From NCBI GenBank assembly GCA_036346225.1, contig JARFIW010001109.1, forward strand, positions 682,001 to 746,000: 64,000 nt of DNA, in the 5' to 3' direction. This DNA comes from Platerodrilus igneus (lineage: Eukaryota; Arthropoda; Insecta; Coleoptera; Lycidae). Of the stretch, positions 1 to 64,000 are shown in pieces. The notes beneath the pieces were generated by a model. It saw only the letters and a program-made list of their open reading frames with translations, did not search any database and was not told the origin of the DNA. Numbering within the stretch: position 1 is the first letter of the stretch; each line of letters starts with the position of its first letter. Made by a program: the position numbers and the translations under genes.

Positions 1-1932
1 TTGTTGGATGCCTACTAATTAATATAACAAGATAAGCAGACCGAGTCTGAGTATAAAGGAGCATCTACCACCCTTTACGTTAATTAACCAGGTTTGTCTA
101 ATTGAGCTCAAAGACCTACCCAAAGTTTCATCCTATTCCCGAACATCAAAACAAAATACCCCTTTTACTTAAACAAGCAAATTTCATCTTAAAATTAAAT
201 TTTATGGTTAGAAAAATTCCACTAATGTCCATTTAAAGTAAATCAATTATAAAGTCATTCAATACACACAAAAATGTCAAACAAAATAGTACAATTTACC
301 TGAAGGTTATTGTCCTCGTAGCTTCAGTGTAATCGTCCCTTTTGTAAATCACACCATTCCAACCGGATTCTATTTACAGCTTCAAGTTGTCAACGCTTTA
401 AAATGTTCTCCATCACCATTAATTTAAAGTTGTTTCTAGGCTTTTCCGGAACTCATCTGTGTATATCTGCCTCTGGTTCAGTGGATGCAGACACATTTAC
501 GAACCATTTAGTCATTAACACCCCGCAAAATAGCAAAGAAATTCATACTTCCTTTTACCAATATTACCAATATACGCCAAAACTGCCTACTTTTGGGTAT
601 ACATTTGTCGTTGTAAATTTTACTAATTGGTACCGTGATAATAAACTTTTATTACCTTGTATCTAAGTGCACTGAAGTACATTCATGTTAGCACGTAAAA
701 TAACCAACTATTTTGAGTCACTAAAATATACTAGCACACTTTAAATTATTTAATCAAACTAAAATGCACTGTTTAATATCAAGTCGCGGATGCACGAGCT
801 TTTAACGCATCGAATCGTCGAAAGTCTAAGAGTCTAAGGAGAGAAACACATATTCCCGCCTGTATATATAGCGAATAGCCGACACGTCGCTTTGTTCCCT
901 AAAACGGGTAATTCCAACGAATTCCTCATTCTACGTTCCCAGTCTGTAGCCTGCACGTCGATTTTATGAATTTAGTACTCACCCCATTGAGATCTCAGAA
1001 AATTTCAACACGGCCCGCAAAGTTGTCCGAGAAAAACTAATTACTTTTATACAGAAATTGTTGTTCTACCTCTGATATATGCATCCTATTTTTAACCAAT
1101 CGCAACCCCTTGACGTTGCTTAAATCCCGCCTTTTACAATATGTGTCTTTGCTTGACGCATTTTCTCTTTCCTTTTCTAACCTGTTCGTATTGGTGCAAA
1201 TTTATATTCTTTATTATCGATTATATTTTAGTCCACGCGACTGTTATCTGGGTTTAATAAACCCGTATCGCACATTCTCGTGAATACTAAGTCCCGGTTT
1301 CTCCAAGATTCTTTGAAACATTAATTATTTGCCAAATTTACGCAGAATGAGCTTTTTAAAAATACGCAGGTGTTCTGTATTTCCTGCTAAAGCATCTGAT
1401 CGTTTCCAATATCCTTAGAATCAACATGTTTATCCAAACAAATTAACTTGAAATTGCCTTTTAAAAACACGCAGGGGTGTTCAAACGTAACATTTTAAAT
1501 AACCTTCCTACGATTTGACTATTATTGGGTTTTTACAAGTTTTATGCTTATTATTAATAATGGTTTAATTAACTCTAATTAAATTGATTTCTATCCTTTC
1601 ATTTTAGCGAATACAAATTAAATATTAATTATTATATGTACACTTTGTTTTACTACCGGTTACTTAAAATAGGGTTAATTAATATAAACTTTGCACGTAA
1701 TTTCCCTTTGTTTAGGAATAATTACATTACACGCAGAGCTTTTCAATACTGCCTCTTTTGATGTAAAGCGTCTTATAGATAATTTAAATTTCTTATTTTT
1801 ACTGAAACGACCGAGTTTATTTATGCTTCAAGGTTTTAATAAAGCGTATTATTTAATGAAATTCCTTATACACGGTAATTAAAATTATTTGATTTGATTA
1901 TTTAATTTTCTACCCTGGTCTAAATATGAGTA
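1..1932 (-). repeat. 3' LTR (left copy), possibly cut by window edge
   Basis: Matches 5432-7363 over its whole length with only about four substitutions and about ten one-base indels. On the coding (minus) strand it begins TACTCATATTTAGACC directly after the polypurine tract. Short open frames inside it (for example 1691-1882) occur identically in the other LTR and are not genes. If the true LTR includes the equivalent of 5097-5431, another ~335 bp lies left of the window. Confidence 0.85.
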
Positions 1933-1941
1933 TTTTCCCCT
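1933..1941 (-). other. Polypurine tract (plus-strand primer site)
   Basis: Minus-strand reading AGGGGAAAA lies immediately upstream of the start of the 3' LTR, the position where plus-strand DNA priming occurs in LTR retrotransposons. The sequence next to the other LTR copy is a TA repeat instead, which supports 1932 as the true LTR boundary. Confidence 0.7.
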
Positions 1942-3031
1942 ATTTGAATACAAATAATCCCACTTATTTGAATGCAAATATCAAATATTTAGACTGCCAA
2001 AAATCTTTACAAAATTTTGCCTATCTCTCTATCCTTATCTATCTAACTTACCTACTTTGTCTCCAATCCAAAAAATATTTACACCTATCCTATATCCCTA
2101 TCCTATTCCTAACTCTCACCTACTTCTATAAACTGAAATTATCCCTAACTTCATCCTACTTATCCATCTAATCCTATATACATCCTATATACCTATCCTA
2201 TTCCTAACTTTTAACTACTCTTCACTATACTTTACTTCCCCCTACCTAATCCTATATGCCTATCCTACTCTTACTCTATTCCTAACTCTCCACTAATCTT
2301 ATATAAAATATCTATACTTAACCTATCTTATTTTCTTCCTACATTTACTCTTTATCCTCATCCTAAACCTATTCCTAATTATCTCCCATATGTGTCCTAT
2401 ATCTAGCTTTATTTTCTATAACCACTTACTTCTACTCTTTTATATACACCTATTCTATCCCTTGTTCTATATCTATACTAAAGTTCACCTATCTCTATCC
2501 TTTGTTCCTTAAGTTATTTAAATCTAACTCTCTTCTTGACCCTCCAAGTCTTCCTTCTAACCATCCTAATACTCTTCATCCCTATCTTTCCCCCTTCTAT
2601 ATCTATACTTAACATCTCTATTATCTCACATACAATAAACTTATCATCCCTCTTATCCTGACTCTTAAATATCACTTCTTCTTCAGTCCCTACACTTGTC
2701 TGTTTCTTATTTATTCTTATTTCCTTTTCTGCCGACAAACCAAACGATACTACTTTACAATTATCGATTTTTCCTCTATGGAAAATCCTATGTACCTTCT
2801 AGAATTTTTGTGTAATGGAATCCGCCAGAATGAATTCCTTAAATCTACTTTATTAAAACAAACTTGCCACTTAACCTCGTCAAAAATAATTCTGCCTTCA
2901 CCTGCTCCCGATATGCTGCTTCTACCCCACTAATTCTGCATTTTCTTGTACTAAAGCTTGAACCTCTACTCTCCTATCCTCTGGACATCTTATTGTGTTG
3001 ATCTGTTTAACCTCATCATCCTCTACCTCTA
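1942..3031 (-). other. Internal region 3' of the protease: pyrimidine-rich, no pol
   Basis: Rich in irregular CCTATCCTAT-like repeats on the plus strand (purine-rich on the coding strand). A charged 74-residue open stretch lies at 2514-2738 on the minus strand. Frames downstream of the protease resemble the acidic linker that in Gypsy-type elements leads into reverse transcriptase, but none of the RT motifs follows, so the element seems to have lost pol and kept a low-complexity tail. Confidence 0.5.
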
Positions 3032-3442
3032 CTACATTAATACTAAACCCCGTGTCATCCTCTGTGACTTCATAACTGCCTTCCATGGCACTACCCTATC
3101 CTTAATTCTTATTACCTTCCTTTCCATATCTATCAACACCCCTAACTTCATCATACAGTCAACACCTAAAATGCTCTGAAACTTCAGTCCAGGTACAATT
3201 ACAAACTCCTGTTCACAGCTAAAACCTCCTATATCTATCCTAAGCACCACAACACTATTTACTACAGCAAACTTCTTTTTATTTGGAGCTACTAAATGGC
3301 TACGTTTTATAGGCATAATTCTATCACAAACCTTATCCCTAATTTTGCTGACGAATTCCTCCGATATTAAACTCGCCTCTGCCCCTGTATCAAGTAATAC
3401 TTCTACATTATTCTCAAAAATTTCTAAATTAATAATTGGCAA
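3032..3442 (-). CDS. Retropepsin-like aspartic protease of the LTR element
   Basis: An open stretch of 136 residues contains the retropepsin active-site signature DTGAEASLI at about residues 18-26 and, about 70 residues later, the second conserved block ILGVDCMMKLG that packs under the active site in Gypsy-type proteases. In LTR elements this enzyme cuts the Gag(-Pol) polyprotein in the particle. It follows Gag and the basic region in the expected 5'-3' order on the minus strand. The stretch is probably part of a longer Gag-Pro polyprotein broken by small indels, so the ATG used here need not be a real start. There is no RT downstream. Confidence 0.85.
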   Translation of the reverse strand: MPIINLEIFENNVEVLLDTGAEASLISEEFVSKIRDKVCDRIMPIKRSHLVAPNKKKFAVVNSVVVLRIDIGGFSCEQEFVIVPGLKFQSILGVDCMMKLGVLIDMERKVIRIKDRVVPWKAVMKSQRMTRGLVLM

Positions 3443-3674
3443 ACATAATTTTTCCTCAGTTTCTGGCTCTACTTCCTCCTCAATTTTGAAAAATTCACGT
3501 GGATGTTCGTATACATTTACACAGAAATCTAGTGGTCTGTCACGTTCTAAAAATCCTGTCTCATCCTGTTTTCCGTGCTTGGTCCTGGTTGTCCTTCTAC
3601 AACCTGTGCGTACGTCCTCCTCGTGTTAATATCCGTGTCCCTGTCTCTATTCGGCGTGCTGGTCACAGTCCTGT

Positions 3675-3905
3675 TTACTCCGGTAAACTGTTCTGTCGCG
3701 TGTAACTAGGTCTTGGCGTCGGTCCCCTAGTCGCACTATTGCTTCTGTATTCCTGTCCTCGTCGTTCCCAATTCGGTCGAAAATTTCTGTTGTAGTCAGG
3801 CCGTCTCGGATAATTCGGTGTCCTGTTGTCAAACCTAACTGTGTTAACGTTTCGTTCTCGTATCTCTCTTGTCCGTCCTACACATACATCGTCATATCTC
3901 TGCAA
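3675..3905 (-). CDS. Basic C-terminal (nucleocapsid-like) Gag region
   Basis: Arginine/asparagine/tyrosine-rich 76-residue stretch following the Gag core in another frame. The shift falls at a run of five T/A (about 3913-3917); one base there would join the frames. No CCHC zinc knuckle is visible, unlike most Gypsy nucleocapsids, so RNA binding would have to rely on basic residues (inference). Confidence 0.55.
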   Translation of the reverse strand: MQRYDDVCVGRTREIRERNVNTVRFDNRTPNYPRRPDYNRNFRPNWERRGQEYRSNSATRGPTPRPSYTRQNSLPE

Positions 3906-3910
3906 ATACT

Positions 3911-4357
3911 CTAAAAATGTCTCCGTTCTGTGATGTTTTGTAAGGCCACGTGTTGTCTAATTTCCAGTTCAAAATGTCGTGATAGGTACTTGATAATCTG
4001 TCTGTCCGTCAATGGTGGATTCAGTTGTTTGGCCACACTGTACTTGCGGATGGCATATTGCTCCCTAGAACCTGCAAACTCTCCCTTAAATTTTCCTGTA
4101 ATCAAGTCGTCCCTAATCTGATCCTGTTTGTGATCACTCCAGTAATGTTGTAAAAATTTGTTTTCAAAGTCCTGATACGTGTCTATGTCCTGTCCTACTA
4201 AATTGTACCATGCTTCCGCGTTGTCCTTTAATAAAGCCTTTATCGTATTCAGTTTAGTCTGTTCGTCAAATAAATTTCCCACTAGATTTCTTACACTATT
4301 TATAAAAATTTGTGGATTTACCCTGTTATCGCCATAAAACTTCATGTGTTGTTCCAA
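3911..4357 (-). CDS. Gag core (capsid-like) domain
   Basis: 148-residue open stretch with the hallmarks of the retrotransposon Gag core: a KALLKDNAEAWY block, an aromatic/acidic segment DFENKFLQHYW, then an arginine- and tyrosine-rich helix ending in a KYLSRHFE-type segment. Gag forms the cytoplasmic particle that packages element RNA. The N-terminal part of the protein lies at 4357-4957 in other frames, separated by apparent one-base indels. Because both LTRs are young, these indels may be assembly errors rather than decay. Confidence 0.75.
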   Translation of the reverse strand: MEQHMKFYGDNRVNPQIFINSVRNLVGNLFDEQTKLNTIKALLKDNAEAWYNLVGQDIDTYQDFENKFLQHYWSDHKQDQIRDDLITGKFKGEFAGSREQYAIRKYSVAKQLNPPLTDRQIIKYLSRHFELEIRQHVALQNITERRHF

Positions 4358-4810
4358 TGATACACCACCTGTATAAAATCTGGGACCATCCCCCCGTTAA
4401 ATTTGACATGTTGTATTTGATACCACTAACTTCGCGTTCTACCCTGCCTAACTGATCCCTACATGAGTCCGTTACTTCAGTCATTTTTACGTTTATTTCT
4501 TCTTCACAGAAAATGCGTACTTCGGACCTTAAATGTCCCATTTCCTGTCGAAGACCTGTAATATCACGCTCATTTTTATCAACCCTATTTTCAACTTCCC
4601 CCCATTTTTACGGTAAGACTGTTTTTAAATTCTGTAAATTCTCTCGTCGATTTTTCTATTTTATTCCCTAATTCCTGATTTAATTGGTCAAATTTCCGAT
4701 TTGAGTCCTCTCTCGCTCTATTCGATTCATCGCTTAGCTGTTCTAATTTTCTGTTAGACTCCTCCTCGCTCTATTCGATTCTTCGTTCATCCTCTCTAGC
4801 ATTCTCATTA

Positions 4811-4957
4811 TCATCTCGTTTCCTTGATCCCTGATTCCGTCCTCGATTGATCTCTACTGCCTCCAGCTTCTTCCATTTTCGAAATTTTCTCACACAATGC
4901 ACTATCGTCACTTCCAATTTCCACTCCTTGACTCCTTAACCACTCTTTTCTCTGCAT
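4811..4957 (-). CDS. Probable Gag N-terminus with coiled-coil lead-in
   Basis: An ATG at 4957 (minus) opens a 48-codon frame beginning MQRKEWLRSQGVEIGS, the most upstream credible start between the LTR and the Gag core. It ends at a TGA at 4811-4813, after which the heptad-like, Glu/Arg-rich coding continues in other frames through 4541-4326. Two copies of a CTCGCTCTATTCGATTC motif (around 4715-4785) show that the coiled-coil region grew by short tandem duplication. Confidence 0.45.
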   Translation of the reverse strand: MQRKEWLRSQGVEIGSDDSALCEKISKMEEAGGSRDQSRTESGIKETR

Positions 4958-5069
4958 ACGTTCTAATCACTCACACACACTCTAAAATACTCTTAAATTT
5001 ATACACACCAGAAACTCTCTCTCAGATCGCCAGTTTCCTGGAATAAAATCACAAAATTTTATTTGGAAC

Positions 5070-5175
5070 TCGAGCCTCACTTTTGGGTCGCCAAGAATGC
5101 TGTGAATCTTCTCATATCTCTAGGTACTGGCCCTTTAAAAAAACATTCGAGCCCCACAGTTTGGGCGTCAAGAAT
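5070..5175 (-). other. Primer-binding-site candidate, in two near-copies
   Basis: On the minus strand 5081-5100 reads GCATTCTTGGCGACCCAAAA, resembling the TTGGCGACC-type tRNA primer sites that follow the 5' LTR in Gypsy elements. A near-duplicate lies about 65 bp further upstream (about 5147-5175), both copies flanked by a CGAGCC(T/C)CAC motif. If this is the PBS, the 5' LTR runs 5097-7363 (about 2.27 kb), longer than the part duplicated inside the window. The primer tRNA was not identified. Confidence 0.4.
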
Positions 5176-5431
5176 GCTGTGAAACCTCTTAAATCACCTG
5201 GTCCGTTGATTCCTTCTGTTAATCGCCTCGGCTGCTCTTCTAGATAACTTCCATTCTCAATCATAAAATTAAACAACACATTCCTACCACAAACATCAAC
5301 GTTAACTCTATTTACATCAATATTCAGAATACATTAAATTTTCAAATTAAATTTGAACATAAAATTCAGTTTTAAAAGAATTTCCGGATTAATTTTATTA
5401 TCATTTTACTGTGCATCCAAAATTAAAGTCC

Positions 5432-7361
5432 TTGTTGGATGCCTACTAATTAATATAACAAGATAAGCAGACCGAGTCTGAGTATAAAGGAGCATCTACC
5501 ACCCCTTTACGTTAATTAACCAGGTTTGTCTAATTGAGCTCAAAGACCTACCCAAAGTTTCATCCTATTCCCGAACATCAAAACAAAATACCCTTTTACT
5601 TAAACAAGCAAATTTCATCTTAAAATTAAATTTTATGGTTAGAAAAATTCCACTAATGTCCATTTAAAGTAAATCAATTATAAAGTCATTCAATACACAC
5701 AAAAATGTCAAACAAAATAGTACAATTTACCTGAAGGTTATTGTCCTCGTAGCTTCAGTGTAATCGTCCCTTTGTAAATCACACCATTCCAACCGGATTC
5801 TATTTACAGCTTCAAGTTGTCAACGCTTTAAAATGTTCTCCATCACCATTAATTTAAAGTTGTTTCTAGGCTTTTCCGAACTCATCTGTGTATATCTGCC
5901 TCTGGTTCAGTGGATGCAGACACATTTACGAACCATTTAGTCATTAACACCCCATAAAATAGCAAAGAAATTCATACTTCCTTTTACCAATATTACCAAT
6001 ATACGCCAAAACTGCCTACTTTTGGGTATACATTTGTCGTTGTAAATTTTACTAATTGGTACCGTGATAATAAACTTTTATTACCTTGTATCTAAGTGCA
6101 CTGAAGTACATTCATGTTAGCACGTAAAATAACCAACTATTTTGAGTCACTAAAATATACTAGCACACTTTAAATTATTTAATCAAACTAAAATGCACTG
6201 TTTAATATCAAGTCGCGGATGCACGAGCTTTTAACGCATCGAATCGTCGAAAGTCTAAGAGTCTAGCGAGAGAAACACATATTCCCGCCTGTATATATAG
6301 CGAATAGCCGACACGTCGCTTTGTTCCCTAAAACGGGTAATTCAACGAATTCCTCATTCTACGTTCCCAGTCTGTAGCCTGCACGTCGATTTTTATGAAT
6401 TTAGTACTCACCCATTGAGATCTCAGAAAATTTCAACACGGCCCGCAAAGTTGTCCGAGAAAAACTAATTACTTTTATACAGAAATTGTTGTTCTACCTC
6501 TGATATATGCATCCTATTTTTAACCAATCGCAACCCCTTGACGTTGCTTAAATCCCGCCCTTTTACAATATGTGTCTTTGCTTGACGCATTTTCTCTTTC
6601 CTTTTCTAACCTGTTCGTATTGGTGCAAATTTATATTCTTTATTATCGATTATATTTTAGTCCACGCGGACTGTTATCTGGGTTTAATAAACCCGTATCG
6701 CACATTCTCGTGAATACTAAGTCCCGGTTTCTCCAAGATTCTTTGAAACATTAATTATTTGCCAAATTTACGCAGAATGAGCTTTTTAAAAATACGCAGG
6801 TGTTCTGTATTTCCTGCTAAAGCATCTGATCGTTTCCAATATCCTTAGAATCAACATGTTTATCCAAACAAATTAACTTGAAATTGCCTTTTAAAAACAC
6901 GCAGGGGTGTTCAAACGTAACATTTTAAATAACCTTCCTACGATTTGACTATTATTGGGTTTTTACAAGTTTTATGCTTATTATTAATAATGGTTTAATT
7001 AACTCTAATTAAATTGATTTCTATCCTTTCATTTTTAGCGAATACAAATTAAATATTAATTATTATATGTACACTTTGTTTTACTACCGGTTACTTAAAA
7101 TAGGGTTAATTAATATAAACTTTGCACGTAATTTCCCTTTGTTTAGGAATAATTACATTACACGCAGAGCTTTTCAATACTGCCTCTTTTGATGTAAAGC
7201 GTCTTATAGATAATTTAAATTTCTTATTTTTACTGAAACGACCGAGTTTATTTATGCTTCAAGGTTTTAATAAAGCGTATTATTTAATGAAATTCCTTAT
7301 ACACGGTAATTAAAATTATTTGATTTGATTATTTAATTTTCTACCCTGGTCTAAATATGAG

Positions 7362-7363
<2 letters not shown>
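5432..7363 (-). repeat. 5' LTR (right copy)
   Basis: Direct repeat of 1-1932 as described there. This is the promoter-bearing copy for the minus-strand element. A TATATATAG stretch near 6292-6300 is a possible TATA element, with no further evidence. Confidence 0.85.

Positions 7364-7404
<41 letters not shown>
7364..7404. repeat. (TA)n microsatellite at the LTR boundary
   Basis: About 20 uninterrupted TA units begin exactly where the right LTR ends. The short open frame across it (a run of Tyr-Ile) is a repeat artefact. Confidence 0.95.
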
Positions 7405-7405
<1 letters not shown>

Positions 7406-9043
7406 CTGTGTTATTTGCAGCCCCTACGATTGGGTGCAATAATTTATGCTGTGATAACCCCTGTTACTCTCTCACAGCCCCTTATACCACTCAAACACTT
7501 GTGAAATTGTTAATTTATAATTTTCTTTTGCCTCGACTAGCTGATTCAATTAAATAAAGCACTTCTATAATACATGGTATAATGATTGAATATTTACAAC
7601 ACTTTTAACTATCTTCTCCCCTTTTATATCATATACATGTCAAATTATTAGAAAATCAAGCCAGCAAAACGAGATTTTTAATTAGCTTTACAGACTTATT
7701 GAAACGTTTCAAGCTGTCTGTAACTTTTCATAAAGCTTTTGCAAGAAACCCCCAATTTGTCGGCTTTTACACTTTAAATTATGATCGAGATAAAACAGTA
7801 TCAAAATAAATCATATCAAAAATATTTGAGATAAAACAGTTTCAAAAATAAATCATATCAAAATCTCTAACCTGAACAATTTTCATAGGTACTCCCAAGA
7901 ATTGAAGTCGATATCCAATTCGTTATTGGTGCGTTTATTTCAATGAAAAATTTTCCATTTCTGTAATAGAATATTTACCCTCAATTTGCTTGAACAGGCA
8001 GCATTCTCAAAAATTGTATTTTTAAAGTTCTTCAGGAATCGTAACATTATTTTACTTGTAATTTATGATTGTAATTTATATCGTAATTGAGATGGTAAAT
8101 TCAGATTGACATTCCGAGAGGAATTTAGATCGACCTCCAGAGAGTAATTTAGATGGACATTCAGATGGACATTCAGAGCCCTGTTTTATTTATTATTAGA
8201 AATGTTATAATTTCCTAAATCTTATTTACTTACGTCTCAGAAGTACGGCACAATATTCACAATTATACACTTTATAATTTCACTGTTAACAAATATCTAT
8301 TATGCACGTAAATATTTGGCGCTCTCAAGCATAATCACGGCCAAGTTTCAAAGTATACTAACTTGATATTCCATTCTCAAGATATTTATAGGATCGTCTC
8401 ACTTTTGTTTGTGATTTGCTGGCTTCACGTGCTAGGCAGGGCCAAGCATATTATCACTTGTTATTTTGGGAAAATTTACCAATTGTATGTATTTTAATTG
8501 CATGACGCGGTGCTTGAAGTCACGTAATTCAATTGTTATAGCTTATATCTACTTCAGGAATCCCAGGAATTTTCGTACATATCGATCACGTAGTCTTGTT
8601 TGTTGGCCTTATTTTAATCTAAATTGAATAAATTTGGTGCTTGTTTATTTCCCAATAAATTGGATTTTTGAACAACTGTGATTCTCTTAGATCACGTACG
8701 CTTTTAAATAATGTATAATTTCTGCGTGCGTTTACGTTAATATCTTTACACACTTTATGAATGTTTATCTAGCCACTTCATGCAGGTTTTTTACTGATTT
8801 AATTTTAATGCGTTTCGTTACCTTTTCTAAATCCTAATCTTTGCTAGTAGCTACACTTGGATATGTGTTTTAATTGTTTGTACTGCTATATACAGCGTGC
8901 TCGCAACTAATAATTTTTATAATAACCTATTTACTCTTCTAATATCTATAATTCCGTGCTTCTGTTAGTTGGGAGTTTCCCTTGCTGATTCTACGACCCC
9001 AATGACTTAACCTACCCCTAAATTAACCCTATAATTACAGCAA
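7405..9043. other. Non-coding, nothing recognised
   Basis: AT-rich with no convincing reading frame. A few imperfect copies of an AATTTAGATNGAC-like motif lie at about 8090-8180. Confidence 0.5.
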
Positions 9044-9052
9044 TATAGATAT

Positions 9053-9098
<46 letters not shown>
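9044..9098. repeat. (TA)n microsatellite
   Basis: GATATAGATA lead-in followed by about 23 TA units. Confidence 0.95.
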
Positions 9099-9100
<2 letters not shown>

Positions 9101-9329
9101 CAGAAAGTATTGTAAATGATATGTCACTAGAAAGCAAAAATATTTAAGTGTTTAAGCATATCATTACAAACGTGTGATGTCCAAACTATAATCGACTCAT
9201 ATATGCTGCAATGTGTCTCCAGCAGTTGAAAGGTGTGTTTTCGGACTTTATCCACTATTGTTGAGAATGGTCATATGTAAATCGTACTTTAAATCCCCCT
9301 CCCAAACCACCCCCCAAATTAGATACTGA

Positions 9330-9965
9330 TGCAGCTCTTTATGCTAGTGAGGCGAAGCTCCATCTTGTTGGAATATATAGTTATTAAAATGTTCTGTCAC
9401 CTGTGGAAATCACTACTATTGCAATATATCTAGATGGGATGTACCAGTCACAGTGTGCTCATGAAAAAAAATGTCTCTACACTTTGTTTTGGATACAGCA
9501 CAGAAGGCATTCAATTTTTGAGAATTACTTTCATTTTACATAGTCATATGAGAATTTTCTATGCCCCACATCCGAATGTTTTGAAAGTTCACTCTTCCAC
9601 TTAAATGAAATGTTTCTTTGTTGCTGAATACTTGACAGTTAGCAAATTGGTCATCCTCCATTGCTTTCTGGATGGCAGTACAAAAACCAGGTTAATTTAC
9701 ATAGTTGTCGGTTCATAAACTGTGTGCCATCTGTAGATGGTATGGTTTAAATCGCAATTGTTTCTTCAAAATTTTCCATATGCTGCGGAATACTAAGTTC
9801 ATGGCCTGCTCTGCTAGTGAACTTTTTGGAAAGCACACAAAACTTTGTGTAACTGCATTCACTATTTCGTCAGAAACTCCTTGTCTAACGGTGTTTTTAC
9901 ATGTAATAATGGAACCTATGTTCTTGAATTGCCGATACCATCGTAGAATGCTCTAATACACTAGA
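9330..9965 (-). pseudogene. Decayed Tc1/mariner-type transposase
   Basis: Reading the minus strand from 9965 downwards, across several frame changes and stops, gives in order a WYRQFKN-like helix-turn-helix segment, a SFVCFPKSS block, a hydrophobic LKPYHLQ-like segment, an ETFHLSGRVN segment in the position of the first catalytic aspartate, then QQDGASPH, which matches the second-aspartate motif (QDGAPPH) of insect IS630/Tc1/mariner transposases. No open frame longer than ~80 codons survives, so it is an old copy. The C-terminal third and the terminal repeats were not found. Confidence 0.65.
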
Positions 9966-12561
9966 GTATCAATTTCGTATGTCGTGGTAATGCACGTTGC
10001 ATCGTAGTAACAGATAAATATAGCACGTACTCTAACAAAACGCTTTCTGCTGCAAAGTTGACATTTTGCTTAGGGCCATGATGCTACCTGTGCGTGTAAA
10101 GCAGTGTTCCCAAGCACGTGTTTTAAACTTGAATATTTTCCTTTTCTAGTGATGTGTCGTGTACAATTACATCTGTAATACTTTTTAAAATATATATTTT
10201 TAAAACCTGATGATACAATTGTAGTAATCCTGTACATTGATCACCATTTTATGATCGCGTTTCTTTTTCAATAATTACCAAGTTTCATTTGTTTATTAAA
10301 ACTCATTAGAAACATTGTTTAGTGTTCTTTAATTTTTCATACTTTTTATGGAATTATTAACCTTTTCTGTTTCTAAGTTTATTTATCTTTCAATCGAGTT
10401 TTTATTTTAATTATAGTAATTTGATATATCATGTTGGCATATCATTTTAGCAATATTGCGTATATACAGAATATCAAAGTAAAAATAGTTACCATTTTAT
10501 AATCATTTCTCTTCCATCAATTTCCGCAATGATTGTATGCGACGTATTAAGTACTGTTCTGAATGACTATTTTTGTATTTCTCTTGTTGAAAAATAAAAA
10601 TACTTTTACACTGTGTCAGATTGTGCTAGCAAGCATTTTTTATTTCTTCAGTTGCAAACAGTTTCATTTTTAAGATGGATGATGACAGGCATCTTATTCA
10701 CAGTCAGAAATATCAAGAGAGGTATTTCAAAATACTATTTTTGTATGTAGAATGATATTTATAACTACCACAATAAAGTGCTACTCATAGGACTATATAA
10801 TATTGATAAAATTAAATTCTTTTTCTGTTGACAAAATTTGAAATATTGCCAGATTTATTGAACTAACATGTTTCGGTCGTACTTAGTGGATATGGAATAA
10901 GAGTTTTACAGTTAACAATCTTTTAGTAGTCATAATCGGTATAAAATTTGAGCACTTATTTATTCTATTATAATTACTCTGTGATTAAACATATAGAAAT
11001 GTAATTATGTTACGTGACCTATTATTTTGTTTCTTTATTTTCGATTGCATATCATGTACGCAATATTTATTGGCATGGGATTTTATAAGATTTACGTTTC
11101 GTATTAACAGGTGGCTTTTATTTTGCAGAATTTGGTTTGGATTGATAATAGTTATTTATTATACCAGGGAAAAAAGTACTAGATTTTAGCTCGAGGTGTG
11201 TTTGTTTCCCGACGCAAAGCAGAGGGAGACAAAATACTGAGAGTTAAAATCTTACATTTTTATCCGTGTGTAATACACTATTTTTTTCTGTGACAGGCAA
11301 AACGATGATTTAATATTGAAAAAAATATTATGTTTATATTAAAGTCAAAAAATTAATCGATATCAAATTTGAAGTTTCAAATAAGTAGGCTGTTGTACTT
11401 ATAGGGACAGTTAGACTTGCGTTACTAAGGAAACCTTTAAAGTAATCAAATATCTATCAATTTAATTCTGCGAGTGGTTTCAAAAATTGCTTACTTAAGT
11501 TATTTATATCGGTTGTTTTGAACGCGATGAAGTTATGATACGCTGTTATGTTACACTCGAATATTACAAGTGTGGACCCGGTTTTAAATTAAATATCTTT
11601 GTGTTCTTACTTATTTGTACATACCCGGGGAAAAAGTATTAATTTTTTCCCGGGAAAATAAGGAAATTCATAAAAAGTGACATTTTGTTACCTGTCAACA
11701 AATATTAAATGTAAAATTTTTTTCCCGTCACAGAAAAAAATATATTTGTTTCCATTGATCATGTGTTGCGTTTGTAGGAAGTAGTCGTAAATGTATTTAT
11801 CGAGTAAAAGAAAAGAGTATTTAATCGTTTAGTAATATTCTTAAAGAGAATGATATTTTTAATATACCTACATTATAATTACTATCAAAATTATTAATTG
11901 TATGGTAGACTTCTTAGAAGAGTTGGTGTCTGCATTGCGAATTTATTTGTTATTGTTCTATCGAATGACTTTTTTTTTGGTTACGGATGTTTTATTCTGT
12001 TAGTAATATGCATTTCACTATATTTTTAATTGGCTTACTATAATTAAGTTAAAAAATATTGCAGCATTTTCTCATCGCATAATCAACTTCAAAATTTGTG
12101 GAGTTTGAATATATTTTGTCTTCAATGTATAACTTGTATTGTGCAATGCTCGATTAGAATTTACTAAGCTACTAAATAGAGCACAAAAGCAGAATGTGTA
12201 TCATCTTCTGACCTTTGATACTTGTTTAGTGATCAATTGTACTTGATATTTAACAAAAATTTAAATATTTGTTGATTATATCTGCACATTTATATATTTT
12301 AGTGTATGTAAAGATATTTTGATGCTACATAGATAACTGCCCATTCATTACTAATACGCAATTATTTTTCTTACAATGAAAAAATAAAATCTTTTTAGGA
12401 TATTTTTACATGCAATGCAATCTTTAACTTTAATTCAACAGGCTTTAGCACAGCAAAAATTCTATTCGCAAACAATTTTAGTGTTTGGACCCATCTGTTA
12501 TAGAAAAAAATAAGTAATTTATACTACATAACAAAACTAACCATATACAATTGATTAGGTG
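9966..12561. other. Non-coding, possible degenerate foldback
   Basis: No credible coding region. A CCCGGG-centred inverted pair (about 11622-11654) and facing copies of a TTTTTCTGTGACAGG-like motif (11281-11297 and, inverted, 11725-11742) hint at an old foldback or MITE between about 11156 and 11745; the ends are not defined. Confidence 0.35.
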
Positions 12562-12631
12562 AACATGAAAGGATAAATGGTCTTAGGAACACATTTAACA
12601 TGAAAGAATAAATGGTCTTAGGAACACATTT
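12562..12631. repeat. 35-bp tandem duplication
   Basis: Two adjacent 35-bp units beginning AACATGAAAG and ending GGAACACATTT differ at one position, so the duplication is recent. Confidence 0.85.
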
Positions 12632-13179
12632 TATTTAGTAGTGTAAATACATAATACAAATGTTACAGTCAGTGCTTCGTGCAGTTTGCACACCTGATTG
12701 AAAAGGAGAGCATGCAGCTGTCACCGCTAAAAGGCGCAAGCCATAAATGTGATTATAAAGTTTAACACTAATCTTTTTAAATTACATTAGTGCATCAAAT
12801 GAAAGTTACAAAAGTTTTGGCAAAATGGAAATTTATTTTAATTTTACTTTCAACTAAGGTCACAACCTTAAGAATGTAATTAAACATAACTTGACAAAGG
12901 GAGGTTTCAGCAACCATACATTTTTAACAAAAACTATGCCAATTATATCTTTACGGCATTTCTGAATTTTGCACCGATTTAAAAAAAGGGTGGATGATGG
13001 ACCAGTAAAAGCAAAATAGGATGAAACTCAAGCAACTGGAGATAGTCCATCAGAAAGTGCTAGAAGAAAGTAGTATTTGTTTTATTCTGTTTGCATTTAT
13101 TACACGAGAAATTAAGTATTTTTAAATTTCAAAATTTACTTTTTCAAAATAACTTCATAACCAAATATTTTTTAGATCT

Positions 13180-13940
13180 GTAAAGATTAAATGATTATCA
13201 CAATAATTCTGCAACTTTTTTCTCCATTGTTACCAAATTTGTATATCATACGTTTACCAAGGTTGCCATGCTCTGCGTACTTATCTTCAACATGCTGCAT
13301 ACCTCAGTTTTTGGATTCTGCAGTACAGATGCGACTACGGCTTCGTCATGTATATTACAATTGGTTACTGTGTCAAATTAAACTTCACCCTGATTTTGCA
13401 AGACAAATCTTACAGACAGATGAGTACAATTTTCTAGAGACAAGGTTCTAAATTTACACAACTTGCATCAATTGCAAATCCACATGCAATTAAACCTTAT
13501 GGACACTAGCAGCATTTTTCCATAAATGTTTGAATCAGTATTATCAATACATGGATAATTGGGTCATATTATTTGTTTAATCACCTAAACGCCAATAATT
13601 ATGTATAATTTTTGGAGAGAATGTATGACAATTTGCCCAAGAAGTAATACCAAATCTTAAATCTATGTATGATGTTGTACCACCACAGAACCCAACGTTG
13701 GCCTGCCAGATCTCTAGAGCTAAACCCATTGGATTTTGTTTGTGGGATTTTATAAAAGATATTGTTTATTCAGACTCCTGTTGAACATTGTACCGATTTG
13801 ATTAACAGAAGAAATTAATCTAGCTGCAAATCAAATTACTTCGGAAATGTTGGACAATGTTATGAAAAGAATCACATCAAGATCAATTAAGTGTTATGAT
13901 GCTAATGGTGACCATTTTCAACAATTCAAGGTATAGGTTT
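13180..13940 (+). pseudogene. Decayed Tc1/mariner-type transposase (plus strand)
   Basis: Plus-strand frames contain an HPDFARQILQTDEYNF segment (the first catalytic aspartate region, normally LFTDEA/YNF), then a NLHNLHxxxxxNPHA-like remnant, and further on WPARSLELNPLDFV-like and GNVGQCYEKNH-like pieces around 13690-13880 that correspond to the third-aspartate block and the C-terminus. Many stops and shifts: an old copy. It resembles the family of the decayed element at 22825-27023 more than the intact one at 20987-22771. Confidence 0.6.
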
Positions 13941-14710
13941 CAGAAATTTCATGTTGCCAATTTTACATTTCTTTTAATTAGTTACTATTGGCACAGGACT
14001 CATTCGAAATATTCATGTTGTCTTTTGTCTTAAAATGACCCAAAGAAGATCGCCATGTCTGCGAAATCTGCCAATAAAATAACACCCCGAATTTGTCCTT
14101 TTGTTTCATATCTAGGTAGGCATCATAAAAGCTTATGTACACTAATAAACTTTTTCACAAAAATTTTTTTAATGATTAGAGTTATCGACATTGTGTTTTT
14201 CCTATTGCATTATTGGTGAACTAGAAGTAAGAGGCCTGTCTATGGAAGTATCATAGACCAAGGATTTCTAAATATCTACATCTTAATCTGCTTTCTAAAA
14301 ATTTCTTTCAGTTGTATTTTTATGAACATGTAATCAACAAACCACGGTATAAATCGTAAATTTCATCATTGTTTGGTATTGCATAATCAGTTGTTCCATT
14401 TTTATTAGCTATAGACAAAATCTAACTTATCTTCATTTAACATCAGGGAAATCTAAATTTTATCCTATTGCAACTAAGATTTTGTCTTAACATAGAGCAA
14501 ACCTTGCACGTCATAAGGTATAATCGAATAATGAAGCACATTAAAATTTAGAAAAATAATGGAGATTTTTGGTCAGTTAAACTTATATGTTATGTTCGCA
14601 TAAATTCTAAGCTATTTTGAAAATGGTAAATAGACAGTACTTATACCAGAAGGCAACAGCTACTATATCTTGAAATTTAAAATTTTGCTAAAATTGGTTT
14701 GTTCCTCAAG
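13941..14710. other. Non-coding, nothing recognised
   Basis: AT-rich interval with no supported feature. Confidence 0.5.
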
Positions 14711-16735
14711 ATCATCATCATCATCATTAGGTCTTCAATCCTGGAACTGGTTGGACGTGTACCTCCATTGTTTCCTATTCTGAGCTAACCACAGCCTATA
14801 TCTTTCACTGTCCGTGTGCAATAGTCTAATTTAGATCTACCTTGTCCTTTCTTTTTTTCTTTCTCTGCTTCTAATGTATTCCGCATGCCTTCGTGTGTCC
14901 TATTAACCTATCTCTCCTATGTTTTCTGTTTTTCACAAGTTTATTTCTTCCCCTGCCACTTCTATCTATCCATGATATCTTTATCACACATCTGTAACAC
15001 CACATTTCAAAGGCTTCTATCTTTTTCCTCTCCACTTCTTCTACTGTCCATGTTTCGGTGTACAGTAGTGTGCTCCACACATACGCTTTCAACAATATTT
15101 TTCTTGTTTCTTGTTTGTTGTCGTCTAACATAGCAGCTGCTTGTTCTTGTTTACATGCAGCACAACCTTGTACCATTTTTTTATATTTTTTGCACTATTC
15201 CCCCGTGTTACTTGGCTTCCTAAGTAGCAGAAATCCTTAACCTCTTGTAAATTCTCGTTTCCTATTTTTTATTCTGATTTTGTACTTATTTTCCACTTCT
15301 TTAGTTACTACTACTTCAGTTTTATTTTTGTTGATTTTCATACCATATCTTCTGTTAGTGCTGTTTCTATTTCATAAAGAGCTGCTTTTAACTCATCGTT
15401 GCTAATTTCTAATACCGCTATATCATTTGCAAATCTAAGCATGCCAATCGTTTCTCCATGCATAATAATTCCAAACGTCTTCCTGCATTTGACAGTATTC
15501 ATTGCCCCTTCGATATACAATTTAAAAATTAATGGGATTAGCACACGACCCTGTCATTCCCCTTTTTCAATATTTACTTCTGTATATTTTTGTTATAATT
15601 CTTTTACTATTGTTTCCTCTTGCCTACTCTCTGTCTATCCCTATAACTCATTCCATTTCTTTTTGAGTATTTCGAATATTTTTCCTATTTTGTCAAATGT
15701 TTTTTTCCAGGTCTACAAACCCTATATACACGCTTTTCCGTTTTCTATTTTTTTCTTCATTATCACCCTTAAAGCTAATGCCTTCCCATATTCCTTAAAG
15801 CCAAATTGATCTTCTCCTAGAATTTCTTCAGTCTGTTTTTCCATCTGTCTTTATACAATTTTAGTTAATATCTTTGACACTTATCGTTCAAAATTTCACA
15901 TCTAAGTGATTATGGTGTTATGTTTGAAATCTTTGGGTATCTCGCCTGTCTCATACATATAGCCGACAAGTTGGAAGAGACGTTGTTACATGTCGAAAAT
16001 CGGCTATGTAAACATTCCTGTAAGGTTCTAATTTGTAAGTGATTTCGTGCCATTAATTTAAAAGACTTGGCGTGCATTTCCGTCACTTCAAATAGTTGCG
16101 TTTGTGCAAAGGATTGCGCCGACGCGGAGTGTGAAAGGAAAGTGGGAAATTTCGGACACGTTGAGACGAGTCAGCCAGACGTCGCGCCTAGTGGTTTATC
16201 TTTGTGCCGTTTCTTGTCTTCTTTTTCAGGTAATGTAGGTTTCCTTTGTCTTTTGTACTGTTATCGCTCCTACCTGTATTCCTGTCGTATCGCTACAAAG
16301 AAGAAGAAGACAAATTTGGATTCAACCGGGGGCAGACGGATGACCCACGCCCGAAATGCTCAACGATGCCCAGCTGCCATCATAATAGCGTAATGCTGTT
16401 AGGAGTCCTACAGTTACCTGAGTACCTTTATCGTTTTTTGCATGTGATGTAGTAATTTAAAACATTTATATGACGTATACCTTATTTGCGCGTCATTTTG
16501 CAAATATTTATTTGTGCTACCAACTGACGTAGTGGCTCTCATGCATTACCGCCGGGAGTGTAATAACGTTCTACTACTGCTTTTCCAGCGACTTTCAGAG
16601 TATGTGCTTGCACCATCACTATATCCGTTGCCTTATTATTTTTTAAACTTTTTAATACTAGTTCAAACAAATCTCTATAGAATATCCCGTCATCCTTTTC
16701 AATGTCCTCAAGATTAGAATTGTTAATTTGCATTA
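14711..16735 (-). mobile_element. Non-LTR retrotransposon (LINE) 3' half, interrupted
   Basis: Minus-strand pieces follow the order of a LINE reverse transcriptase: a LKNNKAxxxVxAxxLKxAGK block at 16733-16567 (RT N-terminal region), a GYMYETGEIPKDF segment at about 15955, an LRFANDIAVL segment at 15460-15430 (catalytic box, normally FADDIAVL, here with N for the first D), and LLKAYVWSTLLYTETWT followed by EMWCYRCVIKISW at about 15110-14980 (C-terminal region typical of RTE-like elements). The 3' end carries an (ATG)n-type tail (ATC repeats at 14711-14728). Frames are broken. A separate LTR-like element interrupts it at 15985-16565. Confidence 0.75.
15985..16565. mobile_element. Solo-LTR-like insertion inside the LINE
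   Basis: The pentamer ACGTT occurs directly before (15980-15984) and after (16566-16570) this 581-bp block. Removing the block and one pentamer brings the two halves of the LINE reverse transcriptase back into one open frame, which is direct evidence of a clean insertion with a 5-bp target duplication. The ends read GTTACATGTC and GAGTGTAATA, roughly inverted. No coding potential, more CpG-rich than its surroundings. A 5-bp duplication and LTR-sized body fit a solo LTR (Gypsy or BEL); a short DNA transposon is the alternative. Confidence 0.7.
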
Positions 16736-16831
16736 TAATGCTTTTTCAGGGTTAAAATTTTGGGATCAAGTAAGATTTGTTGAATTATTGCAGTGACTTC
16801 TTAAGTTTTATTAATTTAACCGATATTTGTG

Positions 16832-16835
<4 letters not shown>

Positions 16836-16886
<51 letters not shown>

Positions 16887-16888
16887 AT
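16836..16888. repeat. (TA)n microsatellite
   Basis: About 24 TA units. Confidence 0.95.
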
Positions 16889-17164
16889 AGACTTTTTAGT
16901 TGCAAAGACATTTTAATAAGAATATTTTTTACAGAATAGCTACTTTTTAATATTTTCGTTAAATATTGTGAGGGTCACAATCACAGTATTTGTTACTGAT
17001 GTTACTCATCTCTTGAGACTTGTTCGTTGCAGCCCTGTAAAGTGTATTAATGAATTAGCATGTACAAGAGTCCTTTTCTTTTCAACCTGTGATAGGCTGT
17101 AAAAAATGAGGATAAGTGTACATAAATGATTTTCTACTAAAAGTTATGTACACTTATAGTTACT

Positions 17165-18174
17165 TTTTGACATTATAACCTTGTAGGTTGAGACATTTGT
17201 CGCACCTGTGGATACTTTCAACAACCTCTGCATAAAATGTTGACCTCTTGAAATTCCTCGTTAGTTTGGAAGTGCTTCCCTCATATGTACTTCCTCAGTT
17301 CAGGAATAATATGGAATTTGCTCATTACTATGTCGGAATTGTATGGCTGTTGATCGAGTACACCCTACTGGACGAGCCACCTGAGTTACAGCAGCACTGT
17401 GAAGACGGACTTTATCAAGATCAAAACAATTCCAGAAGTCAGCGTGCTTCTTCTTTTGTTTTGGATGACTCTGCAGATGTGAACGTTCACAATAAGCGGT
17501 TACATTAATTGTAGTCCATGACTGCATGAACTCCACAAGCAACACACCTTTTTGGTCCTAAAATACGGTGGCCATAACCTTCGCTTATTGGAAGTTTCTT
17601 TAACCATTTTTGGTTTGTTTGGTGAGTTTCGTATGCGTACATTGTTGTGATGGTTGCTTTGTATCGGGTGTATCGTATGGTACCTAGATCTCATTTTCTG
17701 TCACAATTAATTTTAAGAAAGCTTCTCCTTTAGTGTCATAATGGGTAAAGAGCATTAAAACTGTTGCCATTCGGCGAGTTTTGTCATTGTCAATCAATGT
17801 CTTTGCAATCCAGTGAGCATACAATTTTTGTAACCTAAATGTTTCCTTACATAGAGTACAGAGATGATCTGGACACTTCTGGAAATTTCACAGAAATCAT
17901 TTATGTTGAACTTGTAGTTTTCTTTAACCACTTTGTCAAATCGTCAGGCATGACCATTTGTAGCAACAGACCCCCTTGACCCCGTCATCATACACATCAG
18001 TTCAACCATCTTATAATTTTCAATCCCCACCCCCTCCACCAACGTGATAAAATTTTTGCTATGCACTTGACCCATTCTTTGGTGCATTTTTGCGACACTA
18101 TTCCCTTCTGCTTGCAGGAAACAAATAATACTCCGCGATTTGCATTTGGTGTTAGAATCAATTGAGGTAGTCAT
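17165..18174 (-). pseudogene. Full-length but decayed mariner transposase
   Basis: From 18174 downwards the minus strand gives, in order and across shifts and stops: an ICFLQAEGNSVAKMHQRM segment (N-terminal mariner helix-turn-helix region), an LTMTKLAEW-like segment, VPYDTPDTKQ-like text in the slot of the first catalytic block, KGVLLVEFMQSWTTIN (matching the mariner GV-hEF-p-G-tIN block), a QNKRR segment, HSAAVTQ near the second aspartate (HDNARPH replaced), and KHFQTNEE followed by a C-terminal remnant at about 17170. This is the SETMAR/mariner proper group, distinct from the other transposases in the window. Terminal inverted repeats were not found. Confidence 0.7.
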
Positions 18175-18340
18175 GTTTACGTGGTACTACATTTGATTTT
18201 TCAGTGCTCCACCCGAAGTATTCCCTTTTGCTTGCAGGAAACAAACAACACTCTGCAATTCGCATTTGATGGGAGAAGAATCAATTTAGTTAGCCATGTT
18301 TACATGGCGCTACATTTGATTTTCCAATGCTCCACCTAAA
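18104..18340. repeat. ~118-bp tandem duplication at the mariner 5' end
   Basis: Two successive units each start ATTCCCTT(C/T)TGCTTGCAGG and end near GCTCCACC(C/T), at 18104-18215 and 18216-18340, about 85-90% alike by eye. The duplication covers the N-terminal coding part of the decayed mariner and its upstream sequence. Confidence 0.8.
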
Positions 18341-18535
18341 GGTACTACATTGGGCAGGACGAGTTTTTTACCTGGAAATTTTGAATTTTGCCGAACCTTG
18401 CTGTTTCAAGCAAGATATGGAATTTTTAACATACATGACAACACACACACACTGGATGTATTATTTTACCTCTCATTGGAACGAGGGCGTAGTTTTGTGA
18501 AAAATACTCACCTAAACATTTTTCAAGCAGATAGT

Positions 18536-18603
18536 GTCTGAATTCGAACCCGGGACCTTTGGCATACTAGGCACACGCATACCAACTACGTGACGGAGCC
18601 GCA
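18536..18603 (-). repeat. tRNA-like (pol III B-box) fragment, possible SINE head
   Basis: Minus strand contains GTAGTTGGTATGCG (A-box/D-arm-like) followed ~30 nt later by a perfect B-box core GGTTCGAATTC. The acceptor, anticodon and T stems do not pair, so it is not a functional tRNA gene. A tRNA-derived SINE head or tRNA pseudogene is the likely explanation. Confidence 0.35.
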
Positions 18604-19229
18604 TGTTTACATAGCAACAGCTTATATCAGAATACTGTCAAGCACTAAGGCTGTGACAGATCGTGTGAAGGGGAACATGTAAGCCAATACTTGCCCCTTG
18701 TTTAACATTTACGGTGTACGATCGGAGGTTGAGAACAGACCTTCCTTTAATAAATATAAATGGTATAGTTGTATTAAGATACCAAAATTAGCATATTATA
18801 AACAAAAAGTAATTAAAACAAAGCGAAAGTTTGCAATATCTATACTCCTTTACTAGGCAAAATGTAGATGCAGGGTATTTAAGAAGGAAAATAATGGAAC
18901 CTAATGGACAGCGAGTTATGCATTCAGAAAGTGAGACAGAATGGAACACTTGGGTGTAAACATTGTAGCATTTTGTATATGCTCTGTTCAAGATTGCATT
19001 GTAGCTAAAATATTCGATTAAGTTAAAATTGAAACTTTTAATTAGAGAGTTTCTGTGCTGAAATTCACAGGTTGGTTTTTTTCGCTTTGCAGTTTTCAAA
19101 CTAGGAATATTCATTGTCACTGCAGAACCATATCGTCGTGTCTAGAAATCTTTATTCATAGATCAGTTACCTTTGTAGCATTAATATTAAATAATTATTT
19201 ATTTGCTCATCAAAATACTTTTTATTTAG

Positions 19230-19388
19230 GGTACAAGTGTATTATCACCAATCATACCATTTTCAATGGTTTTGGTTCCTGCTTTTATAATTTATTGTAA
19301 ATCTACCGAAGAGGTTTATGAAAATCATCCTTGTTTATATATTTTAGCATTTGGTATGGTTGCAGCTAAAGTAACGAATCGTCTTGTG
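19230..19388 (+). CDS. CEPT1: CEPT1 coding exon A (third from end)
   Basis: A 159-nt exon lies between a TTTTTATTTAG acceptor and a GTATGT donor, both phase 0, and encodes 53 residues starting [14 protein letters not shown] and including [20 protein letters not shown]. This matches the C-terminal membrane part of choline/ethanolamine phosphotransferases, which transfer phosphocholine or phosphoethanolamine from CDP donors to diacylglycerol in the ER/Golgi membrane, the last step of the Kennedy pathway. The CDP-alcohol phosphotransferase signature (DG..AR....G...D...D) belongs to upstream exons that I could not find between 7.4 and 19.2 kb; they may be left of the window or too short to recognise. 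Confidence 0.92.
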
Positions 19389-19439
19389 GTATGTATTTCT
19401 ATAAAAAAAAGTGCTCCATATATTAATATATATATTTAG

Positions 19440-19565
19440 GTTGCTCACATGACAAAAAGTGAGATGGATTACATAGACATGTCTTTAATAGGACCAGCGA
19501 TGCTGTTTTTGAATCAGTATTTTAACACTTTTATACCAGAACATATTATACTATGGTTGTGTATG
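19440..19565 (+). CDS. CEPT1: CEPT1 coding exon B
   Basis: A 126-nt phase-0 exon (acceptor TATATTTAG, donor GTATGT) encodes 42 residues: [15 protein letters not shown], then a hydrophobic stretch [12 protein letters not shown] typical of the last membrane helices of this family. The intron from exon A is only 51 nt, a common size in insects. It ends LWLCM, from which splicing can lead to exon C or, in the same phase, to the candidate exon at 20675. Confidence 0.92.
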
Positions 19566-19620
19566 GTATGTTGCTACCCCATTATTTAAACTATGATTGT
19601 ATAATAATTGAAATTTTTAG

Positions 19621-19824
19621 GTCTGGGTAACATTTGATTTGTTACGATACTGCACACAAATATGTAGTGAAATTTGTGATCATCTACACATACAACTTTT
19701 TCGAATACCCTATTCAGTAAGTTCATCACAACGAATACCTCAAGTAACTATAACTTCAACGCCACTAGATAAGAATGGTATGCCTTCTAAACCTATTAGA
19801 TTACGAAATCGTAAATATTATTAA
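19621..19824 (+). CDS. CEPT1: CEPT1 last coding exon C
   Basis: After a 55-nt intron ending AAATTTTTAG, 204 nt encode 67 residues and a TAA stop. It begins VWVTFDLLRYCTQICSEI and continues DHLHIQLFRIP, the conserved end of CEPT1/CPT1 proteins, then a hydrophilic Ser/Thr/Pro tail ending in RLRNRKYY. This gives the long, family-typical C-terminus. Confidence 0.92.
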   Translation, partial: VWVTFDLLRYCTQICSEICDHLHIQLFRIPYSVSSSQRIPQVTITSTPLDKNGMPSKPIRLRNRKYY

Positions 19825-20674
19825 GAATTAGGGGGTTCTTTCGGGCACTTTAAATAGTCATTAAAGACTGTGATTTGTTTTTATGTGCAAATGATTGTAT
19901 ATTCAAATCATATTTTTAAGTAATAGATAAATAATGTGATTTTTAGTTAACTTGAATTTGTTATTGTGATAATTTAAATGTTTTGCCAAATCGTTATTAC
20001 ATAGGGAATATTAAATTTATTCTTTGTTATATATGCATACATATGTTAGAGTACTTAGTGTTTTGGTGTTGTTTTTGAGTATAATAATTTCTGATGTATG
20101 TATGCTTGTTAATGCAGTTAATTATTATGTTTCTTGCTCCCCCTTAGCTAAATATACACATACCAGCTTGATTTTTGGATTATGCATGTTAACACGATGG
20201 TGACTATTATACTAAGATATCAAATTGTATGTGCCAACAGTGCCCATTTATAATATACATCAATTCGCTAGTAAATAGTGCGAACTTATAGCATGCTGTG
20301 ATTTTATAGAAAATTTTATATAGCCTCGTGTTAAGTATGCTACATTTGTAAGCACGAAATTAAGTAAATCTTTGTCTAGTATAATTGTCTTTTAATTGAA
20401 GTATCATTTTAGAATGTGGGTTGCTTTTAGGTTTGAAAGGAAGTCCCTATCTCCATGAAGATAAAATGCCATTAATTGAGCCCATTGATAAAATTTGATA
20501 CTGCCAAAAATTGGTTAATCAAATCAGAAATGGTTTTAGAATTTCAAGAAGCATCGTTACTTAAGGCTAATAAAATATTCACTGATATTTATTATTTTTA
20601 TAAGCCAATCTAGAGTATTAAATTATTTTTATTACTTCCTGATTTTGATGATTTTTGTAAGATTTCATTTATAG
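19825..20674 (+). other. CEPT1 3' untranslated region or intron to a downstream exon
   Basis: AT-rich and non-coding. If exon C ends the message this is its 3' UTR; an AATAAA occurs at about 20574. If the exon at 20675 is used, it is intron in that isoform. Confidence 0.5.
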
Positions 20675-20809
20675 GTTATCTTCATTGATGAAATACTTGG
20701 TGCGATAGGTTTTAGAGGTGCTGGTGATCTCGTTGGTTTTATTATGGTCATATGGAGACTTGTTTTGGAAGTCGTGTACTCATGCTTTTCTACTTATGAT
20801 CCAAAATGA
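20675..20809 (+). CDS. Candidate alternative last exon of CEPT1
   Basis: After an acceptor-like TTTCATTTATAG, an open frame in phase 0 (the phase left by exon B at 19565) runs 44 codons to a TGA. It begins VIFIDEILGAIGFRGAGDL and includes a strongly hydrophobic stretch VGFIMVIWRLVLEVVYSCF. Length an exact multiple of three, phase match and a membrane-like composition support a real alternative C-terminal exon that would replace exon C. I do not recall this sequence in known CEPT1 isoforms, so the assignment is inference from position and phase. Confidence 0.5.
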   Translation, partial: VIFIDEILGAIGFRGAGDLVGFIMVIWRLVLEVVYSCFSTYDPK

Positions 20810-20857
20810 TGTATTTGTGTGTTGTGTAATATTGGAATGATTATTGTTGATCGACTT

Positions 20858-20859
<2 letters not shown>

Positions 20860-20898
<39 letters not shown>
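20860..20898. repeat. (TA)n microsatellite
   Basis: About 18 TA units, at the left boundary of the nested transposon block. Confidence 0.95.
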
Positions 20899-20900
<2 letters not shown>

Positions 20901-20986
20901 GTAGTTAATTACACAAGGTAAGTTGATAAATACCATCGTATTATAGTGATTAAGATGAAATAATAACTTAGATGCTATCATATATA
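20899..20986. repeat. Left outer arm of a foldback/MITE-like repeat
   Basis: Sequence starting GGTAGTTAATTACACAAGG is repeated in inverted orientation at 27195-27286, and its inner part (TAAGATGAAATAATAACTTAGA) also occurs in direct orientation at 27031-27052. It ends in a TA into which the DD41D element inserted. Confidence 0.7.
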
Positions 20987-21265
20987 CAGTGCTTCCCAAA
21001 AGTAACGGATATATTCGTTTAAATGATTATTGACAATTTCTGAGTAAAAAGCTCTGACACGTCAAATTTTATTTTTAAATTGTCATTTAATTATGTAATT
21101 TTTAACCCCCCACCCTTTAACCCCTAAGCGCTAGCATCCCCTACTTAAAAATTTTAAATAGCAATGTACCCCTTGTGAAACCTCAATTAATAGCATTATT
21201 CATGCAGAAATAAAATTTTACAAAAAATTCCAAATCGGTTGATAAATAACTGTTTTATTCAATAA
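20987..21265. repeat. Left terminal inverted repeat of the DD41D element
   Basis: Inverted match to 22495-22771, including the blocks ATATATTCGTTTAAATGATTA, GCTAGCATCCCCTAC and AAATCGGTTGATAA. Confidence 0.9.
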
Positions 21266-21380
21266 AAACTTATTCACTTAAAGTGCCAATTATCGGGTAT
21301 GCCTTGACAAACAAAATGTTTGTAGTGTCCAATAAGTTTAGTGAAAGTACTTTAGTTAAGTGCGTGTTGCTTGTTTAATA

Positions 21381-22463
21381 ATGTCAGCAAAAATGAGACT
21401 TAACGAAGCCGAAAGGATTGAAATTTTAATGATGATTGGCGTTGGAGATAGAATTCGAACGCACAAAGAAGTTCGAATTTTATTCAATGAAATTCATCCC
21501 GACCTCCCTCCTATCTCGCAATCAACCATAAGCCGAATTGAAAATGAATTTCGGAATATTGGACACGTACGAGATAAATCTAAAGATGTACGTCCATCAG
21601 CTTTAGGTGAAGATTCAGAATTGGATGTCTTGCTATTTGTGCAGGAAAATCCACATTCAAGCGTTGCGGGAGTCGCTTCACAGTTAAATGCACCAAAGAG
21701 TGCAGTTCATAGATTTCTCCGTAAGCAAAACTTTCACCCTTACAAAGTGCAATTAGTGCAAGAGTTATCAGATGATGATTTTGATAGGCGAGCGCAATTT
21801 TGTGAGACAATGATGGAACTTTGCAATGAAAATATTGGATTGGAAGGAAATATTACGTTTTCTGATGAGGCAACATTTTCTTTAAATGGTACCGTTAATA
21901 AGCAGAATTGCCGTTATAGGGCTGATGAAAATTCGCATTGGATGATGGAAGCAAATACACAATTTCCACAAAAGGTTAATGTTTGGGCGGGGATAGTGAG
22001 TATTAAAGTTATTGGACCATACTTTTTTGAGAGAACACTCAATGGAGAACAATATCTAAATTTTCTCCAATTTGAATTAATTCCGGCTTTAGCGGTACTA
22101 CATTCGAATGCAGAAGATCCTGATTCACCTCATCCCAGTATTTGGCTACATCAAGATGGTGCGCCTCTCCGCTATGCACGTCCAGTACGGGAATATCTTG
22201 ACCAAGTATTTCCTATGAGGTGGATTGGTAGGCGAGGACAAATTGAATGGCCCGCAAGGTCTCCCGACTTAACCCCTTTGGATTATTTAAAATCTAAAGT
22301 GTATCTGAATAGGTCTCAAAACGTAAACGAGTTAAAGCAGAGAATTTGGAATGAAATTCGCTTAATTTCCCCTCAGATAGTAAACAAAGTTCAACAAGAG
22401 TTTGTCTCTAGATTAGGACACTGCCTAGCCGCTAACGGAGAGCAGTTTGAACATTTAATTTAA
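21381..22463 (+). CDS. DD41D (rosa-like) Tc1/mariner-superfamily transposase, 360 aa
   Basis: The ATG at 21381 is the first in frame; ATG at 21393 is an alternative start. Residues ~1-70 form a helix-turn-helix region with SQSTISRIENEF; ~80-125 a second DNA-binding region (SAVHRFLRKQNFHPYK). Catalytic aspartates are D162 (TFSDEATF), D259 (HQDGAP) and D301 (SPDLTPLDY); 41 residues separate the second and third, hence DD41D, the spacing described for rosa-like elements. NVWAGI at ~200 is the usual strand before the second Asp. Directly after D301 the sequence runs YLKSKVY, whereas related insect transposases (including the decayed copy at 23.5 kb) have an extra FVWGW-type segment, so about five residues seem to be missing beside the active site. 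The frame is open but activity is uncertain. Confidence 0.92.
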   Translation: MSAKMRLNEAERIEILMMIGVGDRIRTHKEVRILFNEIHPDLPPISQSTISRIENEFRNIGHVRDKSKDVRPSALGEDSELDVLLFVQENPHSSVAGVASQLNAPKSAVHRFLRKQNFHPYKVQLVQELSDDDFDRRAQFCETMMELCNENIGLEGNITFSDEATFSLNGTVNKQNCRYRADENSHWMMEANTQFPQKVNVWAGIVSIKVIGPYFFERTLNGEQYLNFLQFELIPALAVLHSNAEDPDSPHPSIWLHQDGAPLRYARPVREYLDQVFPMRWIGRRGQIEWPARSPDLTPLDYLKSKVYLNRSQNVNELKQRIWNEIRLISPQIVNKVQQEFVSRLGHCLAANGEQFEHLI

Positions 22464-22494
22464 ATTGGGTTTGTTTTTTATTTAAGTTTTGTTT

Positions 22495-22771
22495 ATTGAA
22501 TAAAACAGTTACTTATCAACCGATTTAGAATTTTTTGTAAAATTTGATTTCTGCATGAAAAATGCTATTAATTGAGGTATCACAAGGGGTACATTGCTAT
22601 TTAAAATTTTTAAGTAGGGGATGCTAGCGCTTAGGGGTTGAAGGGTGGGAGGTAAAAAATTACATAATTAAATGACAATTTAAAAATAAAAATCGACGTG
22701 TCAGAGCTTTTTACTTAGAAATTGTCGATCATCATTTAATCGAATATATCCGTTACTTTTGGGAAGCACTG
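22495..22771. repeat. Right terminal inverted repeat of the DD41D element
   Basis: Reverse complement of the left arm, ending GGGAAGCACTG before the TA duplication. Confidence 0.9.
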
Positions 22772-22824
22772 TATATATATACACACATACATATATATGT
22801 GTGTGTGTGTGTGTATATATATAT
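22772..22824. repeat. (TA)n/(TG)n microsatellite between two transposons
   Basis: Compound TA, CA and TG repeats fill the gap; they seem to have replaced the outermost ~10 bp of the next element's left end. Confidence 0.9.
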
Positions 22825-23264
22825 TTTCAAAATTGCACAGCACTATTTTAAGGGAGTGTTCTTTAGCACAAAATAAACATAAAACTTCTAATAAACGTAT
22901 GCCCTAAAATGTACCCCTATGGAGTTATAACCCCTTTAAGGGGGCTAGGTAAAATTGAGTTTTTTTAATTATCTGAAGAACCACAAAAGGTATTTTATTC
23001 AGATTTTTGTTGCCTACCCATGTTTTTATGCCAAATAAGATAGGCTTATCCATTTTTCGATAATAAGATCAGGAACATCCCATTCGGGGGGGGAACAATC
23101 ACGTTTAATTCTGTAATTTTTTTGTGTGTAAGCTTTTATAAATTATAATGCCAGAATTAGAATCTTTTGACATTTCTGAGTAAAAAAGTCACTCTTGTTT
23201 GAAGGCGATATCTGTAGCCGTTTTCGAGTTAATTGGGGTGAAGCATTCAGGATGCCCTATGATA
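22825..23264. repeat. Left ~440-bp inverted repeat
   Basis: Pairs with 26584-27023; shared blocks include TTCAAAATTGCAC, GGAGTTATAACCCCTTTAAG and GCATTCAGGATGCCCTATGAT. The outer tip is replaced by microsatellite. Confidence 0.9.
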
Positions 23265-23552
23265 CTTTACATACCTACATAGATGTTGAGAGTTGAAAAT
23301 ATTTATTACAATTAAACATTTAAAGTAACTGTTCAAAATGCCCACCATTTGTTGTATGCAGCATCCAGCACGGCGAATCCATTGCTCTCTGGCAAGTTTT
23401 ATAACATCAGGACGATTCTTACCAGTATCAGCAGTCTCCACAATCCGATTCTTTAACTCCTCATGCGTGTAGATAGACTTAGAATAAACTATAGTCTTCA
23501 TCCAACCCCAAACAAAATAATCTAACGGTGTTAGATCGGGAGATTTCTGTAA
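23250..23552 (-). pseudogene. Transposase C-terminal part (third Asp block)
   Basis: Minus-strand frame with SPDLTPLDYFVWGWMKTIVY (third catalytic Asp in PLDY), then HEELKNRIVETAD and a WIRRAGCCIQQ segment before the inverted repeat: the C-terminus of the transposase whose N-terminus lies at 26198. The frame is closed by stops immediately upstream at the insertion point, so the protein cannot be made. Confidence 0.8.
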
Positions 23553-25401
23553 CTACTATTTCTATATTTGATTTTCAATTAATAAATAAATTGCAAGGAA
23601 CGATTTTTAAATAGGATTATTCGTAAATTACTTTCCAACTTATCGAAATGATAAACCGCTGTAATTAATGAGTAGATATGATGACTGCATTCTTTTATTG
23701 GATGTTCCTTATGTTATTAACAAGTTTAGATAATAGTCGATAAGAGGTTATGGTAACAACGATTGAATAGAATCAGATTGGAGAGGAGTTGTAGTTTGTG
23801 TTTTGTTCCGATAATTACGTTAAAAATGCTGTTTCCTTTTTGCTTTGAAAATAGTGTAGTTCTGATGGCGATTGAAATAGTATGTTTTATAGGCGAACGT
23901 GTTTGGTCGACGCACGTGTGTTTTAAGGTCATTGACTGACGGTTTTACTGATACGCGTAGCTTTACTAATTGTTTTTTTGTTGCTTTTCTGTTACAAACA
24001 TTTGAGTAGTTGTAGTTTTGTTCTTGGTTCCTAGATATTAATTACGTAAAAAGTACTGTTTCCTTGTTGCTTTAAAAATAGTGAGAATTAATGCGGGATA
24101 AATTTACTAATTGTGTTTTTAGTTGTCTTTCTTGTGAAATGAAAAGTTGTATATTAACTGTAGCAGCGTAGTTCTGTTTACCATTTGAAGGAAATATGCT
24201 TGATATGTAACGTGTTTGACGTGCTTGTTTACGGAACACGGACGGTTTTAGTGATACGCGTTGCTTTACTAATTGTGTTTTTTGTGGCGTTGTCCTTTTC
24301 TTATTTGAGTAGTTCATACTTTGGATTATCCAAATACTGTTGATACTGTAGTTTCTGAATTTTCTAACCCCAAAGAATCTACAACAGATCTTTACTTACG
24401 CAAATTTCGTTATTTGCGAAATATAACAGATTACCGGTTTACAAAGGTATTGGTTGAAGTTTCTCACTGTTTTTTGGGATGTTTATGAAGATAATAAACA
24501 TTTGGTCCCAGTTGAAATTAAACTAGTGCTACAACATATTTCGAAATTATTGCCTCAGGAAATACAAGTAACAAGAAATTTATCAATGCTACATAGGTCC
24601 GTCGCGTGATAATGCCTGTTGCCAACACCAGTGAAATACGTAGGTGTGATTAGGGTAACGTGTGATAAGTTCCATCAACACCCTCCTAGTAAAGGGTGAA
24701 GTTCTTCGCTAGTGCAGGACCTCGTGAATCCCACACTTCAAATGCGAGGAAGCGTTCCTGAAGTACTTTTTGTAAGTTGAACTATTTCTTACTTGTTATT
24801 ACTTTAAATATCTATCCGTTGTTTTGCCATGTCCTTCGTCGTTCTGATACCTTTTACAATAGACTTGCCTGCTATGAAGAAAAAAAAAGAAAGGAAAAAA
24901 AAACAATCAATACTACTGAATTACTCATATCAATTGTGACTTACCTATTTATCTTTTGTTAACTTTTTGTCTGCTTTATGTTTAATTGGTGTGTGAGGAA
25001 ACGTTTCTGCTACTCCCCAATATTACCTCACTTTGTACTAAAAATTTTTTGTATTGCTTTTACCGTTGTTATATTACATAGTTTATCTAAACAGTTTTTT
25101 TTACATTCTACCAAGTACTGACTAACTTAGACTATGCATGCTGCTATGCTTTTTCTTTATTTCAGGTTTGCAGGACTAATCTTTTTTTATTGCAGGTTTG
25201 CTATTCTAATTTCTTTTATTGCAGGTACTGTTACTAACTCCTTACCGCCGCATACATCATATGTCAGTCTGCTTTCTACAACCCCCCCTACTCTCCGATT
25301 GAGCCCGGTCATTTCTTTGATTTTCTTTGGGTTACGCATGGCTACGAGCCAACGTAACATAAATTTGGCGCCCAACGTGGCTGCCACGAAAAAAAAACGT
25401 A
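23549..25401 (+). mobile_element. LTR-type fragment inserted in the transposase
   Basis: The block replaces about 20 codons between the second- and third-Asp motifs. Near its right end it reads GTAACATAAATTTGGCGCCC followed by AACGTGG (25354-25380), which looks like the end of a 5' LTR followed by a TGGCGCC-type primer-binding site; the element stops ~25 bp later. Inside are degenerate ~300-bp repeats (GATACGCGTAGCTTTACTAATTG at 23950, a near copy at 24253). So it may be a long LTR plus PBS with the rest lost. Flanking GTAAC on both sides could be a target duplication, but the accompanying loss of host sequence makes that doubtful. Confidence 0.45.
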
Positions 25402-26198
25402 ACATAGTCAGTGACAATATGAGAGAAGTGGGCTGGGGCACCGTCATGCATAAACCAAATCCCACATCTATTGGGAATTGGAATATCCTCTAACAGCTCA
25501 TAAAGATTATTTTGCAGAAAATTCAAATAAAACACTCCCGAAAGTCTTCGTGGTAAAAAGAAGGGGCCGATGAGATTGTCACCAAGAAGTCCACACCAGA
25601 CGTTTAAGAAAAATGTATGCTGATAATGATTTGTGACAGTGGTATGGGGTTTTCTTCATCCCAAGTAAGGGTATTGCAAAAATTGGTAATTCCATTTCTT
25701 TTAAAGGTAGATTCATCAGTCACTAGCAAGCGGGTCAAGAACGATGTCGTGTGCATTTTCGAATTAACTACTGCGAAAAATTGGTTCGTTTGATGTAATC
25801 TTGCGGTAACAAATCTTGCACAGATGTCACGTGAAATGGGTCAGTTGCTGCTCGTGCAATGTTTGCCAAACGCTTGTAGATGAAACACCAAAACGAAGAG
25901 ACAATCTTCTAGTGCTAGTGCTAGGAGATAACTGAACAGCATTGAGTATTTGTTCTTCAACATTTACATCTCGTCGAAATCTTTGTCGACCAGCATTTAC
26001 TCATGTAGGTTTTAGCGTGCCAGTTTCCCTAAGACGTGTTTCAATGGATTGAAATGTTTTATGATTTGGTATCCTTCTAGTTGGAAATTGTTCTTGGTAT
26101 CTGCGAACTGCAGCAGCGCCATTTCTCTGTGCTTCACCATAAACTAACAGCATGTCTGTTGGTTCTGCAAATGTGAACAAGTTTGTGGTGTCTCCCAT
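25395..26198 (-). pseudogene. Transposase N-terminal and central part
   Basis: From an ATG at 26198: an N-terminal helix-turn-helix domain (DMLLVYGEAQRNGAAAVRRY, then RRIPNHKTFQSIETRLRETG) of the type called DUF4817 in arthropod transposons; a second HTH (STSTRRLSLRFGVSSTSVW) at about 25930; an ESTFKRNGITNF block with the first-Asp region at about 25720; and YLNFLQNNLYELLEDIP with HDGAPAHFSHI (second Asp) at 25535-25410. At least three stops or shifts precede the insertion at 25401, so the gene was already dying or has since decayed. Confidence 0.8.
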
Positions 26199-26583
26199 GA
26201 TACAACAAATTAAGGTGTCTTCAAAGTACCAATTTACACAAAAACTAACAGAACTAGTAACACATATTAGTATCTTACACAGTGTTTAAACATAACAAAG
26301 GTAATACATAGTAGATACATAATCACCTCTCAAGCAAATAAACGATATGCAACTGTTATAATGTAGAGCTTCTAAGATCCAAGGCTATTTGATTAACATC
26401 ACATTTTGACATTTAGCCTTAGTCTTCAACATCTAAGTAATACATTGATTAATTTGAGACATATGTATAGTTTATACATATGCCAAGTTGTTACAGAGAT
26501 ATTGAAGGCATATGTTTATTAGGTTTATACCTATACATATGGGAAGTTCATATTAAAACTAAACGAATAAGGTATGTATCATA

Positions 26584-27023
26584 GGGCATCCTGAATGCTT
26601 CACCTCAATTAACTCGAAAATGGCTACAAATATCGACTTCAAACAAGAGTGAGTTTTTACTCAGAAATGTCAAAAGATTCTAATTCTGGCATTATAATTT
26701 ATAAAAGCTTACACTCAACAAAATTACAGAATTAAACGTGATTGTTCCACCCCGAATGGGACGCTCCTGATCTTATTATCGAAAAATGGATAAGCCTATC
26801 TTATTTGGCATAAAAACATGGGTAGGCAACAAAAATCTGATTAAAATATCTTTTGTGGTTCTTCAGATAATTAAAAAAACTCAATTTCACCTAGCCCCCT
26901 TAAAGGGGTTATAACTCCATAGGGGTACATTTTAGGGCATACGTTTATTAGAAGTTTTATGTTTATTTTGTGCTAAAGAACACTCCCTTAAAATAGTGCC
27001 GTGCAATTTTGAAACACCCTGCA
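26584..27023. repeat. Right ~440-bp inverted repeat
   Basis: Reverse complement of 22825-23264 with the intact outer tip; followed by TA. Confidence 0.9.
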
Positions 27024-27282
27024 TAGTGAATAAGATGAAATAATAACTTAGACTTTTATGCAAAGCCCAAATGATCATTTCAAATCGAGCTAGTAATTGA
27101 AAGATGGAAAATATAAGGTCTTGGACAGACCTTGAACCTGTATCCTGGTTTTGCCGGAACCATGTGTTTACTAGCTCGATTTTAAATTATCATTTGGGCT
27201 TTGCATAAAAGTCTAAGTTATTATTTCATCTTATTCACTGTAATACTGTAGTATTTATCAACTTACCTTGTGTAATTAACTA

Positions 27283-27286
<4 letters not shown>
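27024..27286. repeat. Foldback (MITE-like) hairpin
   Basis: 27024-27096 and 27169-27241 are near-perfect inverted copies (TAGTGAATAAGATGAAATAA ... CGAGCTAGTAA) around a ~70-bp loop. Beyond the right arm, 27242-27286 is inverted relative to 20899-20940. Together with the left arm at 20899 this suggests that one foldback element was split by the transposons at 20987-27023, though one arm segment is present in an extra copy. Confidence 0.8.

Positions 27287-27357
<71 letters not shown>
27287..27357. repeat. (TA)n microsatellite, longest in the window
   Basis: About 35 TA units. Confidence 0.95.
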
Positions 27358-27360
<3 letters not shown>

Positions 27361-27734
27361 ACAAGTTATTTGCAGTCCATAATAAGAAAATAGTATATAA
27401 AGTAATTAATGAATTAATAAAGCTAATGTTTTGTTAAAGGCTATATAACTACCAGCCCGATTTGTGGCGGTTTTATTTACTTTTGCCATAGTACAGTGAT
27501 TGTTTCGAAATTATATCATTATAATAGCTTCGATTACTTCATAGGGTTCTTGGGAACAGTCCACTCTGATGAGGCTAACAAGCCGAAACCATTGGTCAGT
27601 GGATGTTTCCTCCCCTATGAATTAATAAAGCTAATGTTTTGTTAATGGCTATATAACTACCAGCCCGATTTGTATTTGTCAATGGCTCTTATTATTTTCA
27701 TAAGAGTTTGTATACAGATACATCTTACTTTATA

Positions 27735-27737
<3 letters not shown>
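27358..27737 (+). mobile_element. Hammerhead-ribozyme repeat, locus 1 (retrozyme- or Penelope-LTR-like)
   Basis: A ~60-bp block GAATTAATAAAGCTAATG ... CAGCCCGATTTGT occurs at 27412-27466 and again at 27619-27673, giving a unit of 207 bp; the ribozyme (27538-27621) lies in the first unit. The beginning (27358-27402, ACAAGTTATTTGCAGTCC ...) is an inverted copy of the element's 3' tail as seen at locus 2 (36617-36665). The 3' tail holds a CTCTTAT/ATAAGAG hairpin. No coding capacity. Small, non-coding, tandem, with a type I hammerhead and beside a Penelope-like element: features expected of metazoan retrozymes or Penelope pseudo-LTRs (inference). Confidence 0.75.
27538..27621 (+). ncRNA. Hammerhead ribozyme, type I, all core bases present
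   Basis: Core read directly: CTGATGA (27566-27572), stem II GGCT-AACA-AGCC (27573-27584), GAAA (27585-27588), stem III CC-ATT-GG (27589-27595), TC with predicted cleavage after C27597. Stem I: TCCACT (27560-27565) pairs with AGTGGA (27598-27603); past one bulged G (27559), GGGAACA (27552-27558) pairs with TGTTTCC (27604-27610, one G-U); past a small internal loop, TTCATAGGG (27538-27546) pairs with CCCTATGAA (27613-27621). That is about 22 bp of stem I. The very short stem III is typical of the type I hammerheads reported in Penelope-like elements and metazoan retrozymes, which may cleave best as dimers. Confidence 0.9.

Positions 27738-27777
<40 letters not shown>
27738..27777. repeat. (TA)n microsatellite
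   Basis: About 19 TA units separating the ribozyme repeat from the Penelope-like element. Confidence 0.95.
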
Positions 27778-27779
<2 letters not shown>

Positions 27780-27975
27780 AGATATCTCAACTGGTTAAAT
27801 AATTATTTAATTAATTTTATTATTGGGGAAAGCAGTCAAATTTGATGGATTAATAAAATACTCTTTCAATCATTCAAGCTTTCGATAAATTTATTATCTT
27901 CGTCAGGAATCTAATACATATAAAGTTAATTGTTGAAATAGTAGTTTAACATTACTTACGGTTATGAGTTTTATA

Positions 27976-28512
27976 TATACATATAACTAAGGATATCGAA
28001 AAATTTTAAATGTAAAAAGTATGAAAATTTGAAAGACATTGACATGCATTAACAGTTACTGACTGTGTAAAAATAATTAGTCTGTGCAGGAAAATTTACA
28101 TATCTCAATGCGTTTATAAATATGTATCAAATTGAAATTATAAATAAATTTAAACTAATTTTTGAAAAATTAAAGTGAATGATTATTACTTTTAATAAGG
28201 GATATTAGATAAGAATAAATATTGGCATTTATTGATATTGCAATCATTTCTAAAAATAAACATTTGTGATAATTTGGTTCTCTGAAAATAATTTTAGTGT
28301 CTATAGTTCATGGAATGTCCCGTTTCAATTACATGAGTGGTAAGAGCACAAGAGTTAACTTTCCTCTTACAATCACTTTTGTGTGAAATTATTCTGGCTG
28401 AAAGCCATCTTGCTGTTTGTCCAACATAACAGGTTTGACAATTTTGACAAGGTATTTCATAAACTAAACCAGACTCCTGTAGTTTTTGAGTGTTATCTTT
28501 TACTTTAGAAAA
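27976..28512 (-). repeat. Inverted 5' copy of the Penelope 3' half (endonuclease fragment)
   Basis: Minus-strand reading gives the GIY-YIG core (GLVYEIPCQNCQTCYVGQTA) and the same 3' tail as the right arm. It diverges slightly (for example ALTTH for DLTTH) and goes through the TTAA-containing site uninterrupted, serving as an empty-site control for the piggyBac insertion. Confidence 0.85.
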
Positions 28513-28639
28513 TATTATTACTAACAAAAAATATTACACTCCCTTAGACAAAGACCCCACAAGTACCATTCAACAAAAATCCAACAAAATAATATCAGAT
28601 TTAAAAAAATCGAATAATATAACCCCCGAAGAAGCAAAA

Positions 28640-29500
28640 AATTAACAATTTAGAATGCTACTGCTCCCAAATTTTACGGACTTCCTAAAATACACAAACC
28701 ACACTCACACTTAGACCAATAATTTCATCAACTTAAGCTCCCAATTCCAAAATTGCAGAAATGATTACAAACATACTTACTAATGCATATAACACAGACA
28801 ACATTTATTATGTCAGAGATTCTTTTCAGTTTGCGACTTTTATAAACGAATACCAACTTCCAACAGGTTATGTGTTGATTAGTTTAGATGCTATTTCTCT
28901 CTTCAATAACATTCCTTTTACACTTGTAAAAGATAGTATAGAAAACCATTGGGAAACAATTAAATCTCACTGCAAACTAAGTTATAACAAATTTATTAAT
29001 CTAGTAGAATTTATCTTTAACACAACATACTTTACTTAATAACAATACCTTCTACAAACAAACAATAGGCAGTCCCATGGGATCTACGATATCTCCTGTA
29101 ATTGCACAATACGTTATGGATGACCTATTCAATACATGTATTCCTAAACTAAATTTTCAATTTCCATTTTTCAAGAAATATGTTGATGACTTAATTTGCA
29201 GTATTCCTGAAGGAAGAAGTGACGAAGTACTTCAACTATTCAATGCATACAACACAGGTATACAATTTACTATAGAAACAGAAACCAACAAAAGTATTCC
29301 TTTTTTAGATATGCTAATTACTAGAACAGAAAACAACATCCTTATTACTAGTTGGTATCGAAAACCAATGTCTTCTGGAAGATTTTTAAATTTTCATTCC
29401 TCTCATCCACTGAAAACCAAAATTAACCTTAGTACTAGGAATGAAAAATAGAATTGAACTAATATCACATTCTACACCAAAAAAAACTATAACTTAAACA
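28640..29500 (+). pseudogene. Penelope-type reverse transcriptase, 5'-truncated
   Basis: Frames in order contain KFYGLPKIHK (hallmark motif of Penelope RT), LRPIISS, YVLISLDAISLFNNIP (first catalytic Asp block), GSPMGSTISPVIAQYVMDDL, and the catalytic box FFKKYVDDLICSIPEG (YVDD), then IPFLDMLI and TSWYRKP. Shifts occur near 28650, 29038 and 29445; otherwise codons are well preserved. Copies element RNA into DNA primed at a nick; Penelope RTs are related to telomerase. The N-terminal part of the ORF is missing, so the copy cannot be autonomous. Confidence 0.85.
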
Positions 29501-29756
29501 AATTAAAAAACATACTTATACAAAATTCATACCCTCCAGGATTAATAAATAAATTATTATTCAATAATTCTTCGAAATCAGAATATACAACAAACAATAC
29601 AACAATAAAAAACAACAATAGTAATAACAATTCCATAACACAACCTTTATTTTACACACTTCCATACATACAAAACGTCACAAACAAAATATCTCACATA
29701 TTTAAAGAATTTAAAGATTTAAAAATTTCCAATAAAACTATACTCACTATAAATAA

Positions 29757-30087
29757 GATATTTTCTAAAGTAAAAGATAACACTCAAAAACTACAGGAGT
29801 CTGGTTTAGTTTATGAAATACCTTGTCAGAATTGTCAAACCTGTTATGTTGGACAAACAGCAAGATGGCTTTCAGCCAGAATAATTTTACACAAAAGTGA
29901 TTGTAAGAGGAAAGTTAACTCTTGTGATCTTACCACTCATGTAATTGAAATGGGACATTCCATGAACTATACAGACACTAAAATTATTTTCAGAGGACCA
30001 AATTATCACAAACGTTTATTTTTAGAAATGATTGCAATATCAATAAATGCCAACACACTAAACAAAAAACAGATACACAAAATTTGA
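29757..30087 (+). pseudogene. Penelope GIY-YIG endonuclease domain
   Basis: An open stretch to TGA at 30085-30087 has the GIY-YIG signature as GLVYEIPC ... TCYVGQTARWLSARI with the CxxC pair typical of Penelope (PCQNCQTC), and downstream LTTHVIEMGHSMNYTDTKI and a LEMIAISINANTLNKK end. The domain nicks target DNA to start insertion. It joins the RT part through FYTLPYIQNVTNKI and EFKDLKISNKTI segments in broken frame. Confidence 0.85.
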
Positions 30088-30307
30088 ACAATATTTATTC
30101 TTATCTAATATCCCTTATTAAAAGTAATAATCAGTCACTTTAATTTTTCAAAAATTAGTTTAAATTTATTTATAATTTTAATTTGACACATATTTATAAA
30201 CACATTGAGATATGTAAATTCTCCTGCATAGACTAATTATTTTTACATAGTCAGTAACTGTTAATATATGTCAATGTCTTTCAAATTTTCATACTGTTTA
30301 CATTTAA

Positions 30308-32631
30308 CACGTTGACTGCCACGACAATTTTCAGAATTCCGGTCTAAAAAGCCAATTTCATCTAATCATTTTATATTATTAAAAACTCTAATTATATTAC
30401 ATAGTAATCATCAAAAAGCATAGAAAATGTATTTTTTTAAAAAAGGTCTTACGAATTATCTCGTAGTTGGCTTATGTAACAGAAAACTCTTCGCAGAAGC
30501 CAACTACGAGTTAATTCGTACACAGACACGTTTAGACCTGTCGCTTCGCTAAAGCTGAATCAGATATATGCATCCATATTCGTCAGTAGTATATCAGATA
30601 TTGTCAAGTGCTTCACATTTACGTCTTTCTTGAGTGTGTTGTTTTATAATTATTGTTATAATTAAATTATCAAGAAACCAATATGGATAAGAAAAGACCA
30701 CTGACTGAAAATGAACTTGAGTACTACGCTAATCGAAGTGATTCAGAATTTGACGAGATTTTCGGCGAGGATGGTAACGACAGTAGCGATTATGAACCTT
30801 CTGAGAATTCAAGTGATAGTGACGATGAAGTCGTCTCCGAACCTGAAGATGAAGTTGTTCCCGATCCCGATGATAATGATGATGACTCCCAAGCAACAAC
30901 ATCAAATACGGATGATAATTTGTGGACAGAAATTCAACAAAATCCTGAACTATTTATTTTCCAAGAAAATGTTGGTTTGAAATTGGATACGTCAAATTTT
31001 ACAGTGCAAACGCTGGTGGACTTATTTTTTTCGGAAGAGTTTCTTGCATTACTGGTCGAACAAACTAATTTATATGCTGTGCAAGAAATTGCAAAACGCA
31101 CAGCAATAAAAAAATCTAACAGGGTATCAAAGTGGACAGACGTCAGTGCTGCAGAGATGAAATTGTTTATTGCACTTTTGTTACAAATGGGGCCTTGTTC
31201 TTTCCCATCAATTTAACATTACTGGAGCACAAGCAAGCTATATAATGTAATGTTTTGGTGCTCAAATATGAGTCGAAATCGATTCCAGTTGTTACTTCGT
31301 TATTTTCATTTGGTTGATAACACAATACCATCTGCCGACAGGTTATACAAGGTGAGACCAATTCTAACTCATTTCAACAATATTATGCATGAAAACTATG
31401 TACCAGATAAAAATATTTGTATTGACGAATCCATGATGCTGTGGCGTGGAAGATTGCATTGCCGCCAGTACATAAAAAATAAAAAACACAAATACGGTGT
31501 CAAACTGTACGAACTATGTGAGTCCGACGGTCTTGTAATGAAAATCAAAATTTACAGCGGAAAATCAGAGGAAACACCATAATTTAGGTCACACTACTGG
31601 TGTTGTGTTACATTTACTCGAGGACTATCTCGATAAGGGATACACGCTTTATATGGACAATTTTTATAATTCTGTTACTCTTAACTAAATTACTAAATAC
31701 AAGAAAAACTTACGTGTGTGGAACTCTACGAAATAACAGAAAGGGAAACCCCAGAGATGTGGTAGATCGTAAACTCAAAAAAGGAGAGTGTATTTGGCAG
31801 CAAAATGGACTTGTTACTGTGTGCAAATGGAAGGACAAACGAGATGTCCTTGCCATTTCAAACATGCTTGTTGTTGAAATGGTAGAGGTGTCCAATCGCA
31901 ATGGAAAACATTCTATGAAACCGAATATAATTCGAGATTACAATAAAAGAATGTCTGGAATTGACCGATCAGATCAAATGCTGTCGTACTACACATCTCT
32001 AAGAATGACATTAGATGGCCTAAAAAGGTTTCACTACATATTATAGAGATACACAATATACACAATGCGCACAAAATTTTTCAAAAAGTAACTTCTTCTA
32101 AAATAAAACTGATAAAGTTTAGAGAAGAATTCGTCGTCGCGTTGATTGGAGAAGAGATTCAACCAGTTTTGAAAAAGATGAGATTGCAAGAGCTTCATTA
32201 TTTAGAGAGTCTGCCACCTACCGAAAAAAAACAACGTCCGACAAAGCCATGTCGTATATGTACCCAAGCAAAAAAACGCCGAGAAACGCGTTGTTTTTGT
32301 CCGGCATGTGAAGAGAAGCCAGCCCTTTGTGTGGAAGATTGTTTTAAAAAGTTTCACAAACAATAAAAATATTCTTTTACTTCTTGATTTTGAATAAATT
32401 TTTTATAATTATATTTTCCGTTTATTTATTAATAAAATTTCAGTTCATGTAGCCAGCATTGATTTTTTGTTCTCTTCCCAGAAGCGATCTATCCATATTA
32501 GCACTGATATGCTACGAGTTTAATCGTAACTGCGCGATAATGGCAAGTAAACACAGTACGAGATAACTCGTAGTCGGCGTCCTAGCAAAGAACGCAATCT
32601 ACGAGTTATCTCGTAGTTGGCAGTCAACGTG
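30308..32631 (+). mobile_element. piggyBac element with perfect TTAA duplication
   Basis: Perfect 14-bp terminal inverted repeats CACGTTGACTGCCA/TGGCAGTCAACGTG, flanked on both sides by TTAA (30304-30307 and 32632-32635). Subterminal palindromic motifs CTACGAG...CTCGTAG occur twice at each end (about 30461-30515 and 32548-32616). Length 2,324 bp. Removing it with one TTAA restores the Penelope tail exactly as in the uninterrupted inverted arm at about 28000. Confidence 0.95.
30683..32366 (+). pseudogene. piggyBac transposase, one stop and about three frameshifts
   Basis: Starts at an ATG with an acidic Asp/Ser-rich N-terminus (residues ~15-85), then the DDE_Tnp_1_7 region. Catalytic Asp candidates: D in NICIDESMM (31417-31437), D in LYMDNFYNS (about 31650), D in MSGIDRSDQM (about 31960). 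The C-terminus is a cysteine-rich zinc domain, CRICTQAKKRRETRCFCPAC ... FKKFHKQ (32250-32366). An in-frame TAA at 31214-31216 and shifts near 31580, 31685 and 32040 break the frame; the residues on each side still align to one protein, so the damage is recent or partly due to sequencing error. A functional enzyme would excise precisely at TTAA. Confidence 0.9.
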
Positions 32632-32666
32632 TTAAAATTTTTTCGATATCCTTAGTTATATGTATA

Positions 32667-33660
32667 CAGAGTGGTAGAAAAGTCCCGGAACGGTCAAATA
32701 TTTTGGGAAATACTCATCGCATCAAAAAAAGAAAAAATACGTGTTCAATATTTTTTTAAAAGCTATCCAATGACACCAAAATTGAACCCCCACCCCCTGG
32801 TGGAAGGGGTGGGGCAACTTTAAAAGTTTAAGTGGAAACCCCCATTTGTTATTGCAGATTCGGATTCGCCACAAAATGTTAGTCATAATTTTTTAGGTTT
32901 TTGCAGATGGCGCTGCAATCGACAAAATTAACTATTTCTAGAAGAATTGATGGATCAGAAAATAAAAGAAGTAAAATAATAAATGAAATAAATATTTATT
33001 TCATACATAACGAAATTACCGCCGAAGGTGTTCAAATTGACCACCTCTCTGCTCTTGGCAAAGTGCTAACCGATAATACATTTGTTCAGAAAGAGTTTCC
33101 AATACTAGTTAGGTTATTGAATTTGAAACATTGCGTATTCTCTCTTTTAGGTCTTCCAGACCTTGGTTCATCCTTCACCGAACCAGTTCGCTCAAAACGG
33201 TTCACTGTTCGACTCACAGTAGATTTAGAAATCGGTTGACGTTCCACATTGACTTCATTGAATAAATCTGCGACTTGCTGCAATGATCTTTCTTTATCTC
33301 CATACCCCCGCATCATCAGGACAATTATTCTTTCTCTTTCAGACAGACATCACGAAATAATATCAAAAGCTAGTAACGAAATGAATATTAAAAATGAATG
33401 TAATTCTGACATTGTTCGATTTCAAATGTTTTTGTACCCTATTTTGGTTTTGTCAATTACAACGCCTTCTATCATCCAAAATGGCTTGTATCGTAGGTCA
33501 ATTTGGGGTAATTTATCTTGCGGAATCCGAATCTGCAATAACAAATGGGGGTTTCCACTTAAACTTTTAAAGTTGCCCTACCCCCAGGGGGTGGGGGTTC
33601 AATTTTGGTGTCATTGGATAGCTTTTAAAAAAATATTGAACGCGTATTTTTTTCTTCAAC
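32667..33660 (-). mobile_element. Internally deleted Tc1/mariner-like element
   Basis: Inverted repeats (about 32725-32878 and 33524-33650; shared block TTGAACCCCCACCCCCTG) flank a fragment of transposase on the minus strand. The left end CAGAGTGGTAGAAAAGTCCC follows a TA; the last ~60 bp of the right end are lost. It inserted into the Penelope right arm at 32665-32666. Only the DNA-binding domain remains, so it is a non-autonomous derivative. Confidence 0.75.
33086..33316 (-). pseudogene. Transposase N-terminal HTH fragment
   Basis: Minus-strand frame GDKERSLQQVADLFNEV, then ISKSTVSRTVNRFERTG and RSGRPKR: the first helix-turn-helix and arginine-rich linker of Tc1/mariner-type transposases. 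Compare SQSTISRIENEFRNIG of the intact DD41D enzyme. The catalytic domain is missing. Confidence 0.75.
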
Positions 33661-35263
33661 GATTGGTAGATGTTAGTTTGACTTGATATAAACACGAGGA
33701 TAGTGTAGCGTAATTTTCTGAAAATATTGTTACAACGTACTGAAATTCGCGGATTTGAAGTTGAGTGCAAAATTGTGGGAATGTGTTGTTGTGAGCAGGA
33801 GATTTCGAATAAACGTGGCCAGGAGGTGGCAGTCTAAAGATATAAATAGTTTACGAGAACATTATTAAAGCCCTTATTATTTCGATCGTCCCAAACGACG
33901 TATGAAAGTCCACACGAGTTGTAAGTATTATAAAATCATTTAAATTGTATTGCATAGTGGTAGCCTCTTAATTAGTACGCGGTTAGTGTGCCGAGATTAT
34001 AATTTTAATTGAGGTATCACCTATAATTTTTAACCAACTCGTGTCGGGACTTTAAGTAACATAGATTACAGTAAATATTTGTGAAAGACGTGTAATTGAA
34101 ATGGAATTTGGTTACACCGTGAAGGCAACGTTAGCAGTTCAACTTAGATGGAGTTCGTCTAGTAACAGAGAGAAACGGCCTGCAGACCAAATAGAAGAAA
34201 TACATGGCATCGTCTACAGAGCGGAGATCTTCTAGAAATTTCCAGGTAACGATTTGAAATTTTGATTCCTATAAACTGTAAATATTGTGTGACGTGTGAG
34301 ACTGTTTTTCAAGGTAGTGTGGATTCTTTACGTATTGAACATAATACGTGTAAATAACTTTATTATGGTATTCAACTAGAAATTTGAAGGTGTCTATAAA
34401 GCTTTTTAACGTTCCCTCAGTACGTGAAATTTTTGTGAAGAGTACATGGCTTTGTTTTTTTTTAATGCAAAGTAGAAGGGCATACATTATGCAGAATTAG
34501 CTGGGTTATCATGAGCTCACCATACCCCAGAGTTTACTTAGATTAAAAAAATAAATAAATAAATTATAAAGAAGGAATTTTAGAGAAAGTATTATTCAAG
34601 GCCCATTTACTCCGAGTACATTTTATGTGTTTGATGATTTTAAAAGAAAATACAGGACATTACAAAATAAGATTTACTGAAGTGTAACGTGAACAATGAA
34701 ATATGGACAATATTGAATTTCATTTGTAAATAGTGATAAATAATGGATTGTATGTTTGTTGTATTTTGTGGTTTTATTGGGAGTGTGCGTGAATGATAGA
34801 ATATGAGAGTATATATATATATTCTTATATCCGCCCGTCTTACTTTACTTTATATCACTATTACTTTACTTTCGCTTTGGGCTAATACCTTCTTTATTTA
34901 TTACTTTTTAACTTTAAACAAAATTTGTTTAACGACTTTTGTCGTCGTCCCTAATGATTTCAAATCGAGGTGCTTTAGCAAACGTTTGGTTGGTTCTTTT
35001 TTACTAATTACTATATTTTATATGCCTCGACTATTTGAAACTTTAATCTCAGGGTTTTCTCACCTACTCACCGTGAGTTCAATCGTGAGTAGATGTGCAC
35101 TACCAACCAAACTGCACCCTCGTTTGTTTTACCACTTTTTTAATGTACTGAATTTACTATGTATGCCAAATTTTAATAGATCAAAGTTGCCTGATGCCAA
35201 ATTAATCTATGTAACTATTTATGACTTTAATTTTTGACGTTATGATATATTTACGGTACTTAC
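33661..35263. other. Non-coding; promoter-like and splice-like motifs only
   Basis: A TATAAATAG at about 33840 and GTAAGT or GTAACG donor-like sites (33921, 34244) occur on the plus strand, with a 44-codon ATG frame at about 34100-34235 between them. Nothing links these to a known gene. The rest is AT-rich without features. Confidence 0.3.
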
Positions 35264-35406
35264 CAGAAATATACCGCTGAAGGCCTTCCTTTAACTGCTG
35301 GCTCAAGTTTGAAATCGCCGTACGCACTTTCACAAAAGATTCTCCAACACTGTCCGCTTGCGTACTGCCTCCAGGTGTTCTTAAAAACAATTTCGATGAC
35401 CCAAAC
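35264..35406 (-). CDS. Orphan internal exon of an unknown gene
   Basis: On the minus strand a TTTATTTCAG acceptor ends at 35407 and a CTG/GTAAGT donor starts at 35263, enclosing 143 nt. One frame (phase 1 to 1) reads KLFLRTPGGSTQADSVGESF, then VKVRTAISNLSQQLKEGLQ; a second frame is also open, the third is not. Higher GC than the surroundings. No neighbour exon was recognised and no family comes to mind; a stray retrogene or element exon is possible. Confidence 0.4.
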
Positions 35407-36585
35407 CTGAAATAAATTTACCCCAATTTAGAATTTAGCAAAAAACCGTTGTCTACTTCCCCTGCGTTAATTCTTCCTCGCCGTATCTTGATCTCCTGTT
35501 CCTCTGCTCCGTACCCCAATTAATCCTCTCTTCGCACAATCCAATTCAAACCCGCTGTCCTATTATAATTCACTCCTAGTCCTGCTATTCCAATTTTCCA
35601 TACGATGTCCTTACTGCCGTTTAATCTTCTCAAATCAATCCAAAATTATTTATGTCGTCGATGCCTTCTTTATCCACTCCTATCCCTTACTGCCGTTATA
35701 CCAAATCTATACCAAAACCAACACCAATCTTCTCAAACAAATATCCGTCGCTTTCCCCTTTGCACTAATAACCACTTCCAAAATCTTCTTTAAATACACG
35801 CTGACTTTCCCGTTGCACTTTTAAACACTTTTACTTTTTTTTAATACTCGTCGCCTTTTTTTACTCGAAGCTTCTTATTCCTTTCACACTTGGATTAAAT
35901 AATACTCAATGATACTTATATAAACTTTTATTTCAAAATATTTTACACTTTAACGCAGGTTTCATAAAATAGGTCTTTATCTGAACAAATTCGAAAAGGA
36001 AGTCCCTTATTTCTTTTGCTTAGTTATTAAATCAACAAACTTAGCTTACTAGAATAACATTTTTAAACATATAACATCCAATAACAAATCATCTTTCTTT
36101 CAGTGTCCAACATACCTTCGCTACAGTCTTTATAATAATTTTAAATTTCTACTATTGGTCCAAAACACTTCACTAAACTCCAATAACCTTTTACATTTTG
36201 ATTCACTTTAAATTTTGATTTACAATTCGTCCAAAAGTTTGATTCTATAAAAAGGAAAAGCCAAATAATTTATACACGACCTGGACGCTTTGTTATATTG
36301 CAGATATCCATAAATGCGTTCGGCTTTCCGACGGCAAATGTACTCTCAACTGGCTCATGAAATATCAACTCAGTATAAAACCTCAAGTACCGTCATAAAG
36401 TCATGTTATCTACCTTTTGGCATATAAGTTTCAATCTGAAATAGTACATACTTTAACGTATGTAAAGTATAGCAAAATTTATAGTTTTTAAATTATAAAT
36501 CTGAAATATTGATCCTATCGTTTGGCATACACCCCTATTAATACAAATATACCTTTAGAAACCTTATACCCCCCCCCCTTTACAT

Positions 36586-36590
<5 letters not shown>
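35407..36590. other. Non-coding, pyrimidine-rich then AT-rich
   Basis: 35450-35830 is pyrimidine-rich on the plus strand, reminiscent of the internal tail of the LTR element at 1.9-2.5 kb but without clear homology. Nothing else supported. Confidence 0.4.

Positions 36591-36616
<26 letters not shown>
36591..36616. repeat. (TA)n microsatellite
   Basis: About 12 TA units. Confidence 0.9.
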
Positions 36617-36621
<5 letters not shown>

Positions 36622-37170
36622 CAAGTTATTTGCAGTCCGCAATAAGAAAATTGTATATAAAGTAAGATGTATCTGTAAACAAACTCTTATGAAAATAATA
36701 AGAGCCATTGACAAATACAAATCGGGCTGGTAGTTATATAGCCATTAACAAAACATTAGCTTTATTACTTCACAGGGGAGGAAACATCCACTGACCAATG
36801 GTTTTGGCTTGTTAGCCTCATTAGAGTGGAATAGTTCCCAAGAACCCTATGAAGTAATCGAAGGTATTATAATGATATAATTTCGAAACAATTACTGTTC
36901 TATGGCAAAAGTAAATAAAACCGCCGTCAGGTGATAAAACACCAACACTACTAAAGTGTGGAAGTACAGAATTGAACCGAACCGAAACTACATAATAAAT
37001 TTTATAAATGACTGTAAAAGTATGTCTGGCCTTTGAGATTTGCGGAATGTTACAGCAAAATTTATTTGCAAACGTAACAAACCTTCTTCGGTTCAATTCT
37101 GTACTTCCACACTTTAGTAGTGTTGGTGTTTTATCACCTGATGGCGGTTTTATTTACTTTTGCTTTAGTG
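36617..37170 (-). mobile_element. Hammerhead-ribozyme repeat, locus 2
   Basis: Minus strand carries the same repeat as locus 1, from the GGCGGTTTTATTTACTTTTGC block (36891-36911) through the ribozyme (36768-36854) to the 3' tail ending at the TA repeat (36617). On the far side, 36891-36985 and 37085-37165 form an inverted pair of ~80 bp (GGTTCAATTCTGTACTTCCA ... CACCTGATGGCGG), so this copy extends into a hairpin absent from locus 1. Confidence 0.8.
36768..36854 (-). ncRNA. Hammerhead ribozyme copy with dead core
   Basis: Stem I (CTTCATAGGG with CCCTGTGAAG, and TCCACT with AGTGGA), stem II GGCT-AACA-AGCC and stem III are kept. The core reads CTAATGA instead of CTGATGA (G5 to A; plus position 36822) and AAAA instead of GAAA (G12 to A; plus position 36805). 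Both guanines are required for hammerhead catalysis, so self-cleavage is not expected. Confidence 0.85.
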
Positions 37171-37289
37171 TTGACTGAATATTCGCTGGATACTAATATC
37201 ACTGATGCCAGAATCTACTTCTTGGCGCCTCAAAGATTCGTGAGGGTTCAATTCTGTAGATGCAAGAAAGTTGGTTTCTTTCATCTCTA

Positions 37290-37968
37290 ATGGCATGTCT
37301 AATCTGTTGACCTTTATTATGATGAGGTTCTGATTCGGTTAGTCAATCGTGAAAAACGTTGCGCGAATAAAGAGTACGATTAGGAAAACGCTTCTGCCAC
37401 AGGTTTGCTACTACAGCACATACACTTTGACACTCCCTCAAAATTAGCAGCATAAAATCTACTTCTTCATTTGAATAAAATATAGGTATCATCACACAAA
37501 CTGGCTTGTGACTTTCATTCTATATATTCCATCGTCTTCTTCCCGACTGCACTACAATCTTCTATTAACCAGTGTAGATTATCGTGCAACCAATAATTTC
37601 GTATTTAAGTGAAAAAGGAATTTGACCTTAATGATTTACTCGTCACCATGACAACATACTTTATGTTAAAGTACTGCTTTGGAGCCTCATAACTCGAAAA
37701 GTACTTGATGAAAAAATATTTTGTTATTAGGGTTTTGGAAAGCCCTCGAGATAAGCTGCAAGAACATGTAATGAAAACGGTAGGTTCTGTTTAAGAAATT
37801 GAATATGACCTTCATGTAATGATCAAGTAATCTTTCAAGGTCACATACTATCTCATACTTCCCTCTAAGCCATACAACTTACGTTTAAAACATTTTTCTT
37901 TAGAATGTTCTATTTCCGAAGTAAAGTGTGTGCGTGGGTGGTCTGAATCACCCAGTATGTATAAAATT
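37290..37968 (-). pseudogene. Tc1/mariner-type element 5' end with transposase N-terminus
   Basis: The minus strand starts at a TA-flanked ACTGGGTGATTCAGACCACC end (about 37945-37966), then ~470 bp of non-coding 5' sequence, then NEEVDFMLLILRECQSVCAV and WQKRFPNRTLYSRNVFHD (37475-37345), the DUF4817-type N-terminal domain seen also at 26.1 kb. The rest of the transposase is missing. Confidence 0.6.
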
Positions 37969-38094
37969 ATACAATTTATTAGGATTTGCAGCAATGATGA
38001 AAGTCTACTCTTTTTCCTTTAACTCAAGCTTTTGAGATTTTATTTTTCTCTTCTCTCGAAAGCTTGAATTGAAGAAAAACGAGTACATTTGCGC

Positions 38095-38139
38095 GTGCGT
38101 GCACACACACACACACCACATGCACACACACACACACAT
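38095..38139. repeat. (CA)n microsatellite
   Basis: Imperfect run of about 18 CA units. Confidence 0.9.
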
Positions 38140-38570
38140 TGCTCTGCATGTTGGAGCTCCGCTAAATGAGTGATATGGCAATGCGGAAAATTTGAAATTA
38201 CTGTCTCACTTTCTTTTTTCTAACTTTTCTTTGCCTACAAAACAAATCAAACACTGCACATTAAAAAATATTTTCTGTCGTACAAAAGAATATAGAACAT
38301 TTACAGCATAGTTTCTTTCTAACATAAAATTATTCCTAACAAGTACCTATTTACTTAATTATCAAAATGTTCCGCACCTAATCTTGGATAAAATTTACAG
38401 AACTCGAATCTCTTCTCTTGTGGAGAGTTTCAAACTCCTATTTCTGGTAAATATTCTTACAAAAATATTATAGGATTAAGACTCATTCTACCTAAAATTC
38501 GAATGAAAAAAAATTTTGAAATCTCAGTGACAAACAAAGTAACCTTAAAATTTTAGACTTATGGTTATAT

Positions 38571-38692
38571 TCTTAATTTTCTTTGGAAATTAAACCACTC
38601 ATAGTTTTTAAAATCAACTTTGTTTACGTTTCGATCCATGACCTGGGATCGTTGTCAAAATATTTTGACAACGATCCCAAAGAAAATTAAGA
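38571..38692. repeat. Perfect 36-bp palindrome within a longer inverted repeat
   Basis: 38644-38679 is its own reverse complement with no spacer (half-site TGGGATCGTTGTCAAAAT). An outer pair, TCTTAATTTTCTTTGG at 38571-38586 and its complement at 38677-38692, adds another 16 bp, making a cruciform-capable structure. Confidence 0.9.
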
Positions 38693-38859
38693 AGAATGCT
38701 AAACAAACCATAACAAACATACAGGGAATATTTATGGTTATATGTTAAAAGTGCGCTTATCCAAATCTTCCTTCCTGATTTTATTTTAAATTGCCGTTCA
38801 AATCCCAGTTTATAAAATCGTCCATATTTGCTTGTATCTCCATTAGTTACCAAAAGTGC

Positions 38860-39549
38860 ATCATCATCATTAGGTCTTCAGTTCTGGAACTGGTTCGACA
38901 CGTACCCTCATATTTCTATTCTGTGCTAACCTACACATTTCCTTGAAATTTCCACAGTCTGTATCTTTCACATCTGATATAGGTCTACCTCTACCTCCTT
39001 TTTTCTATCTCTGCTTGTAATATATCCTGCATTATTCCCCAAAAATGCCTTAGAACGTATCCTGCCCTTCTATTTCCCCTATTTCTTCCCCCAGATATCC
39101 TTGTTCCCCTACAATTTCTATAACCTCTTTGTTATTAACTTTGTGTGACCATGCTATCTTCCTCATACATCTGAAGCATAATATTCCAAAAGGTTTCTAC
39201 CGTTTTTTTGGCTGCTTCTCCTACTGCCCCTCTTTCATACACATGCCGTGCTGTGCTCCAGGCATATGCTTTCAAGTTTCTCCTTGTTTGTTGTCTTTGA
39301 ACATAGCCACTGCTCTTTCTTGTTAAATGCATTTCGGTTCCCCTTCTATTGTTTATAAATATATACTCTATTTTCCTGATATTCAGTAGTATGTGAAGGG
39401 GGTTAAGCAGCCTGCAGCAACCAAGATGATCCCCAACACTTCAATATTTGCCAAATTAATAGTTTTCCTATATATCCTTTCACACAATCAACATTAGTTG
39501 AAAATATTTCAAAACCAACACCTGTGTTTATAATAATCATCAGATTCAA
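38860..39549 (-). mobile_element. Chimeric LINE-tail repeat, copy 1
   Basis: Minus strand: a ~200-bp non-coding lead (39549-39345, beginning CTGATGATTATTATAAAC) followed without a gap by LINE 3' coding remnants (RRNLKAYAWSTARHVYERG, 39290-39230) and the same 3' end and (ATG)n tail as the LINE at 14711. The same lead-plus-tail organisation recurs at 57090-57808. Confidence 0.65.
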
Positions 39550-39554
39550 GTGCA

Positions 39555-39880
39555 ATTATGTTTTTGTCATTAGGTTTTCTGTATTGAAACTGGTTGGACA
39601 CGTATCTTCACTTATTTCTATTCTTAGTTAGTCTACACTGTTCCCCGAAGTTCCCACAGCCTAGATACAGCTCGGTTCCCCTTCTGTTGTTTCCTAAGTA
39701 TATGCCCTATTTCACCAAGATTCGGTGGTATGTGAAAGGAGTTAAGCAGCCTTTGGCTACCAAGAATCCCCAACACTTAGACATTTGCTGAATTAATAAT
39801 TTTCCAGTAAAACATTAGTTGAGAGTATTGTAAAACCAATAAATGTAGGTGCTCATAATAATCATCATGTTTAAGTATTT
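39555..39880 (-). mobile_element. Chimeric LINE-tail repeat, copy 2 (shorter)
   Basis: Same lead sequence (39880-39675) as copy 1, but joined directly to the last ~100 bp of the LINE 3' region, with the coding part deleted. Confidence 0.65.
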
Positions 39881-40498
39881 TTTTGTCATTAGTTTTTCCA
39901 TATCTCTCCTATTGTTAACTGTTTTCCACATATTTTTTTCTTCCCCCTACCATTTCTAGTACCTTTTTGTTCTTAACTTTGTCTGTGCATGATTTCTTCA
40001 TCATATGTCTGCAGCATCACATTTCAAAGTCTTCTTGCTATTTCTTGCCCGCTTCTACTGTGCAGACTTCACAGCCATACGGTGCTGTGCTTCACACACG
40101 TGTTTTAAGCAATCTTTTCCTAGTTGCTAGGTTTGTTGTCTTTGAACTTAGTAGTTGCTTTTTCTTGTTAAATGTAGCACAATCTTGTACTAATCTTTGT
40201 TTTAAATCTTTTGCGCTTTTTTCATCTTACATTATTTGGCTTTCTAGGTGGTAGAAATCCTTAACCTCGTGTAAGTTCTCATTGCCACTTTTTATTCTTG
40301 TTTTTGATTTATTTTCCTCTCCTTTGCATATTAGTACTTTAGTTTTATTTTTGTTAAGTTTCAAACCGTATCTCTATTAGAACTGTTATTTCATTAAGAG
40401 CAGCTTCTAACTCTTCTTTGCTAGATGCTAATATCGCTATATCATCTGCAAACCTAAGCATATCAATCTTTTATCCCTGCATAGTAATTCCAAATGTA
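39881..40498 (-). mobile_element. LINE 3' fragment
   Basis: Minus-strand remnants parallel 14900-15470: a box equivalent to LRFADDIAIL at about 40455, the segment corresponding to ENLHEVKDFYHLESQ at about 40265, and the C-terminal KAYVWSTAPYGCE-like region at about 40090. The lead block of the two preceding copies is not present here. Confidence 0.65.
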
Positions 40499-41210
40499 AC
40501 ATAAAAATACTTTCATACAAACATTAAAATCTAAAGATAGAGCCCAATATTGCCACAGTGGCTTTTTTCTTTCAAAGAATATTTAAGTCTAAAATTAAAA
40601 TAGTCACTCGCTTACACTAAAATAAAGTCTAAAAAGCTGTCTTTCTAATTGGAATCTTCATTCACAAATCATTCCATACTTAAAACAACTTGGTATATAT
40701 AAAATTTTAGAAATTAAGTCTTTCAGTTGTAGCCACCTCCCCTTAAAATCGGATATAAACGTACCCGATTAGTTATGTTTAATACTTTTAATTATATAAT
40801 TTGCAAAAACCTACTGCATGTTAACCACCCTCAAATTAAATTATCCACTTGCACACAAAATCTTAAATAGCTTAAACTACTAAAAATGTACTTTAAAAAT
40901 TCTAAAACAATGAGCTTTTTATTTTTATCGTATAAAAGAGGCTGGTCACACTTTTCCATATCGTAAGCTTACATCCATGTCCAAAATCGTTGAAAAATAC
41001 CATTAAAACTGCATTTCAAATATATATATATTATATACCAAGATTTTCAAATCGTTTAAAATTAATTTACCATTAAATCTATTCCAGCTTCAAATTATGC
41101 TTCCATTGAAATTAAAACTTCATCTTACCGTAATTCATTACTGTTCATTTATTTAAAATCAATTCAATGTACTTCAATCCGTCACTATAAACTTTCACTA
41201 TTAAAACTTA
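40499..41210. other. Non-coding; possibly LINE 5' flank
   Basis: AT-rich. A TATAAAAGAGGCTGG at about 40931 is promoter-like, without other support. Confidence 0.3.
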
Positions 41211-42478
41211 ATGTACATACTGGCTGCCAATGGTCAGCAAGTAATTAGTATTAATGGTAATATTTGTAAATATTGTAACAATAAAGTAGTGAATAAATTC
41301 TTAGGGTGTAGAAACTGTTTGATTGAAGTGCACCCCTCCCGTGGAAACAGCATTGGTATGGTTTTGAATGATAAAATGGATTTTATGTTTTGCATCAGCA
41401 AAAATGTGAGTGATAATGATAAAAGTCATACCTGTTATGTTAATAGTTTAGACACACAGGTTCATGTTGATCCACGGCATCCTAATGAAGATGTGGCTTC
41501 TGGTAATCATAATCTTATGGTCACATCACTTACTGACATTATAAAAAGCATTGTTGTTCATGAAACAAAGGCTCTAATGTGTGTAATTCAGGAGTTGAAA
41601 AATGAGGTGGTTAACTTGAAACAAAGTAACATTGGTCTTGTGCACATCCTTAGTAAGGATTTTAAGGTAAAATTGAATAAATCTACAGGCTACTCTGGTC
41701 ACAACAATAATAGTGCTTTTAATATTCCATTTATTGGCAATAATAACAAAATGCACAAATTAAAGATAACTTATCTAACACATGTTGTATTACTGAACCT
41801 GAACTAAATAAGTCTATAAAACCCGTACAGAATTGTGATAATGTATTATCATTTACTACTAATTTCATTAATGCTGCACTCGAACCTAATATCATTAGGG
41901 AAGCAACCTGCAACCTCTGACATCTTTTATGCAAATGTTAATGCAGATCAGGGATTTAACAGACTTAGATCATGCAGGCATTGATGAAGAATTTACCGTG
42001 GTCCAGAATAGAAAGAAAATAAATAAGAAATCAATCTTTGAAACTGCTTCTAGCAGCAGTTATAACAGAGCTTATAACATATTTGGGCAATTTCTGAGCA
42101 ATCAATCACACATTTACTGTGGCAGAAATTATAGGAAGTTATCAGCACTAAATATTAAGAAGGGGCCCGGTCCTGACAAGATACCTCGTGTTTTGGAAAA
42201 AGTGTGTTGATATACTAGCAGAACCTTTGTGTAATTTATCAAAAATCTTTTGGCTCAGGTGTATTTCCGAACCTATGGAAGGAGTCATCACTTGTTCCTT
42301 TATTTAAGGGCGGTGATAAGAGCAATGTTGCTAACTATAGAGGGCTTTCAGTAATGTCTGCTATAGCTGAAGTTTTTGAGTCAATCACTACGGATGAACT
42401 ATTCAGTACTTACAAACAATTTATTGCAAAAGAACAACATGGTTTCCATAGTGGTCGTTCAACATGCACTAATATTAG
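41211..42478 (+). mobile_element. Second LINE family: ORF1 remnant and RT start, truncated
   Basis: An ATG at 41211 opens a 198-residue ORF1-like frame with a zinc-binding-like start (CKYCNNKVVNKFLGCRNC) and a coiled-coil segment (HETKALMCVIQELKNEV), ending in broken frames with DEEFTVVQNRKKINKK. This is followed at 42150 by the RT N-terminal motif KKGPGPDKIP and, with shifts, SLVPLFKGGDKSNVANYRGL and EQHGFHSGRSTC. The endonuclease is missing between the two, so the copy is internally deleted; it is cut off at 42478. Jockey/CR1-like by style. Confidence 0.7.
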
Positions 42479-43160
42479 GCATTAATATTAGTAGCTAATG
42501 TGGATAAATGCATTCTGACTGCCTCTAGATCAGCAGCTATATTTACAGCTACTTTAAATAACAGATTTTCGCCTTGATGTAAACCAACTATAAACTTATC
42601 ACGCAGATTTTCGTCTAGCTGATTACCAAATTTACAATCAGTAGCTAGGCTCAACAATTTAGTACTAAAATTCACAATTGATTCACCGACTCCTTGTCTA
42701 GCTAATTGGAATTTATATCGTTCAGCGAAAAGTGACATGTGGTAAGAAATGTTGCCTTAATAATTGTATTAATTGTTCAAATGACTTAGTCTTAGGATGA
42801 TCTGGTAAACATAAGTCCACTAACACTTTATATGCATCGTCCTTGAGATGCATTATTAAAATGCCTGCTTTTCGGCCATCTGTATAATTCATATTATTTG
42901 CAATGACGAACTGATCGATACCATCGTTGAAGACGCTGAAGTCGTCTTTTGTAGAAAAACTGCCAAGGTCCCGAACAACGGTGCGCTTATAATAGCAGCT
43001 GTAGAAGGCTCCGTTTGTATATTAGCTGCAGCAGTTGCTGTAGTAGTATTCGTATTTGGTATTGTAGTAAAATAATTTAAAAGATATATGGATTACTAAT
43101 CTTCACGAAGGTTTGAGAATTATAACTTTACATATGATTTCCTTGTCCCCAATGTTGTAT
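42475..43160 (-). pseudogene. Gypsy-type gag fragment with primer-site-like leader
   Basis: Minus strand from about 42975: FSVFNDGIDQFVIANN, KAGILIMHLKDDAYKVL and FEQLIQLLRQHF, then, after a one-base shift near 42740, ERYKFQLARQGVGESIVNF and LATDCKFGNQLDENLRDKFI, the characteristic Gag capsid region of Ty3/Gypsy elements of the K02A2.6 group. Upstream, TACAACATTGGGGACAAGG (about 43140-43160) looks like an LTR end plus primer site. Protease and pol are missing; the fragment abuts the LINE at 42478. Confidence 0.7.
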
Positions 43161-46100
43161 ATTTGTCACGTAGTGATAAATAATCATTCAATAATTGGGC
43201 ACACTTTTATTACATCCCGATAATTCAAAATTTCCAATTAATTAATATTGATATTCTAGCTTAAGAAGTACATATAAGGTGCCGGATGGCGACCCCCCCC
43301 CCGCGGTGTCCATGTCACCAGTTATAAAACAACCAAAACACAAAGTAACTGAATAAAACACAGAATACACAGCTTAATAAATGTATCACAACACAACAGT
43401 TGGCTTTTTCAAAACAATAATTACCATTCAATGCTCCATCTTCTTTTAAGTAGTTTAAAAGTCCAATTTTTATGCAAATTGACCTCTTCATCAATAATAA
43501 ATCATTCAAATCATATGCGCCTATTTCAATTATCTTCAATTCTAAATAAACATTTTGTTGCGGTAGTTTTAATTAGTTTTCATTGTCTATTTTCCATTTT
43601 AATATATTTAAATAATTATCGCTACTATACATTACACATTTTGTGTAGGTAATTAGTTACGTACCGTATTGTAAGTATGCCAAATAATATACTACTCACG
43701 TTGGAGTTTCAATCAACACTCTCACGTTGGTTATTCGAGTAACACACCTGATGTGGCTGTTCAGTATTGGATTTTATAAGCCAAACAGCTCTCATGTAAT
43801 TTATTTCTGAGCATCTCCTGTGGGTCCGAGATCTTTCGCCATTGATTTGCTATGCAGTTATTGGTATATACTTAATTTAATAACGTTTTCAAATAAAATA
43901 CCAACGCTTTTTGTAATTAAATAAAAATTGCTTTTAGAATATGCTACTTTACATAAAATTGACATTCATTTTACCATAAATTGATCCTTTAATTTTAATT
44001 GCGATCTTTTAGGATATTTAGTCATGCAAGTTTCCATACAATTGACATTTTTTAAAGTGTATTATACACACACTTTCCCGTTATTGCATATAATTGAGTA
44101 TTTAAATGCATTTGAATATAAATTTCTCTAAACATAATCTTTTTATTAAAAACTATGGGTGAAACTCTTTTAATATGCACTTGTTTATGCGCCGAATGTA
44201 ATCAACAGCTTTATTTTTATCTAAAACACGATTCTTTTGTTATTAAACTTTCTAGAATTTATGAAGTTGGATCTTTGTCATATGAGGTACTATACCTTGT
44301 TTCTTATAATATATTGAAAACTTTACCAGGTTCCAGGTACACTGGTTGATAATAAATTCTCCTTTTATATAATCTATGTTTTCAGTTTTATTTTAAACCT
44401 TTATTAAAGAAATTAGAACAAAAATGCTATTATGAGTGTTAATTAATGTACACTACTTACTAAACTGAGGTTGTGGATAATCAGTATCATTTAAATTTTA
44501 GGATTAAAATTGTAAACTATAAGTAAAACTGTGTTGCATAAATGTTAATTCGAAATGATTTTTAATTAATTCTTTTACAATTTTAACAATTATTTTTCAT
44601 ATTTTGTTTGTTACAGGTAACCTTCTGACTAAATTCATACAAGTTTAAACATTCCTTGTATGTGTGTTAGCGTATGTTAATGTTTGTGCATTTACTTACT
44701 TTGATGTGCGTCAAAATGACACGTAACAAGTGTTATAGAATTAATTTTAATAATAAATAGGTAAAATAATGATCACCTAACTTTTATAAAGGATATCAGC
44801 GACATTTTGCTTAGTGGAATAGCATGCCTGACATTTGTGGGTAGTTCTAAAATGTCTAAAATAAAAACAATTTACACCTTGTTTATATACTTTATATTAC
44901 ATTCATATCAGATGTATTATACATAGCATACATAATATCAAATATAAGAAAATTAATACAAAGTAATTGGGTATAAATAAGTGTATATTGTTTCATATTA
45001 TTATATACTTTTATGAGATATAAACATCTAACATTTAGAGAAACGGCAGTGTCAAGTATGATTCAAGCCCACACACACTATAAATATACGTATGTCAAAG
45101 ATTTAAGTTTATATGGACATTTGAGCATAATTTTGTAACTACTATATTTGTTCATCTACAACATTTAGTAAAACTCCAATTCATTTATACATTCAAATAA
45201 ATAAAATATAAAAATCTATGTACATACTGAATTAGTATATCTACTATATTGTAATGACTAAATATTTCAGACCTTTAAATCTATAACATCTTTAATTACT
45301 TTTATTATAGAACTTTAACACATCCATCCACATGACATAAACTATACAATTGAAAAAATAATACACTACAAGAAATCTTATTGTATAAATTGGTAATGGA
45401 ATCACATTTTAATAAATTGATTAAATGCTATGCGTACGTATTTTTAAAACTCAAGTGTGATCTGAAATAATCACAATAATGTAAGTTCAAGCTAAACAAA
45501 TTACAAATTTCATTAAAATCCGAACTACACATAAACACTCGAGAATATACCTAAACAGTTTAAAACTACACACACAAACCATTAATATGAGTTAACTACA
45601 TGTAAAATAAGATAGGACTTAAATAGCAAGAACAAATGCTTTGTAGTTAGGTGGTCCTCGTAGTGCATCCAGTACAGTGTTTAGAAAACTAATACTAATT
45701 TTTCTGTAAATTCTCAGTGATGTATATAAGTAGAAATATTGCAGTTTACGAAGAAATTACTATATGACAAAACAGTATTTTATTAAAACTGACTATAACT
45801 ATTGAAACAATGATTATATTTTATTAAAAAACATTGCTGTACTTAAAACGGTATGTCTCGTTGTTTCATTCTTTATTAATAATTACGAACTATAATTTGT
45901 ATTTTTTCAAACCAAAAGATGTATACCACCTCTTTATTTATTGCAAGCAATTCTCAGTAAGATTTTTAGTAGGTAAAGTCACAGAACATAAAGAAAAAGG
46001 CATGTAAAAAGTCTATAATTATAACATTATAAATGTATAATGGAAAAGCGATTGCGAATAAGTAAAAATTTGTTGCAAACGTTTGTATGCAACTTTATAT

Positions 46101-49100
46101 CACCATGCACAGCTAATGCAGCGATACTAGAAATAAGCAAAGAAAAATGTTATTTTATCAGTATTTTTTGTGACAGAGGCTCTAACATTGGAAAAGCATA
46201 AAATTCAAGTCATTTTAATGCTACATGTATAGTGAAGTTTGTACTTTCAGCATTTTAAACTGCTAGGTATGAGAGCGCCTTTCCTAACTGTCAATTTTGG
46301 CATGCCTGTAAATATAGAAAAGCATAAGTTTTGCTTTCAATTAGGAAAATATCCAAGTAAACCATTGAAATCATGAAAACTGCTTCACCAATTAAGCATA
46401 TGACGTACACTAGGGTTTCTATGAGATTTAGCCAGTTTATAAATAGTGCAGTCTTAAGAGAATGATGAACAGAATGATCATTAAATGTTAGAATCAATAG
46501 AAATGTTGCTTGTGTGCATTCATTAATTTTAAATATGACATGTTAAACCATTTTAAGGATAACATATAATGTTTGGCATATCATATTGAACACTAAGTCC
46601 ACTCTAACGAATGAGTACGAGACAAATTTCCACCGAATTTTTTCTGTGAATCTTACAAACAATCAATAACAAGTCTTAAGTGTTTTATCACTTCTTGATT
46701 GAACACTAACTAGCGCCCAACATTTTATGAAAAAACAATGTGATAAAACATATCCTAAAATCAAACAACCATTTTCTTATTGGTCCAGTTCGCTTTCTCT
46801 TAACAACATTTGTTTAAAAATAAAGATCATGTTTACATCTGAGCATGCTCTAAAGGGACAAACTAAGTTAGTATGATTATCAAGACGTTCTAAAGAGATT
46901 ACGAACAGCACAATAGGTTAGAAAGGTATCTATTTGGAACACCATGATAATGTTTCTCCTCAATTTTAGCTTTTCTTGACCAAAAATATACCCTTTCACG
47001 TGCAGCAACTACTCTACTTACCAAATAGAACATCTTACAATTTCGTTCCATTCCTGCAGTTAAAACTTACCTGCAGAAGCAGGACTTTACAACTTGCAGT
47101 ACATTAAGGATTATTTTACGAAAGAATTGTTAGTTATTGAAAAATGCGTATCTAAGGAATGTTTTGAAAATAGAAAAGAAAATATCGGCAACGGCAACGT
47201 AAGATAATTACAATGAAGGGGATTATATTGATTTGAAATTTCTTTAGCAAGGCTCAGTAGATACTGATAATATTTTGTACCTAAATTAATTGATTCTGAA
47301 AAACTAGCTGTATATTATGGTTTTTAGACAAAATATTAATAAATCCTCAATGTAAACGCAAGCAAATTCAAAAAATTTAAAAACCATGTTTGAAATGTAA
47401 ACAAAAATAATTATGTGCCACTTGACATTCGATATTTTTTGTACAATAAGATATTGGTCGTTTTAGACCTAGATACTTCCTACTTGTATATCTAAACAAC
47501 TGCATTTTATTATTAAACAATTAATCATTAAAATTTATTAAAAATGTATTTGATCAGCTCTAAGCAGATCAGTAAATAAATCAAAGGAGACAAGAATATC
47601 GACATGATTTAAACCTTAAATCTTTTGATGTGTATCAAAGAGTCTTCAATTTTAGAAATAATTGTATTACGATAGGCATAATCAGAAGGTAAAAGATTTA
47701 AATTTCTTGTTTGTTTATAGTTGATAATTTATCGGACAATTTCAAATACATACAAAACTTAAGATTGCTTCGTTTACATCCAGTAATGCTTCATTTTTTC
47801 AATAATTCAATTTCAAATAATTATTTAGGTTTTATATAAGCTTTAACTATTGTTACAAAATATCTTATACAGTTCAGAAAATGATCAAGTGCCTTGTTTT
47901 GTAAATTATAGAATCTGCAATTGCATTAATTCTTCAAACATATTGGCTTTTTTATTTTGAATAGTGCTCGGTCAACGCAAATTGATACAACTGTCAACAC
48001 TATCCTTCTGAACGAAACTTGTTACTAATTTTAAAATAATTAATTGTGGTTAATTAATTAAATTTTTGCTTAACGTTAAAATTATTTAAATTTCGAATGC
48101 TAATTGTAAATAAATTAAAAAATAAAAACTTGGTAGTTATTATTTTATCAACATAATATAGATTTTAATAGTATATTTTCTTTCAGTCCCTGCTTCGTAC
48201 ACTTTGAATGTATGTTATGCAACTTTAAATGCGAAAACTGTATTATAAGTAATGAAAGTGTTTGAGCATTTATAGTTACTGCCGTTAGTGATACGACATG
48301 GTAAAAACTACCATAAATACGTTAGTTTTATTGAGGTGTTTTATAAATTATAAAATAAAATAGGATACATTTTTTCAACTCGAGGGATATAATTTGCGGT
48401 ACGTATAAACAACAAGATGCCACATTCATTCAATGGTGCATTAACAATAGCATAATATTGTCAATTTTCAAAACCAGAGCAAGTTTAAGATAGATGCCAA
48501 TCAGACAGTGTCCCTTTGGAACAGTGTAAGACTAATGCCACGCCGCTATTGGTCTAAATTCCTTTATAGCAAAGAACATTGCTCAAGTATACAGAATTTA
48601 TCATACAAAAATAAAAAATATATGTAACCTTTTCGAGAAATTGATTTGAATTATCAAACCATAATTGCTTTGATGCCAATATATAGAATTTTATAAATTT
48701 GTGGTCTATGACTTAGTAGTCTTAAGGCCTATTTGAAAAACTACAAAAAAATATGAAAGTTCAAATATGTATCAACTACATAACATTCTTCCATTTATAG
48801 TAAATAGTGTAATATGGCTTTGTCAGTATTATTTTTATATGATAAAATCTTGATATAGTAAATGATTTACTAACGTTTAAGAGAAAATTGTTTCGTTTGC
48901 ATAGTAATGTGGCATATAACTTAAACTACCTCATTTATTTCCAGTTACCAAAACAATTTATTTTGTTTAACTTTTGCAAAAGTATTGTTTATTTATCATT
49001 GCACATGTTGAATTATTGCTTTAGCGATTATAAAGCTTCCAGCCTGCTTTCCAAAACATGATGACAAACGATTCTAAAACATTAATATTATCTCTGGTCT

Positions 49101-49599
49101 TCAAATATATATAATATTTACAATGTTTAAATATTTAAGTACTTGGTAAATCTTATCATGAAGATACATGAGTATTATATAATAACTAGAATTTTAGTCG
49201 CAGCTGTTACGCAATTATTTAGTTGAGTACCAAATATTACAATTTTTAACAACCATTATATTTTTGCTTTATCTTTCATTCCTAAACTAGTTTTCTAATA
49301 TTGTTCAATATACGTATAAAAACAAAGATTGTTACATCTTAACTTACATCTACACATTTTGGTACATGTAACGATGACCCTCACGGTCATTAATAAATTA
49401 ATAAATATAAATAAATCTCAATTCGATATGTAAAACCATATACAACAAATATTTATTAAGAACAAGCAAAACTTGTTAGAACTTTTAAATGTGCGCTTTA
49501 TATTAAAAATAAATTGCGATTTGATATATATAAAAAACTTGTACTGAGCAATATAATAAAGTTATTTCACTTCAATAACAGAAAATAAAAATTTGTAAT
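43161..49599. other. Long AT-rich non-coding stretch
   Basis: A possible LTR remainder lies at 43161-43800 (adjacent to the gag leader). A 64-codon ATG frame at 44155-44349 has no recognisable features. From about 44.4 kb to 49.6 kb I see no gene; the part next to 49600 is likely otopetrin 3' UTR (minus strand). Confidence 0.4.
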
Positions 49600-49908
49600 T
49601 TACTCCAGTCTTGCCTTATAGCTAGTTTTCCATATTTCTGCCAAGGTAACGGCAGAATGGAATCTGTGAAATATGCACAATGGCAATGTTAAGCGTTTTA
49701 TCAAGGCCCAAGTTAAAAATCCATAGAAATCTAGTTGCACTGGATTGACACCAACCTTTTGTGCCTCAAATGTGTAAATAATCCACATGGTAACATTACA
49801 AATAAGTAAAAATGTTACAACCTGACGTCCTGGTTTTGACCTGTCGTGTTCTGGTAGGTGCACTCTCCTTCGAGAAACATCACCAATAAACAACAGTTGT
49901 AAAATCAC
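49600..49908 (-). CDS. Otop: Otopetrin last coding exon (exon 5 in window)
   Basis: After an ATATGTTTTAG acceptor, 309 nt in phase 0 encode 102 residues and a TAA stop: VILQLLFIGDVSRRRVHLPE, HDRSKPGRQ, a membrane helix VVTFLLICNVTMWIIYTFEA, FYGFLTWALIKRLTLPLC, and IFHRFHSAVTLAEIWKTSYK, the highly conserved C-terminal end of insect otopetrins, ending in KARLE. Otopetrins are dimeric plasma-membrane proton channels of 12 helices that serve acid sensing (sour taste in flies). Confidence 0.96.
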   Translation of the reverse strand: MILQLLFIGDVSRRRVHLPEHDRSKPGRQVVTFLLICNVTMWIIYTFEAQKVGVNPVQLDFYGFLTWALIKRLTLPLCIFHRFHSAVTLAEIWKTSYKARLE

Positions 49909-49955
49909 CTAAAACATATTTAGTAATTTAAATTAAACCATTTGAACTAATTTAC

Positions 49956-50136
49956 TTGAACAACAGAGAGAAGTCCTGTAATCATGACCAATAGGTTTGG
50001 TTCTTCTGTAAATGCCTCATAAGATCCTGCAATAGTACTGAATACTGCATATAGAAACAATCCAAAAGCTGATACTCGTAGTAAAATGTCATTCAAATCA
50101 CTGAGCTCTTCTATTTTAAATTTAAGTGACTGCACC
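49956..50136 (-). CDS. Otop: Otopetrin exon 4
   Basis: 181 nt between TTAATTGCAG and GTAAAT splice sites (1 nt completes the split Arg codon, then 60 codons). Encodes VQSLKFKIEELSDLNDILLR, the helix VSAFGLFLYAVFSTIAGSYE, and NLLVMITGLLSVVQ: two more transmembrane segments of the C-terminal otopetrin half. The intron to exon 5 is 47 nt. Confidence 0.96.
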
Positions 50137-50699
50137 CTGCAATTAAGGTCCGAAGGCATAAGGCTTGTTCTGTCAGAAAGCATGTGAAGATCCGCCAAAA
50201 GAATAAATACAGAAAGCATGAAATGTTAATGAGCAAGCAATTAAAAATAGGCAAAGGAAATGTGCAAGAAATAACAATTTGCAAATGCATTATAAATGTT
50301 GATTTTATATAATATTGTACAAAAACATTATAAGGAAATATCATTGGTTAAGTTAGAAATTTAAGAGTTGCTACAAAGTATATAATATTTGGTATACATG
50401 TTCTTTAATAATATTTTAAACAAAAGTATTCTTTGATCAACTTAAAGTTTAAATATTTCAAAGATAATATCATGCGTGTTGTGTCTTTTTTAAAAAAGAC
50501 TTTCAACCTTTTATTGTAATGCTTAGGTTCAGAGGATTTTTAAACCACACATGGGGAATTCTCCAGCACTATTATGTTTAATATAAGCGTTGCGTTAAAA
50601 CCGCAAAAAGTAATGGTTCTCGCATAAGTTCGGATGTTGATGATTTGTGGTTTGGGCAAAGGCCAGGATTGCATTTCCCACTCTTAAGGTTCAGTTGTG

Positions 50700-50972
50700 C
50701 TCACCAATGTGCATCACAACTTATCTTGGAGAGGGGACGATGTTTCGTGGGAGCCGAGGTGTTAAAACAAAGCGGCCTTCCTTGAGTATAGAGGTGTTTG
50801 TGGAGTTTGGACAGTCGGCAAAGTGATCCATTTCCCTTTTTAACTCTCCTTCTACCGTTAAACAAAATGCCGGCGCTTCGTTGTTAGAGAAGAGCTCTCG
50901 CCAATCAAACAAGGGGACATCTTGACGCCACTCCCACAAGATTACAGACACACCAGGATCAGGACACCACAA
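50700..50972 (-). other. Unassigned GC-richer open frame in otopetrin intron
   Basis: The minus strand is open for ~85 codons (WCPDPGVSVILWEWRQDVPL, REMDHFADCPNSTNTSIL) to a TAA at about 50720. The plus strand of the same block ends in a strong ACAAG/GTAAGT donor-like site at 50973, so the transcribed strand is unclear. Lies just downstream of the LTR-like block in its minus-strand direction and may be its internal region. Confidence 0.3.
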
Positions 50973-51030
50973 GGTAAGTGCAGCTTTTATAAGTTGAAGC
51001 GCATTTAATATTCCGAGGAATTTAACCCCA

Positions 51031-51915
51031 TGTAAATTTGAAAATATTTGATTTTATTTATTGTAAAATATTAGAAAATACAAACTAACGTTTAAAAAAT
51101 TAACGTTTCACACTTATTACCATCTTACAATTTAATTGGTGATACATTTATATGGTGATAGTTCTTACAATTTAAAAGTCGGTAATACAGTTAAAAGTCG
51201 ATAATACAGTTACCAAAGTTAATAAAATACATCGCGCAAGCGCAATGAATAAAGCGAGTGACGCCTCTAGCGGAGGGCAGCGCGATCCCCTTTTACAGGT
51301 TCCGCGTGGCCAACTACCAATGACGTACCCAATACACAAAATTATATTGCGCCATAACCGGAAAATTTAAGAATTTAAAACAAAAGGTAATACATTAATT
51401 ACTTACATAAGGAATCCGGCATCCGGCAGGATTAAGTTAAAGGTGGCCTCCGCTCCGGGGCTGTTGGCTGAGCATGGACATCCAATTCGTCTCGGGTCGT
51501 GGGCTGCTCCAAGGTCGTACCATATTTCTATATGTAGCGGAACGATAAAGAATAGGTTAATTAGGAAAGACAAAACAAAGATAAACAAAGGAAATCTACA
51601 TAGTAAAAATGAAGATACGATACCCCGCACGACCACACTCCTTGAAGATCAAAGGCAAACAGCCACGTTATAGAGCGTCTAACCAAAACCTCTCACCACT
51701 TTTCCCCACTCTTTGTCTTTTTTCACGTCGGCGCGAAGTTATTCGTCCAACCCTCTAGAGTCGCACGAACTGCGCAAATGCACTATGACGTAATGGAAGT
51801 ACACGCCTAGTCTATTAAAATTCCGCGCGCCGCGTCTTTTGAAATTATGGCGCGAAACTTCAATACATCAACTTAACCTAATACATATGTTACAGGGCCA
51901 CTTTGGCACGTAACA
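51031..51915 (-). mobile_element. Candidate LTR (885 bp), CpG-rich
   Basis: Minus strand begins TGTTACGTGCC and ends AAATTTACA, i.e. TG...CA, with AATAAATAAA ~30 nt before the end, as in an LTR with its polyadenylation signal. CpG density is far above the surroundings (for example CGCGCGCCGCGTC at 51823). Its end is followed by TGGGGTTAAATTCC, which could be a primer site. No second copy is in the window and flanking 5-mers do not match, so neither a full element nor a solo LTR is proven. Confidence 0.4.
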
Positions 51916-52249
51916 ACCAAATACATTAGATGGTATTTGGTTTTAAAATGTTATTACTCTAAAAATTTATTTAAATAAAGTACATTTATTTACTTACTTA
52001 TTGGAAATCTCATTTTCACAGGATTATAAAAACTGATAAAATAGTTCATGCAGATATTTAAAATGCTGTTGATTAAATATTAATTAATAAATTGCAATAG
52101 TATTATATGTAAAAGTAAAATGAATAAAAGTAAAAATAAAAAATCCTGTGGGGATCCATACTGAGGAATTATGGCTCAATAATTAGTGATACGTCTTGGT
52201 TCAACATCCTGTTATGTGAATTAACTCAAAGCATGCTCTTTTATTTATT

Positions 52250-54080
52250 GATTATCCAAGTTTCCGTCTCATATTTATTAAATCTATTGTATCTGGTATA
52301 AAAACAAAGAAATTCCTTTAGTTTCCTAAATTTGGATCTGGTTATATTATAAATTATTATCTACATTGTAAGGATGAAATGGTTTTAACATGCATAAATA
52401 TGTTGAGATACCGTATCAGGGATTTTTATAGCTCTTGGGAAAAAATTATAGGAACATGCGCTATTTGAAGTGACGGCATTCTCTATTCTAATTGTTTGTA
52501 AGACATCAGCCGGTTAAAATAAGCTAATCCCATAGGTCGGAACAAGTTCGGTTACACGAGATAATTACGTGAATACGTGTCAGGCTTCACAGAAGCAGTT
52601 GTGTTTTTTCAGGAGAGTGTGTTACTGTGTTTCAATGTAGTATCCAAAATAATCATTCTTACCGCTTTTTACGGTTTCCCTATGGGTATTAGATGTTTTG
52701 GAGGTAACAACGTTATCTACAGAAAACCGAATCACTACGACCCTAGAGAAGCTGGAGGCAATGAACGTAAGTGTTAATAATTGTATAGCATGTGGATAGA
52801 AATTTGCACAATTGATGCATAATAATATTTAATTAAGAGGTCAGGGAACCTGTCACAATCCTTCACTTCATCTGCAAAGTCGAGTGGCTGAGTGCATGAG
52901 GACAATAAGCACTGTGGTATAAGTGCACGTATCTATCTAATTCAATGAATGAATGAAAATGATAAATCGTAGCTTAATGTTGCTAAAAGCTATTAATACG
53001 CAAGAACTATGAATTTCAAATAACTATATCAAAAATCATAAATTAATCCTAATATTGAACCAAAATTAATGTACAAAATAATGCCGATTATTAAATCGTT
53101 AACACAAATTGACAGGAATTAAAAATTCATTGAAATTGTAGTTTTATTTATGTAGATTTCATTGCTGAAGCATACGTGTTCAGAGCGACAAGTCGAAGCA
53201 TAAGATTCAACTGTCTGTAGAAACCTTGGGAAATTATAAGTCCGTCGATTAATTCAAATAAAAAATATAAATTCAACAGCATATGTTTTTTATACAAGAT
53301 AAGTTCAAGGAGGTTTGTTTTTTATGCAACAGTTAATAAATTTCCTATAAATACCTTCAATCTTACTTATGTAATTAGTATAATGCAAAGACCATACGAC
53401 AGAACGATATTTTATAATGCTTCTAGCTAGAGTACATAACAATAGTTTGATATTTTAACTAGAAATAAGGACAATTTCTTTGAAGAAACTCAAATTGTAT
53501 TATGAGTGTTTTCTGACTGACGACCTGAAACTAAATATACTGACTAAGACTACAAATGCCTACGCATAGTATTACGTGTTGAGTGATTTAACCTGTAACA
53601 TACCTTTTCAGATATTGGATAACCAGTTTCCACTTTTTATAGTATTAAATTTACTGTTAGGTCTAAAAATTAAAGAAATTTCATTGTTTCCTGAATCTGA
53701 TCCTGTTTAGTTTAAAAGTTACTAATTACATTGTACGAATAAAATGTTTTAATATGCGAAGATACCATCTCAGGGATTTTTACATCTCAGGAAAGTGATG
53801 TGGAATTACTGTACCTCGAACTATTTCTGCCGGAAATTACAGACTCACATTAGTACCAGGACTCAACTAGAGCAGTTGTGTTTTGGTAGGAGTGCCGTTT
53901 AGTGTATTTTTCGATGTAGTGACCTAACTATCATTGCCACCTCTCTTTATCTTATTCGTTTAAGGCACTAAAAATTAGAAGATCTATGTGATGAAAATCC
54001 ACTGAAAATCCGGACCACGGCTCCCTGAGAACTCGATTTCATCTTCAGAGAACGAAAGCGTAAGTAAAAATCTGTTATAA
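52250..54080 (+). repeat. Diverged duplication, ~1.38 kb apart, each copy ending in a splice donor
   Basis: 52250-52790 and 53620-54080 share order and sequence (GTTTCCNNNTCATATT..., GAATAAAATG/GGATGAAATG, CAGGGATTTTTA, AGCAGTTGTGTTTT, GATGTAGT, and a final GAACG(AAAGC)GTAAGT). Both have an initiator-like AGCAGTTGTG followed 180-200 bp later by a GTAAGT donor. They could be duplicated non-coding first exons with promoters on the plus strand, or two copies of an unknown repeat. Confidence 0.5.
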
Positions 54081-55569
54081 CTTTGGTAAAGAAATTTGCA
54101 TGCTTAAATCATAAAATTTATTATGTACAGGTTAAGAGCTTATTTTGGGTGTAGCAATTGGTACCTCAACTAAAAGTCAATTTCTTATGATATAATATTG
54201 TTTATTAATTAAAAAATGTCAAAAGCTGGCTGCTTCTTTCTCTGTATTAATTAAAAAAAGATTTTACCGATTGCATCATGCACAGCTATACTAATTTAAA
54301 TTGTATGCAACGCATTCTTTGTGTTGTTATTGTAACTATTATCTAAACTAAATTCTATTATCGAACGAGAAAAACATCTTTCAATTTTGTATCTAAATAA
54401 TGGTCTTTGTTGTAAGGCTTCTATGGGTTTTGATACCCTGGAATATATTGCTTGAGACTTCTAGTGATTTACTTGTGTATTTATTGTGTAATATCTTTAA
54501 ATAACAAGGAACGTCATTTTCCCCATAATTAGACACGTTCTACGTTCTTTCAAGGTAATAATTAGTGTTAGGGTTTTAATAAAATTAATGACTTGAAATT
54601 TTATCTCTGATTCACGTTTGTCAAATAAAATTAAGTTTTAATATTAACGTATACCTGCGTTTATGAGATTAGGTAATAGTAAATTTTGAACAGTACAAAA
54701 AAAAGGGAGAGTTAGTCTTGTCAATTTTGTCTGGAAGGAGGAAGCAAGGACAAGCCCTTTATTTTATTATTAATATAATTACAAAGATTTTTACAAATTA
54801 CTCCTTATTATATTCAGAATAATGGAAGTTGCAGTGATAATAAGTAAAGACACTGTAACTACTGCATGATCTGTACGAAATACCAACAACGTAATAGTTG
54901 GAGAAGACTTCTGGATAGGGAAAGAAAAGTCTCAACAATGTCCTTAGTTAGCCCTTACTAGTAGTTATAGACACGGTAATCGATTTAAGAAATGCACTCT
55001 GCACTAGCTTTCATGCTCGATTTTTCCTATTTTCTTCTCATTTTTGCCAACTACTAGCAGCTAGAGTAGTCACACTACGTTGTATTTCTTAAATGCACAA
55101 TTCTCCAAGTCAACACTCCTACAAGTGGAATAAGAACAACGTCATATTTAATACTTGTTTTGTTCAGTGCACTAGTATACACATGGGTGGTTAAGCTTAG
55201 AAAGGAGTCATGGTTCAAACTGTTTTTTATCCTTTTCAAGATTTAGTCGAAAGCGATTTAAATGTTTTTAATCTCATAGGATGCAGGAGCACTGTTAACA
55301 AACAGTTACAAAACGATTGTCTCTAGAATGGTTATTTTGAGGATCTCAGTTAATCTACTTACAAGTTTATCACCACTACTGGCAAACATGAACCAAATTC
55401 AATGAATATTATTTAGAAACAGAATCAAATGGTTCTAAGTTAAAGTCTCAAAACGTCTTGGGCAATGTTTTTGTCTTCTTAAAGTGGGGCAAGAATGCGT
55501 TCTCACTTTATTCTATGTAATATTGTATAAAATCAACTATAAAGACCTGAATGCAATTTTGTTACTCAC

Positions 55570-55851
55570 CTTATAAAACCAATTATTATAGCAAAGATGC
55601 TCAGTACCATTAAAACACAATGTGACACATCAGCTAAATAAATTGCCAGCATATGTAAATGTTTATGATGAATTAAAACAAAAAATAGTATCAAACAAAT
55701 TAATGCTGCCACTAACATTAACAATCCAAAAAATAGACCTTTTGATGCACCCACACAATCAACTCGTCCATGTTGAGCATGTGCTATTGCTACTGCTCGA
55801 CGAGAGAGCATAACCTCTAATCGATGTTCTAGATCTTCTTCTGTCATATAT
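55570..55851 (-). CDS. Otop: Otopetrin exon 3
   Basis: 282 nt between a TTTTGTTTAG acceptor and GTGAGT donor. Encodes YMTEEDLEHRLEVMLSRRAV, HAQHGRVDCVGASKG, the helix LFFGLLMLVAALICLILFFV, a short loop, and LAIYLADVSHCVLMVLSIFA ending GFIR (Arg codon split to exon 4). The order loop-helix-loop-helix and the wording match the otopetrin-like (OtopLa/Lb) genes of flies. The intron to exon 2 is 48 nt. Confidence 0.96.
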
Positions 55852-55899
55852 CTAAACAAAAAATTAAACGCTAACAATTAGTTATAAAAAATTAATTAC

Positions 55900-56149
55900 C
55901 TAGGATTACGTCCGATGTGCTTCCACATGACGTAAATTACAGCTGCACCAATTAACGAATATTCGATAATGAAGGGAAATAAGTAAGGAGCTGAATCTTG
56001 TACAATATTGCCCATAATTTTTACCCTTCCACAATCCAAGCTAGCACTGTCATTGCTTAAACTTATGTTGGAATAAAGGCCTACCAAAGCTTGAGGATCG
56101 GCATGCAAAAATGTTGAACCATTTACTATAGTTGTGGTTTTATTAGCCA
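55900..56149 (-). CDS. Otop: Otopetrin exon 2
   Basis: 250 nt (2 nt + 82 codons + 2 nt) after a CATTTTAG acceptor, donor GTAATT. Encodes an extracellular part with several N-glycosylation sequons (VANKTTTIVNGSTF, YSNISLSNDS), a conserved GNIVQDSAPYLFPFIIEYSL that opens the C-terminal half of the channel, and the helix IGAAVIYVMW ending HIGRNPR. Confidence 0.95.
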
Positions 56150-56220
56150 CTAAAATGAAAACGGGTTACAAAAACCTAAATAAATTCAAACTCAAACTAA
56201 TTTTGTTAGTAAGTGCATAC

Positions 56221-56409
56221 CATTATCAATGCTTTCAAAATGGTTAGGTCCCATAAATTCAAAAAAGTTTTTGATTGAAGATGGTGTTGCTAAAGTAGTT
56301 GCAGCCCTAGTTGTAGTAATGCTAGGAGTTGTTGCAGGTGTCGTTAACAAAAGAGAAGTAGTAGTTTTAATTAATTTCCAAGGATTAGCTTTAGTAGTAG
56401 CAAACACTC
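56221..56409 (-). CDS. Otop: Otopetrin exon 1 in window (Thr-rich extracellular loop)
   Basis: 189 nt; donor GTATGC is certain (phase matches exon 2), acceptor inferred at CCTATAAAG. Encodes GVFATTKANPWKLIKTTTSL, a threonine/proline/alanine-rich low-complexity stretch (TTPATTPSITTTRAATTLAT) and FFEFMGPNHFESIDN. This is the variable loop between the two channel halves, likely O-glycosylated. The N-terminal six helices must lie in exons to the right, which I did not find up to 64000. Confidence 0.85.
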
Positions 56410-57089
56410 CTTTATAGGTTAAACAAATATTAGTAATTAATGTTAGGTGTAATTGAGAAGAAAAAGCGAATAAGAAACCTGAACAAAATAAAAATCTCAG
56501 AAAAAATATAAATGTGTTAGCTATAATCATATAATTAAGGTATTGCAGTAAGCAGATAATTGTCAAAGTACTTGCAAAACAGACGATTTTGACTGGAAAA
56601 ATTATATAAATTATAACCGTAAAGTGAAATGTAACACAAATTAGAAAAATGAATGATAATTTTGTTGAATTAGCAATGTAAAATAATTTTAAATAGTATG
56701 ACCAGAATAAGTTGTTGACCACGAGAGTTTTGACCAAAATAAATCTTATGAATTTTGCAGTTTCAAGCGTCATTTAGCGTTGAATTGCTATTCCGTGTCA
56801 ACGTTGTGTGTATTGTAATTTAAACAAAGTGTTTAGGATACACGAAATTATTATTGTGCTAGTTGATAAGCCTGTCTCAACCAGCCGGTTTATGAAATAA
56901 TTTATCATATAGACATTAGTAAATGAACATTTATAGAATCTATAAAATTTCTCTGTAAACAATGTTGGTTGAAAATACTCTTGTAGAATCTTTTAAGTCT
57001 CTCCAGCTTATTCTCGTGTTCTGACATCTTTACTTTTATGTGGTTATGGGATCTTTCTGGAACACCCAATGACGAAAAAAAAGTACTTA
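56410..57089. other. Otopetrin intron or upstream region, no coding recognised
   Basis: An open minus-strand frame continues from exon 1 to 56773 but is hydrophobic low-complexity intron read-through. Confidence 0.5.
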
Positions 57090-57808
57090 AACCTGATGAT
57101 TATTATAAGCAACTACAGGTGTTGGTTTTGCAATATTCTCAAATAATGTTAATCGTATGAAAGGATTTATTGGAAAACTATTAATTTGGCAAATGTCTGT
57201 GTTGAGGGATCTTGGTAGCCACATGCTACTTAATCCCCTTCATATACCACTGAATATAGAGAAATAGGGTGTATATTTACAAAACAATAGAAGAGGAACC
57301 GAGCTGTATCTAACAAGAAAGAGCATCCGGCTATGTTCAAAAACAACAAACATAGAACAACGAAAAAATTGTTGAAAGCATATGTGTGGAACATAGCACT
57401 GCATGTCTACGAAAAAAGGATAGTAGGAGACAGGAAAAGGAAAAAGTCTTTTGGAATGGTGTGCTTCAGATGTATGATGATGATAGCATGGATAGACAAA
57501 GTTAATAACAAAGAGGTTATAGAAATAGTAGGGGAATAAAAATATCTCTGGAGAACAAAAAAAATGTGAAAAATAGAATAGCAGGGCACGGTATAAGACA
57601 TTTTTGGGGAATGGTGGGGGCTACATTACAAGCAGATATAGGAAAAAGAGAGGAAGATGTAGACCTAGATAAGACTATTGCACGTAGGTATAGTGAAAGA
57701 TGCAAACTGTGGGAATTTCAGGGAAATGCGTAGGTTAGCTCAGAATAGCAAACAATAGAGGTACACGTCCAATTAGTTCCAGGACTGATGACTTAATGTG
57801 ATGATGGA
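57090..57808 (+). mobile_element. Chimeric LINE-tail repeat, copy 3
   Basis: Plus strand: the ~215-bp lead (57095-57310; GGTGTTGGTTTTGCAATATT ... AGGAACCGAGCTGTATC) shared with the copies at 39 kb, then LINE 3' coding remnants (KLLKAYVWNIALHVYEKR, FRCMMMIAWIDKVNNKEVI, a MRRLAQNSKQ end) and an ATGTGATGATGG tail. Same order and opposite orientation to the 39-kb copies. Confidence 0.7.
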
Positions 57809-60800
57809 AACTTCCTTCAAAAATGGTACATACGTATGCCTTTGATTAATAGATATCCCCCCCAATACTTAAAAGTGTGCCCCTGAAATTTGTTTATTGT
57901 TTTACAAAATTCCAATCCAACAGAGAATTATTGTTTCCCTAGCACAAACAGTAGATTTGATTGAACAGGAGTCAACTCTATTCATATAATAAATGCAAGA
58001 TTTCTGGCTGAGGTTGTAGGATGTTAATCCACTGCTTTCTTGAAGTAAAATGAAATTGATGAATGTAATAAAAGAATAATATATTTATAAATTTGTATGG
58101 TGCATATACTTGAGATGCATGCTTACCTAACAGAACATCACGTTTTTGGATATAGTGATATAATTGGAATGGCACGTAGGTCATTATATATTGTCAATTA
58201 GTAGAATACAAAAGACACACAATCTTCGGTTTACACATACTATAACGGTAGATGGTATCATAGAAGGTTCGACTGTAATTAAATTAAATTTGATCAAAGA
58301 TGGGCTAAAATTTACAAGTTCAAACACGGAACTTGGGTGATTGTTAAAGAAAATACAACTCGCCTCTATATTCGAAAAGGCCACAACAAAGTAGTAAATT
58401 AATCCGTATTGATTAACAACCTTTGGAATCTTCCGGACTAACTTGGAACTCTAACTTCCGTGGTTGTTTCAAAAGACTATCAGGGGGGGTCTAAATTAAC
58501 GGATAATGACACGGCACCACTACTTTGTTAATTTTCATTTCTAACGGGAGAACACTAATAGGAAAAAGTAGACACCATTTAGTGTATAAACGTTTCTTAA
58601 CTCAAAAGTTCGGTTGTTACACACCTAATCTCATACCTGCAAAAAAGATAAATATTTAAATCAAAGGGATCACTATTTGCATCCCTGGATATCTTATCAA
58701 ATTTATAAAGAATATACCACTATCCACAGCCATGCTAGTACTGGATTTTATATACCTCTTGTGTCTGTGGATATGATTGAAATTTGTAATGACATTTGGT
58801 ATACTGGATTCAACGTCTTACTTTTTTTTGGGTAGGCTTTTACGATTGATAATTCTTCGTTCGTAACTACTCCATGTTGTTTAGAGTAACAAAAAATAAG
58901 ACTGTTTGCCAAAATTTATACACCTATTTTGACGGAAAGTTATTCAGTACAATTTTAATTGACATTTAAATTTCTAAATTGTCACTAATTAATTTTAGGC
59001 ATTTATAACATTTTAGTAACAAGTCTCGGTATTATTGTAGAGATCAGATCTGGTGTCTTCAATTTACACTAATAATCAAATGTTATTTATCTTATAATAA
59101 TTACGGTATGTCAAGCTACGTGTTCAACAAAAATGATCGAATTAAATATTTAGTTGATTTCTATTAAGGATTAATGTAGAAACTAAATTTAATACATTGA
59201 GTTTTTAAATAACTATGCTTATTTATGGTGACATTTTCATATTCAAAACAAAAATTCTAAAATAAAATCATCTGGCTTGGACAACAAAAGAGAATTCTTA
59301 TTACAACACTCACAAGCTGTTTTCTTTGTGTGGTATGTGACAAACCTTGAAAGGCGTACGACCCAATAACAACAGTATCCCATTAGGGGGCCTCCTAGCA
59401 TAAATTCTGTATCTCAGCGAAACGGGTAGAACGCATGTTCTGACGAGTGCTAACCAAAACCAAAGGATTCCACTTCAAGTGATGTGCGGTACGGAACCTT
59501 TTCTTTGTTTTATCCAAATCACTGCTCCTACACGCCTTCACATAATTGCTGTCATATTTATTTTTTACGAAAAACCATTTTTATTATTGAAACGTAATTT
59601 AAAAATACCTTCTAGTTGGGAATTATTTTACATCATTATCTGTAACGTTTATAGGTCTTATAACCGACGATATATTGCTGAATGATTAGCTTAACATATT
59701 ATAAAATAATTTCATAACTTAGAATAACTTCATAGCTTCATAACTTCACTACTGCGGTGCAATAAAATGGAGAAATTAGACAGGGTTTTCAAATAAGGAA
59801 AATATACGAACCATTGATTAATAATGCCCCAATTTCCTTCGTACAAACATTTAAGTAAAACATCAACTCATAGCGATTCTTCAGTCTACTGTCTTAGAAC
59901 TAGAGAAAGACATCCTCATTCCTTAACAGATAAATAGCGACTAACTAGTTTGGACGCCACAGATGAGTGTAGCATATCGAAGCAAACAACACCAGATGCA
60001 GCCTTGAATCGAAAACTGTACAATTTTCGTAATGACCTTATTTGAACTCGGACAAATTTAATTGTACGTTGACGGTTTTAGAAAAATGAAACTTAATTCA
60101 AGGGGAACATGAATACATGGGGTGTTTTGTAAGTGTATTGTATTAATTATTTTACCAAAATGAAAATTAGTTGAACTAAAAAATAATATTATATCAAAAA
60201 TATCTAGTTGAAGAGGGTTTGGAAAATAAACATGCTTCAATACTTGAATATAATACAAATACTTCTGAACATTTTCAAAACATCATTCTGATATGTATAT
60301 GAACATGATAAGAACATTAAAATGTGTGTGTGCTAAAGGTATACAGTGTGACATTAGTTTTGTCATTAAATTGAAGAAGTGATAGAGATTGATTGGCTAA
60401 ACAAAAACTTATAAGACATTTTACTCTTGGACCCATTTTTAAATGCCCGACCAAAGTCAACTTAAGTAAAAGTTTTAGGACTGCTTTTTTGTTACATGTT
60501 TTTAAGAAATAACTCACCTATGCTAGTGTTATACTGAATCACAACACGCACATGAAATGATTTTACAATAAGTGTTCAAAATGATCACCGTATCTGAAAG
60601 TTCGTGGTTGGTATAATTCTCGGGTTTCGTATTTTCACACCACAATTCACTAAGTTACTATGCGACAAAATATCTCCAATTACCTACATCCAATTACAAT
60701 TAAGTCCCAAAACTACGTGTAAGTGTATTACCTAAGCAGGTAGTGGAACACAAATAACCAAATCAAAAAGGCGAAACATGCTTACAAATCATCTAAACCC

Positions 60801-61262
60801 TGGTTACAAATTAACTCAATGAAAAGTACAATTAGCTAAAGGTTATCGCATGCTGCATAAAAGCTGAATTCCAACGGGGTCAGAAACCCAATACAGTTAA
60901 CCACATCAGCATTTTGCAATATTATTTTTTGTTGTGTTTATCATCTTAACATCCAAATGGTAGACAAAATTTTAAACTTAATATTAGCTAATGTGCATTG
61001 AGTTATTTCATTTGGCAGTTAAAATGCACCCCATTACAATTTATGTTTACAGAATGTCATAACTTGGTTAGTCGACTTAAAGGATGATGTTATTGTGTGT
61101 TTGATTCGTGACCTAGCTAACATTGCAGTGGTTTTAAAACGCTATTGATACTTTTTTGTGTGTCCGTTTGTAGCTTAACCATTTACTTTAGACCATAAGT
61201 TGATGAACAATTTTTGTTGGTCTTATTGATCTCTACACCCCCTTTAAATTAATGACATAAAA
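57809..61262. other. Non-coding, nothing recognised
   Basis: AT-rich; short open frames only, none with motifs, codon bias or splice context. Confidence 0.5.
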
Positions 61263-61732
61263 CTAATGCCACCCTGTACATATTTGATACAAGTGTGCAA
61301 ACTGTTGCAACTGCTCTCTTGATGATTCCCTTAGGAGTTTCCAGGAAACGAATTTCACAACTCCGTCTGAACTATGATGAAGTTGGTTTACTCGCCAGAG
61401 CAACCAATGAAGAAGTGGGAGATTTTTAACTTTGATTAAAACCAATTTAATATTGTGCTGATTTTTCTTCCATGTACAATGACCTGGCAGTTCAGAAATA
61501 TACAGCAAATGACATATTACCAAAATATCTATTCATTGTCAACAAGTTTCAGATATTTTAAACCTAGCGCATTTCCAGTTAAGAAAATGATTTCTAATGA
61601 TTGAAACTCCCTAGCAAATTTTTGCAATCTTTCTGAATCCAATATTTTAAAATTAAGTTCTATTGAATGTTCTAAAACACTTGGTGTATGTTTGTTAAGC
61701 CATTTAGATACTTTAATTAGCAATATCTCCAC
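61263..61732 (-). pseudogene. BEL/Pao pol C-terminal fragment (minus strand)
   Basis: Frames contain KILDSERLQKFAREFQSLEI and then CTWKKNQHNIKLVLIKVKNL, LLHWLLWRVNQLHHSSDGVV: the region before integrase and the extreme C-terminus (normally LP-L-W-LGRV--vhpGsDGVVRV) of BEL/Pao Pol, with the integrase core deleted between. The C-terminal part also occurs in the opposite orientation at 63340-63445. Confidence 0.6.
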
Positions 61733-61789
61733 ACTACAAAGTTCTAATGCTATCAGGAGAAGATCAATACTGTACTAATCTCTCAAATT

Positions 61790-63480
61790 TTTTTCCTTTG
61801 AAACTTGTTAACACATGTGTTACAATTGGTAAGATATAAATTGTGGTTGGAAAAGATCCCCTTGGGACAAAGTTTCCATGGATAATCATACTACCTGGAT
61901 TAAGCTTAGATATGAATTATCTCAACTCAACGATATTAGGGTTCTTTGCCATGTGCCGAGCAAGGATCCGGTTATTAGCGAGCTACATAGCCTTTCAAAT
62001 GCAAGCCAACTTGCATACTGTGTATGCATAGTCATCAGAGGCGTTAATCACCAATGTAATATTTCAATACATCTTTAAACCACATCAAGAATTGTTTCAA
62101 TTAAGTCAGTTACAATTCCAAGATTAGAGTTGTTTGATGCCTTGATTTTAGCTAAATTTGCATACAAAGTAGTTAATTTTCTTGATTATACATTCAACGA
62201 TGTCTATTACTGGACGAATTCTACAATTGCACTCCTGGGAATTAAAATCTGGCCCATCTATTAAGCAACAGAGTTGCAAAAATACAAGCAAAAGTTAATC
62301 ATCTACGAAAGATAATCCCGCAGATTTATTTTCCCACCGTGTCAATCTTATTACACTAAAGTCAAATCATTTATGGTGACACGGTTCAGAATGGTAATCT
62401 TATTCAAATACCAACTGGCTACATTCCACTCCCGAAACCAATTATGAAATACCCAAAATTAAAATTAACTACTAAAACGCTTTTTACCAATAAAAGTGAA
62501 ACAATGCTATTTCACAGTTTTTCAAATTTCAATCGCCTGATTTGATGCATTGCTTGCTGCATTAATTTTATACACAATTGTTTTAATACAAAGGATCTTT
62601 ATAATTTTGATCAACAACCTTAATCAAAAATCTTTGTAAGGGTCAAATCTCCTCAGGATCTGACCTCAAACCTGTTAGAAGATTACTGCAGTCCTGTTTA
62701 CATTAAAGAAATGGACATGGCTGTAAAATAACCAAAGCATATCATTATTTGTTTAGCATCAAAAGCAGCTCATATAGAATTAGTGACACTGAAGTTCACA
62801 AACATTCACTGCTGCATTAAAAAGGTTTATTTCAAATTGTGGTAAGCCTAATAAATTAGTTTCTGACAATGGCTCTAATTTCATAGGCGCCGATAATAAA
62901 ATAAAGTGTTTAATAAAGAATTTGCAATTGCCTGGAATACATTCTAAAATTTTTGTTCAATGCAAATTATTCAGTGGAATTTTATACCTTCTTCGCTCAT
63001 TTTGGAATCCTGTTGGAGGCAGGAGTTAAAAGTATAAAAACACATATAAAGTGAGTAATTGGAAATGGAAATTTAACCTATGAGGAATTATCAAGTATTA
63101 ATTCAAATAGAGGCAATGTTAAACTCACGTCTTTTGACACCATTATATTCAAACCCGGTTGACTTCGAATTCATCGCCCTTTCTTATTTTCATATTGGCC
63201 GGTTCCTACTTTCCATACCAGACCCAGATTTCAACTTTAAGAATGAACATCATATAAGTCATTTCAAAAGACTAGAGCAATTACGCCAACATTTTTGACA
63301 GAGATGGTCTTTAGAGTATATTTCGAACTGTAAGGTAATTGTAAATGGAAGAAAAATCAGCATAACATTAAATTGAACAAGCTGGTTTTAATCAAAGATA
63401 AAAAAATCTCCCACATCTTCATTGGTTGCTCTGGCGAGTAAAGCGTGCTAAAGAAGCAACGTCCCATATTGTGAGTGTCA
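61790..63480 (+). pseudogene. BEL/Pao pol fragment: RNase H to integrase C-terminus
   Basis: Plus-strand pieces in Pol order: WIKLRYELSQLNDIRVLCHV and SLSNASQLAYCVCIVIRGVN (61890-62050, the Pao RNase H start, normally GF-DAS--AYGAC-Y-R), VVNFLDYTFNDVYYWTNSTI-like text at 62175, integrase ASKAAHIELVTLKF and a SDNGSNFIGADNK-like block (62760-62900), then LIQIEAMLNSRLLTPLYSNP and FHIGRFLLSIPDPD (63085-63225), the conserved end of Pao integrase, and WKKNQHNIK (63345). Heavily frameshifted old copy; no LTR found. Confidence 0.75.
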
Positions 63481-64000
63481 ATGTAAGTTTTCATAATAAA
63501 TGCTTAAGAAATTTCAAGCTTAATGTTGCGGCGCTAAATGTAACAAGTATTTTATTTTTAAAAAAAGTTTTATACTTATAAGATGGAAAGGTTAAAAACT
63601 GTATACCAATGGCTAACTTGGAGAGGAATCGGAGATGCATTTAGTTAGTTAAATTAAAAACAATGTAACCTAAGTTGGACGCCACTGTATCTAACAGATA
63701 TTAATTAATTTGAAAAGGATAGATGCAGAAAACTCTTTCGCGTTTGACAATTCTGTATTCTTCTATTTAAATTCTTGGATAAACATAAAACACACGAGAG
63801 GCATTATTTGAATCAATCGGACATCTTCCTAAAAAAATATTTTTAACATATATACACAAGAAAAATTACTAGCTTGATAACATGTCTATTTTGTATCAAG
63901 AGATAATTAATTTAATGAAACAATATTCATTTCCAACAATTAATTTATATAACAGATTGCTATATTCCAATTTTGCTTTAAAATTTCCCTGGTTAACTCA
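63481..64000. other. Non-coding, nothing recognised
   Basis: AT-rich; no supported feature up to the window end. Confidence 0.5.

What the first reader, a model, noticed from the sequence alone, without database searches (positions are those of the whole stretch)
27538..27621. Complete type I hammerhead ribozyme in a small repeat
All invariant core bases are present (CTGATGA, GAAA, UC before the cleavage site), stem II and a minimal stem III form, and stem I extends to about 22 bp with one bulge and one internal loop. Such complete complementarity around an intact core is very unlikely by chance. Type I hammerheads with tiny stem III are known from Penelope-like elements and metazoan retrozymes; a specific insect family like this one may be undescribed.
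Basis: partly seen in the sequence, partly recalled or inferred. Interest (0 to 1): 0.92.

Follow-up and report, generated by a model that had tools for sequence, protein, structure and literature searches.

The report
Beetle ribozyme retroelement with Penelope-like ends
A self-cutting RNA motif in this beetle genome sits in a small mobile element with no protein genes of its own, and the way its copies are inserted matches neighbouring jumping genes (Penelope-like elements), which suggests what machinery moves such ribozyme elements in animals.

Summary
The hammerhead is real. Core and all 28 drawn pairs are intact; a strict finder hits the window once and 0 of 400 simulated windows; across two families about 62% identical, 9 of 18 pairs change on both sides. 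Rfam models stay below threshold. The host is a beetle nearest Platerodrilus by COX1 (89%).

The 84 nt lie in a 509-511 bp tandem unit: a metazoan-type non-LTR retrozyme, longer than published ones. The window copy is internally deleted.

The unexpected part is the insertion anatomy. Most copies read are head-to-head two-armed insertions in (TA)n, with outer ends at two fixed internal sites, A and B, about 38-44 nt apart. Fixed patterns pair A with B in 21 of 21 cases (one doubtful; by eye one B|B exception). Arms cross the cleavage site and can hold several units, as circular or multimeric templates would give. Penelope-like elements of the same genome, one beside the window copy, show the same anatomy. 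This matches the two-site initiation and 'tail' shown in vitro for a PLE (PMC11167929). I infer PLE mobilisation. Cleavage, circles and mobilisation are untested.

The parts
27538..27621 (+). Type I hammerhead ribozyme; predicted cleavage between 27597 and 27598
27287..27357 (.). (TA)n tract at the left (B) end of the insertion
27351..27405 (-). Short inverted arm ('tail'), unit about 188-243, outer end at site B; match limits overlap the (TA)n
27409..27465 (+). Direct piece, unit 80-136; repeated at 27617-27673 (98%)
27465..27740 (+). Direct arm, unit 439 through the ribozyme to about 203, outer end at site A; unit 137-438 is missing from this copy
27731..27776 (.). (TA)n tract at the right (A) end, shared with the outer end of the neighbouring Penelope-like element
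36610..37087 (-). Second copy of the same element, outer end B in (TA)n; its hammerhead at 36769-36853 has core changes (CTAATGA, CCAAAA)
37087..37169 (+). Truncated second arm of that copy, unit 384-466
27774..28515 (-). Inverted arm of a degenerate Penelope-like element; outer end B' in the (TA)n; minimal hammerhead-like motif at 27859-27906
28516..30307 (+). Direct arm of the same element: broken reverse-transcriptase frame, then ORF 29458-30087 (C-terminal, GIY-YIG-like by comparison with relatives)
   Evidence: the window ORF itself had 0 Pfam hits

Best explanation
The hammerhead belongs to a non-autonomous ribozyme retroelement (a metazoan-type retrozyme) of a net-winged-beetle-like insect. 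Proposed cycle: tandem genomic units are transcribed; the hammerhead cuts the transcript at the position of 27597/27598; monomers are circularised; the reverse transcriptase/endonuclease of resident Penelope-like elements uses this RNA in trans. It opens both strands of a (TA)n tract; one 3' end primes at site A (about unit 199) and the other at site B (about unit 237-243). The two cDNAs run round the circle or along a multimer and are joined head to head, leaving A at one end, B at the other and a variable inner junction. If the B-primed cDNA stops where the A-primed one began, only the short inverted tail remains, as in the window copy. Shown by sequence: conserved ribozyme, tandem units, fixed A and B ends, (TA)n targets, same anatomy in local PLEs. 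Inferred: cleavage, circles, PLE acting in trans, order of steps.
For: Ribozyme. Tandem 509-511 bp units. Ends: 21 of 21 pattern-defined pairs are A with B (L030 doubtful); family 2, 5 of 6 with both ends seen. Targets: 36 of 38 outer ends of 19 two-armed copies lie within 40 nt of (TA)7+, against 199 of 20000 random window positions. Arms cross the cleavage site and may hold several units; inner ends are not enriched at the cleavage site, 2 of 58. PLEs of the same genome: outward ends at two sites about 30-34 nt apart in (TA)n, 4 of 5 PLE1 copies with both ends legible are A'|B'. 5 of 20 PLE 3' ends fetched face a retrozyme end across one (TA)n. A purified PLE protein cuts both strands of AT-rich DNA and starts at two adjacent internal RNA sites, the RNA between them being the genomic 'tail' of 30-40 bp (PMC11167929, parts 1-3 of 4 read).
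Against: No RNA, cleavage, circle or new insertion was tested. Exceptions exist: one B|B (L027), one A|A in family 2 (C848, perhaps two insertions), one B'|B' PLE (L042), and about nine single-armed, truncated or odd family 1 copies. Retrozyme and PLE share little sequence: the best stretch at the ends is reached by 14 of 500 shuffles, the other three comparisons by 140-319 of 500. Among 31 retrozyme sources only the window faces a PLE end directly. The two arms of a copy are not clearly from one RNA (409 of 2000 permutations; mean 0, median 1000 of 5000). In PMC11167929 ribozyme mutations did not affect insertion in vitro and unprocessed RNA was the main substrate, so circles are not required. 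(TA)n flanks hide target duplications. The 8 PLE loci were picked because their hits lay head to head.
Confidence: 0.7

Rival explanations
1. The element is mobilised by a LINE, with ordinary twin priming at (TA)n: the second target strand primes inside the same RNA and gives inverted arms.
For: Twin priming gives inverted arms (recalled from LINE-1 work); LINEs are named as candidates beside PLEs in PMC7229834 (section 17). No LINE ends were examined here.
Against: Both outer ends are internal and fixed; arms overlap in unit coordinates and run more than one turn; PLEs of this genome show the same paired ends and targets.
Confidence: 0.12
2. Ordinary satellite DNA spread by DNA-level amplification, with the ribozyme as a passenger.
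For: Arrays of up to about a dozen units (L009 with L031); a similar unit size in the cave-cricket pDo500 satellite (name and abstract, PMC2837043).
Against: Copies on many contigs are dispersed insertions with two recurrent ends in (TA)n and different inner junctions; ribozyme pairs covary between families.
Confidence: 0.05
3. A DNA transposon or MITE that targets TA microsatellites; the inverted arms are its terminal inverted repeats.
For: Inverted arms and TA targets; a Mutator-like family targeting TA microsatellites is in print (PMC4486113, search listing only).
Against: The two ends differ (A and B), inner junctions vary from copy to copy (58 arms listed), and arms carry varying numbers of tandem units.
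Confidence: 0.03
4. The unit is a separated, diverged pLTR of a Penelope-like element rather than an independent retrozyme.
For: Same kind of ends and targets; both carry hammerheads.
Against: No clear alignment between the unit's 3' part and PLE1/PLE2 3' ends apart from about 21 nt; the local PLEs carry a different, minimal motif; the tripled unit has no stop-free stretch over 101 aa.
Confidence: 0.08

Closest known systems
Metazoan non-LTR retrozymes (Cervera and de la Pena 2020, PMC7229834; sections 13, 14 and 17 read, plus term searches)
   Same: Type I hammerhead in tandem repeats of low GC without long ORF; many copies; stable predicted circle; PLEs in the same genome.
   Different: Unit 509-518 bp against about 170-400 nt (or 150-450 bp repeats) reported; head-to-head arms with two fixed ends and a tail are not mentioned in the parts I read ('inverted' and 'tail' 0 hits in its main text).
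Penelope-like elements, as Poseidon of Anolis (PMC11167929, parts 1-3 of 4 read)
   Same: AT-rich targets, both strands used, two adjacent internal start sites, tail between them, hammerhead upstream of the sites.
   Different: PLEs encode RT and endonuclease; the unit has no such ORF. The hammerhead here is complete, with long stem I and a looped stem III, not the minimal PLE form.
pDo500 hammerhead satellite of Dolichopoda cave crickets (PMC2837043, abstract and outline seen)
   Same: Insect repeat of about 500 bp by name, with a hammerhead under selection and compensatory changes.
   Different: Described there as satellite DNA; sequences were not compared here, and its insertion anatomy was not examined.

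Membership tests
Type I hammerhead ribozyme | Invariant core, three helices, stem I open-ended | tested here: met
   covariation
Type I hammerhead ribozyme | Match to a curated Rfam model at its threshold | tested here: not met
   0 hits at gathering; RF00008 22 of 48.5 bits
Type I hammerhead ribozyme | Self-cleavage | not testable with these tools
   needs a transcript in Mg2+
Metazoan non-LTR retrozyme | Type I hammerhead in each tandem unit | tested here: met
   L009: 9 full-length and 2 partial matches in register; units 509-511 bp
Metazoan non-LTR retrozyme | Unit of about 170-400 nt (150-450 bp repeats) | tested here: not met
   509-511 bp and 518 bp; I take size as descriptive, not defining
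Metazoan non-LTR retrozyme | GC under 50%, no coding capacity | tested here: met
   GC 0.352; longest stop-free stretch of the tripled unit 101 aa
Metazoan non-LTR retrozyme | No LTR, primer binding site or polypurine tract | not tested
   not searched for
Metazoan non-LTR retrozyme | Expressed as linear and circular RNA | not testable with these tools
   no RNA data; predicted circle -146.4 against -102.3 kcal/mol for 20 shuffles
Penelope-like element | ORF with RT and GIY-YIG endonuclease | tested here: not met
   no long ORF in the unit: it is not a PLE
Penelope-like element | Two adjacent start sites and a 30-40 bp tail | tested here: met
   A and B about 38-44 nt apart; shortest inverted arms 42-43 nt by match limits in L028 and L003
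Penelope-like element | AT-rich targets | tested here: met
   36 of 38 ends near (TA)7+
pDo500 satellite | Sequence homology with pDo500 | not tested
   no pDo500 sequence was compared

The most novel reading that the evidence does not exclude
A Penelope-like reverse transcriptase acts in trans on hammerhead-made circular RNA: each strand of a (TA)n target primes at one of two adjacent sites of the circle, both cDNAs run round it and are joined head to head. This would be a genomic trace of the enzyme and mechanism that move metazoan retrozymes, and would explain both their tandem arrays and their inverted arms.
Probability: 0.6. Interest if true: 0.85.

Novelty: new variant of a known kind. 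Interest (0 to 1): 0.7.

Why it matters
Metazoan retrozymes make abundant ribozyme circles, but what moves them is open: PMC7229834 (section 17), PMC7761336 and PMC11722881 (passages) name PLEs or LINEs only as candidates. The anatomy here gives a direct, testable mark, two fixed ends per insertion shared with resident PLEs, and natural substrates (two retrozyme families, several PLE families) for a trans-mobilisation assay. It also suggests how a circular RNA without a 3' end can be reverse-transcribed. I saw no report of this link in the listings of paper searches; these cover only the held open-access library, and I opened seven of the papers, mostly in part.

Tried and rejected
Rfam as arbiter: no threshold hit; replaced by core, simulation and covariation. 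Run-off of linear monomers, which would put arm ends at the cleavage site: not seen. Shared end sequence of retrozyme and PLE: weak, kept as suggestive. Shared hairpins around the start sites: predicted folds differ, dropped. L070/C1114 and L040/C376, retrozyme joined to PLE sequence, as template-switch products: undecided. Both arms from one RNA: first version negative (409 of 2000 permutations); with end regions masked and overlaps of at least 100 nt, mean 0 of 5000 but median 1000 of 5000, 10 of 15 ranks below 0.5. Targets of the form CACAGCAA(TA)nTTGCTGTG: pattern search did not complete. One search printed nothing (pattern too strict); one search repeated it.

Limits. Family 1 copies were taken by 84/84 identity of the ribozyme, so they lean to young copies; they were not chosen by their ends. 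Duplicate loci (L001, L002, L004, L005, L007, L008, L034, L038) were dropped before counting. The patterns demand a following TA run, so they do not test the target preference; one search does, for 19 two-armed copies that I listed by hand. Inner ends were typed and are good to a few nt. The 12 sequences of the covariation test were chosen by me from 38 distinct matches. Site distances for PLEs (about 30-34 nt) were recounted from the printed sequences; my notes say 35-37, which was too long.

Full report
Observation. At 27538-27621 the + strand carries a complete type I hammerhead: 22 bp of interrupted stem I, CTGATGA, a 4-bp stem II, GAAA, a 2-bp stem III closed by AUU, GGTC, predicted cleavage after 27597. 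A strict finder (core, stem II at least 3 bp, stem III at least 2, stem I at least 5) finds it once in the window and 0 times in 400 simulated windows, both strands. Rfam models stay below their thresholds. The minimum-energy fold contains a competing CUGAUG/CAUUGG pairing, -35.8 against -31.0 kcal/mol for the catalytic pairing, so activity is likely, not certain.

Conservation. In the window's own assembly (2.71 Gb, 1723 contigs) the first look gave 1054 candidates, of which 40 were scored; the table lists 40 places at 84 of 84 and one of 77 nt. A second family (unit 518 bp; 1422 first-look candidates, 39 scored) aligns at 61% over 570 nt. In an alignment of 12 sequences from both families and decayed copies, 18 named pairs are formed in 97.2% of cells (shuffles 86.4), 9 pairs change on both sides, and the covariation score is 0.483 against 0.265 for shuffles and 0.083-0.178 when slid. 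Two measures do not stand out: 27 of 500 shuffles reach 9 double-change pairs, and all 500 reach the number of pair types. Stem I next to the core reads TCCACT/AGTGGA in one family and TTCATC/GATGAA in the other. Family 2 has CUAG in place of a looped stem III, so it may work as a dimer; that is an inference, helped by the dimeric PLE hammerheads mentioned in PMC7761336 (passages).

Host. A COX1 gene of the assembly (L090, code 5) is 89% identical to Platerodrilus sp.; the other listed proteins reach 84% at most, and the best-listed are beetles. With 97 COX1 matches many copies must be nuclear inserts, so this places the host near Lycidae rather than naming it.

The element. Unit numbering starts at the ribozyme (511 nt, from L009). 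L009 holds 9 full-length ribozyme matches and 2 partial ones in register. The unit has GC 0.352 and no stop-free stretch over 101 aa. As a circle it folds at -146.4 kcal/mol against -102.3 (sd 6.7) for 20 shuffles. The window copy is an internally deleted insertion: inverted tail 27351-27405, direct piece 27409-27465, then 27465-27740 with the ribozyme, bounded by (TA)n. A second copy at 36610-37169 has a damaged core.

Insertion anatomy. Most copies read have two arms pointing outward, joined head to head at a variable point. One outer end lies at site A (...ATCTTACTTTATATA, unit about 199), the other at site B (...AACTTGTCTTTGT, unit about 237-243), each running into (TA)n; the sites are about 38-44 nt apart. 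With fixed patterns, 31 sources (30 loci and the window) give 21 left-right pairs, 9 A|B and 12 B|A, none A|A or B|B, and 11 single ends; p = 4.8e-7 against equal chance. One pair, in L030, probably joins two insertions. By eye, L006, L010 and L014 add three A|B with damaged ends, L027 is B|B, and about nine copies are single-armed, truncated or odd. Of 19 two-armed copies 36 of 38 outer ends lie within 40 nt of (TA)7+, against 199 of 20000 random window positions. The shortest inverted arms are about the stretch between the sites: unit 201-243 in L003 (43 nt) and L028 (42 nt) by match limits, about 16 nt in L017 by eye, 27 nt in family 2 (L073).

Templates. Arms run across the cleavage site and may hold several units, so the template was circular or multimeric. 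L028 has its tail plus 508 nt from unit 201 round to 199, one full turn. Inner ends are not enriched at the cleavage site: 2 of 58 within 5 nt, 1.25 expected; 10 of 58 fall at 110-134 (2.8 expected, a range chosen afterwards). Whether both arms of a copy come from one RNA is undecided.

Family 2. Of 12 copies examined, 6 show both ends: C919, C170, C479, C1453 and C376 are A|B (C376 has no (TA)n at B, where it joins PLE sequence), and C848 is A|A, perhaps two insertions; the other 6 have an A end and a truncated side.

Penelope-like elements. The window ORF 29458-30087 has 150 scored matches in the assembly, itself included, from 32562 first-look candidates. A relative in L039 has RVT_1 (E 2.3e-10); L041 has a GIY-YIG match below the cut-off (17.7 of 22.6 bits); database relatives include insect proteins with RVT_1, some with GIY-YIG. 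I fetched 8 loci whose hits lay head to head. In 7, inverted arms of 0.99-1.88 kb at 94.7-99.1% are found; L044 shows none in that table but has outward ends on both sides. Their ends run into (TA)n at two sites, A' and B', about 30 nt apart in PLE1 and 30-34 in PLE2 as recounted. Of PLE1 copies with both ends legible, L039, L043, L044 and L046 are A'|B' and L042 is B'|B'.

Shared targets. Of 20 further PLE 3' ends, 16 with a TA run, 5 (L053, L055, L058, L059, L060) face a retrozyme end across one (TA)n, as the window PLE does. From the retrozyme side only the window does so directly among 31 sources; L016, L026 and L032 hold a PLE end elsewhere. Both kinds also sit beside the same repeat, TACTCATATTTAGACC: L016, L021, L025, L033 (family 1), L068 (family 2, one change), L039 and L056 (PLE).

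Mechanism. Frangieh et al. 2024 (PMC11167929, parts 1-3 of 4 read) show that a purified anole PLE protein cuts both strands of AT-rich DNA and starts reverse transcription at two adjacent internal RNA sites, and that the PLE genomic tail is the RNA between them. They report that the start site is not homologous to the cut DNA; here site A happens to end in TATATA, so pairing with the target cannot be excluded. The retrozyme shows this two-site signature at sites of its own. I infer that PLE enzyme reverse-transcribes retrozyme RNA, one target strand primed at A and the other at B.

Comparison. The element fits the metazoan non-LTR retrozymes (PMC7229834) except for its longer unit, and is not a PLE, since it has no RT or endonuclease. 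That paper and PMC7761336 name PLEs as candidates because of shared hammerheads, tandem copies and co-occurrence; a 2024 review leaves LINE or PLE open (PMC11722881, passages). What I add is the two-armed, two-site insertion anatomy shared with resident PLEs.

Noticed in passing
27025-27239: Inverted repeat, 72-nt arms 97% complementary, 71 nt apart; with the sequence after it, it flanks the (TA)n target of the window copy.
   Followed up: no
flanks of e.g. L015, L022, L037, L043, L057, L086: Many (TA)n targets of retrozymes and PLEs are bordered by CACAGCAA or its reverse complement TTGCTGTG, sometimes on both sides, as if the tract lay in a small palindromic repeat.
   Followed up: partly
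30308-32046 (+): piggyBac-type transposase pieces (DDE_Tnp_1_7) beginning next to a TTAA where the PLE stops; probably an insertion into the PLE.
   Followed up: no
3032-4396 (-): Aspartyl-protease ORF of a retroelement and a neighbouring ORF without Pfam hit.
   Followed up: no
21360-22463 (+): 367-aa ORF with a Tc3-type helix-turn-helix below the Pfam cut-off: Tc1/mariner-like transposase.
   Followed up: no
assembly G000, e.g. C1554, C329, C957: 97 COX1 matches, several nearly full length and open under code 5: many recent mitochondrial inserts in the nuclear genome.
   Followed up: partly
L070 (C1114:563800-564250): Inverted retrozyme arm joined head to head to a degenerate PLE-like coding stretch; could be a mixed-template insertion or an insertion into an old PLE.
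   Followed up: partly
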